The translations under genes and the position numbers were made by a program. Positions 1 to 35,727 of a stretch of DNA of 35,727 nucleotides are shown piece after piece. The stretch's first letter is position 1, and the number at the start of each line of letters is the position of its first letter. The stretch is from Candidatus Peregrinibacteria bacterium (lineage in GTDB: Bacteria; Patescibacteriota; Gracilibacteria; UM-FILTER-43-11): assembly GCA_016934215.1 (NCBI GenBank), contig JAFGTE010000023.1, forward strand, positions 1 through 35,727. The letters are read 5' to 3'. The notes beneath the pieces are model-generated. The model ran no database searches and was not told where the DNA came from. It was given only the letters and a program-made list of their open reading frames with translations.

Positions 1-972
1 AGCGAGCAAATAAACAGCTGGAAAGATGCCTTTGTGAAAAAACACGGAGATATCAATCTGGCTGTTTTAGATGCGGAAGAGATGCCACTGAATGAAATTA
101 TGGCAGCGGTAAACGCGGTTCCTTTTTTGGGAGAAAAAAGATTGATTTTCATTCATGGCCTTCCTGATAAACCAAGCGTCAAAAAAACTGATGAGCCGAC
201 TAAAAAGGATGAAAAGCGCGATGAGGAACTCAGGAAACTGGAAGCCGATCTGGATGAGGTTCCGGAATCCTCTGTAGTGGTTTTTGTGCAAAGCAATCCA
301 GATAAGCGCAAATCTTTTTATAAAAAGTTGAGTACCAAGGCAGAAGTGAAGGAATTTGAACCGCTGGGCGGGCAGGCACTGACGACCTGGATTCAGACGC
401 GGGTCCGGGAGAAAGGAGCTCGCATCGATCAATCGTCTGCAGAATACCTGGTGACGCTGACAGGGCAGGATTTATGGCGGCTGGCCCAGGAAATCGATAA
501 AATGACTGCGCATAGCCCAGGAGAGAGTATTAGTAAGCCGATTATCGATAAACTGGTCGTTCCCACGCTCGAAGCAAATGTCTTTCATTTGACTGACGCC
601 TTAGGCATTAAAGATCACCGCAGAGCCATCCAGCATTTGCATCGTAGTCTGGCAGCCGGCGAGAATCTTCGTCAGGTTTTTTATATGATTGTGCGACAGT
701 TTCGTTTGTTACTGCAGAGCAGTGGTTATAAAAGTGTGAATCCCAATGCCAATCCCACCGCTTTTGCGGCCGCCCTTAAGCTCCATCCTTTTGTAGCCAG
801 AAATACCATGGCTCAGCTGAAAAACTTTAGTGAGCGTGAATTAAAAGGGGCATATGAAAGACTGCTTGAAATTGATTTGGATTTAAAAACCAGTCGTATC
901 CGGGTGACGACAGATAATCAAGATGAATTAGCCCTCGCTATTGAGCGCTTTATTGTGCGATTCTGTTCTTAG
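1..972 (+). CDS. holA: DNA polymerase III delta subunit, 5'-truncated
   Basis: This is the clamp-loader delta subunit, which opens the sliding clamp and helps load it on primed DNA. The frame is open from the first base of the window, so the true start lies upstream; 323 codons are visible and little seems to be missing, since the family is about 330-345 residues. The visible N-terminal part follows the Rossmann-like AAA+ pattern of HolA, including the helix leading to the hydrophobic VPFLGEKRLIFIHG strand. A charged Lys/Glu-rich insertion follows (KKTDEPTKKDEKRDEEL). The C-terminal half contains the family-typical segment LEANVFHLTDALG and the collar-domain stretch QVFYMIVRQFRLLL. It ends convergently with the small DUF378-type gene, 21 bases away. 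I see no clear terminator hairpin between the two. Identification rests on sequence resemblance and is firm. Confidence 0.9.
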   Translation, partial: SEQINSWKDAFVKKHGDINLAVLDAEEMPLNEIMAAVNAVPFLGEKRLIFIHGLPDKPSVKKTDEPTKKDEKRDEELRKLEADLDEVPESSVVVFVQSNPDKRKSFYKKLSTKAEVKEFEPLGGQALTTWIQTRVREKGARIDQSSAEYLVTLTGQDLWRLAQEIDKMTAHSPGESISKPIIDKLVVPTLEANVFHLTDALGIKDHRRAIQHLHRSLAAGENLRQVFYMIVRQFRLLLQSSGYKSVNPNANPTAFAAALKLHPFVARNTMAQLKNFSERELKGAYERLLEIDLDLKTSRIRVTTDNQDELALAIERFIVRFCS

Positions 973-993
973 GAGGCTAAGAAACCGACAATA

Positions 994-1200
994 CTATTTT
1001 TTAGCTAAATGAGCGTAAGCTACCATGAGGCCGGAAATACCGACCAACAGATAGACGATATTTTCAATGGCTGGCCAGCTTCCCAGAAGCAAAGTGACCA
1101 AATTAAGATCGTTTCCTAAAAATCCGCCAAGGCCAACAAGACCCCAGTTGATGGCTCCGATTACGGCTAAAGCAAGGGCGACGCTTTTTAATTCTTTCAT
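994..1200 (-). CDS. DUF378 family small membrane protein
   Basis: A 68-residue protein with two hydrophobic segments (about 5-30 and 43-65). The N-terminal pattern AVIGAINWGLVGLGGF is characteristic of the DUF378 family, small two-helix membrane proteins of unknown function common in bacteria. The ATG start is supported by a well-placed promoter upstream. The start has no Shine-Dalgarno sequence. The gene is convergent with holA and divergent from the membrane protein starting at 1260. The family assignment is confident; no function is known. Confidence 0.85.
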   Translation of the reverse strand: MKELKSVALALAVIGAINWGLVGLGGFLGNDLNLVTLLLGSWPAIENIVYLLVGISGLMVAYAHLAKK

Positions 1201-1230
1201 ATTGTTTATTTTAGTTTATAAACTGTGTAG

Positions 1231-1259
1231 ATTATATAGTGGATTAAATGTTTTAACAA
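1231..1259 (-). promoter_or_regulatory. Sigma-70-type promoter for the DUF378 gene
   Basis: On the minus strand, TTGTTA (1259-1254) and TATAAT (1236-1231) are separated by 17 bases. The predicted transcript start is about 23 bases before the ATG. The -35 box abuts the start codon of the divergent gene, whose own weak -10 candidate (TATAGT, 1235-1240 on the plus strand) overlaps this -10, so the two promoters probably compete. Confidence 0.65.
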
Positions 1260-1544
1260 ATGAAAATTTACGGGAAAAAAGCAGAAGCTCTTTTTGATCA
1301 ATGGACACTTGGTCATGTCTTCTTTTTCTATCTGGTGACCAAGTTATTTTTGGTGGATATGATGTTTGAGAGGGCAATTTTGATTTTAATTGGTCTTGGT
1401 TATATCTGGGAGTTTATTGAGCGAATTTTGGAGAACTGGGATCATAGTAAACGCTTCTTTAAAGAAAAAGAGGGCTGGCTCAATCGCTATATTGGGGACA
1501 TTCTGGCAGATATGGCTGGTTTTTTACTGGCCTGGTTTGTCTGA
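1260..1544 (+). CDS. Small membrane protein, unknown function
   Basis: A 94-residue protein with a short basic N-terminus, two closely spaced hydrophobic segments (about 18-50) and a third C-terminal one (about 76-94). It carries the charged motif YIGDILADMAGF just before the last helix. Asp-containing motifs of this kind occur in VanZ-like and DUF2585-like membrane proteins, but the match is too loose to name a family. It is expressed divergently from the DUF378 gene, and its last 21 bases overlap the end of the convergent 447-aa gene. There is no Shine-Dalgarno sequence. Composition looks like real membrane protein coding; function unknown. Confidence 0.65.
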   Translation: MKIYGKKAEALFDQWTLGHVFFFYLVTKLFLVDMMFERAILILIGLGYIWEFIERILENWDHSKRFFKEKEGWLNRYIGDILADMAGFLLAWFV

Positions 1545-2867
1545 GTTTCTTGTTCCAGGCACGACTTCTTCAAGCAGTTCACCTGCCTCTTTCTTGTTGT
1601 CGCCATATTTCCTGAGATGGCGCTGATGAACTTTTACGTAGGCAAAGGCTACTTCTTTGCTGCGTCTGCTTCCTGTTTCACTGTTTCTGATAGCTTCTTC
1701 CAGATTATTTAAGAATTCGGTTTTTATCCTAAAATCACTGTTTTCATAGTCGCTTATTTCAACCACTGTTTTTTCTCTGGCTTCTTTTAATGCTTCGCAT
1801 AAAATGGGCGGCCCGCTGGCGCAGATTTGAGCCATGTATTTATCAAGACCGGGATTTTCAGCCAGACCGTATTTCTTTTTAGGGATGTTATCCATGCTGG
1901 ACCTTGCCTTGCTCACCGGATTGTTTGAGGCACTGGCAGCGATTACGTCATCAACTTCTTTTTTTCCATAATAAAGTCCGGCTGCAGTGCCGCCGCCAAC
2001 TGCAAACATTCCCAATGCCACTAAAACAAATAGTCTTACATCGTGCGTGGTCCATTTTTTTTGGGCTTCCAGGTTTGGAGGTGCTTCGACTGAAGCAGGC
2101 TCCACGGACAGCTCTGCTTCGGGAGCTATCAGAGGCTCAGGTCTGCTTGGCTCAGCGTCTTCCAGGAGTTCTAAGGGATGGAAATCATCCGGTAATTGGG
2201 CATCCGCTTCTGCCTGCACAGTTGGAACAAATTGTCCTGTTGAAAATAAAGGCTGACTGCCCTTACCGGTTTTCGGAGTCTTAAAACCGGCAAATAATCT
2301 GGAGATGCTAAAAGGTTTTGCAGGAACGACCGGCTGCCCCTGTTTTGTGGGTAGTTCATTTTTAACATCCGGCGGAAGTTGATCAAAATTAAATTCTGCG
2401 GTTTTTCTGTCTTCTGCTGAATTATCTGCCGTTTCTACAACACCGCTTTGCTGCATGGTGGGGGTTTCACTTGGGTAGGCAGGTAAGGGTTGGATGGGCG
2501 TCTCCCGATCAGCTCCTGCTAGAGCGCTTAAGGCGTTTTCCATGATTGCTCTGTATTCCTGAAATACCCCTTTTTCTTTAGCAACTGTTTCTAAAGCTTT
2601 CAGTACGGGTATATGTTTGATTTTAAAATGGTTTGCCGCCTCCTCACCTTGTGCTGCTGCTTCGATGGCCATATTAGAAAACCAGGCGAGACATTGTTCG
2701 AGCATTTCGAGAACTTCCGTTTTGCTGAAGCTTTCTGAAGAAAGCCTGCCCAGGGCGTCAGTAACGATCCTGAGGGGATCAAGAGAACTACGCTGTGATC
2801 TTGGTGCCGTTTCGCTGCTGACAGCGCCAGAATCGGGTCCGGTTCCTGTTTCGGGGGCTTTTTTCAT
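1524..2867 (-). CDS. Single-pass membrane protein, unknown function
   Basis: A 447-residue protein I do not recognise. Residues 1-30 are Ser/Pro-rich and probably disordered. Residues 30-120 are helical with regularly spaced hydrophobics. Residues 120-270 are low-complexity, rich in Pro, Glu and Ala. One transmembrane helix follows at about 278-300 (VRLFVLVALGMFAVGGG). The C-terminal domain of about 145 residues is predominantly helical, contains two cysteines (ICASGPPILCEALKEAREK) and is charged near the end. There is no signal peptide, so a cytoplasmic N-terminal half and external C-terminal domain are likely. An AT-rich region with a TTGACT box precedes the ATG; no Shine-Dalgarno sequence. 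It lies downstream of the DedA-UppP gene on the same strand (74-bp gap) and may be cotranscribed. Confidence 0.7.
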   Translation of the reverse strand: MKKAPETGTGPDSGAVSSETAPRSQRSSLDPLRIVTDALGRLSSESFSKTEVLEMLEQCLAWFSNMAIEAAAQGEEAANHFKIKHIPVLKALETVAKEKGVFQEYRAIMENALSALAGADRETPIQPLPAYPSETPTMQQSGVVETADNSAEDRKTAEFNFDQLPPDVKNELPTKQGQPVVPAKPFSISRLFAGFKTPKTGKGSQPLFSTGQFVPTVQAEADAQLPDDFHPLELLEDAEPSRPEPLIAPEAELSVEPASVEAPPNLEAQKKWTTHDVRLFVLVALGMFAVGGGTAAGLYYGKKEVDDVIAASASNNPVSKARSSMDNIPKKKYGLAENPGLDKYMAQICASGPPILCEALKEAREKTVVEISDYENSDFRIKTEFLNNLEEAIRNSETGSRRSKEVAFAYVKVHQRHLRKYGDNKKEAGELLEEVVPGTRNSDKPGQ

Positions 2868-2941
2868 TAGGAAAAGAATCTACTTAAAATCAAAGTATAT
2901 ATTAAGGTATATTTATACAAAAAGTCAAGTTTTTTTGAATT

Positions 2942-4216
2942 TCAGAAAAAACTCAGAATAACGGTTCCCATCAGAATCAAGTAGACCGCGAAGGCGTGCA
3001 TAGTGTGTTTCTGGAGGTATTTGAGCAGCAGGTATATAGCCAGAAAGCTGGTAACAAAAGAAGTGAGCGTGCCCAGCACAATATATTGAGTGTGTGGCAA
3101 TGGGGGGCCGCTTTGAAGTGATATTAATGCGTATACATTAGCCGCCAGAATAGCGATTCCTCCCAGCATGAAACTAAAACGTGCCGCGACTTCACGTTTT
3201 AAACCAAGACCGGCTCCTGTCGCAATTGTTATTCCTGCCCGGGAGATGCCTGGAATCAAGGCCAGTGCCTGCGCCATGCCGATCCATATACTTTTTTTAA
3301 GTCCCACTGATTCTGTATGGCTCTTTTTACCTTTCCAGGCGGCGTAAAAATAGAAAAGACCGATCAGAATGAAAAAGATAGCGACGGAATTCAGTGTGCG
3401 CATATTATCAGAAATGTAGCTGCCAAAAATGAGTCCGACAATGATGGCAGGAATGGTTCCGATAATCAATTTGAAGGCCATGCTTTGTATGTTCAGGTGG
3501 AAATTTCTGATCATCAGCCAGAGTTCTTTAAACACACAAAACCAGTCCTTCCAGAAGTAAATCAAAATTGCAGCCAGTGAACCGCCGTGCAAGAAGATGT
3601 CAAAAGTAATGAGCTCGCTGGCCGGAATCGGCACTTTTAAGAAATGTTCCATCAGAACCAGATGACCTGAACTGGAAATAGGCAAAAATTCGGTAATGCC
3701 CTGGAGCCCTCCCAGAACAAGTGCACTGGTGTCAGCGGCCATGTCGAATTTCATTTCAAAAAGCTTAGCTCCTGCATAGGCGGTGAGCATATAACGGGGC
3801 ATGCGACCAATAAATGCACCCAGCATAAAACGCCCGAAAGGCATTTCAAAAATTCCGGCAGTCCAGGTGACGACTTTAAATGGAATTGGAGTAAGTCCTG
3901 CCAGAATTACCCCCCAAATACCCCATTTTCTGATATAAGTTTCACCTTTAGCTACTTTGTTTTTGCCGACCAGCCACTCCAGAGCGGGATGGCCAAGCCA
4001 TTTGCCCAGAGTGTAACCAATTGCAGCACCCAGCATCGTCGCTACGAATACCAGCATCATCAGCGTGTTATAGGTAAGCCCATGATCGATGGCAAATCCC
4101 AAAAAAACGTCCACGGGAACCGGGAAAATAAACTGTTCCATAGCGGTTAGAAGGAACATTCCCAGATAGCCGTACTGCTGAATGACCGACTCGACAAGGA
4201 CCATCAGAGTTTCCAT
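2942..4216 (-). CDS. uppP: DedA/YqaA-type (VTT) domain fused to undecaprenyl-diphosphatase UppP
   Basis: One uninterrupted 424-residue frame holds two membrane enzyme families. Residues 1-155 are a VTT/SNARE-associated domain of the YqaA/DedA type: an acidic residue before a Pro-rich re-entrant segment (E27, then FPVPVDVF), a second half LTPIPFKVVTWTAG, and the paired arginines of GRMPRY (R138, R141). Residues 165-424 are a complete UppP/BacA: motif 1 Q172-x3-E176 followed by FLPISSSGHL (H185), and motif 2 PGISRAG with R326, matching the known catalytic Glu, His and Arg. UppP dephosphorylates C55-PP to C55-P at the outer membrane face; VTT-family proteins have been reported to return C55-P inward. 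Internal ATGs at residues 155 and 159 (3742) could also yield free UppP. It lies 13 bp downstream of the CNNM gene. Confidence 0.93.
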   Translation of the reverse strand: METLMVLVESVIQQYGYLGMFLLTAMEQFIFPVPVDVFLGFAIDHGLTYNTLMMLVFVATMLGAAIGYTLGKWLGHPALEWLVGKNKVAKGETYIRKWGIWGVILAGLTPIPFKVVTWTAGIFEMPFGRFMLGAFIGRMPRYMLTAYAGAKLFEMKFDMAADTSALVLGGLQGITEFLPISSSGHLVLMEHFLKVPIPASELITFDIFLHGGSLAAILIYFWKDWFCVFKELWLMIRNFHLNIQSMAFKLIIGTIPAIIVGLIFGSYISDNMRTLNSVAIFFILIGLFYFYAAWKGKKSHTESVGLKKSIWIGMAQALALIPGISRAGITIATGAGLGLKREVAARFSFMLGGIAILAANVYALISLQSGPPLPHTQYIVLGTLTSFVTSFLAIYLLLKYLQKHTMHAFAVYLILMGTVILSFF

Positions 4217-4229
4217 CAGGATTTTAGAG

Positions 4230-5465
4230 TTATAGTTTAGTAATCAGCACTTCCTCGATCTTCTTTTTACTCATCGTTTTTACCTGAAACTCTACTTTGC
4301 CATATACAATCTTTTCACCCAAATGGGGAAAGCCCTGAAGTTTTTCCAAAATCAACAGGCTGATGGTTTGATGTTCCGGGTAACTCAGTTCGATGCCAAG
4401 GGCTTCATTGATTTCTTCAATCGTTGCTTCGCCCGTGGCCAGCCATTCATTTTTACCGATAGGAGTCACCCGGTTTTTTTCCTGATCGCTTTCGTCGACA
4501 ATGTCACCTACAATTTCTTCCAAAATATCTTCCAGAGTTACCAGGCCTACCGTATGACCCCGTTCATCCACCACAATCGCAATATGCTGGCGGCGTTTCT
4601 GGAATTCCCGGAACAGCTTAGCGATGGCTTTTGTTTTAGGCACGACAATCGGGGAGAGGAAATGGAAGTCGGAGAGTTTTTCGATGGGTTTTTCAGTGTT
4701 CGTGATCTTAAGAATATCATGTACGGTGAGGATTCCCAGGATATTATCCAAATTCCCTTTATATATGGGGATTCTGGAGTGGGAATGAGTAGTGAAGAAC
4801 TGACGGGCATCTGTAACAGAACTATCAATATTCAGACATTCGATGTCGGAGCGGGAGGTCATGATTTCTTCCACTCTGGTGTCAGTGAATTCCAGCACAT
4901 TTTCGATCATTTCCTGTTCGTGTTCTTCGATGACGCCTTCTTTGGTTCCGATATCGACCATGGTCAGGAATTCTTCTTCACTCATGGATCTGATGGGGCT
5001 TTCTGCTTTCAGCAGTATCATCAGACCATGAATAAATTTTTCCAACAGCCAGATGATGGGGAAAATAATGTAAGTCAGCCATAAAAGAGGGTTGGCCATC
5101 GTTCTGGCGAAGCCCTCGGCATATTTTTGAGCAAAGGTTTTAGGGGCGATTTCTCCAAAGACCAGAATAATGAAAGTAAGTGCTCCTGTGACTATTCCCA
5201 GTGCGTTGTTTCCGAACACTCTGATGCCCCAAATGGTGGCTACAACTGTAGCAAGGATATTCACCAGGTTGTTGCCGATCAGAATGGTAATGAGTAATCT
5301 TTCCGGTTTTTGCTTTAGTTTAAAAACAGCTTTTGCTCCAAACCGATGATCGGTTTTCAGCATTTTGGTTTTAGCTGGAGAAAGGCTGGTTAGGGCGATT
5401 TCCGCTCCAGAGAAGGCTCCTGAAATAATTACCAGTATGAGCAGGAGCACTAAGTCAGTATCCAC
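4230..5465 (-). CDS. CNNM/CorC-type hemolysin-family transporter (DUF21, CBS pair, CorC_HlyC)
   Basis: A 411-residue membrane protein with the standard architecture of this family. The N-terminal DUF21/CNNM transmembrane domain (about 1-180) carries GNNLVNILATVVAT and the conserved FGEIAPKTFAQKYAE. Two CBS domains follow (about 200-320; TSRSDIECLNID and VDERGHTVGLVTLEDILEEIVGDI). The C-terminal CorC_HlyC domain occupies about 335-411. Members of the family export or regulate Mg2+ or related cations; the actual ion here is inferred. Translation starts with GTG, with an extended -10 promoter upstream and no Shine-Dalgarno sequence. It is the first gene of a two-gene unit with the DedA-UppP fusion, and is divergent from argS. 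Confidence 0.92.
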   Translation of the reverse strand: MDTDLVLLLILVIISGAFSGAEIALTSLSPAKTKMLKTDHRFGAKAVFKLKQKPERLLITILIGNNLVNILATVVATIWGIRVFGNNALGIVTGALTFIILVFGEIAPKTFAQKYAEGFARTMANPLLWLTYIIFPIIWLLEKFIHGLMILLKAESPIRSMSEEEFLTMVDIGTKEGVIEEHEQEMIENVLEFTDTRVEEIMTSRSDIECLNIDSSVTDARQFFTTHSHSRIPIYKGNLDNILGILTVHDILKITNTEKPIEKLSDFHFLSPIVVPKTKAIAKLFREFQKRRQHIAIVVDERGHTVGLVTLEDILEEIVGDIVDESDQEKNRVTPIGKNEWLATGEATIEEINEALGIELSYPEHQTISLLILEKLQGFPHLGEKIVYGKVEFQVKTMSKKKIEEVLITKL

Positions 5466-5493
5466 GTTCGTTTTCTTTTATTAAGTGCTTTTT

Positions 5494-5521
5494 AGTATAT
5501 CAAATTGAGGCGGGCAGGCAA
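5494..5521 (-). promoter_or_regulatory. Extended -10 promoter for the CNNM-uppP unit
   Basis: On the minus strand, TTGCCT (5521-5516), a 16-base spacer, then TATACT (5499-5494). The -10 is preceded by TGA, which gives an extended TGn motif. The predicted 5' leader before the GTG is about 20 bases. Confidence 0.6.
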
Positions 5522-5528
5522 GAAATGT

Positions 5529-5557
5529 TTGAGAAAAATGCTTTGAAAAGGTACCAT
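5529..5557 (+). promoter_or_regulatory. Putative argS promoter giving a leaderless transcript
   Basis: TTGAGA (5529-5534) and TACCAT (5552-5557) with a 17-base spacer. Only 7 bases separate the -10 from the ATG at 5565, so transcription would start at or next to the start codon. Confidence 0.45.
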
Positions 5558-5564
5558 ATCGCTG

Positions 5565-7292
5565 ATGAAAGAACGAAATTTAGATGTCATCAAAGGAATT
5601 CTTCATGAGGCGGTCAGAAAAGCCGGTTTTGAGGTGGATAAGGACCATCTCCATGTGGAAAAAACCAGAGATGCTCAGTTTGGAGATTTTTCGACCAATG
5701 TGGCGATGCTTCTTTCGGGCAGGGCCGGGCGCAGGCCGCTTCATGTAGCCGAAGAAATTGCAGGACAGATTGATTCAAAAATTTTTGCGAAAGTGGAGAT
5801 GGCAAATCCCGGTTTTATCAACCTCTGGCTTGAACAAAAATTTTATACAGAACAGGCTGAATTATGGCTTGATGACTTTGATAAATATTTAAAAGAATCC
5901 TTTGCTCTTTCTGAAAAAAGGAAGGCTGTTATCGATTATTCTCATCCCAACATCGCTAAACCCATGGGGGTCCATCATCTTTTATCCACAGTGATTGGAG
6001 ACAGTGTTAAAAAAATCTATCAGCGCTATGGCTGGGAGGTGATTTCTGATAATTTTATCGGAGATATGGGTACGCAATTCGGTAAACTCATGGCGGCCAT
6101 CAAGAAGTGGGGGAATATGGATGACATTGAAAAAGATCCGATTCCTGCTTTGCAGAAGCTTTATGTACAATTTCATATCGAAGCTGATAAAGATGTGGAA
6201 CTGGATGATGAAGGACGAGCCGAGTACAAAAAATTCGAAGAAGGTGATAAGGAATCACGCAAACTCTGGAAGAAAATTGTGCAGTGGAGCCTTCTTGATA
6301 TGCAGCAGATTTACGATCGTCTGGGGGTGAGCTTTGATCATATGAACGGAGAAAGTTTTTATGAAGACAAGATGAAGTCTATTTTAGATGATGGCCGAAA
6401 GAAGGGGGTGATTGTGAATGGTGATGGCGGTTCCTGGATCATTATGCCTGATGAACCGGAAGATGTACCGGTACTGGTCCGGAAATCCGATGGGGCGACA
6501 CTGTACGCTACGCGCGATCTGGCTCGCATAAAATACTGGGAAGATGAGTGGTCGCCTAATTTAATGTTAAACGTAGTGGATGTTGCTCAGTCTTTCTACT
6601 TCAATCAGCTTTTTTTTGCGCAGCGAAAACTGGGGCTTACCGCGGCCCGGAACGTGCATATTGCCTTTGGCCGTATGCAGTTTGCCGACAGTAAGATGAG
6701 CACACGAACAGGAAATATTCTGCTTCTTACTGATCTTTTAGATGAATCGGAGAAGCGGGCGCTGGAGCTCATTAATGAAAAAGGTGTTGATCTTTCTGAA
6801 GAAGAACGCCGGGAACTGGCCCGTATTATGGGAATCGGCAGCATTAAATACAACATTCTGCATCAGGCGCGTACCACCAATATCACTTTCGACTGGAACC
6901 GTATGCTGACTTTTGAAGGAAATAGTGCCCCGTATTTAATGTATACGATTGCCCGGGCTAAGTCGGTGCTTCGCAAAGCCGATTTAAAGCCCAAAGATTG
7001 CCGTAAATATGACCTGAAACTGGATCTGGAAATCGAAAAGAAGCTGATGATCCAGCTGATGATGTATCCGGACACGATCCGGCGGGCCGCTGAGGAATTC
7101 AAGCCGAACCATGTTGCCAATTATCTTTACGAACTGGCTCAGGACTTCAATTCTTTCTATAACGGCAATTCCATTCTGCAGGCGGAATCGAAGGAGCTCA
7201 AAAAGTCCCGTTTAATGCTTACAGCACTGGTTATCCAGATAATGAGTGACGGGTTTAAACTTCTTGGACTGGAGGTACCTGAAAAGATGTGA
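5565..7292 (+). CDS. argS: Arginyl-tRNA synthetase
   Basis: Class I synthetase that charges tRNA-Arg with arginine in the cytoplasm. The 575 residues cover the whole family: an N-terminal tRNA-recognition (Add-1) domain (about 1-95, with FGDFSTNVAM), the catalytic Rossmann domain, and a C-terminal DALR anticodon-binding domain (about 450-575, ending SDGFKLLGLEVPEKM). The HIGH region reads SHPNIAKPMGVHHLLST (126-142), so the signature is GVHH instead of the usual HVGH/GIGH, and the following conserved Arg is Leu. The KMSKS-like loop is ADSKMSTRTGN. It has no Shine-Dalgarno sequence and its promoter sits right against the ATG. tRNA-Phe follows 65 bases downstream. The frame is intact, so I treat the HIGH variant as real divergence. 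Confidence 0.95.
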   Translation: MKERNLDVIKGILHEAVRKAGFEVDKDHLHVEKTRDAQFGDFSTNVAMLLSGRAGRRPLHVAEEIAGQIDSKIFAKVEMANPGFINLWLEQKFYTEQAELWLDDFDKYLKESFALSEKRKAVIDYSHPNIAKPMGVHHLLSTVIGDSVKKIYQRYGWEVISDNFIGDMGTQFGKLMAAIKKWGNMDDIEKDPIPALQKLYVQFHIEADKDVELDDEGRAEYKKFEEGDKESRKLWKKIVQWSLLDMQQIYDRLGVSFDHMNGESFYEDKMKSILDDGRKKGVIVNGDGGSWIIMPDEPEDVPVLVRKSDGATLYATRDLARIKYWEDEWSPNLMLNVVDVAQSFYFNQLFFAQRKLGLTAARNVHIAFGRMQFADSKMSTRTGNILLLTDLLDESEKRALELINEKGVDLSEEERRELARIMGIGSIKYNILHQARTTNITFDWNRMLTFEGNSAPYLMYTIARAKSVLRKADLKPKDCRKYDLKLDLEIEKKLMIQLMMYPDTIRRAAEEFKPNHVANYLYELAQDFNSFYNGNSILQAESKELKKSRLMLTALVIQIMSDGFKLLGLEVPEKM

Positions 7293-7304
7293 TAATATTC
7301 CGCC

Positions 7305-7319
7305 GTGGCCTGGTCGCTG
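7305..7319 (+). repeat. Partial copy of the tRNA-Phe 5' end
   Basis: Bases 7305-7319 match 7356-7370 at 13 of 15 positions (shared core GTGGCCTGGT, then GCT). The second copy is the 5' flank, acceptor strand and D-stem start of tRNA-Phe. No remainder of a tRNA follows the first copy, so it is a remnant or a chance short repeat in the argS/tRNA spacer. Confidence 0.4.
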
Positions 7320-7357
7320 GGCCTCAAACTTCAAGCGACAATTAAATTCGTTTTAGT

Positions 7358-7432
7358 GGCCTGGTAGCTCAGTGGTAGAGCGAAGGACTGAAAATCCTTG
7401 CGTCGGTGGTTCAATTCCGCCCCGGGCCACCA
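7358..7432 (+). tRNA. tRNA-Phe (GAA)
   Basis: A complete 75-nt cloverleaf. The acceptor stem GGCCTGG pairs with CCGGGCC (one G-U). The D arm is GCTC/GAGC. The anticodon stem AAGGA/TCCTT encloses loop CTGAAAA, which gives anticodon GAA. The T arm is GGTGG-TTCAATT-CCGCC. Discriminator A and the CCA end are encoded. A run of six T follows directly and may help stop transcription. There is no intron. Confidence 0.96.
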
Positions 7433-7448
7433 TTTTTTGGCTCTTAAA

Positions 7449-8873
7449 ATGAAAGACAGAAGTTTGCCCGACTATACCAAAGGACCAATCCTTGAGGCGC
7501 TGATTGGACTATCTCTGCCGATTGTTTTCGCGAACATTCTGCAAACAGCTTATCAGCTCATCGACACCTTTTGGGTGGGGCGGCTGGGTGCCGTGGCGGT
7601 GGCGGCAGTCAGTCTGAGTTTTCCGGTGATCTTTCTGCTGATCTCTTTAGGGGGTGGGTTGGCGATTGCCGGCACGATTCTGGTGGCTCAGTATAAAGGG
7701 CAGGGGAACACGAAGCAGGTCAATTATGTTTCGGCTCAGACACTGCTTCTGATGCTGTTTATTTCAGTGCTGGTTACGGTGGTGGGCTATTTTATTTCTG
7801 AACCGGTGATGCGACTGATCGGGGCGGGGCCACAGGTGCTTCCCGCCGCCACTTCTTACCTGAAAATCTCTTTTCTGGGGATGATCTTTATGTTCACCTT
7901 TTTTGTGTATCAGTCGCTGATGCGGGGGGTGGGAGATGTGAAAACACCGCTTTATATTGTGCTGACGACGGTTCTTCTGAATCTTGTACTGGATCCGCTT
8001 TTTATTATGGGCTGGGGGCCGATTCCGGCTTACGGTGTGAGCGGAGCGGCGCTCGCTACGATCGGCACGCAGGGGGTGGCGGCCATTGCCGGTCTTATTC
8101 TGCTTTTTAGCGGCCATTATGGTATCCATATGAAAGCGAAAAATCTGCGTTTTGACTTTCCGCTTTTCAGGCGCATGCTCAGACTTGGTTTTCCTGCTTC
8201 CATCGCTCAGTCCGCGCGGGCTCTGGGGCTTGGGGTTATGGCCACCTTGGTAGCTACTTTCGGCACTTTGACAGTGGCTTCCTATGGAATCGGGATGAGG
8301 ATCTTCAGTTTTATCATCATCCCCGCGTTAGGACTTTCTATGGCTGCTTCTACTCTTATTGGCCAGAATCTGGGAGCCCGTCAGAAAGAAAGGGCGGAAG
8401 CGATTGCTATAAAAAGTCTGCAGGTTGGTTTTATCAGCCTGACTCTCTTCGGGGTCATCTTATTTTTTGCGGCGCGCCCCATTATTGCGGCTTTTATTCC
8501 GAATGATCCTGCCGTTATTGAATCAGGCACCCAATTTGTCCGGATTATGGCCCTTTCATTTGGTTTTGTGGGGTTGGGTCACACCCTTATGGGTGTTTTT
8601 ACGGGGGCAGGGGACACCAAGGCTACCATGATCCAGTCCATTCTGGCTTTATGGGTGTTTCAGTTTCCGCTGGCATATATTTTGTCTAAGCATACATCGC
8701 TTTCTGATACAGGTATTTGGTGGTCTTTTCCGATTTCGAATGTGCTGGCTGCTACCGTTGCTTATATTTGGTATAAAACCGGCAGCTGGAAGCATAAGCA
8801 GGTCATTCGTCCGGAAGAAGCCGTGCTTCAGCAGGAAGTTTTGGAAGAAGTGACAATCGATGAAGGAATTTAA
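7449..8873 (+). CDS. MATE family multidrug/cation antiporter
   Basis: An integral membrane exporter of the multidrug and toxic compound extrusion family. The 474 residues carry about 12 transmembrane helices arranged as two homologous halves. Each half starts with a family-type segment: LSLPIVFANILQTAYQLIDTF, and LRLGFPASIAQSARALGLGV near the middle. Family members export drugs or organic cations using Na+ or H+ gradients; the substrate here cannot be read. The frame is open further upstream into the tRNA, but the ATG beginning MKDRSLPDYTKGPI is the correct start because it lies after the tRNA CCA end and matches the family N-terminus. No Shine-Dalgarno sequence. It may be read through from the tRNA transcript. 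Confidence 0.92.
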   Translation: MKDRSLPDYTKGPILEALIGLSLPIVFANILQTAYQLIDTFWVGRLGAVAVAAVSLSFPVIFLLISLGGGLAIAGTILVAQYKGQGNTKQVNYVSAQTLLLMLFISVLVTVVGYFISEPVMRLIGAGPQVLPAATSYLKISFLGMIFMFTFFVYQSLMRGVGDVKTPLYIVLTTVLLNLVLDPLFIMGWGPIPAYGVSGAALATIGTQGVAAIAGLILLFSGHYGIHMKAKNLRFDFPLFRRMLRLGFPASIAQSARALGLGVMATLVATFGTLTVASYGIGMRIFSFIIIPALGLSMAASTLIGQNLGARQKERAEAIAIKSLQVGFISLTLFGVILFFAARPIIAAFIPNDPAVIESGTQFVRIMALSFGFVGLGHTLMGVFTGAGDTKATMIQSILALWVFQFPLAYILSKHTSLSDTGIWWSFPISNVLAATVAYIWYKTGSWKHKQVIRPEEAVLQQEVLEEVTIDEGI

Positions 8874-8891
8874 GGTGCAAGTGATTGTTTG

Positions 8892-8900
8892 TGCTATAAT
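8892..8900 (+). promoter_or_regulatory. Extended -10 promoter for the 107-aa gene
   Basis: TG-C-TATAAT is a perfect extended -10. No good -35 is visible at normal spacing. The predicted leader before the ATG at 8924 is about 17 bases. Confidence 0.6.
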
Positions 8901-8923
8901 CAAGCACTATAATTCTTTTGACT

Positions 8924-9247
8924 ATGCCCCGAGAAAATTTAGATGAACTGGATAATCTCGGTGACAGAGAACGGCGTGACCTTCAGGATGCGGCAGAACA
9001 TGCTCAGTCTCTTAAAATTACCCTGCTGATGCAACAGGGATTCAGACAGCTTCTTTTTCCTACAGGAACTTTTTTACAGTTACAGGAGTTTGAACGTGTT
9101 CGTGGAATTCTAACTGCCAATCCTGATATCGAATCCCATATCATTTCACACGCTGACGGAATGCTTGTGTATGTAAAACCAGAAGTTATTGCTTTGCTTC
9201 AGGTGCGTGGTGACATCCGAATGGTAGTGAGTGATCAGAAGGAATGA
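8924..9247 (+). CDS. Small soluble protein, unknown function
   Basis: A 107-residue protein I do not recognise. It starts with an acidic, helical N-terminus (ENLDELDNLGDRERRDLQDA), followed by a mixed helix-strand region (TGTFLQLQEFERVRGILTANP) and a hydrophobic C-terminal part (GMLVYVKPEVIALLQVRG). There is no signal peptide or membrane helix. It has its own extended -10 promoter and no Shine-Dalgarno sequence. A TTG two codons earlier is possible, but the ATG is preferred. It is convergent with folA, 9 bases away. Confidence 0.6.
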   Translation: MPRENLDELDNLGDRERRDLQDAAEHAQSLKITLLMQQGFRQLLFPTGTFLQLQEFERVRGILTANPDIESHIISHADGMLVYVKPEVIALLQVRGDIRMVVSDQKE

Positions 9248-9256
9248 TGTTGAGCT

Positions 9257-9781
9257 TTATTTTTTGTAAAAAAGGAATTCGTAGCTGGTATTACCATCTC
9301 TTTTTTCACCCAGTTTTTCGGCTTTGAAGTTTTTGGGGATTTTGGGAAAGTGAGTGTCACATTGGTATTCTTTTTGGATGCGGGTCAGATAAATACCGTC
9401 TATCTTTTGACGTTTCATGAATTGTTCGTAGATTTTGGCGCCTCCGATGATAAAGATATCAGCGATGCGGTCATCGGCAGCTTTTAAGGCTTCTTCCGGT
9501 GAGTGTACGACGGTGACATCCTCGCCGACCTTAAAATCTTTGTTGCGAGTAATGACTACATTTTTACGACCGGTGAGGGGGCGGCGGCTTTCCGGAATAG
9601 ATTCCCAAGTCACCCGACCCATCACGACCATATTCCGGAGTTGTGCATCTTCGGTCTGAATGGTCAATTTTTGGAAGTGTTTCAAATCACCGGGTAGGTT
9701 CCAGGGCATTTTCCCTTTAAAACCAAGACCTCCTTTCAGGTCTGTAGCAGCGATGATGTAGATTTTAGGTTTCATACTCAT
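9257..9781 (-). CDS. folA: Dihydrofolate reductase
   Basis: Reduces dihydrofolate to tetrahydrofolate with NADPH, regenerating the cofactor consumed by thymidylate synthase. The 174 residues include the family signatures: GGLGFKGKMPWNLPGDLKHF with the substrate-binding acid at D32, VVMGRVTWESIP, the NADPH-binding GRKNVVITRN, and IFIIGGAKIYEQF. The ATG overlaps the TGA of thyA by four bases (ATGA), indicating translational coupling; a second ATG two codons later is an alternative start. The gene order thyA-folA is a common operon, and both products act in the dTMP cycle. Confidence 0.96.
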   Translation of the reverse strand: MSMKPKIYIIAATDLKGGLGFKGKMPWNLPGDLKHFQKLTIQTEDAQLRNMVVMGRVTWESIPESRRPLTGRKNVVITRNKDFKVGEDVTVVHSPEEALKAADDRIADIFIIGGAKIYEQFMKRQKIDGIYLTRIQKEYQCDTHFPKIPKNFKAEKLGEKRDGNTSYEFLFYKK

Positions 9782-10671
9782 ACAGCGATAGGAAATTTAA
9801 TGGCTTCATCACATTCGTAGTCTTTCAGCTGGAAATCTTCGAATTTTAAGTCCCAGAAAGGTTTGTCAGCTATTTCTAAAGTGGGGCGTTGGTGAGGGGT
9901 GCGTGTTAATTGTTCTTTGAGGCCCTCCAGGTGGTTTAAGTATATATGAGCATCGCCGAAAGTGTGAATGAAGTAGCGGGGAGTAAGGCTGCATTCTTTA
10001 GCGACCATCATCAAGAGCATGGAATAACTCGCAATGTTGAACGGCACTCCCAGCGCGATGTCAGCACTGCGCTGGTAAAGCTGCATGTCGATTTCGCCGT
10101 TGATCACGTTGAACTGGAATATGGTGTGGCACAGGGGTGGAGCACCTTTTTTGGCTTTGATGAGGTCCTGAATATCAGAAACGTTCCAGCCGCTGACGAT
10201 ATGGCGGCGGGAATAGGGTTTTGCTTTGATCTGATTCAGGACATTCTGGATCTGGTTGATGGGTTTTCCGTCCGAGCCGGTCCAGCGGATCCACTGTTTG
10301 CCGTAGACCGGTCCGAGTTCACCCCATTTTTGGGCGAATTCATCACTTTCTCTGATTTTTTCCACAAATTCTTCCAGTGACTCTCCTTTGTGTTCATCTG
10401 AAGCTTTGTAAGTTTCGTAGGGCCATTCGTTCCAGATGCGCACATTGTTATCAACCAGATATTTGATATTGGTGTCGCCCTTTAGAAACCAGAGGAGTTC
10501 ATGCAGAATGCCGCGAAAATAAACTTTTTTGGTGGTGATCAGAGGGAAACCTTCGCGCAGATCGTAGCGGTTCTGGTAGCCGAATACGGAAAGTGTGCCG
10601 GTGCCGGTCCGGTCTTCCTTTTTATCACCGTTTTCGAGGACGAATTTGACTAGCTCTAGGTACTCTTTCAC
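9778..10671 (-). CDS. thyA: Thymidylate synthase (ThyA type)
   Basis: Makes dTMP from dUMP using methylene-tetrahydrofolate, producing dihydrofolate for the downstream folA product. The 297 residues match classical ThyA: the N-terminal RTGTGTLSVFG, the phosphate-binding arginine pair in YSRRHIVSGWN (R155, R156), the catalytic Cys in PPLCHTIFQFNV (C181), QRSADIALGVPFNIASY, and the C-terminal IAV that closes over the active site. There is a modest insertion around residues 85-115, within the normal range for the family. The start is GTG. Its promoter lies only about nine bases upstream, so the message may be leaderless. Confidence 0.96.
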   Translation of the reverse strand: MKEYLELVKFVLENGDKKEDRTGTGTLSVFGYQNRYDLREGFPLITTKKVYFRGILHELLWFLKGDTNIKYLVDNNVRIWNEWPYETYKASDEHKGESLEEFVEKIRESDEFAQKWGELGPVYGKQWIRWTGSDGKPINQIQNVLNQIKAKPYSRRHIVSGWNVSDIQDLIKAKKGAPPLCHTIFQFNVINGEIDMQLYQRSADIALGVPFNIASYSMLLMMVAKECSLTPRYFIHTFGDAHIYLNHLEGLKEQLTRTPHQRPTLEIADKPFWDLKFEDFQLKDYECDEAIKFPIAV

Positions 10672-10680
10672 GTTTGGTTT

Positions 10681-10710
10681 AAAATATTTTCAGCTTAATC
10701 AATATATCAA
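10681..10710 (-). promoter_or_regulatory. Putative thyA-folA promoter
   Basis: On the minus strand, TTGATA (10710-10705) and TATTTT (10686-10681) with an 18-base spacer. Nine bases separate the -10 from the GTG at 10671, implying a leader of 0-4 bases. It lies in the 44-bp divergent gap shared with nnrE. Confidence 0.45.
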
Positions 10711-10715
10711 TCGAT

Positions 10716-11348
10716 ATGAACGCAGGCAAATTTGTGAACTTTACGACGGAGGAAATGCTGGCCCTGGAAAAGCTGGCTTCGGAGAAATACGGCGTTTCGA
10801 CCGATCAGATGATGCAAAATGCCGGTCGGGCGCTGCATGATTTTGTGGCGGGGGAGCTTTCTGAAGTCAGGCGGGTGCTGGTACTGGCCGGAAAGGGAAA
10901 TAACGGAGGGGATGCAATGGCGGCGGCGGATCTGCTTCGGGAGTCCGGTTATGAAGTGGTGGCGGTGCGTGTTGAGGCACCCTTTGAAAAGAGTTTTGAT
11001 TTCAGCCGGTTTGACCTGATTATAGACGGGCTTTTTGGATTCTCTCTGAAGGGAAATCCGCGTCCGCCAATAGATAAAATTATTGAACAAATAAATTGTT
11101 CAAAAGTGCCAGTATTGGCTGTAGATGTACCTTCCGGATTGGAAGTATTTTCCGGAAAAATCATGAAGCCCATTGTGAAAGCAACCTATACACTGTCACT
11201 GGGAATGCTGAAGAAGGGGCTTAGAGAAAATCCCGATTATGCGGGTAAAATTTGTTTGGGAAATCTCGGCATTCCATCGATTGCTTATGCTGAACGGGGG
11301 ATTGCGGCGCCAGATTTTTCGGAGAAGAACTATGTTTTGATAGGGTAG
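10716..11348 (+). CDS. nnrE: NAD(P)H-hydrate epimerase (YjeF N-terminal domain)
   Basis: Epimerises damaged R-NAD(P)HX to the S form so that a dehydratase can repair it. The 210 residues form a single YjeF_N domain: an N-terminal helix with TTEEMLALEKLA, the phosphate-binding loop VLAGKGNNGGDAMAAADLL, the catalytic-acid segment DLIIDGLFGFSLKG, and AVDVPSGLEV near the cation site. The partner dehydratase domain (NnrD) is not fused here and not in the window. It is divergent from thyA with a 44-bp gap; no Shine-Dalgarno sequence. The C-terminal tail is slightly shorter than usual but the core is complete. Confidence 0.9.
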   Translation: MNAGKFVNFTTEEMLALEKLASEKYGVSTDQMMQNAGRALHDFVAGELSEVRRVLVLAGKGNNGGDAMAAADLLRESGYEVVAVRVEAPFEKSFDFSRFDLIIDGLFGFSLKGNPRPPIDKIIEQINCSKVPVLAVDVPSGLEVFSGKIMKPIVKATYTLSLGMLKKGLRENPDYAGKICLGNLGIPSIAYAERGIAAPDFSEKNYVLIG

Positions 11349-11373
11349 AATGTACTTTTTTTTGGGGTGAATT

Positions 11374-11431
11374 CTGATGCGCCGGATCGGTGCCATATTG
11401 GCGCCAAAGTGGCGCCACTTTGGCGCATCAG
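11374..11431. repeat. Nested palindromic element between nnrE and pgk
   Basis: Bases 11401-11426 are a perfect 26-bp palindrome built from TGGCGCCA-like units. The arms CTGATGCGCC (11374-11383) and GGCGCATCAG (11422-11431) form an outer perfect 10-bp inverted repeat that shares its right side with the palindrome. Two mutually exclusive folds are therefore possible. No T-tract follows the structure. It is GC-rich in an otherwise AT-rich gap and resembles a REP-like or cruciform-forming element. Confidence 0.8.
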
Positions 11432-11517
11432 GATTTTGCGCGAAATTTAAGTATAGCCAAGTGGTGCTGTTTGAGTTTTTTGTACCATTTTTGGGGCTTT
11501 TGACAAGATTTTGCACG

Positions 11518-11546
11518 TAGACACCTGATAGTCTTTTCCTTATAAT
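11518..11546 (+). promoter_or_regulatory. Sigma-70 promoter for pgk
   Basis: TAGACA (11518-11523) and TATAAT (11541-11546) with a 17-base spacer, nearly consensus. The predicted leader before the pgk ATG is about 22 bases. A perfect TTGACA at 11500-11505 lies further upstream without a suitable -10. Confidence 0.75.
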
Positions 11547-11574
11547 CGATAGGCCAATTTAACCTATAAAAACC

Positions 11575-12744
11575 ATGAATCTAAAGACCCTCAAAGACAT
11601 GGGCAGCCTTGCGGGAAAGCGGGTTTTTGTTCGTGTTGATTTCAATGTTCCTCTCGATGATGATGGCCGCGTCAGAGACGATAAGCGGATTAAACTTGCC
11701 ATTCCCACACTTAAATATCTGCTTGAACAGCAAGTTTCCAGGATCGTTCTGGCCACTCATCTGGGCCGGCCGAAAAACAATGAAGCGAATCTGCAGACGG
11801 ATAATGTGGCACTCAAAGCCGCTGAACTTTTGGGTGAACCAGTAGCCAAGGTGGATGACTGGGGAGAAAACGGTCTTCCTGAGGCCAAGATTGTGATGCT
11901 GGAGAACATTCGTTTTCATCCGGCTGAAAAGAGTAAGGATGAGGCGGAGCGGGATACATTCGGAAAGCATTTAGCCAGTTTGGCGGATGTTTATGTCAAT
12001 GAGGCGTTCTCAAATTCCCACCGCAAACATGCCAGTATGACGTCCATACCCAAGTTCATTCCCGGCTGTGTCGGACTTGGTGTTGAAAAGGAAGTGGAAG
12101 CGATCAGCAAAGCCATTACCGACCCCGGGCGTCCTATGATAGCGGTGATTGGCGGGCTGAAAGCCGATAAAATAAAAGCAATTCACAACTTGATGGGCAA
12201 AGCAGACCGCATTCTTGTGGCTGGTGCTTTGGCTTGTAATCTGCTTAAGGCTAAGGGGTTTGAGATTGGTGCTTCCAAGGCGGATGATGAAGGCATGGAG
12301 GAACAGGCCGATTTGGTTAAAGAGGTGGTTCGGAGTGATAAGGTTGAACTTCCCATTGATTTTGTGGTAGCAGATGATTTTTCTGAAACAGCTAATATTA
12401 AAACCGTTTCGGCCGATTCTATTGAACCCGGATGGATGGCTCTCGATGTCGGACCTGATTCAGCAGATCGTTATGCCAAACAGATTTCTGAAAGCAAGAC
12501 GGTTCTGTGGTTTGGTCCTATTGGTGTGTTTGAGATGAAACCTTTTGCCAATGGAACCATGGTGGTTGGTCAGGCGATGGCTGAATTAAGCGGAACAACT
12601 ATTATCGGAGGAGGAGACAGTGCCAGTGCTGTAAAGAAGTTGGGGATTGCTGACAAAATGACCTTGGTTTCTACAGGGGGTGGAGCTAGTCTGGAGATGA
12701 TCGAAGGAAAAGAACTGCCAGCACTTGCTGTGCTTCAAAAATAA
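11575..12744 (+). CDS. pgk: Phosphoglycerate kinase
   Basis: Glycolytic enzyme transferring phosphate from 1,3-bisphosphoglycerate to ADP. The 389 residues are full length. The N-terminal substrate domain shows [19 protein letters not shown] and THLGRPKN, and the middle shows [16 protein letters not shown] and [18 protein letters not shown]. The C-terminal nucleotide domain has [22 protein letters not shown] and the glycine-rich [14 protein letters not shown] with [18 protein letters not shown]. It is transcribed from a strong promoter with a short leader and no Shine-Dalgarno sequence. The baseplate-J-like gene starts three bases after its stop, so the two are almost certainly cotranscribed. 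Confidence 0.97.
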
Positions 12745-12747
12745 TTC

Positions 12748-14454
12748 ATGAAGAAAGTCGTTTATATTGAAATCGACGAGGAAGTCACTGCGATTTATGA
12801 TCGCGTGAAACGTGCGAAACAAAGAGATATTTACCTCGTGGTTCCCAGGAAGGCTATTTTATTTCAGAGTGTAGTGAATTTACGGATTCTTAAAAGCAAG
12901 CTGGAGAAAGATAAAAAAAGACTTCATCTGATCACCACGGATCGCATTGGAATTCATTTGGCTGAGCAGGCAGGAATACCGGTTTATCAGAACATTGAGG
13001 TCGAGGAAATCAAAGCACCTGATGAGGAAACACCTAAAATGCGAATCGAACCGATTCAGGCTCGTCGCAATGAAGTACTGAAAGATCTGCCTAAACGGGT
13101 CATGGAAAAAAAGATTACGATTGGTGAACTGATTAAGGAATACCGTGACAGTAAAAAGAAAAGTAAAAAAGGCGGTTCTACAGAACTTGCCGGCGTTTAT
13201 AACTATGTCCGGCCTAATCGTAAGTTTTTGGGCTTCATTTTAGCTCTCAGTCTGGCTCTTTTCCTGATCATTACTTATATCGCGCTGCCCGGAGCGACTG
13301 TTTATGTGAAGCCTAAATTCGATAATATCGAATATACCGTGAATATTACTTTAGCTGATAAGCGTAAGAACCAGAACCTGCTTTCGCGCAATGAACCTCA
13401 TGTGGTAGCCAGTGAAGAGATTTTAACCGTCACTAAACAGACCAAAATTTTTAATACAACGAGCAAGATCTTCGATGGTGTCAATGCACAAGGTTTTATT
13501 ACGATTTATAACATTTCGGAGGATGAATGGCCTTTAAAAAAAGAAACTCGGTTTAAAACGAAGGATGGTCTGATTTTCAGGGTCAAGGAGGGGGTCTTTG
13601 TTCCGCCCAAAACAGTGGATGAAGAGGGGATTGAAACACCTGGTACTTACACAGCTGCTGTCGAGGCAGATGAATTTGATATCTATGATCATCCCATTGG
13701 AGAACGTGGCAATATCGGACCTTCACAATTCACGATTCCCGGTCTTTCCGAGTACAATCAGAAGCTTTTATGGGGGGAAAGCAGCCAGGCGATGGAGGGC
13801 GGTGTCACGCGTTATCAGCGGGTGGTGCAGGAGGAAGATATTGAGGCAGCAAAAAAACAAATTCATGATAATCTGACCTTAATGGCCCGTGAAGATTTAA
13901 ATACACATATTGAGGAAATGAATCGTCTCAATCATACGAATTTAGTATTGTTGGATGATTCAAGATACCTTAAGACGGATCTTCAGGAACTTCGTATATC
14001 TGATGATCTCGAAGGCAGTCTGAGAGAAAAGTTTGAGGTTTTCGCTCAAATTGAAGCAAAGGGAGTGGCGTATGATTTTAATCAGATGTTTGCGATTCTT
14101 AAGAAAGAACTTAAAACAAGAGTTCATCCGGATATGCAGATTCGGGATGATTCCATCCGACCCGAATCCGTCAGTTTGGAGTCGGTGAGCGAAGATGAAG
14201 CTCTTGGGCAAATCAAAGTGACAGCTACCATTAAGGGCATTCAGGAATATGTCATCGATTCGTCGTTACAGGCTGGTTTCAGATTTTCAACGAAAGTGAA
14301 AGAACGTATTGTGGGACTGACTGCTGAAGAAGCAGAAAACTATGTCGGTAATCTTCCTGAAGTGGATAAAGTTGAAATTAAGCTCTGGCCTATTTGGGTA
14401 TCCAGAATTCCGCGGATTGCTGACAATATTGAAGTTAAATTGATGGAAGACTAA
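12748..14454 (+). CDS. Single-pass membrane protein with N-terminal Rossmann-like domain and baseplate-J-like region
   Basis: A 568-residue protein of a kind I associate with CPR genomes. Residues 1-90 form a cytoplasmic alpha/beta domain (VYIEIDEEVTAIYDRVKRAK, LVVPRKAILFQSVVNLRILK, LAEQAGIPVY). Residues 95-155 are a charged linker. A transmembrane helix spans about 160-180 (FILALSLALFLIITYIALPG). Residues 185-360 are external beta-rich sequence with a baseplate-J-like segment (TRFKTKDGLIFRV, TYTAAVEADEFD). The remainder alternates helical and beta segments and ends WPIWVSRIPRIADNIEVKL. Baseplate_J domains occur in phage tail and contractile-injection baseplates, but no other such gene is present, so a surface or envelope role is inferred. 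It is coupled to pgk and convergent with the VirB4-N-like gene, 5 bases away. Confidence 0.75.
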   Translation: MKKVVYIEIDEEVTAIYDRVKRAKQRDIYLVVPRKAILFQSVVNLRILKSKLEKDKKRLHLITTDRIGIHLAEQAGIPVYQNIEVEEIKAPDEETPKMRIEPIQARRNEVLKDLPKRVMEKKITIGELIKEYRDSKKKSKKGGSTELAGVYNYVRPNRKFLGFILALSLALFLIITYIALPGATVYVKPKFDNIEYTVNITLADKRKNQNLLSRNEPHVVASEEILTVTKQTKIFNTTSKIFDGVNAQGFITIYNISEDEWPLKKETRFKTKDGLIFRVKEGVFVPPKTVDEEGIETPGTYTAAVEADEFDIYDHPIGERGNIGPSQFTIPGLSEYNQKLLWGESSQAMEGGVTRYQRVVQEEDIEAAKKQIHDNLTLMAREDLNTHIEEMNRLNHTNLVLLDDSRYLKTDLQELRISDDLEGSLREKFEVFAQIEAKGVAYDFNQMFAILKKELKTRVHPDMQIRDDSIRPESVSLESVSEDEALGQIKVTATIKGIQEYVIDSSLQAGFRFSTKVKERIVGLTAEEAENYVGNLPEVDKVEIKLWPIWVSRIPRIADNIEVKLMED

Positions 14455-14459
14455 TTATG

Positions 14460-15176
14460 TTATAAGTCTTGCACATCTATTTGGCTTAAATCTTCAATCT
14501 TTTCATTGTGACTGGTAGTTGGGTTGTATATCTGGTAAAAGAGTTCAATGAGCTGAGCCGTGCCCAATTGGACAACACGGAGATTACAACCTTCCAGACC
14601 GGCGGTTACCGCGTTTACCCTTTCGGTTAAATTTTTGTTCATTTCCTCAAATTCCTTGTGTCTGCGTTTAATAGAATCTACGCTGTCAGAAGAGGAAATT
14701 CTGCTCATAAATTTTGAAAAGGTGGTTTGTTTTCGGTTGCGGTATGGATCGTACGGTATAACTACATAGAATTTTTTCTCCATGATGTCGGCGTATTCAA
14801 CTAATTTAAGAATGTAATCGCAATATTCGTTCGTCTGTTCTTTGAGGAGTACATTTGTGTGTTTTTCGCCTATTTCTCTGACTGTTTCAATATATTTATC
14901 AACATCCAGTTTCCGGCTTTGGATCACGATTTGAACGGGGAATTCCAGAGAATTGAGAAAATTTTGATATCCGTAGATGATCGAATTTTGTTCCTCTTCG
15001 GATTTTAGGTTGAAATTGATACTGGTGGTCTGCAAAATGGCCCGAAGTCCTCCGTTTTTCAGAACAATGACATTGTCTTTTATTTCAGCGATGTCCAAAA
15101 AGAGCTGAGTGCTCATGGTGGGGCTGGTTTTCTTCTGTTTCACTGTATTTTGGGTTTGGGCGGCTGTGTTTGCCAT
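14460..15176 (-). CDS. TraC/VirB4 N-terminal-like protein
   Basis: A 238-residue soluble protein resembling the N-terminal region of TraC/VirB4-type conjugation ATPases. It has an early strand pair (TQLFLDIAEIKDNVIVLKNG, LRAILQTTSINFNLKSEEEQ), FLNSLEFPVQIVIQSRKLDV, a helical KYIETVREIGEKH segment and FYVVIPYDPY. The Walker-containing ATPase domain normally C-terminal to this region is absent: the protein ends at residue 238 and the next gene is on the opposite strand. In CPR genomes the two halves are often separate genes, and I infer the ATPase is elsewhere. It starts one base after the PrgI-family stop codon, so the two are coupled. Confidence 0.75.
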   Translation of the reverse strand: MANTAAQTQNTVKQKKTSPTMSTQLFLDIAEIKDNVIVLKNGGLRAILQTTSINFNLKSEEEQNSIIYGYQNFLNSLEFPVQIVIQSRKLDVDKYIETVREIGEKHTNVLLKEQTNEYCDYILKLVEYADIMEKKFYVVIPYDPYRNRKQTTFSKFMSRISSSDSVDSIKRRHKEFEEMNKNLTERVNAVTAGLEGCNLRVVQLGTAQLIELFYQIYNPTTSHNEKIEDLSQIDVQDL

Positions 15177-15177
15177 A

Positions 15178-16248
15178 TTAGTCGAGGTTAATTTCTATTT
15201 CACCTCCGGCCGAAAGGTCACTTAGTGACATTTCGCCTTCAGTTGCTTTGGGTATTTTTACAACTTTGTTGGGGGCTGATTTTGAAGTGGTATTGATCTG
15301 AGTGTCTTCTCTAATTGGTTTAGCCCCTTCTTTTGACTTCTTTTTTTTCCGTCTGCGTTTCTTTTTTACAGGCACTTCTTGCTGAGTTATGGCAGCGGAG
15401 GGAATGGATGCAGTTGGTGCGACAACAGGTTTTACCTGCCCAGACATAGGGGTTGCCGGTGCCTGTGCTTGTTTTTTTGCTACATTGTTTTGTCTGGCTT
15501 CTTTGATAACACTGGCCAGGTGTTCCACGACAGATTCTTTCTTGGCTGATTGGGTTAGCGTTTCTTTTGCTGCTGATGCCGGAACTGAAGTTGGAGTGAG
15601 GGCAGGTGCAGGTACCGGTGCTTTTGGCGTTTCTGGTTTGCGTGTTTTTACTGTTTCCATTTTGGCCAGCAGGTTCAGTTTTTTCTTTTGCACATCCCGG
15701 GTTCTCCAGTACATATTGTCTTCCTTGCTCTTTTGTTTATGGCCGAAATAAGCTTCTGTAATTAGATCATCATCTTTTGCTTCATCGATATCTTCGTGTT
15801 TTATCTGTTCTACGTGTTCAAAACCTCCTGAATCAAGCGTGGCTGAAATATCCCTTAAATTTACACTTCTCTTTGCCTTTAATCCTGCAACAGCCTTTTC
15901 TTTGGAGGCCATACTTTTCTCTGTTAAATCAGGGGCTACCAGGGCTGAAATACCCCGATGATCCCATAAGCGCTTTTTAGGTTTAATGGCAAATTCCAGC
16001 ATCAGGAGTATATATTTACCAAAAGTAACGTTATGAATCTTGAGTATGGCGATGGCGAGTGCAAAGAGTGCAGGCAGAGCAATTAAAATATACTCGATAA
16101 TGTTCAGTTCATAGATTCTGGAGGTAATGGCAAAAAGGACATAGCTGACTCCCGCACCAACGGCGAGTATAATCAGTTGTCTGAGGCTGAAGGGGCCTAC
16201 AATTTTGTCTTCTATGCCTACGTTTTGGGGAATCTTGTACTGAAGCAA
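15178..16248 (-). CDS. PrgI family membrane protein with long disordered tail
   Basis: A 356-residue protein. Residues 1-95 are a PrgI-type domain: the N-terminal YKIPQNVGIEDKIVGPFSLRQ, two membrane helices (about 22-42 and 49-70), then the basic KPKKRLWD. PrgI-family proteins are small inner-membrane parts of type IV secretion/conjugation systems, similar in position to VirB3. Beyond residue 100 the chain is unusual: charged segments to about 200, then a Pro/Ala/Lys-rich low-complexity tail with a dense basic run KKKRRRKKKK (295-304) and an acidic end. Translation must begin at TTG because a stop lies four codons upstream and no ATG fits. It has its own extended -10 promoter with a leader of about 78 bases. 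Confidence 0.8.
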   Translation of the reverse strand: MLQYKIPQNVGIEDKIVGPFSLRQLIILAVGAGVSYVLFAITSRIYELNIIEYILIALPALFALAIAILKIHNVTFGKYILLMLEFAIKPKKRLWDHRGISALVAPDLTEKSMASKEKAVAGLKAKRSVNLRDISATLDSGGFEHVEQIKHEDIDEAKDDDLITEAYFGHKQKSKEDNMYWRTRDVQKKKLNLLAKMETVKTRKPETPKAPVPAPALTPTSVPASAAKETLTQSAKKESVVEHLASVIKEARQNNVAKKQAQAPATPMSGQVKPVVAPTASIPSAAITQQEVPVKKKRRRKKKKSKEGAKPIREDTQINTTSKSAPNKVVKIPKATEGEMSLSDLSAGGEIEINLD

Positions 16249-16332
16249 GTTAATGTTTTATTTTTTAGGTTTTTTTCCTTTCTGATGTGGCTTAGCCAAC
16301 TCGATTGAATCAAACGAGAGCTCTATCCTTAT

Positions 16333-16341
16333 ATTATAACA
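16333..16341 (-). promoter_or_regulatory. Extended -10 promoter for the PrgI/VirB4-N unit
   Basis: On the minus strand, TG-T-TATAAT is a perfect extended -10. The region upstream is T-rich without a clear -35. The leader of about 78 bases contains a small hairpin (TTGGC TAA GCCA) and a purine-rich stretch more than 25 bases before the TTG. Confidence 0.65.
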
Positions 16342-16392
16342 AAAAATGACCAAAAAATAAAGGGTTTTATTTATGAATAAGCCAAAAATGAG

Positions 16393-18426
16393 CTAATTTT
16401 CACTTCCGTTTTTCAGTTCAATGGTTTTTACGGCCAATTTGGCCATTTCGCCGCGCTTTATATTTCTTCCGGGGCCGAAAGTATCGTACTGGATGGTGCC
16501 GTTCGGAAGCCGAATTCCGTCGATCAGCCGATGATGCAGGGCAAAGTTGAGAGAAGGAAAGTACCATTCCCAGGTCAGAATGTCCTGAAAATTGTCTGTG
16601 CGTTGCCCTACGGTGTTTAAGTCAAAATTAAAGGCCGACATCAGCATCTTGACCGCTTCCACCCGGTTGATCGGGGAATCCGGTTTAAAAGATCCGTCAG
16701 GGTAGCCTTTGATCAACCCAAGCTGTTTGGCACGTTCAATGTAGGGGGCATACCAAGCATACAAAGGAACATCGTGAAAAGGGGCATCATACAGCTCTTC
16801 AAAGGGATTTACTTCTTCACCGATGGCATTGAGAGCGATTTTGGTGAATTCGGCACGTGTGAGAATGTCATCAGGGGCAAAAATCCCTTTGGCACGTCCT
16901 TTTACCATGTCCCAGCGGTAAAGTTGTTCAATATAATTTTTAGCCCAGTGGTTGACCGTATCTTTAAAGACAATTGCATTATAATTCAGGCCTGGTTGGG
17001 CAACGAAGAAGGTTCCTGTTTTGTCAGAAATAATCGTGACGGCGTCTCCCGTTTCATTCACCGCGTACAAGGTGGGGTCGATGGGGTAGTATTCCTCTGC
17101 CAGAGGATCAAAAGTAAAAAGCGTGATCGGGTCATTTTCGTTGTAACGGTCCGTAAAAGGAACGGTTATTTTAATGCTTGGGTTAAAAATCAGTTCGCCG
17201 CCCTCAGCGGGTTCCAGATGAAAGATAGATTTAAAAGAATATCCGAAGTTGATCGGGAAGGATTTAGTGTAGAGATTGTCAGGAGGTCTGATGTATCCCG
17301 TAAACGGAGTTCCGTCAGGGTGTGTGATCAATGTATCGCGTTCCAGATCAATAACGGTTCCTCCATTCAGGTCTACAAAGTGGATGGGGCGGGGGATTAT
17401 GCCTTCGTGTTTGGGGGTAATGTACAAGGCCGGTTTCGTACTGATGGTCATGGGGGTGTCGGAGCCGAAAAGCGGCGCTGTTACGGCGTTGATTTTGTAA
17501 TCGTCCTCATCGGTTCCGCTCAAACTGATAACACAGACGTTACTTAGGAGGATAAAACCATAGTTACATTCTTCCACCCGGCATTCAGGATAATCGGTTA
17601 CAGATTTCGTGTTGGGTGATTCCGGACAGCTGAAAGTGTAATTTTCTGTTTTTATTTCGCTTTTATTCCCTGCAGTGTCTTTACCGAAATGTTTTAGCGT
17701 TGTGTTATTTCTGATACTGAGCGGTACGCTGTACTGTTTTCCGTATTCTGAGGGCATGGTTCCGTCCATGGTGTAGTAGATTTTGGCACCCTCATCAAGG
17801 TACTCATCGCTAAAAGTATATTCACCATCATAAGCTTTGATAGTTACCGCTTGTCCCACGTGATAATGGCCGCCAGCCGGTTTAGCAACAACATTGGGCG
17901 GTTTGATATCAATGTGTTTGCCGGTATAAAAAGTGCTGACAAATCGTCCTTCCTGCATATTTCCCACAATATCTTTGACATGTTCAATGATCAGAGAATA
18001 ATCTTTTTCACCGATCAGCTCGTCAATAAAATTGATGGTCAGTGTTTTGTTGTCCTCAGCCAGTTCATATTCGATTTCAAAGGGCTTGTTGTATTGTCTG
18101 AAGGTTATATTGTAGTTGTTGATGGTGTTTTTATCGATTGCTTCGCTGAAAGTGATGATTAATTGTGCGGTAAGATTAGATACTTCGTCAGTTCCGTCCG
18201 GGATACTGACAGAGGCAACCTCGGGAGGGGTCATATCCTCTAATTGACAGTAAGCGCTACAGCCATCACGATTGATAAAGTTTCCGTCGTCGCACTCTTC
18301 ACCGTTTTCCGGGCTGTGTATAGTGTCACCGCAATAAAGTGCTTCTTCGGCCAGTACGATTCCAGTTGTCAGAAAGACAACAAGAATGCTGACAAGGCTG
18401 AATTTTTTTAGTGTGTTGAAATTCAT
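16393..18426 (-). CDS. Secreted SLH-domain surface protein with Cys-rich, Ig-like and chitobiase-like domains
   Basis: A 677-residue exported protein. Residues 1-26 are a signal peptide (KKFSLVSILVVFLTTGIVLA). Residues 30-62 are a Cys-rich DUF4215/myxococcus-type disulfide repeat (GEECDDGNFINRDGCSAYC). About 65-175 is an SbsA-like Big_5 domain (TPPEVASVSIPDGT, ITFSEAID). About 180-268 is a chitobiase-C-terminal-like beta domain (KIYYTMDGTMPSEYG). A long beta-rich middle follows, then three C-terminal SLH domains (about 487, 550 and 613 onward), which bind secondary cell-wall polymers. It is therefore probably an S-layer or wall-anchored adhesin-like protein. The frame is open 27 codons further upstream into efp, but the chosen ATG gives a clean signal peptide and starts 10 bases after the efp stop. 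Confidence 0.88.
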   Translation of the reverse strand: MNFNTLKKFSLVSILVVFLTTGIVLAEEALYCGDTIHSPENGEECDDGNFINRDGCSAYCQLEDMTPPEVASVSIPDGTDEVSNLTAQLIITFSEAIDKNTINNYNITFRQYNKPFEIEYELAEDNKTLTINFIDELIGEKDYSLIIEHVKDIVGNMQEGRFVSTFYTGKHIDIKPPNVVAKPAGGHYHVGQAVTIKAYDGEYTFSDEYLDEGAKIYYTMDGTMPSEYGKQYSVPLSIRNNTTLKHFGKDTAGNKSEIKTENYTFSCPESPNTKSVTDYPECRVEECNYGFILLSNVCVISLSGTDEDDYKINAVTAPLFGSDTPMTISTKPALYITPKHEGIIPRPIHFVDLNGGTVIDLERDTLITHPDGTPFTGYIRPPDNLYTKSFPINFGYSFKSIFHLEPAEGGELIFNPSIKITVPFTDRYNENDPITLFTFDPLAEEYYPIDPTLYAVNETGDAVTIISDKTGTFFVAQPGLNYNAIVFKDTVNHWAKNYIEQLYRWDMVKGRAKGIFAPDDILTRAEFTKIALNAIGEEVNPFEELYDAPFHDVPLYAWYAPYIERAKQLGLIKGYPDGSFKPDSPINRVEAVKMLMSAFNFDLNTVGQRTDNFQDILTWEWYFPSLNFALHHRLIDGIRLPNGTIQYDTFGPGRNIKRGEMAKLAVKTIELKNGSEN

Positions 18427-18436
18427 AGGTTTTTGT

Positions 18437-19000
18437 TTAATCACTGGCCCGGCTGTCGTATTGGCCGGTTTCCGTGTTGATGACAAGCTTATCCCCCTCT
18501 TTAACAAACAGGGGTACGTTTACGGTTATGCCTGTTTCTAAGGTGGCTGGCTTGGTACCGCCTTGAGCCGTATCGCCCTTAACACCGGGAACGGTATTTT
18601 TTACCTCCAATACGACTTTTACCGGTGGCTGAACGCCGATGGGATTCCCTTCATAAAAAGTGACAAAAACTTCTGTGCCGTCTTTCAGGTATTGCAGAAC
18701 ATCTTCAATATTTTCTGTATCCAATTCAAACTGCTCAAAATTTTCACTGTCCATGAAATAAGCTTTATTTTCGCTGTTGTATAAGTACTGGCAGCGTCGG
18801 CGTTCAATTTCAGCAAATTCAAATGATTCACCAGCGAGGAAAGTTTTGTCGAGCGCACTGCCGTCGATCAGATTTCTTAATTTGGTGCGCATGACGGGTT
18901 TCCGTTGCTGTTTACGATTAAATTCATTCCATACGACGAGGTATGGAGCGCCGTTGACTTTAACGACAGTGCCGGTCCGGATATCGGTGAGATTTCCCAT
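18437..19000 (-). CDS. efp: Elongation factor P with atypical tip loop
   Basis: Relieves ribosome stalling at polyproline. The 187 residues cover the three beta-barrel domains: the KOW-like N-terminal RTGTVVKVNGAPYLVVWNEF, the OB domain with YFMDSENFEQFELDTENI and GNPIGVQPPVKVVLEV, and domain III with TVPGVKGDTAQGGTKPATLETG and VNVPLFVKEGDKLVINTETGQYDSR. Everything is canonical except the domain I tip. Where most EF-Ps have PGKG with a modified Lys (E. coli K34), this protein reads NRKQQRKPVMRTKL. A gapless alignment puts Gln32 at the modified position, flanked by K30, R33 and K34. No modification enzyme gene is in the window. It has its own promoter and no Shine-Dalgarno sequence. Confidence 0.95.
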   Translation of the reverse strand: MGNLTDIRTGTVVKVNGAPYLVVWNEFNRKQQRKPVMRTKLRNLIDGSALDKTFLAGESFEFAEIERRRCQYLYNSENKAYFMDSENFEQFELDTENIEDVLQYLKDGTEVFVTFYEGNPIGVQPPVKVVLEVKNTVPGVKGDTAQGGTKPATLETGITVNVPLFVKEGDKLVINTETGQYDSRASD

Positions 19001-19025
19001 GTAGATAGCTGATTATTTCAGAGGG

Positions 19026-19034
19026 ATTATAGCA
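19026..19034 (-). promoter_or_regulatory. Extended -10 promoter for efp
   Basis: On the minus strand, TG-C-TATAAT is a perfect extended -10. Only a weak -35 (TTAGTC) lies 17 bases upstream. The predicted leader is about 19 bases. The promoter follows directly after the monophosphatase stop codon. Confidence 0.65.
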
Positions 19035-19045
19035 TACTTAGTATC

Positions 19046-19062
19046 AAGGACTAAGGACTAAG
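19046..19062. repeat. Short tandem repeat, 7-bp unit
   Basis: AAGGACT occurs twice in tandem, followed by AAG. It spans the stop codon of the monophosphatase gene and the -35 region of efp. A third partial resemblance is not present. Confidence 0.6.
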
Positions 19063-19834
19063 TATTAATTATTTTAAGGACTTCTTCGTGTATATCCGTT
19101 CCATTGCTGACCAGAATATTTTGATCACCCGGAACCCAGTCCTTTCCCGTAAAATCGGTAGCTCTGCCGCCCGCTTCCCGGATTAGCAGGGCGCCCGCCG
19201 CCAAATCCCATACCGGAAGACCATCCAGTAAATAAGCTTCCGCCAGTCCCTCTGCTACCAATCCCATTTCACCTCCGGCGGTTCTTAGGCGGTCCGCGTT
19301 GAAGGCGGCTAATTTTAGCTTGGCAGCGTATTTTTCAGCGGCTTTTACTCCTCTCTCGTCTGCTGTGTGGCAGTACAGAATGGAGGATTTAAGCATTTCT
19401 GTTTTTTTTGACACCGTGATTTTGGATCCGTTTAATAAAGCTCCTTCTCCTTTCATAGCTAAATAGATCTTGTTTACAGGCGGAACGCTGATGACGGCTA
19501 GGATGGGTTCGTTGTTTTTTAACAGGCAGAGGGTGGTGGCGTAAAAAGGAACCTGGATACTGTAATTTCGTGTCCCATCTAGAGGATCCAGCACCCAAAC
19601 ATATTCCGCTGACTTGTTTTCTTCCGCCCCTTCTTCTCCGATAATGCCGTGGCCGGGAAATCGTTTTTTGATGGCGCTCACATACAGCTGTTCGATCTCT
19701 TTGTCGAGTGCTGTCACCAGATCATGTGATCCTTTACTTTCAATGTCGTCAGATTTAAGTTTGCCAAAACTTTTTTTCAGTCTATTTCCTCCTTGTTCGG
19801 CCAGTTCCTGTGCAAATTTCAGATATTCCTGCAT
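19058..19834 (-). CDS. Inositol monophosphatase family phosphatase
   Basis: A 258-residue Mg2+-dependent phosphatase of the IMPase/CysQ/FBPase superfamily. Metal-binding residues are all visible: E67/E68 in IIGEEG, D83 and D86 in DPLDGTRNY, and D210 in VWDLAAGALLIREAGG. The family acts on inositol phosphates, PAP or histidinol phosphate; the substrate cannot be decided from sequence. The frame is open upstream into the tRNA, but the ATG giving MQEYLKFAQELAEQGGN is the correct family start and lies clear of the tRNA 3' end. It follows rplI and tRNA-CAT on the same strand and is probably read from the same transcript. Confidence 0.9.
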   Translation of the reverse strand: MQEYLKFAQELAEQGGNRLKKSFGKLKSDDIESKGSHDLVTALDKEIEQLYVSAIKKRFPGHGIIGEEGAEENKSAEYVWVLDPLDGTRNYSIQVPFYATTLCLLKNNEPILAVISVPPVNKIYLAMKGEGALLNGSKITVSKKTEMLKSSILYCHTADERGVKAAEKYAAKLKLAAFNADRLRTAGGEMGLVAEGLAEAYLLDGLPVWDLAAGALLIREAGGRATDFTGKDWVPGDQNILVSNGTDIHEEVLKIINT

Positions 19835-19906
19835 ATTTTTGTTATTGGATGTTAAAAGTATAAGAAAAAAACACCCATTCGTCACTTTATTTGTAGAGCC
19901 TTGTGA

Positions 19907-19982
19907 TGGTGGGCCTGGTTGGAATTGAACCAACGACCAATCGGTTATGAGCCGACTGCTCTAACCACTGAGCTACAGGCCC
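19907..19982 (-). tRNA. tRNA with anticodon CAT, probably tRNA-Ile2
   Basis: A complete 76-nt cloverleaf. The acceptor stem GGGCCTG pairs with CAGGCCC, the D arm is GCTC/GAGC, the anticodon stem GTCGG/CCGAT encloses loop CTCATAA, and A plus CCA are encoded. The paired G1-C72 excludes the initiator. The run from the D arm through TTGGTCG to the T arm strongly resembles E. coli ileX/ileY and B. subtilis tRNA-Ile(CAU), so I favour the lysidine-modified Ile isoacceptor reading AUA. Elongator tRNA-Met remains possible. It begins one base after the rplI stop codon. Confidence 0.9.
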
Positions 19983-19983
19983 A

Positions 19984-20430
19984 TTATTGTTCCGCTTCGA
20001 TCTTCACTTTGATTTCTACTTTCACCTTTTCTGCTAAGTGGATGGCTACCTTATAGTCACCGACTTCTTTCAGGTGTTCTTTCAACTTTATTGCGTCTTT
20101 GTCCACTTCCACTTTGTGTTCTTTTTTCAGCGCTTCCGCAATGTCTTTTTCACTAATGGAACCATAGAGTTTTTTGCCGCGGGCTTTCTTTTTGAAAGTC
20201 AGTTTTGCATGAGCCAGTTTTTCAGCTACTTCTTTAGCATTGGCTACCAGTTCCTCCATTTTTTTGATACGCTCTTCCATTCGTTTTTCGGCGATCTTTA
20301 TTCGGTTTGGAGTGGCGACATCGGCCAGTTTTTTAGGGAGTAAGAAATTCCGTGCATAGCCGTCTTTCACGGTGACGATGTCCCATTCATAGCCCAGGTG
20401 GGGGATACGGGTCTTGAGTATTACTTTCAT
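19984..20430 (-). CDS. rplI: Ribosomal protein bL9
   Basis: Large-subunit ribosomal protein. The 148 residues contain the N-terminal globular domain MKVILKTRIPHLGYEWDIV with the signature VKDGYARNFLLPKKLA, the long connecting helix (about 40-75, KRMEERIKKMEELVANAKEV) and the C-terminal domain with GKKLYGSISEKDIAEAL. bL9 is missing from some large CPR lineages, so its presence narrows the affiliation. It is 21 bases downstream of the solute-binding gene, and its stop codon directly precedes the tRNA 5' end. No Shine-Dalgarno sequence. Confidence 0.96.
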   Translation of the reverse strand: MKVILKTRIPHLGYEWDIVTVKDGYARNFLLPKKLADVATPNRIKIAEKRMEERIKKMEELVANAKEVAEKLAHAKLTFKKKARGKKLYGSISEKDIAEALKKEHKVEVDKDAIKLKEHLKEVGDYKVAIHLAEKVKVEIKVKIEAEQ

Positions 20431-20451
20431 TGTTAAAATGGTTAAGGGTTC

Positions 20452-22551
20452 TTAGAATTGTTTGATGATCCAAGTGAAGAAAGTGAGAGGGGTAACGCCG
20501 TCTTTGAACTTTCGGTCCACTTTGGCATACCAGTCTTCAATATTGCCCAATCGATCACTGATTGTGGCCAGATGATTGAAAGGAGGATGATTCACTTCTT
20601 TAGAGAGAGCCGTTAAATACGTGGGGCTGTATAGGAAGATGGCGGGCACTTCCTGACTGATGATTTCCTGAATGTCATTTAAGGTTTCTTTTCTTTCTTC
20701 TTCCTCTTCCAGTCTGGCTTTTTCAAGCAGACTGTCTACGACGAAGTTCTTGAACTGGGAAAAATTGATACCGCCTTCCCTGGCTTGTGAGCTGTGCCAG
20801 TAAGGATAAGCGTCGAGATTATAACCCAGGTTTTGGCCAAAAATCAACAAATCGTAGTCCCGGCTGTTTAGTCTCTGCTGAAAGTCCCCGTTCTCAAGTA
20901 TTTCTACATTAACTTCAACGCCGATTTTTAACCATTGTTTTTTAATTTCAAGAGCTACCTGCCTGTAGATTTCCGGTTTACTGCTCGTGATAAGACGGAG
21001 ACTCAATTTTTCACCGTCCTTATTTTCGCGGATTGGCAGAACTTCGGCTACTTCATTTTCTTCCCGAATCTGCTCCATTTTTCCTTCGCTTAGAACGAGA
21101 TCGGATGCAAAAGTGATCGTGATAGAATCAATTAATTTTTTTTCATCATTAAAGTCAATCGCATAAATTTCATAAATATTTTCACCGGGCTTCAAGCTGT
21201 CGTATTTTGTGGCTGCGACATAACTCCAGCCCGGATCACCCGGAACGTATTTTTTCAGTTCGTAGTCATTGACGATGATGCTTTTGGTATTTTTAGGTGT
21301 TGTTCCGGTAATGGTGACAGGCTCCCGACTGGTCTCCCAGTCCTTTCCTTCATTGGGGCTGTTGATGTAGGTTACTTCCGCTGTGGGACTGATTTCTTCC
21401 TCCTCTTTTTCTTCCTCCTCTTTCACTTCCTCTCCCTCTGTTTTGTTGGGAATCTGCCATTGAGTCTCGTAAAGCGCGCCGTTGGCCTTGGTCACGCTGT
21501 ACTGGTGAACCCAGTTTTCCTGATTGATTTCGAGGAGTGGCGTATCGATGACTTTATGCTCATTGATGGCTTCGATCAGGCTCTGTTTGTCGGTACCCAG
21601 CTGAAGGGCAAGACGCACGGTTGAATTCTTGAGTTTGGGTGCCTCATTATTGATAAAGATGGCTACATATTGTGGCAGTTGATAGCGATCCAGAGAGAAG
21701 CGGCCTTTTTTTAAAATAGATTCACTGTACTGCGAGGGAATATTTCTGACCCCGGTGAAGCCGCTTAAATTTTTCTGCAGTTCTTCAAAAGTACCGAATA
21801 CCTTAAACACGATGCTTTTAATATGGGGTGATCCGTCATAGAAATTCTCGAAAGCTTCTAATCCGTATTCTGAGTGATCTGCCAGCTGAACGTGGGATAC
21901 GAATTTATATCGTCCTGACCCGACAGGGGCGAAATTATAGGGGGCGGTATCTAAGAACTTAACTTCTTCGTTGATCAGCAGGTGTTTGGGAAGGATCCCT
22001 ACCATTGTTTTTACCAAAAAGAAAGAATCAGGTTTTTCGAGAAGGAACTCTATCGTACGATTGTCGATTTTAGTTGCTATGATGCCCGTATAATCATTGT
22101 AATTAAGAATGTTGCCGCTGAATTCAGGATTTTTGATAATGTCATTGTAGGTAAAAAGAATATCATCGGCCGTCACTTTTTCTCCATCGTGCCATTTGGC
22201 TCCTTCTTTAATGACAAAGGTGTATTTTTTACCACCCGGATCCGCTTTCACGTTGGCCAGATCGCCGACAATTTCACCCGTTTCCGTATCGTACCTCGTG
22301 AGGCCTGAAAAAATGAGTTGGGTCAGGTCGTGGGCAATACTGCCTTGCTGAACAAAGAGGGGGTTGAGCGAACTGACCTGACCAACGGCTCCTTCCACGT
22401 AGACACCGCCGGGAATGTAATCCATTTCGGAATTCTGATCATAAAAAGCGACTGCCATTTGATAAGCTGAAGCAAGCAAGACCAGACCCAAAAAAACGAG
22501 AAGGATCTTTTCTACTTTCGTTAAATTGTGAAGTAGTTTTTTTAGGCTCAT
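20452..22551 (-). CDS. Family 5 solute-binding protein, membrane-anchored, with inserted Ig-like domain
   Basis: A 699-residue extracellular protein of the oligopeptide/dipeptide-binding (SBP_bac_5) type. Residues 17-36 are an uncleaved transmembrane anchor; no lipobox Cys is present. The binding fold begins at GQVSSLNPLFVQ and includes VIKEGAKWHDGEKVTADDILFTY (116-135) and GSGRYKF, and resumes after residue 510 to end with a C-terminal lobe (DLLIFGQNLGYNLDAYPYWHSS). Between the lobes, residues about 370-486 are foreign to the family: an acidic linker (EEVKEEEEKEEEE) and a beta-rich Ig-like domain (VTITGTTPKNTKSIIVNDYE). No ABC permease or ATPase is nearby. It starts immediately after the secG stop codon (no gap). 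Confidence 0.85.
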   Translation of the reverse strand: MSLKKLLHNLTKVEKILLVFLGLVLLASAYQMAVAFYDQNSEMDYIPGGVYVEGAVGQVSSLNPLFVQQGSIAHDLTQLIFSGLTRYDTETGEIVGDLANVKADPGGKKYTFVIKEGAKWHDGEKVTADDILFTYNDIIKNPEFSGNILNYNDYTGIIATKIDNRTIEFLLEKPDSFFLVKTMVGILPKHLLINEEVKFLDTAPYNFAPVGSGRYKFVSHVQLADHSEYGLEAFENFYDGSPHIKSIVFKVFGTFEELQKNLSGFTGVRNIPSQYSESILKKGRFSLDRYQLPQYVAIFINNEAPKLKNSTVRLALQLGTDKQSLIEAINEHKVIDTPLLEINQENWVHQYSVTKANGALYETQWQIPNKTEGEEVKEEEEKEEEEISPTAEVTYINSPNEGKDWETSREPVTITGTTPKNTKSIIVNDYELKKYVPGDPGWSYVAATKYDSLKPGENIYEIYAIDFNDEKKLIDSITITFASDLVLSEGKMEQIREENEVAEVLPIRENKDGEKLSLRLITSSKPEIYRQVALEIKKQWLKIGVEVNVEILENGDFQQRLNSRDYDLLIFGQNLGYNLDAYPYWHSSQAREGGINFSQFKNFVVDSLLEKARLEEEEERKETLNDIQEIISQEVPAIFLYSPTYLTALSKEVNHPPFNHLATISDRLGNIEDWYAKVDRKFKDGVTPLTFFTWIIKQF

Positions 22552-22767
22552 TTACACAAACGCTATCAAGAGTGCATTAGCCATAAATATAAAGGCAAGG
22601 ACGATCGTGGCACGATAGATCACTTTTTCGGCACCTCGTTTAACCGACTGAAAAGACTGACCTCCTCCCATCACAGCGGAAAGGCCTCCGTCTTTGTTCT
22701 GTGTCAAAATGAGAATCATGAGGAGGATCGAAACAACTACCTGAATAATGAGGATGACTTTTTCCAT
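22552..22767 (-). CDS. secG: Preprotein translocase subunit SecG
   Basis: Small inner-membrane subunit of the Sec channel. The 71 residues comprise two transmembrane helices (about 3-22 and 51-71) around a polar loop. The loop carries the family signature QNKDGGLSAVMGGG followed by QSFQSVKRGAEKVIYRATIVLAF. A strong promoter with an extended -10 lies upstream. The solute-binding gene begins at the next base after its stop, so export machinery and an exported protein share the transcript. Confidence 0.93.
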   Translation of the reverse strand: MEKVILIIQVVVSILLMILILTQNKDGGLSAVMGGGQSFQSVKRGAEKVIYRATIVLAFIFMANALLIAFV

Positions 22768-22791
22768 TGGAATCGTTTAAAAAGCAGGGAG

Positions 22792-22820
22792 ATTTTAGCA
22801 TAGCTACTTGCTCTTAACAA
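22792..22820 (-). promoter_or_regulatory. Sigma-70 promoter with extended -10 for secG
   Basis: On the minus strand, TTGTTA (22820-22815), a 17-base spacer, then TAAAAT (22797-22792) preceded by TGC. The predicted leader is about 18 bases. The -35 begins two bases after the stop of the upstream REC-HAD gene. Confidence 0.7.
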
Positions 22821-22822
22821 GG

Positions 22823-24778
22823 TTATTCTTTGGATTCCTCAATTGTTTCAGCGATACTGCCTTCATCGCCGTGCGGAGGGATTTTTACTTCTGTTGCAGT
22901 TGCTCCTTCTGCGGGTTCTGAAGGGTGGGTGCTGGGGCCTGTTGCCGGGTAGCTTGATCTTTTGCGTTCAGGCACAAAAGATCCCTGGGCCTCGTGATGT
23001 GCTTGATTTTTTATTTTAACCTCTTCAATGGTTTCTGGTGAACAGCCAATTTCTACTAAGTATTCTTCAAGTTCTTCACTGATTCTGGTATTGACTACTC
23101 CTTTTTTGATTGCGCTGGCGACGTAGATTTCAGGGTAGAAACGTTCCAGTATTTCTGTGCGCTCTTTTTTGGGGAGCCCTTCCCGTTCCAGAACATCACG
23201 GATTCTTTTCAGGTTTTCAATATTTGGCAAGCCTCCTAAGGAATTTCGCATTTTTTCATACCTCTCCAGTTTTTTTCTCAACCGATCCGGATCGGTTGCC
23301 TGCATTATTTCATTGTATTCATGCATGGGATAAAAAATGGCTCTGAGCGCCAGTCCGAAATTTGCAAGCACCTGATCTGCCCCTGCTTTGGGAGGAACAA
23401 TAAATACTCTTTTGTTGAGTTGCTGAGAAAAGGTTGTTTCAGCTGATCGTCTGGATGCTTCGGATCCATTCACCATCACAGCAGCACCGCTGATGTCCCA
23501 TTTACGCCCCTGATGAAAGACAGCCATTTGAAAAGGGCCTTTATCTGATGGACTGTCGCCTCCTGCGAGTGTGTTGGCATAACCTGCTATATTAACAAGT
23601 TCACAATAAGCTGATTTTCCATCTTCAAGTCCTGTATTGAGGTCGACCACCAGATCTCCCCGGGGATTCATTTTGTAGGTCATTCCTCTTCCATAGTTCA
23701 GACCGACGAGAGGTAATATATAAGGAACTAAGAAGTCAGGAGCGCCTGTAAGAAGAATGGGTTCGATACCATGGTCTCTGAGTTTCTGAATCAAAGCCGG
23801 TACGTATTCGTAAAATCTTCCCGGCAGATTATGATGATTGACAAATTGGGAAGCATAATCCCCTAATTTTTTTCGATCTATTCCGCTGAAGGCAGTGGCT
23901 GAAAGATTGGCAGTTATGTTTATGCCGTCTTTGTAGTCTCTGCCTTCAGGCGCTCCGTACCACGCTGTATTGATTCTTTCCTGTTCCCAGGCTTCACATT
24001 CCCTAATCAGCATTTCTAAATGCTTTTTACTTCCTTTGTCTTTATCAAAATCATGACCGCTTGCGTTTAAAAGAAAATTAGCAAAATAGTGCAGCATGAT
24101 GGTATGCTGAGATTCCGGTTCATACAAAGTGTTGTCCATGTCCAGAAAGGCCACAAAACGAGATGGTCTTTTTTCAGCCGCCAGGAGATCATGATTGTCT
24201 CGGTCTGGCCTGAATTTGGGTAATCTGATAGCAGGCAACGGTGAAAATTTAGATGTCTCAAAAGGGGTTTCGGAAGCTTCTTCTGCTAATGTTATTGTTT
24301 CTTCAGGCAGAACCTCATGAAACGCAGCTTCGTGTTCGGCAATCCTATTCCAGTAATTTTCATAAGCGGCACGAAATTCTGTCAATTCTCTTTCTAATTG
24401 AGCCGGTTTGGCAATCCTTGCTTCTGAAAGCTGGAAGATTTTTTCATTGTCAGAAAATCCTGAATAAACAATGGTATAAGGGTGTGTTATTTTTCCGCGA
24501 CTGTCTTTCATTTCTCTGGCGGCAATTAAAAAATCGATACCGTCCTGTTCGGCTGGTATGTGAGCGTCAGAAAGCAATATATGAACTCGCTCCCGTAGTT
24601 CAAGTAATTGTCGTCTTTCAAGTATTTCAAGGGCTTCTTTGGGGGATTCGCTGATATCGACCTGATCGATAAAATCCAGTCTACCCAGAAGTTTTTTTGC
24701 TGCGTGTAAAACCTGTCTTTCATCATCCACCATCAAGACATTGAATCGTTCCAGTTTTGACGTTTTATCGTCACTCAT
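22823..24778 (-). CDS. Response-regulator receiver domain fused to a HAD-family phosphatase
   Basis: A 651-residue cytoplasmic protein. Residues 10-135 are a receiver domain with acidic pair D18/D19 (LMVDDE), phosphoacceptor D71 (LLSDAHIP), S106 and the conserved K124 (ARIAKPAQ). A linker leads to a HAD hydrolase at about 205-435: motif I FLDMDNTLYEP (D213, D215), motif II T344 (ILLTGAPDF), motif III K388 (GLEDGKSAY) and motif IV GGDSPSDKGPF (D408, D412), all catalytic residues present. The large cap (220-335) resembles phosphoserine-phosphatase-like C1 caps. Residues 440-585 are helical and the tail is Pro/Ser/Glu-rich and disordered. Phosphorylation may gate the phosphatase; substrate unknown. 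No sensor kinase is in the window. It has a near-consensus promoter divergent from comF. Confidence 0.85.
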   Translation of the reverse strand: MSDDKTSKLERFNVLMVDDERQVLHAAKKLLGRLDFIDQVDISESPKEALEILERRQLLELRERVHILLSDAHIPAEQDGIDFLIAAREMKDSRGKITHPYTIVYSGFSDNEKIFQLSEARIAKPAQLERELTEFRAAYENYWNRIAEHEAAFHEVLPEETITLAEEASETPFETSKFSPLPAIRLPKFRPDRDNHDLLAAEKRPSRFVAFLDMDNTLYEPESQHTIMLHYFANFLLNASGHDFDKDKGSKKHLEMLIRECEAWEQERINTAWYGAPEGRDYKDGINITANLSATAFSGIDRKKLGDYASQFVNHHNLPGRFYEYVPALIQKLRDHGIEPILLTGAPDFLVPYILPLVGLNYGRGMTYKMNPRGDLVVDLNTGLEDGKSAYCELVNIAGYANTLAGGDSPSDKGPFQMAVFHQGRKWDISGAAVMVNGSEASRRSAETTFSQQLNKRVFIVPPKAGADQVLANFGLALRAIFYPMHEYNEIMQATDPDRLRKKLERYEKMRNSLGGLPNIENLKRIRDVLEREGLPKKERTEILERFYPEIYVASAIKKGVVNTRISEELEEYLVEIGCSPETIEEVKIKNQAHHEAQGSFVPERKRSSYPATGPSTHPSEPAEGATATEVKIPPHGDEGSIAETIEESKE

Positions 24779-24805
24779 TCAAGTTATCATTATTAATGGA
24801 ACATA

Positions 24806-24833
24806 ATTATAATAATAATACTTGATTTGTCAA
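24806..24833 (-). promoter_or_regulatory. Near-consensus sigma-70 promoter for the REC-HAD gene
   Basis: On the minus strand, TTGACA (24833-24828), a 16-base spacer, then TATAAT (24811-24806), both hexamers perfect. The predicted leader is about 20 bases. Confidence 0.75.
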
Positions 24834-24850
24834 TATTTGACATGTAAAAT
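24822..24850 (+). promoter_or_regulatory. Divergent promoter for comF
   Basis: TTGATT (24822-24827) and TAAAAT (24845-24850) with a 17-base spacer. Its -35 is adjacent to that of the divergent REC-HAD promoter, so one bound regulator could control both. The leader is about 11 bases. Confidence 0.5.
24828..24842. repeat. Inverted repeat in the divergent promoter, possible operator
   Basis: TGTCAA and TTGACA are arranged as a perfect 6-bp inverted repeat around TAT. The left arm is the -35 of the REC-HAD gene; the right arm lies inside the comF spacer. It could be an operator or a chance arrangement of -35-like hexamers. Confidence 0.45.
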
Positions 24851-24867
24851 GGACTCCAATTCACATT

Positions 24868-25545
24868 ATGGGAATATTCAGTTTTCTTCTTAATCTGTTT
24901 TTCCCTCCCCGATGCGCAGCCTGCAAGCAGGAAGGGGATTTCTTGTGCAAAAATTGTGTTCAAGATTTCAGAATCAAGCGTATTAGAGCCAGATCTCTAT
25001 GTCCTTCATCTGAAGATTTTGAACACCTGGATGGAGTGATTTATGGGGCGGATTATGCCCAGAATCCCGGTCTTCAGGCAGCTATTTCCCAGTTTAAGTA
25101 TAAGTTCAATAAAGAACTTACTTATCACTTTGCGGAGTTACTTAGTCAAAAACTGAAAGAACTTTCGATGCTCAGGAATAAGCAGGCCTGCTTGATTCCG
25201 GTTCCTCTTCATAAAAAACGCCTTAATTACCGTGGTTTTAACCAGGCTGAACTCATTGCATATGCTGTTGCTGCCAAATATGGAAATGAAATCGATGTGC
25301 TCAAGCCGCTTGCCAGAGTTAAAAATACGGCGCAGCAGGCTAAATTAAATAAAAAAGAACGTCATCAGAATCTGGATGAGGCATTTGAAGTAACAGGCGA
25401 TTTAAATAAGCTTTCTGATAAAGTTTGTTTTGTCGTGGATGATGTCTGTACCACGGGGGCGACGCTTGATAGCTGCGCCAAAACGCTTAAGGAAAATGGT
25501 ATTGAAAAGGTGTATGGACTTGTCGTAGCCCGGGCCTTTAAGTAG
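24868..25545 (+). CDS. comF: ComF family phosphoribosyltransferase-like protein
   Basis: A 225-residue cytoplasmic protein with the full ComF layout: an N-terminal zinc finger (C16, C19, C27, C30 in PPRCAACKQEGDFLCKNC), a middle region with PVPLHKKRLNYRGFNQAE, and a type I phosphoribosyltransferase motif VVDDVCTTGATLDSC at about 190-203. ComF acts with the DNA-uptake machinery in naturally competent bacteria, delivering single-stranded DNA into the cytosol. That role is plausible here, where CPR cells are thought to import DNA, but is inferred. The TrmH-family gene follows 11 bases later. Confidence 0.92.
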   Translation: MGIFSFLLNLFFPPRCAACKQEGDFLCKNCVQDFRIKRIRARSLCPSSEDFEHLDGVIYGADYAQNPGLQAAISQFKYKFNKELTYHFAELLSQKLKELSMLRNKQACLIPVPLHKKRLNYRGFNQAELIAYAVAAKYGNEIDVLKPLARVKNTAQQAKLNKKERHQNLDEAFEVTGDLNKLSDKVCFVVDDVCTTGATLDSCAKTLKENGIEKVYGLVVARAFK

Positions 25546-25556
25546 TATGGGCAGGC

Positions 25557-26018
25557 ATGAAAAAAAAAGAAGTTTACGTGCTGGCCCATAATATCCGTTC
25601 CCTTCATAATGTGGGGTCGATTTTTCGCACCTGTGATGGGGCGGGGGTATCAAAACTCTATCTTACAGGCTACTCAGGGGTACCGCCGCGTAAAGAGATT
25701 ACTAAAACAGCCCTGGGTGCAGATGATTCAGTGGCTTGGGAGTATTACAAAGATCCGGTTTCGGTGGTGGAGAGGCTCAAAAAAGACGGGGTGCAGATTG
25801 TGTCACTGGAAAAGAGCAAAAAGAGTAAAGATATTTCAAAATTTAAACCAGATTATCCGGTCTGCATGATTATCGGTAATGAGATTGACGGAGTGGAAAA
25901 GGAACTTCAGGAATTATCGGATGCTGTTGTGCATATTCCTATGTACGGCAAAAAGGAATCCCTGAACGTTTCAGTGGCTTTTGGCATTGGAATATACTTC
26001 TTTAGCGTTTTTCACTGA
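25557..26018 (+). CDS. TrmH/SpoU-family RNA 2'-O-methyltransferase
   Basis: A 153-residue protein with a complete SPOUT catalytic core: motif 1 NIRSLHNVGSIFRTCDGAG with the conserved Asn and Arg, motif 2 VCMIIGNEIDGVE, and motif 3 VHIPMYGKKESLNVSVAFG, which forms the S-adenosylmethionine-binding knot. It lacks the N-terminal substrate-binding domain of rRNA-specific members (RlmB, TsnR), like the short tRNA-type enzymes, so the target (tRNA or rRNA) cannot be assigned. It is cotranscribed with comF and overlaps the next convergent gene by 17 bases. Confidence 0.9.
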   Translation: MKKKEVYVLAHNIRSLHNVGSIFRTCDGAGVSKLYLTGYSGVPPRKEITKTALGADDSVAWEYYKDPVSVVERLKKDGVQIVSLEKSKKSKDISKFKPDYPVCMIIGNEIDGVEKELQELSDAVVHIPMYGKKESLNVSVAFGIGIYFFSVFH

Positions 26019-26235
26019 CACTGAAGCCGAACATGCGGATCGCTGCACATACCTGTTCTGCTTTTGATCTGCTTACAAAAATAACGTATTCGTAATATTT
26101 CGGAGTGATTAAAGTCTCCGAATGTATTCTAAAATCCTGATGATTCATTTCTTTTACGGCTTCTATACCGCGTTTGTTATCAAGCGTTGTGCGGATACAC
26201 AGCACCTTATCGCCGGCCGTTTCTGTTGTGGTCAT
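26002..26235 (-). CDS. Small protein, unknown function
   Basis: A 77-residue protein I do not recognise. Its pattern of alternating strands and helices (KVLCIRTTLDNKRG, IEAVKEMNH, EYVIFVSRSKAEQVCAAIRMFG) would suit a small ferredoxin-like alpha/beta fold. It has no signal peptide or membrane segment. Support for a real gene is a promoter with a perfect -35 upstream (TTGACA, 17-base spacer). It has no Shine-Dalgarno sequence, and its 3' end overlaps the TrmH-family gene by 17 bases. Confidence 0.55.
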   Translation of the reverse strand: MTTTETAGDKVLCIRTTLDNKRGIEAVKEMNHQDFRIHSETLITPKYYEYVIFVSRSKAEQVCAAIRMFGFSVSEKR

Positions 26236-26268
26236 TGGGAAGGGCGTTAATGAAGATTTTGGTAGATA

Positions 26269-26297
26269 ACTTTAGTTTTTTTAGCCCTTTTTGTCAA
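26269..26297 (-). promoter_or_regulatory. Promoter for the 77-aa gene
   Basis: On the minus strand, TTGACA (26297-26292), a 17-base spacer, then TAAAGT (26274-26269). The -35 abuts the stop codon of the upstream AI-2E-family gene. The predicted leader is about 27 bases. Confidence 0.55.
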
Positions 26298-27557
26298 TTA
26301 TTTATGTTTACCGGTATAGTCTTCCACAAAAAGCGAGATGATATTGGCAATGGGTACGGCAATGATCATGCCTACCAAACCCAATCCGAAACTTCCGCCA
26401 ACATGGAAGCCGATCGTGGCACCGCAGAGCAGAGCGAAAATAACGACAATCGGATTGAGACCGACGGCTCTGCCCACAATAAGAGGCACTAAAATATTAC
26501 CTTCCACAAATTGCATGGCTGCGTAAGCAGGAATGAGCCATAAAACCAGTACGGGGTCCTGATTGAGGGCAATCAGGATGGCGGAGACAAAGGTAAGTAG
26601 CGGCCCCAAATAGGGCATAAATTCAGCTAAGGCTGAAAGTAAAGCCAGGGTCAGGGCGTAATTGATTCCAATCAGTGAGAAGACGATCAGGGTGATTGCC
26701 CCCATCGCGAGCGCTAAAAGTAACTGACCCCGGACCCATTCCCCGATTCGCATACTGATCTGTTTGCTTTTAAGGGAAATATAGGCGGAATACCGGTGAG
26801 GAAAAAGGGAGTGAAAGAAATCGCTCGTATGCTTGGAGTTCACAACCATAAAGAACGTGATAATGAGTACCAGAAGCAGATTGAATATGCCGTTAAAGAT
26901 CGTAAAAATCGCGCCGATGGCGTTTCCGGCAAAGCTGGTAAGTTGTGAAGCAATGCCTTTGAGTGTGTTACTGATATGAGAAATGATCTGAGCCTGATCA
27001 ATATTACGCCAGATCTGGTCAGCCAGGGGCTGAATTTGTTTCATGAACCAGGAATCCGGATTGGGATGAGTAATCAGATTCTGAATCATTTCCCGCACAC
27101 TCAGGGCCAGTTGTCCGATTTGATCAGCAATAATCGGTACGAGATTGGAAAACATGACAACAAACACACCGATCACCAGAATATAAATGATGATGACCCC
27201 CAGAGGTCGCGGTATCTTATGTTCATGGAGCTTGTCGACGGCAGGATTGATGGTGGCCGAAAGAAAAAGAGCTACCAAAAAGATAATAATAATGCTTTTT
27301 ATGATGCCAAGTACCTGAACCAGTGCCATCAGCAAAAAAATGGCAATAGTTGCTTTCACGACAGATTCCACTGAAACAATCACTTTGACCGCTTCTTTTT
27401 CGGGTACTTCCGTGGCCCGTTTCATCAGTATTTTTTCCTCATCTTCCAGATGTTTCTCCTTTTTTGCGAGAGTTTGCAGTTTTTTCCGAAGATCATTGAT
27501 CTTCTTTTGGGATTTTTCCAGAAAAGAATATTTTTTGCGTTTCTTGTAATGACTCAT
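26298..27557 (-). CDS. AI-2E family transporter (UPF0118)
   Basis: A 419-residue polytopic membrane protein. After a basic, coiled-coil-prone cytoplasmic N-terminus (about 1-60) there are two early helices (about 70-120, with LFLSATINPAVDKLHEHKIPRPLGVIII split around the loop). A long external region follows, then several C-terminal helices with the family features GINYALTLALLSALAEFMPYLGP and EGNILVPLIVGRAVGLNP. Family members export autoinducer-2 or, in some cases, act as Na+/H+ antiporters; which applies is not visible. The ATG (MSHYKKRKK) is preferred over a TTG six codons earlier. It lies 18 bases downstream of the pilin-like gene, probably in the same transcript. Confidence 0.9.
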   Translation of the reverse strand: MSHYKKRKKYSFLEKSQKKINDLRKKLQTLAKKEKHLEDEEKILMKRATEVPEKEAVKVIVSVESVVKATIAIFLLMALVQVLGIIKSIIIIFLVALFLSATINPAVDKLHEHKIPRPLGVIIIYILVIGVFVVMFSNLVPIIADQIGQLALSVREMIQNLITHPNPDSWFMKQIQPLADQIWRNIDQAQIISHISNTLKGIASQLTSFAGNAIGAIFTIFNGIFNLLLVLIITFFMVVNSKHTSDFFHSLFPHRYSAYISLKSKQISMRIGEWVRGQLLLALAMGAITLIVFSLIGINYALTLALLSALAEFMPYLGPLLTFVSAILIALNQDPVLVLWLIPAYAAMQFVEGNILVPLIVGRAVGLNPIVVIFALLCGATIGFHVGGSFGLGLVGMIIAVPIANIISLFVEDYTGKHK

Positions 27558-27575
27558 AGTTAGTAATTTAATCAA

Positions 27576-28031
27576 TTATTCAGTGGCCAGTTGCAGAACG
27601 ATATCTACAAGCACCCAGGCCATCAGACTGACAGCCAGGCCGATCAGGGCGTAAGTAATTGTTTTTTTCGCTTCCTCATTTGATTCGTCCGAAAGTGTGT
27701 ACCTGTAGCCGCCTATCATGACGTAGATCACGGAAATAGAACCGGCAATAGCGATCAGGGTTTGAGAAAAATATTTGATAAAACAGGGTATTTGCCTTAG
27801 AGAAAGATCGCCCGTGCGAATCATATTGGCGAGGCCGACACAATAATCTCCGTAACCGCCTACTGCCAAATCATCACCCGGAAGGACGGATGGCGGATTA
27901 AAGTCACCCTGGGCAAAGACTTCCGGAATGAAAAATACCGCCAATAATCCTGTGAATGCCAGGATCGGAATGAGTATTTTTATTAGCTTATTGCCTTTTT
28001 TCATTTTTCTTTTGGTTGAACTTGAGATCAT
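27576..28031 (-). CDS. VirB2/TrbC-like pilin subunit
   Basis: A 151-residue exported membrane protein. Residues 1-40 are a signal peptide (basic start, then IPILAFTGLLAVFFIPEVFA, cleavage before QG). A short external region with two cysteines (C64, C83; possible disulfide) leads to two transmembrane helices (about 90-107 and 124-147) joined by a short charged loop (RYTLSDESNEEAKK). This two-helix hairpin after a signal peptide is the layout of type IV secretion pilins (VirB2/TrbC) found across CPR genomes. The start could also be the ATG nine codons later. Together with the PrgI and VirB4-N-like genes 11 kb away it suggests a dispersed type IV secretion-like apparatus. Confidence 0.75.
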   Translation of the reverse strand: MISSSTKRKMKKGNKLIKILIPILAFTGLLAVFFIPEVFAQGDFNPPSVLPGDDLAVGGYGDYCVGLANMIRTGDLSLRQIPCFIKYFSQTLIAIAGSISVIYVMIGGYRYTLSDESNEEAKKTITYALIGLAVSLMAWVLVDIVLQLATE

Positions 28032-28048
28032 CGTATCAAATCTAATGC

Positions 28049-28077
28049 TTTACGGCAACTGCCTGAAATACTATACT
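28049..28077 (+). promoter_or_regulatory. Promoter for proS
   Basis: TTTACG (28049-28054) and TATACT (28072-28077) with a 17-base spacer. The predicted leader before the ATG is about 16 bases. Confidence 0.55.
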
Positions 28078-28099
28078 TTCCGTTGTAGTATGAAAAAAT

Positions 28100-29353
28100 A
28101 TGAAGTATTCGAGGCTGTTTTCAAAAACATCGAAAACCGTTCCGCATGATGCTGATAGTGCCAATGCCAGGCTTCTTGCTCAGGCAGGCTTTATCCATCA
28201 GGAAATAGCGGGAGTTTATACGTTTCTTCCTTTGGGTTTGAAAGTATTACGGAACATTGAGCAGATTATACGTGAAGCGATGGAAGCAGTTGGCGGGCAG
28301 GAGATTCTGATGCCTGCCATGACTCCTAAGAGTGTCTGGAAGCAAACGGACCGTTGGGATCATTTTGATGCGCTTTTCCGGTTTGAAGGAATGGGGGATA
28401 AAGAGTATGCCCTGGGAGCTACGCATGAAGAAATTGTCACGCCGCTTGCTAAGGAATATGCTTTTTCGTATAAAGACTTTCCTTTTGCGGTTTTTCAGAT
28501 ACAAAATAAGTTTCGCAATGAGCCACGGGCTAAATCCGGCATCCTTCGTGGTCGGGAATTTGCCATGAAAGACCTTTATTCCTTTCACACCTCGGAAAAG
28601 GATTTGGACAAGTATTATGAAGAGGTGAAAAAAGCTTATCTTAAGCTGTTTGAAAGGCTTGGTTTTGATCCACAAATCACTTATACCACGTACGCCTCCG
28701 GCGGTACTTTCAGCCAGTTTTCCCACGAGTTTCAGGTATTGTCCGAAGTGGGTGAAGATACCATCTATACTTGCGCCAAATGCAAGTTGGCCGTGAATAA
28801 GGAGATTATTGATAAGCAAAATAGTTGCCCTGAATGTGGCAACAGCGACCTGAAAGAAAAAAAAGGAATTGAGGTGGGGAATATCTTTAAACTTGGCACC
28901 AAATTTTCAGATGCATTTAATTTTAAATATACCGATGAAGATGGGAAACAAAAACCAGTGATTATGGGATGCTATGGTGTTGGCTCGTCACGGGTCATGG
29001 GGTCGATTGTAGAAGTATTCAACGACGAAAAGGGTATTATCTGGCCCAAAAGTGTTGCACCTTATCAGGTTCATCTGGTAAGTCTCGGAAAAGATGGGGT
29101 AGTGTTCAAAGCAGCTGATAAATTATATGAAAAACTTTCTAAGGCGGGTATTGATACCCTTTATGATAACCGTGATTTGGGTGCCGGAGTAAAACTGGCT
29201 GATGCGGATCTGATTGGAATTCCGGTCCGTCTGGTGGTTTCTAGCCGCACGCTTGAGTCAGATTCAGCGGAGTGGAAGGAACGTGACAAGAAAGAGGCTG
29301 AGAACGTTAAATTGACAGAAATCGAAAAGAAAATTAAGGTGTATTACTCTTAA
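28100..29353 (+). CDS. proS: Prolyl-tRNA synthetase, short form without editing domain
   Basis: Class II synthetase charging tRNA-Pro. The 417 residues hold the catalytic core: motif 1 region GLKVLRNIEQIIREAMEAVGGQEILMP, motif 2 KFRNEPRAKSGILRGREFAMKD (about 137-158), motif 3 GCYGVGSSRVMGSIVE (290-305), and a C-terminal anticodon-binding domain (about 320-417). Typical bacterial ProRS (about 570 residues) carries a 180-residue editing domain between motifs 2 and 3. Here that space is a short zinc ribbon with C225, C228, C243 and C246. The enzyme should therefore lack cis-editing of Ala-tRNA-Pro. No separate editing protein (YbaK/ProX type) is visible in the window. It is followed by the rmlA-like gene 8 bases later. 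Confidence 0.95.
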   Translation: MKYSRLFSKTSKTVPHDADSANARLLAQAGFIHQEIAGVYTFLPLGLKVLRNIEQIIREAMEAVGGQEILMPAMTPKSVWKQTDRWDHFDALFRFEGMGDKEYALGATHEEIVTPLAKEYAFSYKDFPFAVFQIQNKFRNEPRAKSGILRGREFAMKDLYSFHTSEKDLDKYYEEVKKAYLKLFERLGFDPQITYTTYASGGTFSQFSHEFQVLSEVGEDTIYTCAKCKLAVNKEIIDKQNSCPECGNSDLKEKKGIEVGNIFKLGTKFSDAFNFKYTDEDGKQKPVIMGCYGVGSSRVMGSIVEVFNDEKGIIWPKSVAPYQVHLVSLGKDGVVFKAADKLYEKLSKAGIDTLYDNRDLGAGVKLADADLIGIPVRLVVSSRTLESDSAEWKERDKKEAENVKLTEIEKKIKVYYS

Positions 29354-29361
29354 TTCTTTCT

Positions 29362-30150
29362 ATGAAAGGAATCATCCTTGCCGGCGGTTCAGGAACCAGA
29401 CTTCATCCGCTTACTAAAGTGACCAGCAAGCAGCTTTTGCCGGTTTATAATAAGCCGATGATCTATTACCCCTTAAACACGCTTCTTAAAGCGGGGATTA
29501 AAGATATTCTGATTATTGTCGCTCCCGAACATGCTGAGGATTTTATTACCCTGCTTGGATCAGGTAGTGATTTTGATGCCAGGTTCTCTTATCAGGTGCA
29601 GGATAAACCCGAAGGTCTGGCTCAGGCGCTGATTTTGGGAGAAGACTTTTTAGATGATGAGAGCTGCGCGCTTATTTTGGGAGATAACATTTTTACGGAT
29701 TGTCTTTCCAAGGCAGTGAAGAACTTTCAGTCCGGTGCCAAGATCTTTGCTAAAAAAGTGCACGATCCGGAACGTTTTGGCGTGGTGGAAATAGACGTGC
29801 AGGGGAAAGTAATCAGTCTGGAGGAAAAACCGGTGAAACCCAAATCAAATTACGCGCAGACCGGCTTTTATTTGTACGACAATCGTGCTGTAAACTTTGC
29901 CAAGAGTCTCAAGCCATCTGTGAGAGGAGAACTGGAGATTGTAGACCTGAATAATAAGTACTTTGAACTGGGTGAACTGCAGGCGGAAGTAATTGAAGGC
30001 CAGTGGGTGGATGCCGGTACCTTTGAAAGCCTGCACCGCGCTTCTTGTATTGTGCGGGAACATGAATTGGGTATGAAAGGGAGTTCGAATTTGGAGGTTA
30101 AAATTCAAAAGACTCAGGCAAGTAAGGAAGGGGCAAAGCTTACAAACTAG
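29362..30150 (+). CDS. rmlA: Glucose-1-phosphate thymidylyltransferase-like nucleotidyltransferase
   Basis: Makes dTDP-glucose from glucose-1-phosphate and dTTP, the first step to dTDP-rhamnose and related sugars. The 262 residues match the RmlA/RfbA core: the nucleotide-binding loop ILAGGSGTRLHPLTKVTSKQ, LLPVYNKPMIYYPL, VQDKPEGLAQALILG, LGDNIF, and VVEIDVQGKVISLEEKP followed by TGFYLYD. The C-terminus is about 25 residues shorter than typical RmlA, affecting only the tail beyond the core. No rmlB, rmlC or rmlD is in the window, but two GT2 glycosyltransferases lie just downstream on the other strand, consistent with surface polysaccharide synthesis. Confidence 0.9.
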   Translation: MKGIILAGGSGTRLHPLTKVTSKQLLPVYNKPMIYYPLNTLLKAGIKDILIIVAPEHAEDFITLLGSGSDFDARFSYQVQDKPEGLAQALILGEDFLDDESCALILGDNIFTDCLSKAVKNFQSGAKIFAKKVHDPERFGVVEIDVQGKVISLEEKPVKPKSNYAQTGFYLYDNRAVNFAKSLKPSVRGELEIVDLNNKYFELGELQAEVIEGQWVDAGTFESLHRASCIVREHELGMKGSSNLEVKIQKTQASKEGAKLTN

Positions 30151-30267
30151 CTTTGTAGCAAAAAATCACAAGAACAATCACTCCATTAAAAGACCGAGAG
30201 CCATACCAAGTCCTGTGTAATGATCTTCGGGGTGTTTTCCTGTCTTTTCGTAAGGCTCATGTTTCAG
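30140..30267 (-). pseudogene. Possible remnant of a small glycine-zipper membrane protein gene
   Basis: In the gap after rmlA the minus strand reads KHEPYEKTGKHPEDHYTG then LGMALGLLME and a stop (30178). A one-base frame change after LGLLM continues as GVIVLVIFCYKASL. This resembles small proteins with a GKHP...G motif and a glycine-rich membrane helix that I associate with many bacteria. No ATG or GTG fits the frame; only CTG (30267) is available, with a stop three codons upstream of it. A promoter-like sequence lies just upstream. It could be a decayed gene, a sequencing frameshift, or coincidence. Confidence 0.35.
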
Positions 30268-30290
30268 TTTTTTAAGTTAATGATGTATTG

Positions 30291-30319
30291 ATTATATCCG
30301 AGGGTTATTTTTGAACCAA
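30291..30319 (-). promoter_or_regulatory. Promoter-like sequence at the end of the GT2 operon
   Basis: On the minus strand, TTGGTT (30319-30314), a 17-base spacer, then TATAAT (30296-30291). It overlaps the 3' end of the glycosyltransferase gene and points into the 141-bp gap that holds the small-gene remnant. Confidence 0.4.
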
Positions 30320-31110
30320 TGTTTCCAACAGTATTTCATTGAGTCCTTTACGTGCTGGCGGAGGGTCCATTTTTTGAAGAAATCTCCAAAACCGCCTTCG
30401 CTGGCCCTTATACCATCTGCATATACAACGGCACGGGGATAATAGACGACTTTGTATCCTTTTTCCCATACCTGGTGACATAAATCGGGGTCGGACATGA
30501 AGATGAAATAATTGGGATTCAAACCATCCAGGCTGTCCCAAAGGGGTTTCCGGATGACCCAGAAACTGGACTGGACCCAGTCGACTTCCTGCGTTATGTC
30601 GTAATCCAAGTGCTGCATTTCGTCGTAAGCCACCCATTTTTTGATGAGTGGCAGTTTGCGAAGTGATGTTCGCCTGGCGACCTGTAAAAAGAACCTCGGA
30701 AAGGCCCGTACGGTCATCGCTACCTGACCGTCGCCTTCATTGATTTGTTTGGGGGCCAGAATGCCGATTTCTTCATGCATTTCCATATAGTCGATCATCT
30801 TTTTCAGTGTGTTCTTTTCCCGCCAGACGATGTCGGGATTGACGATTAATAGATAATCACCGGTAGCCATTTTGGCACCCTGGTTATTTCCGGCGATGTA
30901 GCCCACATTTTCTTTGTTCAGATGAACTCGTACATTAGGGTATTCGGCCAATTTGATCAGTTTTTTGGCGTTTTCTTCATCTACGGAATTATCGATGATA
31001 ATAATTTCCACAGGAAAATCCACCTCTTGCTGCAAAATGCTCTCCACGTTTTCGGTGACGCGTTTACTTTTGAGGAAATCTAAGATGACGATGGAAACCG
31101 ATTTATTCAT
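30292..31110 (-). CDS. GT2 family glycosyltransferase (rhamnosyltransferase-like)
   Basis: A 272-residue cytoplasmic or membrane-associated enzyme. It has the GT-A fold signatures of family 2: SIVILDFLKSKRVTENVESILQ, EIIIIDNSVDEENA, the nucleotide-binding NVGYIAGNNQGAKMATGDYLLIVNPDIVW (read in segments), and a downstream YFIFMSDPDLCHQVWEKG acidic acceptor-site motif. The form resembles WbbL/RfbF-type rhamnosyltransferases, which would fit with the neighbouring rmlA-like gene, but donor and acceptor are inferred. Its ATG overlaps the stop of the upstream glycosyltransferase by four bases, so the pair is translationally coupled. Confidence 0.88.
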   Translation of the reverse strand: MNKSVSIVILDFLKSKRVTENVESILQQEVDFPVEIIIIDNSVDEENAKKLIKLAEYPNVRVHLNKENVGYIAGNNQGAKMATGDYLLIVNPDIVWREKNTLKKMIDYMEMHEEIGILAPKQINEGDGQVAMTVRAFPRFFLQVARRTSLRKLPLIKKWVAYDEMQHLDYDITQEVDWVQSSFWVIRKPLWDSLDGLNPNYFIFMSDPDLCHQVWEKGYKVVYYPRAVVYADGIRASEGGFGDFFKKWTLRQHVKDSMKYCWKHWFKNNPRI

Positions 31111-32108
31111 GACATTAAAGCTTCAATTTGAGTGGGGTTCACATTTTTTTGAATGGCTCGTTTTTTTCTTTCGGTTTCTTTTTTGAGTTTAGCGACTTCA
31201 AAGTACGCTTTAAGACTGGAGAGGTGAAGAAGAAGCGCGTGAAGGAAACGCAGTATCAGATTAATTAAGGTTCTTAACTTTATTCCCCAGCTAAAACTTT
31301 TGTCAAAGTTCTTTTTTAGAGTAATCAGATGCCCCTTTAAGGAATCCATTCGGGCCCAAACGGATTTTTTGCATTTCCTGCCCACCTGACGGTCGTGGTA
31401 CACCTTGATATCTTTAGCGAGATAACAGGGGAAGCCTGCCCAGCTCAGCCGGTAAGCCAGGTCCACGTCGTTTTTATAGTGCAGATTTTCATCAAAATAC
31501 TCTTTGCTTCCATCTTCCCGATGGTAGGCGACAGCATCCAAAGCTTTTTTGTGATATACGGCCAGAGCGCCGGAAGGCCCCAATATTTTTTTCGGGATTT
31601 CCACGTCTTTTTCTTCCTTACCTTGTCCGATGTCGTAAAAATGATGACCTCTGGTCAGGCCGATGCCGTAGCTGTCCACAATATTTGTTTTCGAGCCGTC
31701 GACGTTGCCCACCAGCATTGTTTCGTAATCCCATTGCATCAGTTTGCAGGTAGCTATGTAGTGTCTGGGCTCGGAACCTTCCATGCCGCGAATAATATGA
31801 CTGACAAAATCCCGTGGGTAGAGCATATCGTTACTCGCGCAGATATAATATTCCCCCTTCATTTCACGGATGATGGTGTTGTGGCCGCCGCTGTGCATCA
31901 GGTTTTTACCTCGTTCGATTTTAGCCTTATGAAAGAATTCCGGATGAGCCTGCGTAATATAATCGTAGACTTCTCCATTCGGGCTTTGATCGCGAAAGAT
32001 ATATTCAATGTTCTCATAGTCCTGATCCAGCAAACTGGCTAAGCTGTAAGACAGATACTTTTCATCTCTGAAAAGCAGAACGCCTATGGTGACCTTGGGA
32101 TGATTCAC
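31107..32108 (-). CDS. GT2 family glycosyltransferase
   Basis: A 333-residue family 2 glycosyltransferase and first gene of the two-gene unit. It shows VTIGVLLFRDEKYLSYSLASLL, YIFRDQSPNGEV with the first acidic motif, YYICASNDMLYPRDF in place of the usual DxD region, and a second segment KNDVDLAYRLSWAGFPCYLAKDI. The C-terminal 90 residues are helical and basic and may be a membrane-association region (WGIKLRTLINLILRFLHALLL). The start is GTG, with a TATAAT only six bases upstream, so the mRNA is predicted to be leaderless. Substrates unknown. Confidence 0.88.
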   Translation of the reverse strand: MNHPKVTIGVLLFRDEKYLSYSLASLLDQDYENIEYIFRDQSPNGEVYDYITQAHPEFFHKAKIERGKNLMHSGGHNTIIREMKGEYYICASNDMLYPRDFVSHIIRGMEGSEPRHYIATCKLMQWDYETMLVGNVDGSKTNIVDSYGIGLTRGHHFYDIGQGKEEKDVEIPKKILGPSGALAVYHKKALDAVAYHREDGSKEYFDENLHYKNDVDLAYRLSWAGFPCYLAKDIKVYHDRQVGRKCKKSVWARMDSLKGHLITLKKNFDKSFSWGIKLRTLINLILRFLHALLLHLSSLKAYFEVAKLKKETERKKRAIQKNVNPTQIEALMS

Positions 32109-32114
32109 GGAGAT

Positions 32115-32144
32115 ATTATAGAGGCTCCGCTAGGTATATGCCAG
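32115..32144 (-). promoter_or_regulatory. Promoter for the glycosyltransferase pair, leaderless
   Basis: On the minus strand, CTGGCA (32144-32139), an 18-base spacer, then TATAAT (32120-32115). Six bases separate the -10 from the GTG at 32108. The -35 lies inside the left arm of the inverted repeat at 32132-32185. Confidence 0.55.
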
Positions 32145-32185
32145 ATTTGGTGTAATGAACCGTGTTACACTAGCGGCATATTCCT
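32132..32185. repeat. Two-part inverted repeat in the divergent promoter region
   Basis: AGGTATATGCC (32132-32142) pairs with GGCATATTCCT (32175-32185) with one mismatch. Inside it GTGTAA (32150-32155) pairs with TTACAC (32165-32170) around a 9-base loop. There is no T-tract, so a terminator is unlikely. The outer left arm overlaps the -35 of the glycosyltransferase promoter, suggesting an operator or DNA structure. Confidence 0.5.
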
Positions 32186-32251
32186 AAGTACCAATTCATT
32201 ACTGCTGATGTAAAATGAATCTTGATGTAACTATTTTCCAGAGCTCACGTT

Positions 32252-33367
32252 ATGACTAGAGAATCCAAATGTCCATTCTTTGGTAAATGTGGCGGGTGCG
32301 CTACTCAGCATCTGCCTTATGAAATCCAGCTGGAGAACAAGAAGAAACGGCTTGCTTCAGAGATTGGTTTTAGTGAGGTTCAGGTATTTTCAGATGAGGA
32401 ATGGAATTACCGTAACCGGATGGATATGACTTTTACGCCGAAGGGGCTGGGATTTCGGGAAAAAGGAAAATGGTGGAAGCCGCTTCGGGTTGATCACTGC
32501 TACATTTCGACGCCGAAACTCAATGAACTGAAAAAAGAGATTGAAACGTTTTTCGGGCCGGATTTTGACGCTTTTAATCTGAAATCCCATGAAGGCACCT
32601 ACAAATATGCCGTGATCCGCACACCTCAGAACGATTCGTCGGTTTCCATCGTACTCAACCCGGATTCACCCCGTTATGATGAGGCAGTCGAAAAAGTGAA
32701 AGAATATGTGAAAGTCTCCTCGGCCAGTCACGTGCTGGTCACCAGGATCAAAGCTAAAAGCTCCCAAAGTGTGGGAGAGGATTACGAAGTACTGAAGGGG
32801 GTAGACACACTGGAAGAATCGATTATGGGAAGGACTTTTCGTTACAGCGTGCAGGGTTTTTTTCAGAATAATTCGGTCATGGCGGAAAAGATGCATCAAT
32901 ATGTGCATGATTTGCTCAGGAAATATGATACTTCAGGCGCTCATCTGCTGGATTTGTATGGCGGGGTGGGGACTTTCGGTGTGGCGAATGCAGATTTATT
33001 TAAAGGCGTGACGACCATCGAAGACTTTGAAGGCTGCACGATGGCGGCCAAAGAAAACATTAAACTGAATAAGCTGAATAACGTGGAAGCTCTCTGTATG
33101 GACGCCAAACGGCTTAAACAGGTGAAATTTCCGGTTGGCGATCTTTATGTAATCACTGATCCGCCGCGCAGCGGGATGCATCAGGAAACCATCATTCAGC
33201 TGAGGAAGCTGAAGCCGAAAGTCATCATTTATATATCGTGTAATGTGGAACAATTAGGGAAGGATTTACCTAAGTTTGAAGACTATAAAATCAGGTCTGT
33301 GGCGCTTTTTGACTTATTTCCGCAGACGAATCACATGGAGTCCGTAGTGGAACTCGTACTGTCTTAA
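32252..33367 (+). CDS. RlmD/TrmA-family RNA (uracil-5-)-methyltransferase
   Basis: A 371-residue S-adenosylmethionine-dependent RNA methyltransferase. The N-terminus has the Fe-S cluster pattern C7-x5-C13-x2-C16 (CPFFGKCGGC), with C83 (DHCYIST) as the likely fourth ligand. The Rossmann domain shows HLLDLYGGVGTFGVANADLF, TDPPRSGMHQETI and the catalytic cysteine in YISCNVEQLGKDL (C330), with the general-base Glu in TNHMESVVEL (E363). There is no N-terminal TRAM domain, so the protein is shorter than RlmD/RlmC (about 430). Whether it modifies 23S rRNA (U1939/U747) or tRNA U54 cannot be decided. It is divergent from the glycosyltransferase pair. Confidence 0.9.
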   Translation: MTRESKCPFFGKCGGCATQHLPYEIQLENKKKRLASEIGFSEVQVFSDEEWNYRNRMDMTFTPKGLGFREKGKWWKPLRVDHCYISTPKLNELKKEIETFFGPDFDAFNLKSHEGTYKYAVIRTPQNDSSVSIVLNPDSPRYDEAVEKVKEYVKVSSASHVLVTRIKAKSSQSVGEDYEVLKGVDTLEESIMGRTFRYSVQGFFQNNSVMAEKMHQYVHDLLRKYDTSGAHLLDLYGGVGTFGVANADLFKGVTTIEDFEGCTMAAKENIKLNKLNNVEALCMDAKRLKQVKFPVGDLYVITDPPRSGMHQETIIQLRKLKPKVIIYISCNVEQLGKDLPKFEDYKIRSVALFDLFPQTNHMESVVELVLS

Positions 33368-33392
33368 TTCCTTTTGATTTTCTGATAAAGCT

Positions 33393-33421
33393 TTGTTAAT
33401 ATACACGGGCATTATTTAAAT
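33393..33421 (+). promoter_or_regulatory. Putative rpsB promoter
   Basis: TTGTTA (33393-33398) and TTAAAT (33416-33421) with a 17-base spacer. The resulting leader of about 80 bases is long for this window and contains a hairpin. Confidence 0.4.
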
Positions 33422-33449
33422 TAGCTTGATTTCTGATCAGCTTATCCTG

Positions 33450-33464
33450 TCCCGCTTAGCGGGA
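33450..33464 (+). other. Hairpin in the rpsB leader
   Basis: TCCCGC and GCGGGA form a perfect 6-bp stem around TTA, about 47 bases before the rpsB ATG, followed by AAAACAA. uS2 is known to autoregulate rpsB-tsf through the leader in other bacteria, so this may be part of such a site; alternatively it is a simple stem with no function. Confidence 0.4.
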
Positions 33465-33510
33465 AAACAAGAGCCGAAATGACGAAATCAGGTGTTAACC
33501 CCAAGGATTT

Positions 33511-34185
33511 ATGAGTGATATATCGCTTAAAGACATGGCCAAGAGCGCCGTGCACTTTGGTCATCCGACCAGCCGATGGAATCCCAAGATGAAGCCCTAT
33601 ATTTACGGAGCCCGTCACGGAATCCATATTTTTGATTTAAAAAAGACCGCACAGAAGCTGGTTTATGCTCTGGATTTCCTCAACCGAATGGCCAAAGACA
33701 AAAAGGAAGTGCTTTTTGTGGGAACAAAACAGCAATGCCGCAAGTTTCTTTATCAGGTCAAGGAAGAAACCGGTATGCCAATCGTGACTGATAAATGGAT
33801 TCCCGGACTGCTGACGAACTGGAAGACGATTAAGGAGCGAATCGATTATTTTAAGAAACTTAAAGAAGATGATGCGGCCGGAAAACTTTCCAAATATACC
33901 AAAAAAGAGCAGCTGAAGCTCAGAAAAAAGATTCAGGATCTTTCGGTTTCGCTTTCCGGTGTGGAAAACATGCGAGGAAAGCCGGATGTGCTTTTTGTGG
34001 CTGATATTGTTCGGGATCATATTGCTGTCAAAGAAGCCCGCACGCTTGGAATTCCGGTGGTGGGTATCGTTGATACCAATGCAGACCCCGATCTGGTTGA
34101 TTATCCGATTCCGGCGAATGATGATGCTATAAAGTCCCTCGAATATATTTTAGGTAAGGCCAAAGAGGCCGTTAAGACTAAATGA
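33511..34185 (+). CDS. rpsB: Ribosomal protein uS2
   Basis: Small-subunit ribosomal protein. The 224 residues show the whole family: the N-terminal MAKSAVHFGHPTSRWNPKMK, YIYGARHGIHIFDLKKT, VGTKQQ, TDKWIPGLLTNWKTIKERI, the coiled-coil insertion (about 115-145, KKLKEDDAAGKLSKYTKKEQ) and the C-terminal ADIVRDHIAVKEARTLGIPVVGIVDTNADPDLVDYPIPANDDA in segments. An AAGGA lies only three bases before the ATG, too close for a normal Shine-Dalgarno sequence. The stop overlaps the start of the next gene by four bases. Confidence 0.97.
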   Translation: MSDISLKDMAKSAVHFGHPTSRWNPKMKPYIYGARHGIHIFDLKKTAQKLVYALDFLNRMAKDKKEVLFVGTKQQCRKFLYQVKEETGMPIVTDKWIPGLLTNWKTIKERIDYFKKLKEDDAAGKLSKYTKKEQLKLRKKIQDLSVSLSGVENMRGKPDVLFVADIVRDHIAVKEARTLGIPVVGIVDTNADPDLVDYPIPANDDAIKSLEYILGKAKEAVKTK

Positions 34186-34712
34186 TTATGAGTGACGAAG
34201 AAGTAAAAAATAAAGCAGAACAGGAAACGGTTGCTGAAACTGAGGAATCTGAACAGCCGGAAGCTCCTGCTACTGAAACTGCGAAAGAGAAAAAGAAGAA
34301 AAAGGAAGAACCGGAACGTCAGGATATGACGACCCTTCATGAACGAACCATCGCAGCCATGAGTTACTTCGGCTTTCTGGCGATTGTTCCTTTTTATCTA
34401 AAAAAGGACAGTGAATTCTGCCGTTTCCATGGAAAACAGGGGATGCTTCTGGCGATCATGTTCTTTATCGCCAAACTTTTTACGGTCATCGATCTTCTGA
34501 TGGATTTAGCCCTTATTCTTCAGATATATATCATGTTCCGCATGGGCTTTGCGGCGCTTTCCGGCCGATGGAAGAAGATCGCCTTCTTTTATGACTGGTC
34601 CTGTCAGCTGGAAGACGCACTGAGTCTTAAAACGAAAGAGGAGGAACTGGAGGAAGTCAGTCTGAAACCCAATGAGATCAAAGAAGGTTCTGAAGAAGAG
34701 TCCAAGAAATAA
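34182..34712 (+). CDS. Tic20/DUF4870-like membrane protein within the rpsB-tsf operon
   Basis: A 176-residue protein. Residues 1-50 are acidic/basic low complexity (EESEQPEAPATETAKEKKKKK) and probably disordered. The membrane part (about 52-140) resembles the Tic20/DUF4870 family: RTIAAMSYFGFLAIVPFYLKK, the helix-flanking FCRFHGKQGMLLAIMFFI, and a final helix with IYIMFRMGFAALSG. The acidic tail is charged. No function is known. Its ATG overlaps the rpsB stop (ATGA), which implies coupling; a second ATG two codons later is an alternative. Finding it between rpsB and tsf, which are normally adjacent, is unusual. Confidence 0.8.
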   Translation: MIMSDEEVKNKAEQETVAETEESEQPEAPATETAKEKKKKKEEPERQDMTTLHERTIAAMSYFGFLAIVPFYLKKDSEFCRFHGKQGMLLAIMFFIAKLFTVIDLLMDLALILQIYIMFRMGFAALSGRWKKIAFFYDWSCQLEDALSLKTKEEELEEVSLKPNEIKEGSEEESKK

Positions 34713-34742
34713 AGTATCCCTTATCACTTAATATTTTTGAAT

Positions 34743-35510
34743 ATGGCAATTACTGCAGCACAAGTCAATGAACTCCGTCAGCGGACCGGCATCGGGATGA
34801 TGGCCTGTAAAAAAGCCTTGGAGGAGGCCAATGGCAATGAGGATAAAGCCATAGAAATTTTGCGTAAAAAAGGTGCCGCTAAGGCCGCTGAGAAAGCTGA
34901 ACGGGAAACGAAGGAGGGCATTATCGTGGCCAAAGTGGATGGTGATAAGGCAGTTATTGTAAAACTGACCTGCGAAACTGATTTTGTAGCCAAGAATGAA
35001 GAGTTTAAGGCGATTGCAAAAAAAGCTGTCGATACCGCTTTAAAAAGGGGTGTAGAGGCCGCTAAAAAGGAAGCTGAGCCGGCTATGAAAGATGTTTTTA
35101 CCAAGCTCGGTGAAAATATGGGCATCGAAGTAGATGTGATTGAGGGGAAAGGGATTGGTGAGTATGTTCATACCAACGGCAAGGTCGGTACCATTGTAAA
35201 TCTGAAATCCAAAGATGCCGCAAAAGCCCGTGATATCGCTATGCACATCACGGCGATGAACCCTGAGGTCATCAGGCCGGAGGACCTGCCGGAAGACGTG
35301 GTGGTGAAAGAACGTGAGATCTGGGCCGAACAGCTGAAGGCCGAAGGCAAACCTGAAGCCATTATGGGCAAAATCATGGAAGGCAAGGAAAAGAAATTCC
35401 GCGAAGAAGCCGCTCTCATCAAACAGTCTTTTGTAAAGGACGGCGACAAGACGGTGGAACAGTATCTGGAAGACAATTCGGTGGAAAGTTTCGTGCGGAT
35501 GGCTATCTAG
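34743..35510 (+). CDS. tsf: Elongation factor Ts
   Basis: Guanine nucleotide exchange factor that recycles EF-Tu. The 255 residues have the N-terminal UBA-type domain (AQVNELRQRTGIGMMACKKA, ALEEANGNEDKAIEILRKKG), the EF-Tu-contact motif CETDFVAKNEEF, and the dimerisation domains with VHTNGKVGTIVNLKSK and the C-terminal LPEDVVVKEREIWAEQLKAE and QSFVKDGDKTVEQYLED. A TTG two codons earlier is in frame, but the ATG giving MAITAAQVNELR is the correct start. A strong terminator follows. Confidence 0.97.
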   Translation: MAITAAQVNELRQRTGIGMMACKKALEEANGNEDKAIEILRKKGAAKAAEKAERETKEGIIVAKVDGDKAVIVKLTCETDFVAKNEEFKAIAKKAVDTALKRGVEAAKKEAEPAMKDVFTKLGENMGIEVDVIEGKGIGEYVHTNGKVGTIVNLKSKDAAKARDIAMHITAMNPEVIRPEDLPEDVVVKEREIWAEQLKAEGKPEAIMGKIMEGKEKKFREEAALIKQSFVKDGDKTVEQYLEDNSVESFVRMAI

Positions 35511-35522
35511 TTTATACCCTTT

Positions 35523-35553
35523 AAAAAGACCCCGGCTTGGCGGGATCTTTTTT
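35523..35553. terminator. Bidirectional intrinsic terminator
   Basis: AAAAAGA pairs with TCTTTTT and CCCG with CGGG around a GCTTGG loop, with one C/A mismatch between the two stems. A T-run ends the plus-strand form and a T-run also ends the minus-strand form, so it can stop tsf transcription and that of the convergent gene. Confidence 0.85.
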
Positions 35554-35577
35554 GGTTTATGAGTTTCTTAGTGGGGG

Positions 35578-35727
35578 CTATTCCATGTTCATTCCTTCGA
35601 GATCAATGCCTCCAAGATCCATGCCGCCCATCATGGCATTCATCATTTCTTCGGTGGTGCAGGTCTTTCCGGGAGTTGCGAATTTGTCACTGGCTATATC
35701 ACCCATAGTACAGACCATTTTATAGGC
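35578..35727 (-). CDS. C-terminal end of a convergent gene, unknown function
   Basis: Forty-nine codons are visible before the stop; the gene enters from beyond the right edge. The tail is rich in Met, Gly and acidic residues (EEMMNAMMGGMDLGG, then IDLEGMNME) with two cysteines upstream. It does not resemble a family I know. Open frame to the window edge, position and the shared bidirectional terminator make it likely real. The start and the rest of the domain structure are not in this window. Confidence 0.5.
   Translation of the reverse strand, partial: AYKMVCTMGDIASDKFATPGKTCTTEEMMNAMMGGMDLGGIDLEGMNME

Follow-up and report, generated by a model that had tools for sequence, protein, structure and literature searches.

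Features of the locus

The window analysed here is the whole stretch of 35,727 nucleotides from contig JAFGTE010000023.1 of a Candidatus Peregrinibacteria bacterium (assembly GCA_016934215.1), whose genome is a 1.01 Mb draft in 34 contigs and 95.8% complete. On its minus strand lies an open reading frame in which a VTT domain of the DedA superfamily is followed by a UppP (BacA) domain, as had been claimed in an earlier note made from the sequence alone. The features are given below, with residues counted along the fusion protein.

2942–4216, minus strand: VTT-UppP fusion gene, 424 aa, one continuous frame with ATG start at 4216 and TGA stop at 2942–2944
3755–4216, minus strand: VTT (DedA-superfamily) domain, residues 1–154 (Pfam PF09335; AlphaFold helices 2–154)
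4109–4138, minus strand: first re-entrant tip E27...D36 (EQFIFPVPVD); by alignment E27 is invariant and D36 is D or E in 17 homologues
3875–3892, minus strand: second re-entrant tip TPIPFK, residues 109–114; by alignment K114 stands close to R136 of COG0586 proteins without coinciding with it
3791–3808, minus strand: GRMPRY, residues 137–142; the pattern is common with YqaA (GKALRY) by alignment
3737–3754, minus strand: linker, residues 155–160, predicted to be periplasmic (alignment, AlphaFold, charge counts)
2945–3736, minus strand: complete UppP/BacA domain, residues 161–424 (PF02673; E. coli UppP structures by sequence and by fold)
3662–3703, minus strand: UppP catalytic motif QGITEFLPISSSGH, residues 172–185; S182 corresponds to the nucleophile S27 of E. 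coli UppP (role from PMC5861054)
3239–3241, minus strand: R326, which aligns with R174 of E. coli UppP, a residue that binds pyrophosphate (PMC5861054)
4230–5465, minus strand: CNNM/CorC-type divalent-cation transporter gene (Pfam), 13 nt upstream of the fusion

Both domains scored above their Pfam cut-offs, VTT_dom (PF09335) at residues 37–150 (E = 4.5e-18; 66.3 bits against 33.9) and BacA (PF02673) at residues 165–419 (E = 6e-69; 233 bits against 33.4); the second match spans model positions 1–257 of 257, and the UppP domain is complete.

Conservation of the fusion in the family

The family set was of 18 genomes, 17 with UppP, and in all 17 the fusion was found at full length and in an uninterrupted frame, at 48–76% identity and across at least 11 genera. 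These relatives lie on contigs of many independent assemblies from different projects, mostly Candidatus Peregrinibacteria/Patescibacteria MAGs, and a Pfam scan of 10 of them gave the VTT domain above cut-off in every one. The joining of two genes by a frameshift or an assembly error might be imagined for a draft MAG, as other members of the class have the two genes side by side, but the identical in-frame fusion in 17 independent assemblies rules this out and leaves it practically no chance. The earlier note had named a frameshift or separate genes in related genomes, or the lack of a second genome with this architecture, as grounds for abandoning the fusion; what was found is an unbroken frame in 16 other family genomes.

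Most family members keep the junction KFYA(S/T)TEMSA-(I/V/L)-LG-x-(L/F)-QG. Nei-Gojobori values of pN 0.08–0.35 against pS 0.62–0.89 for the VTT half and pN 0.05–0.27 against pS 0.55–0.83 for the UppP half indicate purifying selection on both halves.

The production of free UppP from internal ATG codons at residues 155 and 159 had also been suggested. The two ATGs are in frame and an AGGAG stands upstream of them, but at 14 nt from the first, which is no well-spaced ribosome-binding site, and neither ATG is kept in any of the 16 relatives, most of which have a methionine a few residues further on that is absent in the window gene. An additional free UppP made in this way is therefore very improbable, and the suggestion was dropped.

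A further family genome (G008, 89% complete) has two MraY/WecA-family genes and gave no match to UppP, VTT, PAP2 or DUF368, which is either an assembly gap or a real loss.

The UppP half

A phmmer search against PDB sequences aligned residues 158–420 to E. coli UppP (6cb2, 5oon), and in this alignment E17, E21, S26, S27, H30 and R174 of the E. coli enzyme correspond to Q172, E176, S181, S182, H185 and R326 of the fusion. In E. coli UppP, S27 is the nucleophile, E21 its partner and R174 the pyrophosphate ligand (PMC5861054). The catalytic residues Q172, E176, H185 and R326 are present at the numbering proposed earlier, and together with S181, S182 and S183 they are invariant in 17 homologues and fit the pattern (E/Q)xxxE, SS(S/T)GH and a distal R. 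In the AlphaFold model the UppP half compares with 5oon and 6fmt at TM-scores of 0.81–0.85 of the target and has the inverted-repeat fold of E. coli BacA.

The NCBIfam equivalog cut-offs for UppP were missed (best 207.8 against 284 bits; TIGR00753, 188.5 against 217.5 bits), and by these cut-offs the domain is a divergent member. Its family membership argues strongly that the UppP half is a C55-PP phosphatase.

The VTT half

Translocation of C55-P has been assigned to DedA and DUF368 proteins (PMC9876793; PMC10127716), and E. coli proteins of the YqjA/YghB type require residues E39, D51, R130 and R136 (PMC10127716; PMC7818093). In the alignment the acidic pair E39/D51 of COG0586 proteins corresponds to E27 and D36 of the fused VTT, which are likely to be the equivalent proton-titratable pair. 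The arginine pair R130/R136 of the COG0586 flippases is absent; the second re-entrant tip carries TPIPFK, in which K114 stands one alignment column off R136, and R138 and R141 follow in the next helix. The arginines of GRMPRY, to which the earlier note had drawn attention, proved to be conserved (R138 invariant, R141 almost invariant), and they are likely candidates for phosphate-binding residues.

In the tree the fused VTT is split from the COG0586 and COG0398 references with support 99/95 and falls nearer to E. coli YqaA (COG1238), a placement which carries long-branch warnings for YqaA and depends on a single YqaA reference; it groups with stand-alone VTTs of families f11, f9, f17, f2 and f15. 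The UptA NCBIfam score is 32.6 bits against a cut-off of 300. The arginine pair, the tree position and the UptA cut-off together rule out the identity of a canonical COG0586/UptA flippase, and the domain is not to be filed there, because R130/R136 are absent and it lies outside the COG0586 clade. The COG1238 proteins were judged to be unlikely C55-P flippases as they have no positive residue at the second re-entrant tip (Todor et al., PMC10127716); position 114 is K in 14 and R in 1 of 17 homologues, so that this trait fails in the fused VTT. The VTT domain, proposed in the earlier note as a C55-P flippase, has the acidic pair and lacks the canonical arginines; though outside COG0586/UptA, it may work as those proteins do.

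Structure and topology

The AlphaFold2 model of the fusion was made with 66 alignment rows and has a mean pLDDT of 93.7 with no residue below 70, and its pTM of 0.77 leaves the relative placement of the two domains unsettled. The VTT half is modelled as an amphipathic helix, a re-entrant pair, a transmembrane helix at 49–83, an amphipathic helix at 85–98, a second re-entrant pair and a transmembrane helix at 127–154. This order, an inverted repeat in which a transmembrane helix packs against each of two re-entrant hairpins, is that of the published DedA core (PMC7818093), and a structure search of the PDB matched no solved VTT structure at E <= 0.001.

By this helix order the N and C ends of the VTT domain are on the same side. 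The N-side has 0–2 K+R in the first 50 residues and the side between the transmembrane helices has 6–9 K+R in 57, in every member, so that by the positive-inside rule both ends, and hence the junction, should be periplasmic. Both termini of E. coli UppP are periplasmic (PMC5861054; PMC5852022), and the linker 155–160 is therefore possible without an extra helix. On the AlphaFold model, the charge bias and the published UppP orientation, the two domains are predicted to be compatibly oriented for work on the same periplasmic leaflet; domains facing opposite sides, which had been raised as an objection to the fusion, are not what the predicted topology gives.

The same geometry permits the reverse order, since the C terminus of UppP is also periplasmic. 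The model of a reverse fusion, in which UppP precedes VTT (described below), has a pLDDT of 87.0 and a pTM of 0.63 and contains the corresponding helices. We infer that periplasmic ends common to both domains are why both fusion orders could arise.

Gene complement of the family genomes

Presence and absence of genes were determined by Pfam profile searches. The BacA profile matched a single protein in each of the 17 family genomes, namely the fusion, and none has a separate uppP. The fusion is the only VTT in 5 of the 17 (the genome of the window, G001, G006, G011 and G017); the remaining ones have extra VTT proteins, several of them COG0398-like in the tree, so that the expectation of genomes without separate uppP and dedA genes holds fully for uppP and in part for dedA. 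Within the family DUF368 is confined to one genus (g9) and PAP2 to G015 and G016.

In the genome of the window these searches found no further UppP, VTT, DUF368 or PAP2 gene; the absences are provisional because the draft is 95.8% complete, and they are likely to be real because the relatives agree. The genome has two MraY/WecA-family enzymes, which consume the carrier, and C55-P must therefore be in use.

Association of VTT and uppP beyond the family

The fusion was searched for in the class, a phylum sample, plasmids and a contig scan of close relatives (9 loci). The VTT-UppP order was not found fused in the rest of the class (353 genomes) or outside the family in the 380-genome phylum sample, and the plasmid search gave no convincing fusion; the two matches there with a query coverage above 80% fall on uppP and a P-type ATPase gene. 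The 9 loci of the contig scan are recorded as Patescibacteria, Candidatus Peregrinibacteria or simply bacterium. The taxonomic range of proteins with both domains, as far as these samples reach, is every UppP-bearing genome of the family in this order and one other family in the reverse order.

That other family (f5, same class) has UppP followed by VTT in one frame in five genera (G202, G206, G180, G222 and G246), at loci L043, L046, L047, L048 and L050. Both Pfam domains are over cut-off in 4 of the 5, and the C-terminal part in G246 matches only the purpose-built VTT profiles. In the tree these C-terminal VTTs are on the COG0586 side; they keep the equivalents of E39 and R136 and, as those of D51 and R130 are missing, they too are divergent. 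The VTT domains of the two fusions thus come from different subfamilies, and the fusions arose independently.

Unfused neighbours were also frequent. Families f11, f2 and f15 have, directly upstream of uppP, a VTT gene that belongs to the fused subfamily (173, 131 and 113 bits against the VTT profile of the fusion), with the VTT stop and the uppP start overlapping as ATGA in f2 and f15 and a gap of about 35 nt in f11, and in unfused members of f5 a VTT gene often adjoins uppP. At 18 of 59 unfused loci of the class a VTT gene lies within 1.5 kb of uppP where about 1 would be expected by chance, on our own estimate, which takes a 1.2-Mb genome to have no more than a few VTT genes and is applied to loci that are non-independent and chosen as best hits. 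Three families belonging to other classes (G403, G391 and G434) have uppP followed in frame by VTT with the stop abutting the ATG (TAG/ATG, TAG/ATG and TAA/ATG), at the following positions.

L139, 1518–1523: uppP stop abutting VTT ATG
L140, 1263–1268, minus strand: uppP stop abutting VTT ATG
L141, 1231–1236, minus strand: uppP stop abutting VTT ATG

Judged from these sequences, a single substitution would fuse such pairs. Some other candidates were rejected as fusions: the UppP of G251 has a C-terminal extension of about 190 residues without a Pfam match (L045:1492–2793, plus strand), which is not a VTT domain, and in G176 and G187 the open frame that holds UppP is long because it extends at the 5′ end.

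The fusion and the adjacency show a functional linkage of VTT and UppP and leave the substrate aside. The Rosetta-stone link drawn in the earlier note is borne out by a fusion universal in the family, which is there the only UppP and in five genomes the only VTT, and by the reverse fusion and the adjacent or overlapping pairs elsewhere. Neighbouring genes could also have been fused neutrally in a shrinking genome, the halves acting independently and gaining nothing from being joined. The small size of the genome (1.01 Mb) and the adjacent or overlapping genes of relatives, one mutation from fusion, agree with such compaction, which is also compatible with both halves acting in the C55-P cycle; it is nevertheless improbable, as the fusion has been held through at least 11 genera at 48–76% identity with its junction conserved, and a second fusion in the reversed order with a different VTT subfamily is hard to call an accident.

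Proposed mechanism

We consider it probable that the fusion is a C55-PP phosphatase and a C55-P translocase of the C55-P cycle in one chain. The UppP half would remove a phosphate from C55-PP in a pocket open to the periplasm, and the VTT half would return the C55-P product to the cytoplasmic leaflet, using the proton gradient through proton exchange at E27/D36 and with K114, R138 and R141 holding the phosphate. The gene probably originated when a VTT gene and a uppP gene, adjacent and translationally coupled, were joined. Because the VTT is not a canonical COG0586/UptA protein, C55-P is a substrate that we infer for it with moderate confidence; proton coupling is held with similarly moderate confidence, and a direct hand-over of C55-P between the halves is proposed with low confidence. 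The fuller statement, that a YqaA/COG1238-like VTT flips C55-P by K114, R138 and R141, forms with UppP the sole recycling device and was invented twice in opposite orders, has in our estimation about an even chance.

The points counted against this reading are the missing R130/R136, the tentative YqaA/COG1238 grouping, the low UptA score and the proposal, made from the inverted-repeat fold, that UppP itself may be a flippase (PMC5861054; PMC5852022). All but the UptA score also make up the case for a coupling that is functional only, in which the YqaA-like VTT serves UppP as a scaffold or as a dimerisation or regulatory module, or transports a different lipid, and the carrier returns through UppP or an unrecognised flippase, the more so as COG1238 proteins are deemed improbable C55-P flippases (PMC10127716). 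We regard this as unlikely, though the foremost of the alternatives, as E27/D36, the re-entrant tips and R138 are conserved more strongly than a scaffold requires, the genome has no other recognised translocase, and a COG0586-like VTT has been independently fused to or placed beside UppP in relatives, which argues for the same partner function.

Relation to known fusions and significance

1. Sit et al. (2022) described DUF368-PAP2, PAP2-DUF368, DUF368-BacA and DedA-PAP2 architectures (PMC9876793), and Todor et al. (2023) reported COG0586 domains fused to PAP2 and to rhodanese and found COG1238 proteins to be 99% single-domain (PMC10127716); the mention of DedA-PAP2 fusions in the earlier note was correct, and DUF368-BacA is published likewise. 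Term searches of the main text of openly available papers found no description of a DedA-BacA fusion. What appears new here, on these searches, is the DedA-BacA combination in both orders; the DedA-PAP2, DUF368-PAP2 and DUF368-BacA fusions were known before.

2. The DedA-PAP2 fusions (PMC9876793; PMC10127716) likewise carry a VTT/DedA translocase domain and a C55-PP phosphatase on one polypeptide, but their phosphatase is PAP2, which is unrelated to BacA/UppP, and their DedA part is COG0586 whereas that of the present fusion is YqaA/COG1238-like. The DUF368-BacA fusions (PMC9876793) share the joining of a C55-P translocase domain to a BacA/UppP phosphatase and differ in the translocase, DUF368/PopT, which is of a family other than VTT. 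E. coli UppP/BacA (PDB 5OON, 6CB2) has the full fold, the catalytic set and the periplasmic N terminus in common with the fusion, but it stands alone without a VTT and has E17 where the fusion has Q172. With the COG0586 flippases UptA, YngC, YghB and YqjA the fused VTT shares the core, the two re-entrant hairpins and the acidic pair at the first tip, but it is without R130/R136 and without the flanking N-terminal transmembrane helix and has K114, R138 and R141 instead. YqaA (COG1238) is alike in its short core without flanking transmembrane helices and in the basic-x-x-R-Y motif of the last helix; the VTT here differs in being fused to UppP and in having a lysine at the second re-entrant tip.

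3. Not until 2022–2023 were DedA and DUF368 proteins given the role of bringing C55-P back to the inner leaflet. The only recognised phosphatase and the only recognised translocase candidate of the genome stand here in one protein, which offers a minimal system in which phosphatase-flippase coupling could be tested. Three things make it noteworthy: it is the sole copy, its VTT is of an unexpected kind, and a reverse fusion arose independently. As the fused VTT groups nearer to a subfamily deemed improbable as C55-P flippases, the flippase family would become wider if it were shown to flip C55-P.

Neighbouring genes and other VTT proteins

Downstream of the fusion, at 1524–2867 on the minus strand, the window has a gene of 447 aa with an acidic N-terminal half and one likely transmembrane segment, which matched no Pfam family over cut-off and has no homologue at the family loci compared. 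Of 16 family relatives, 14 have a homologue of the CNNM/CorC gene upstream of the fusion and on its strand, which suggests an operon of a cation transporter and carrier recycling. UppP requires Mg2+ or Ca2+, and through this neighbour a link of the fusion to divalent cations is possible.

Two other VTT architectures were observed during the survey. In G005 a pyridine nucleotide-disulphide oxidoreductase is fused to a VTT domain (L145:390–2471, plus strand), a fusion type previously reported for COG0398, and in G004 a 1113-aa protein (L146:695–4033, minus strand) begins with a domain resembling VTT, which scores under the Pfam cut-off, and continues with S-layer homology domains.
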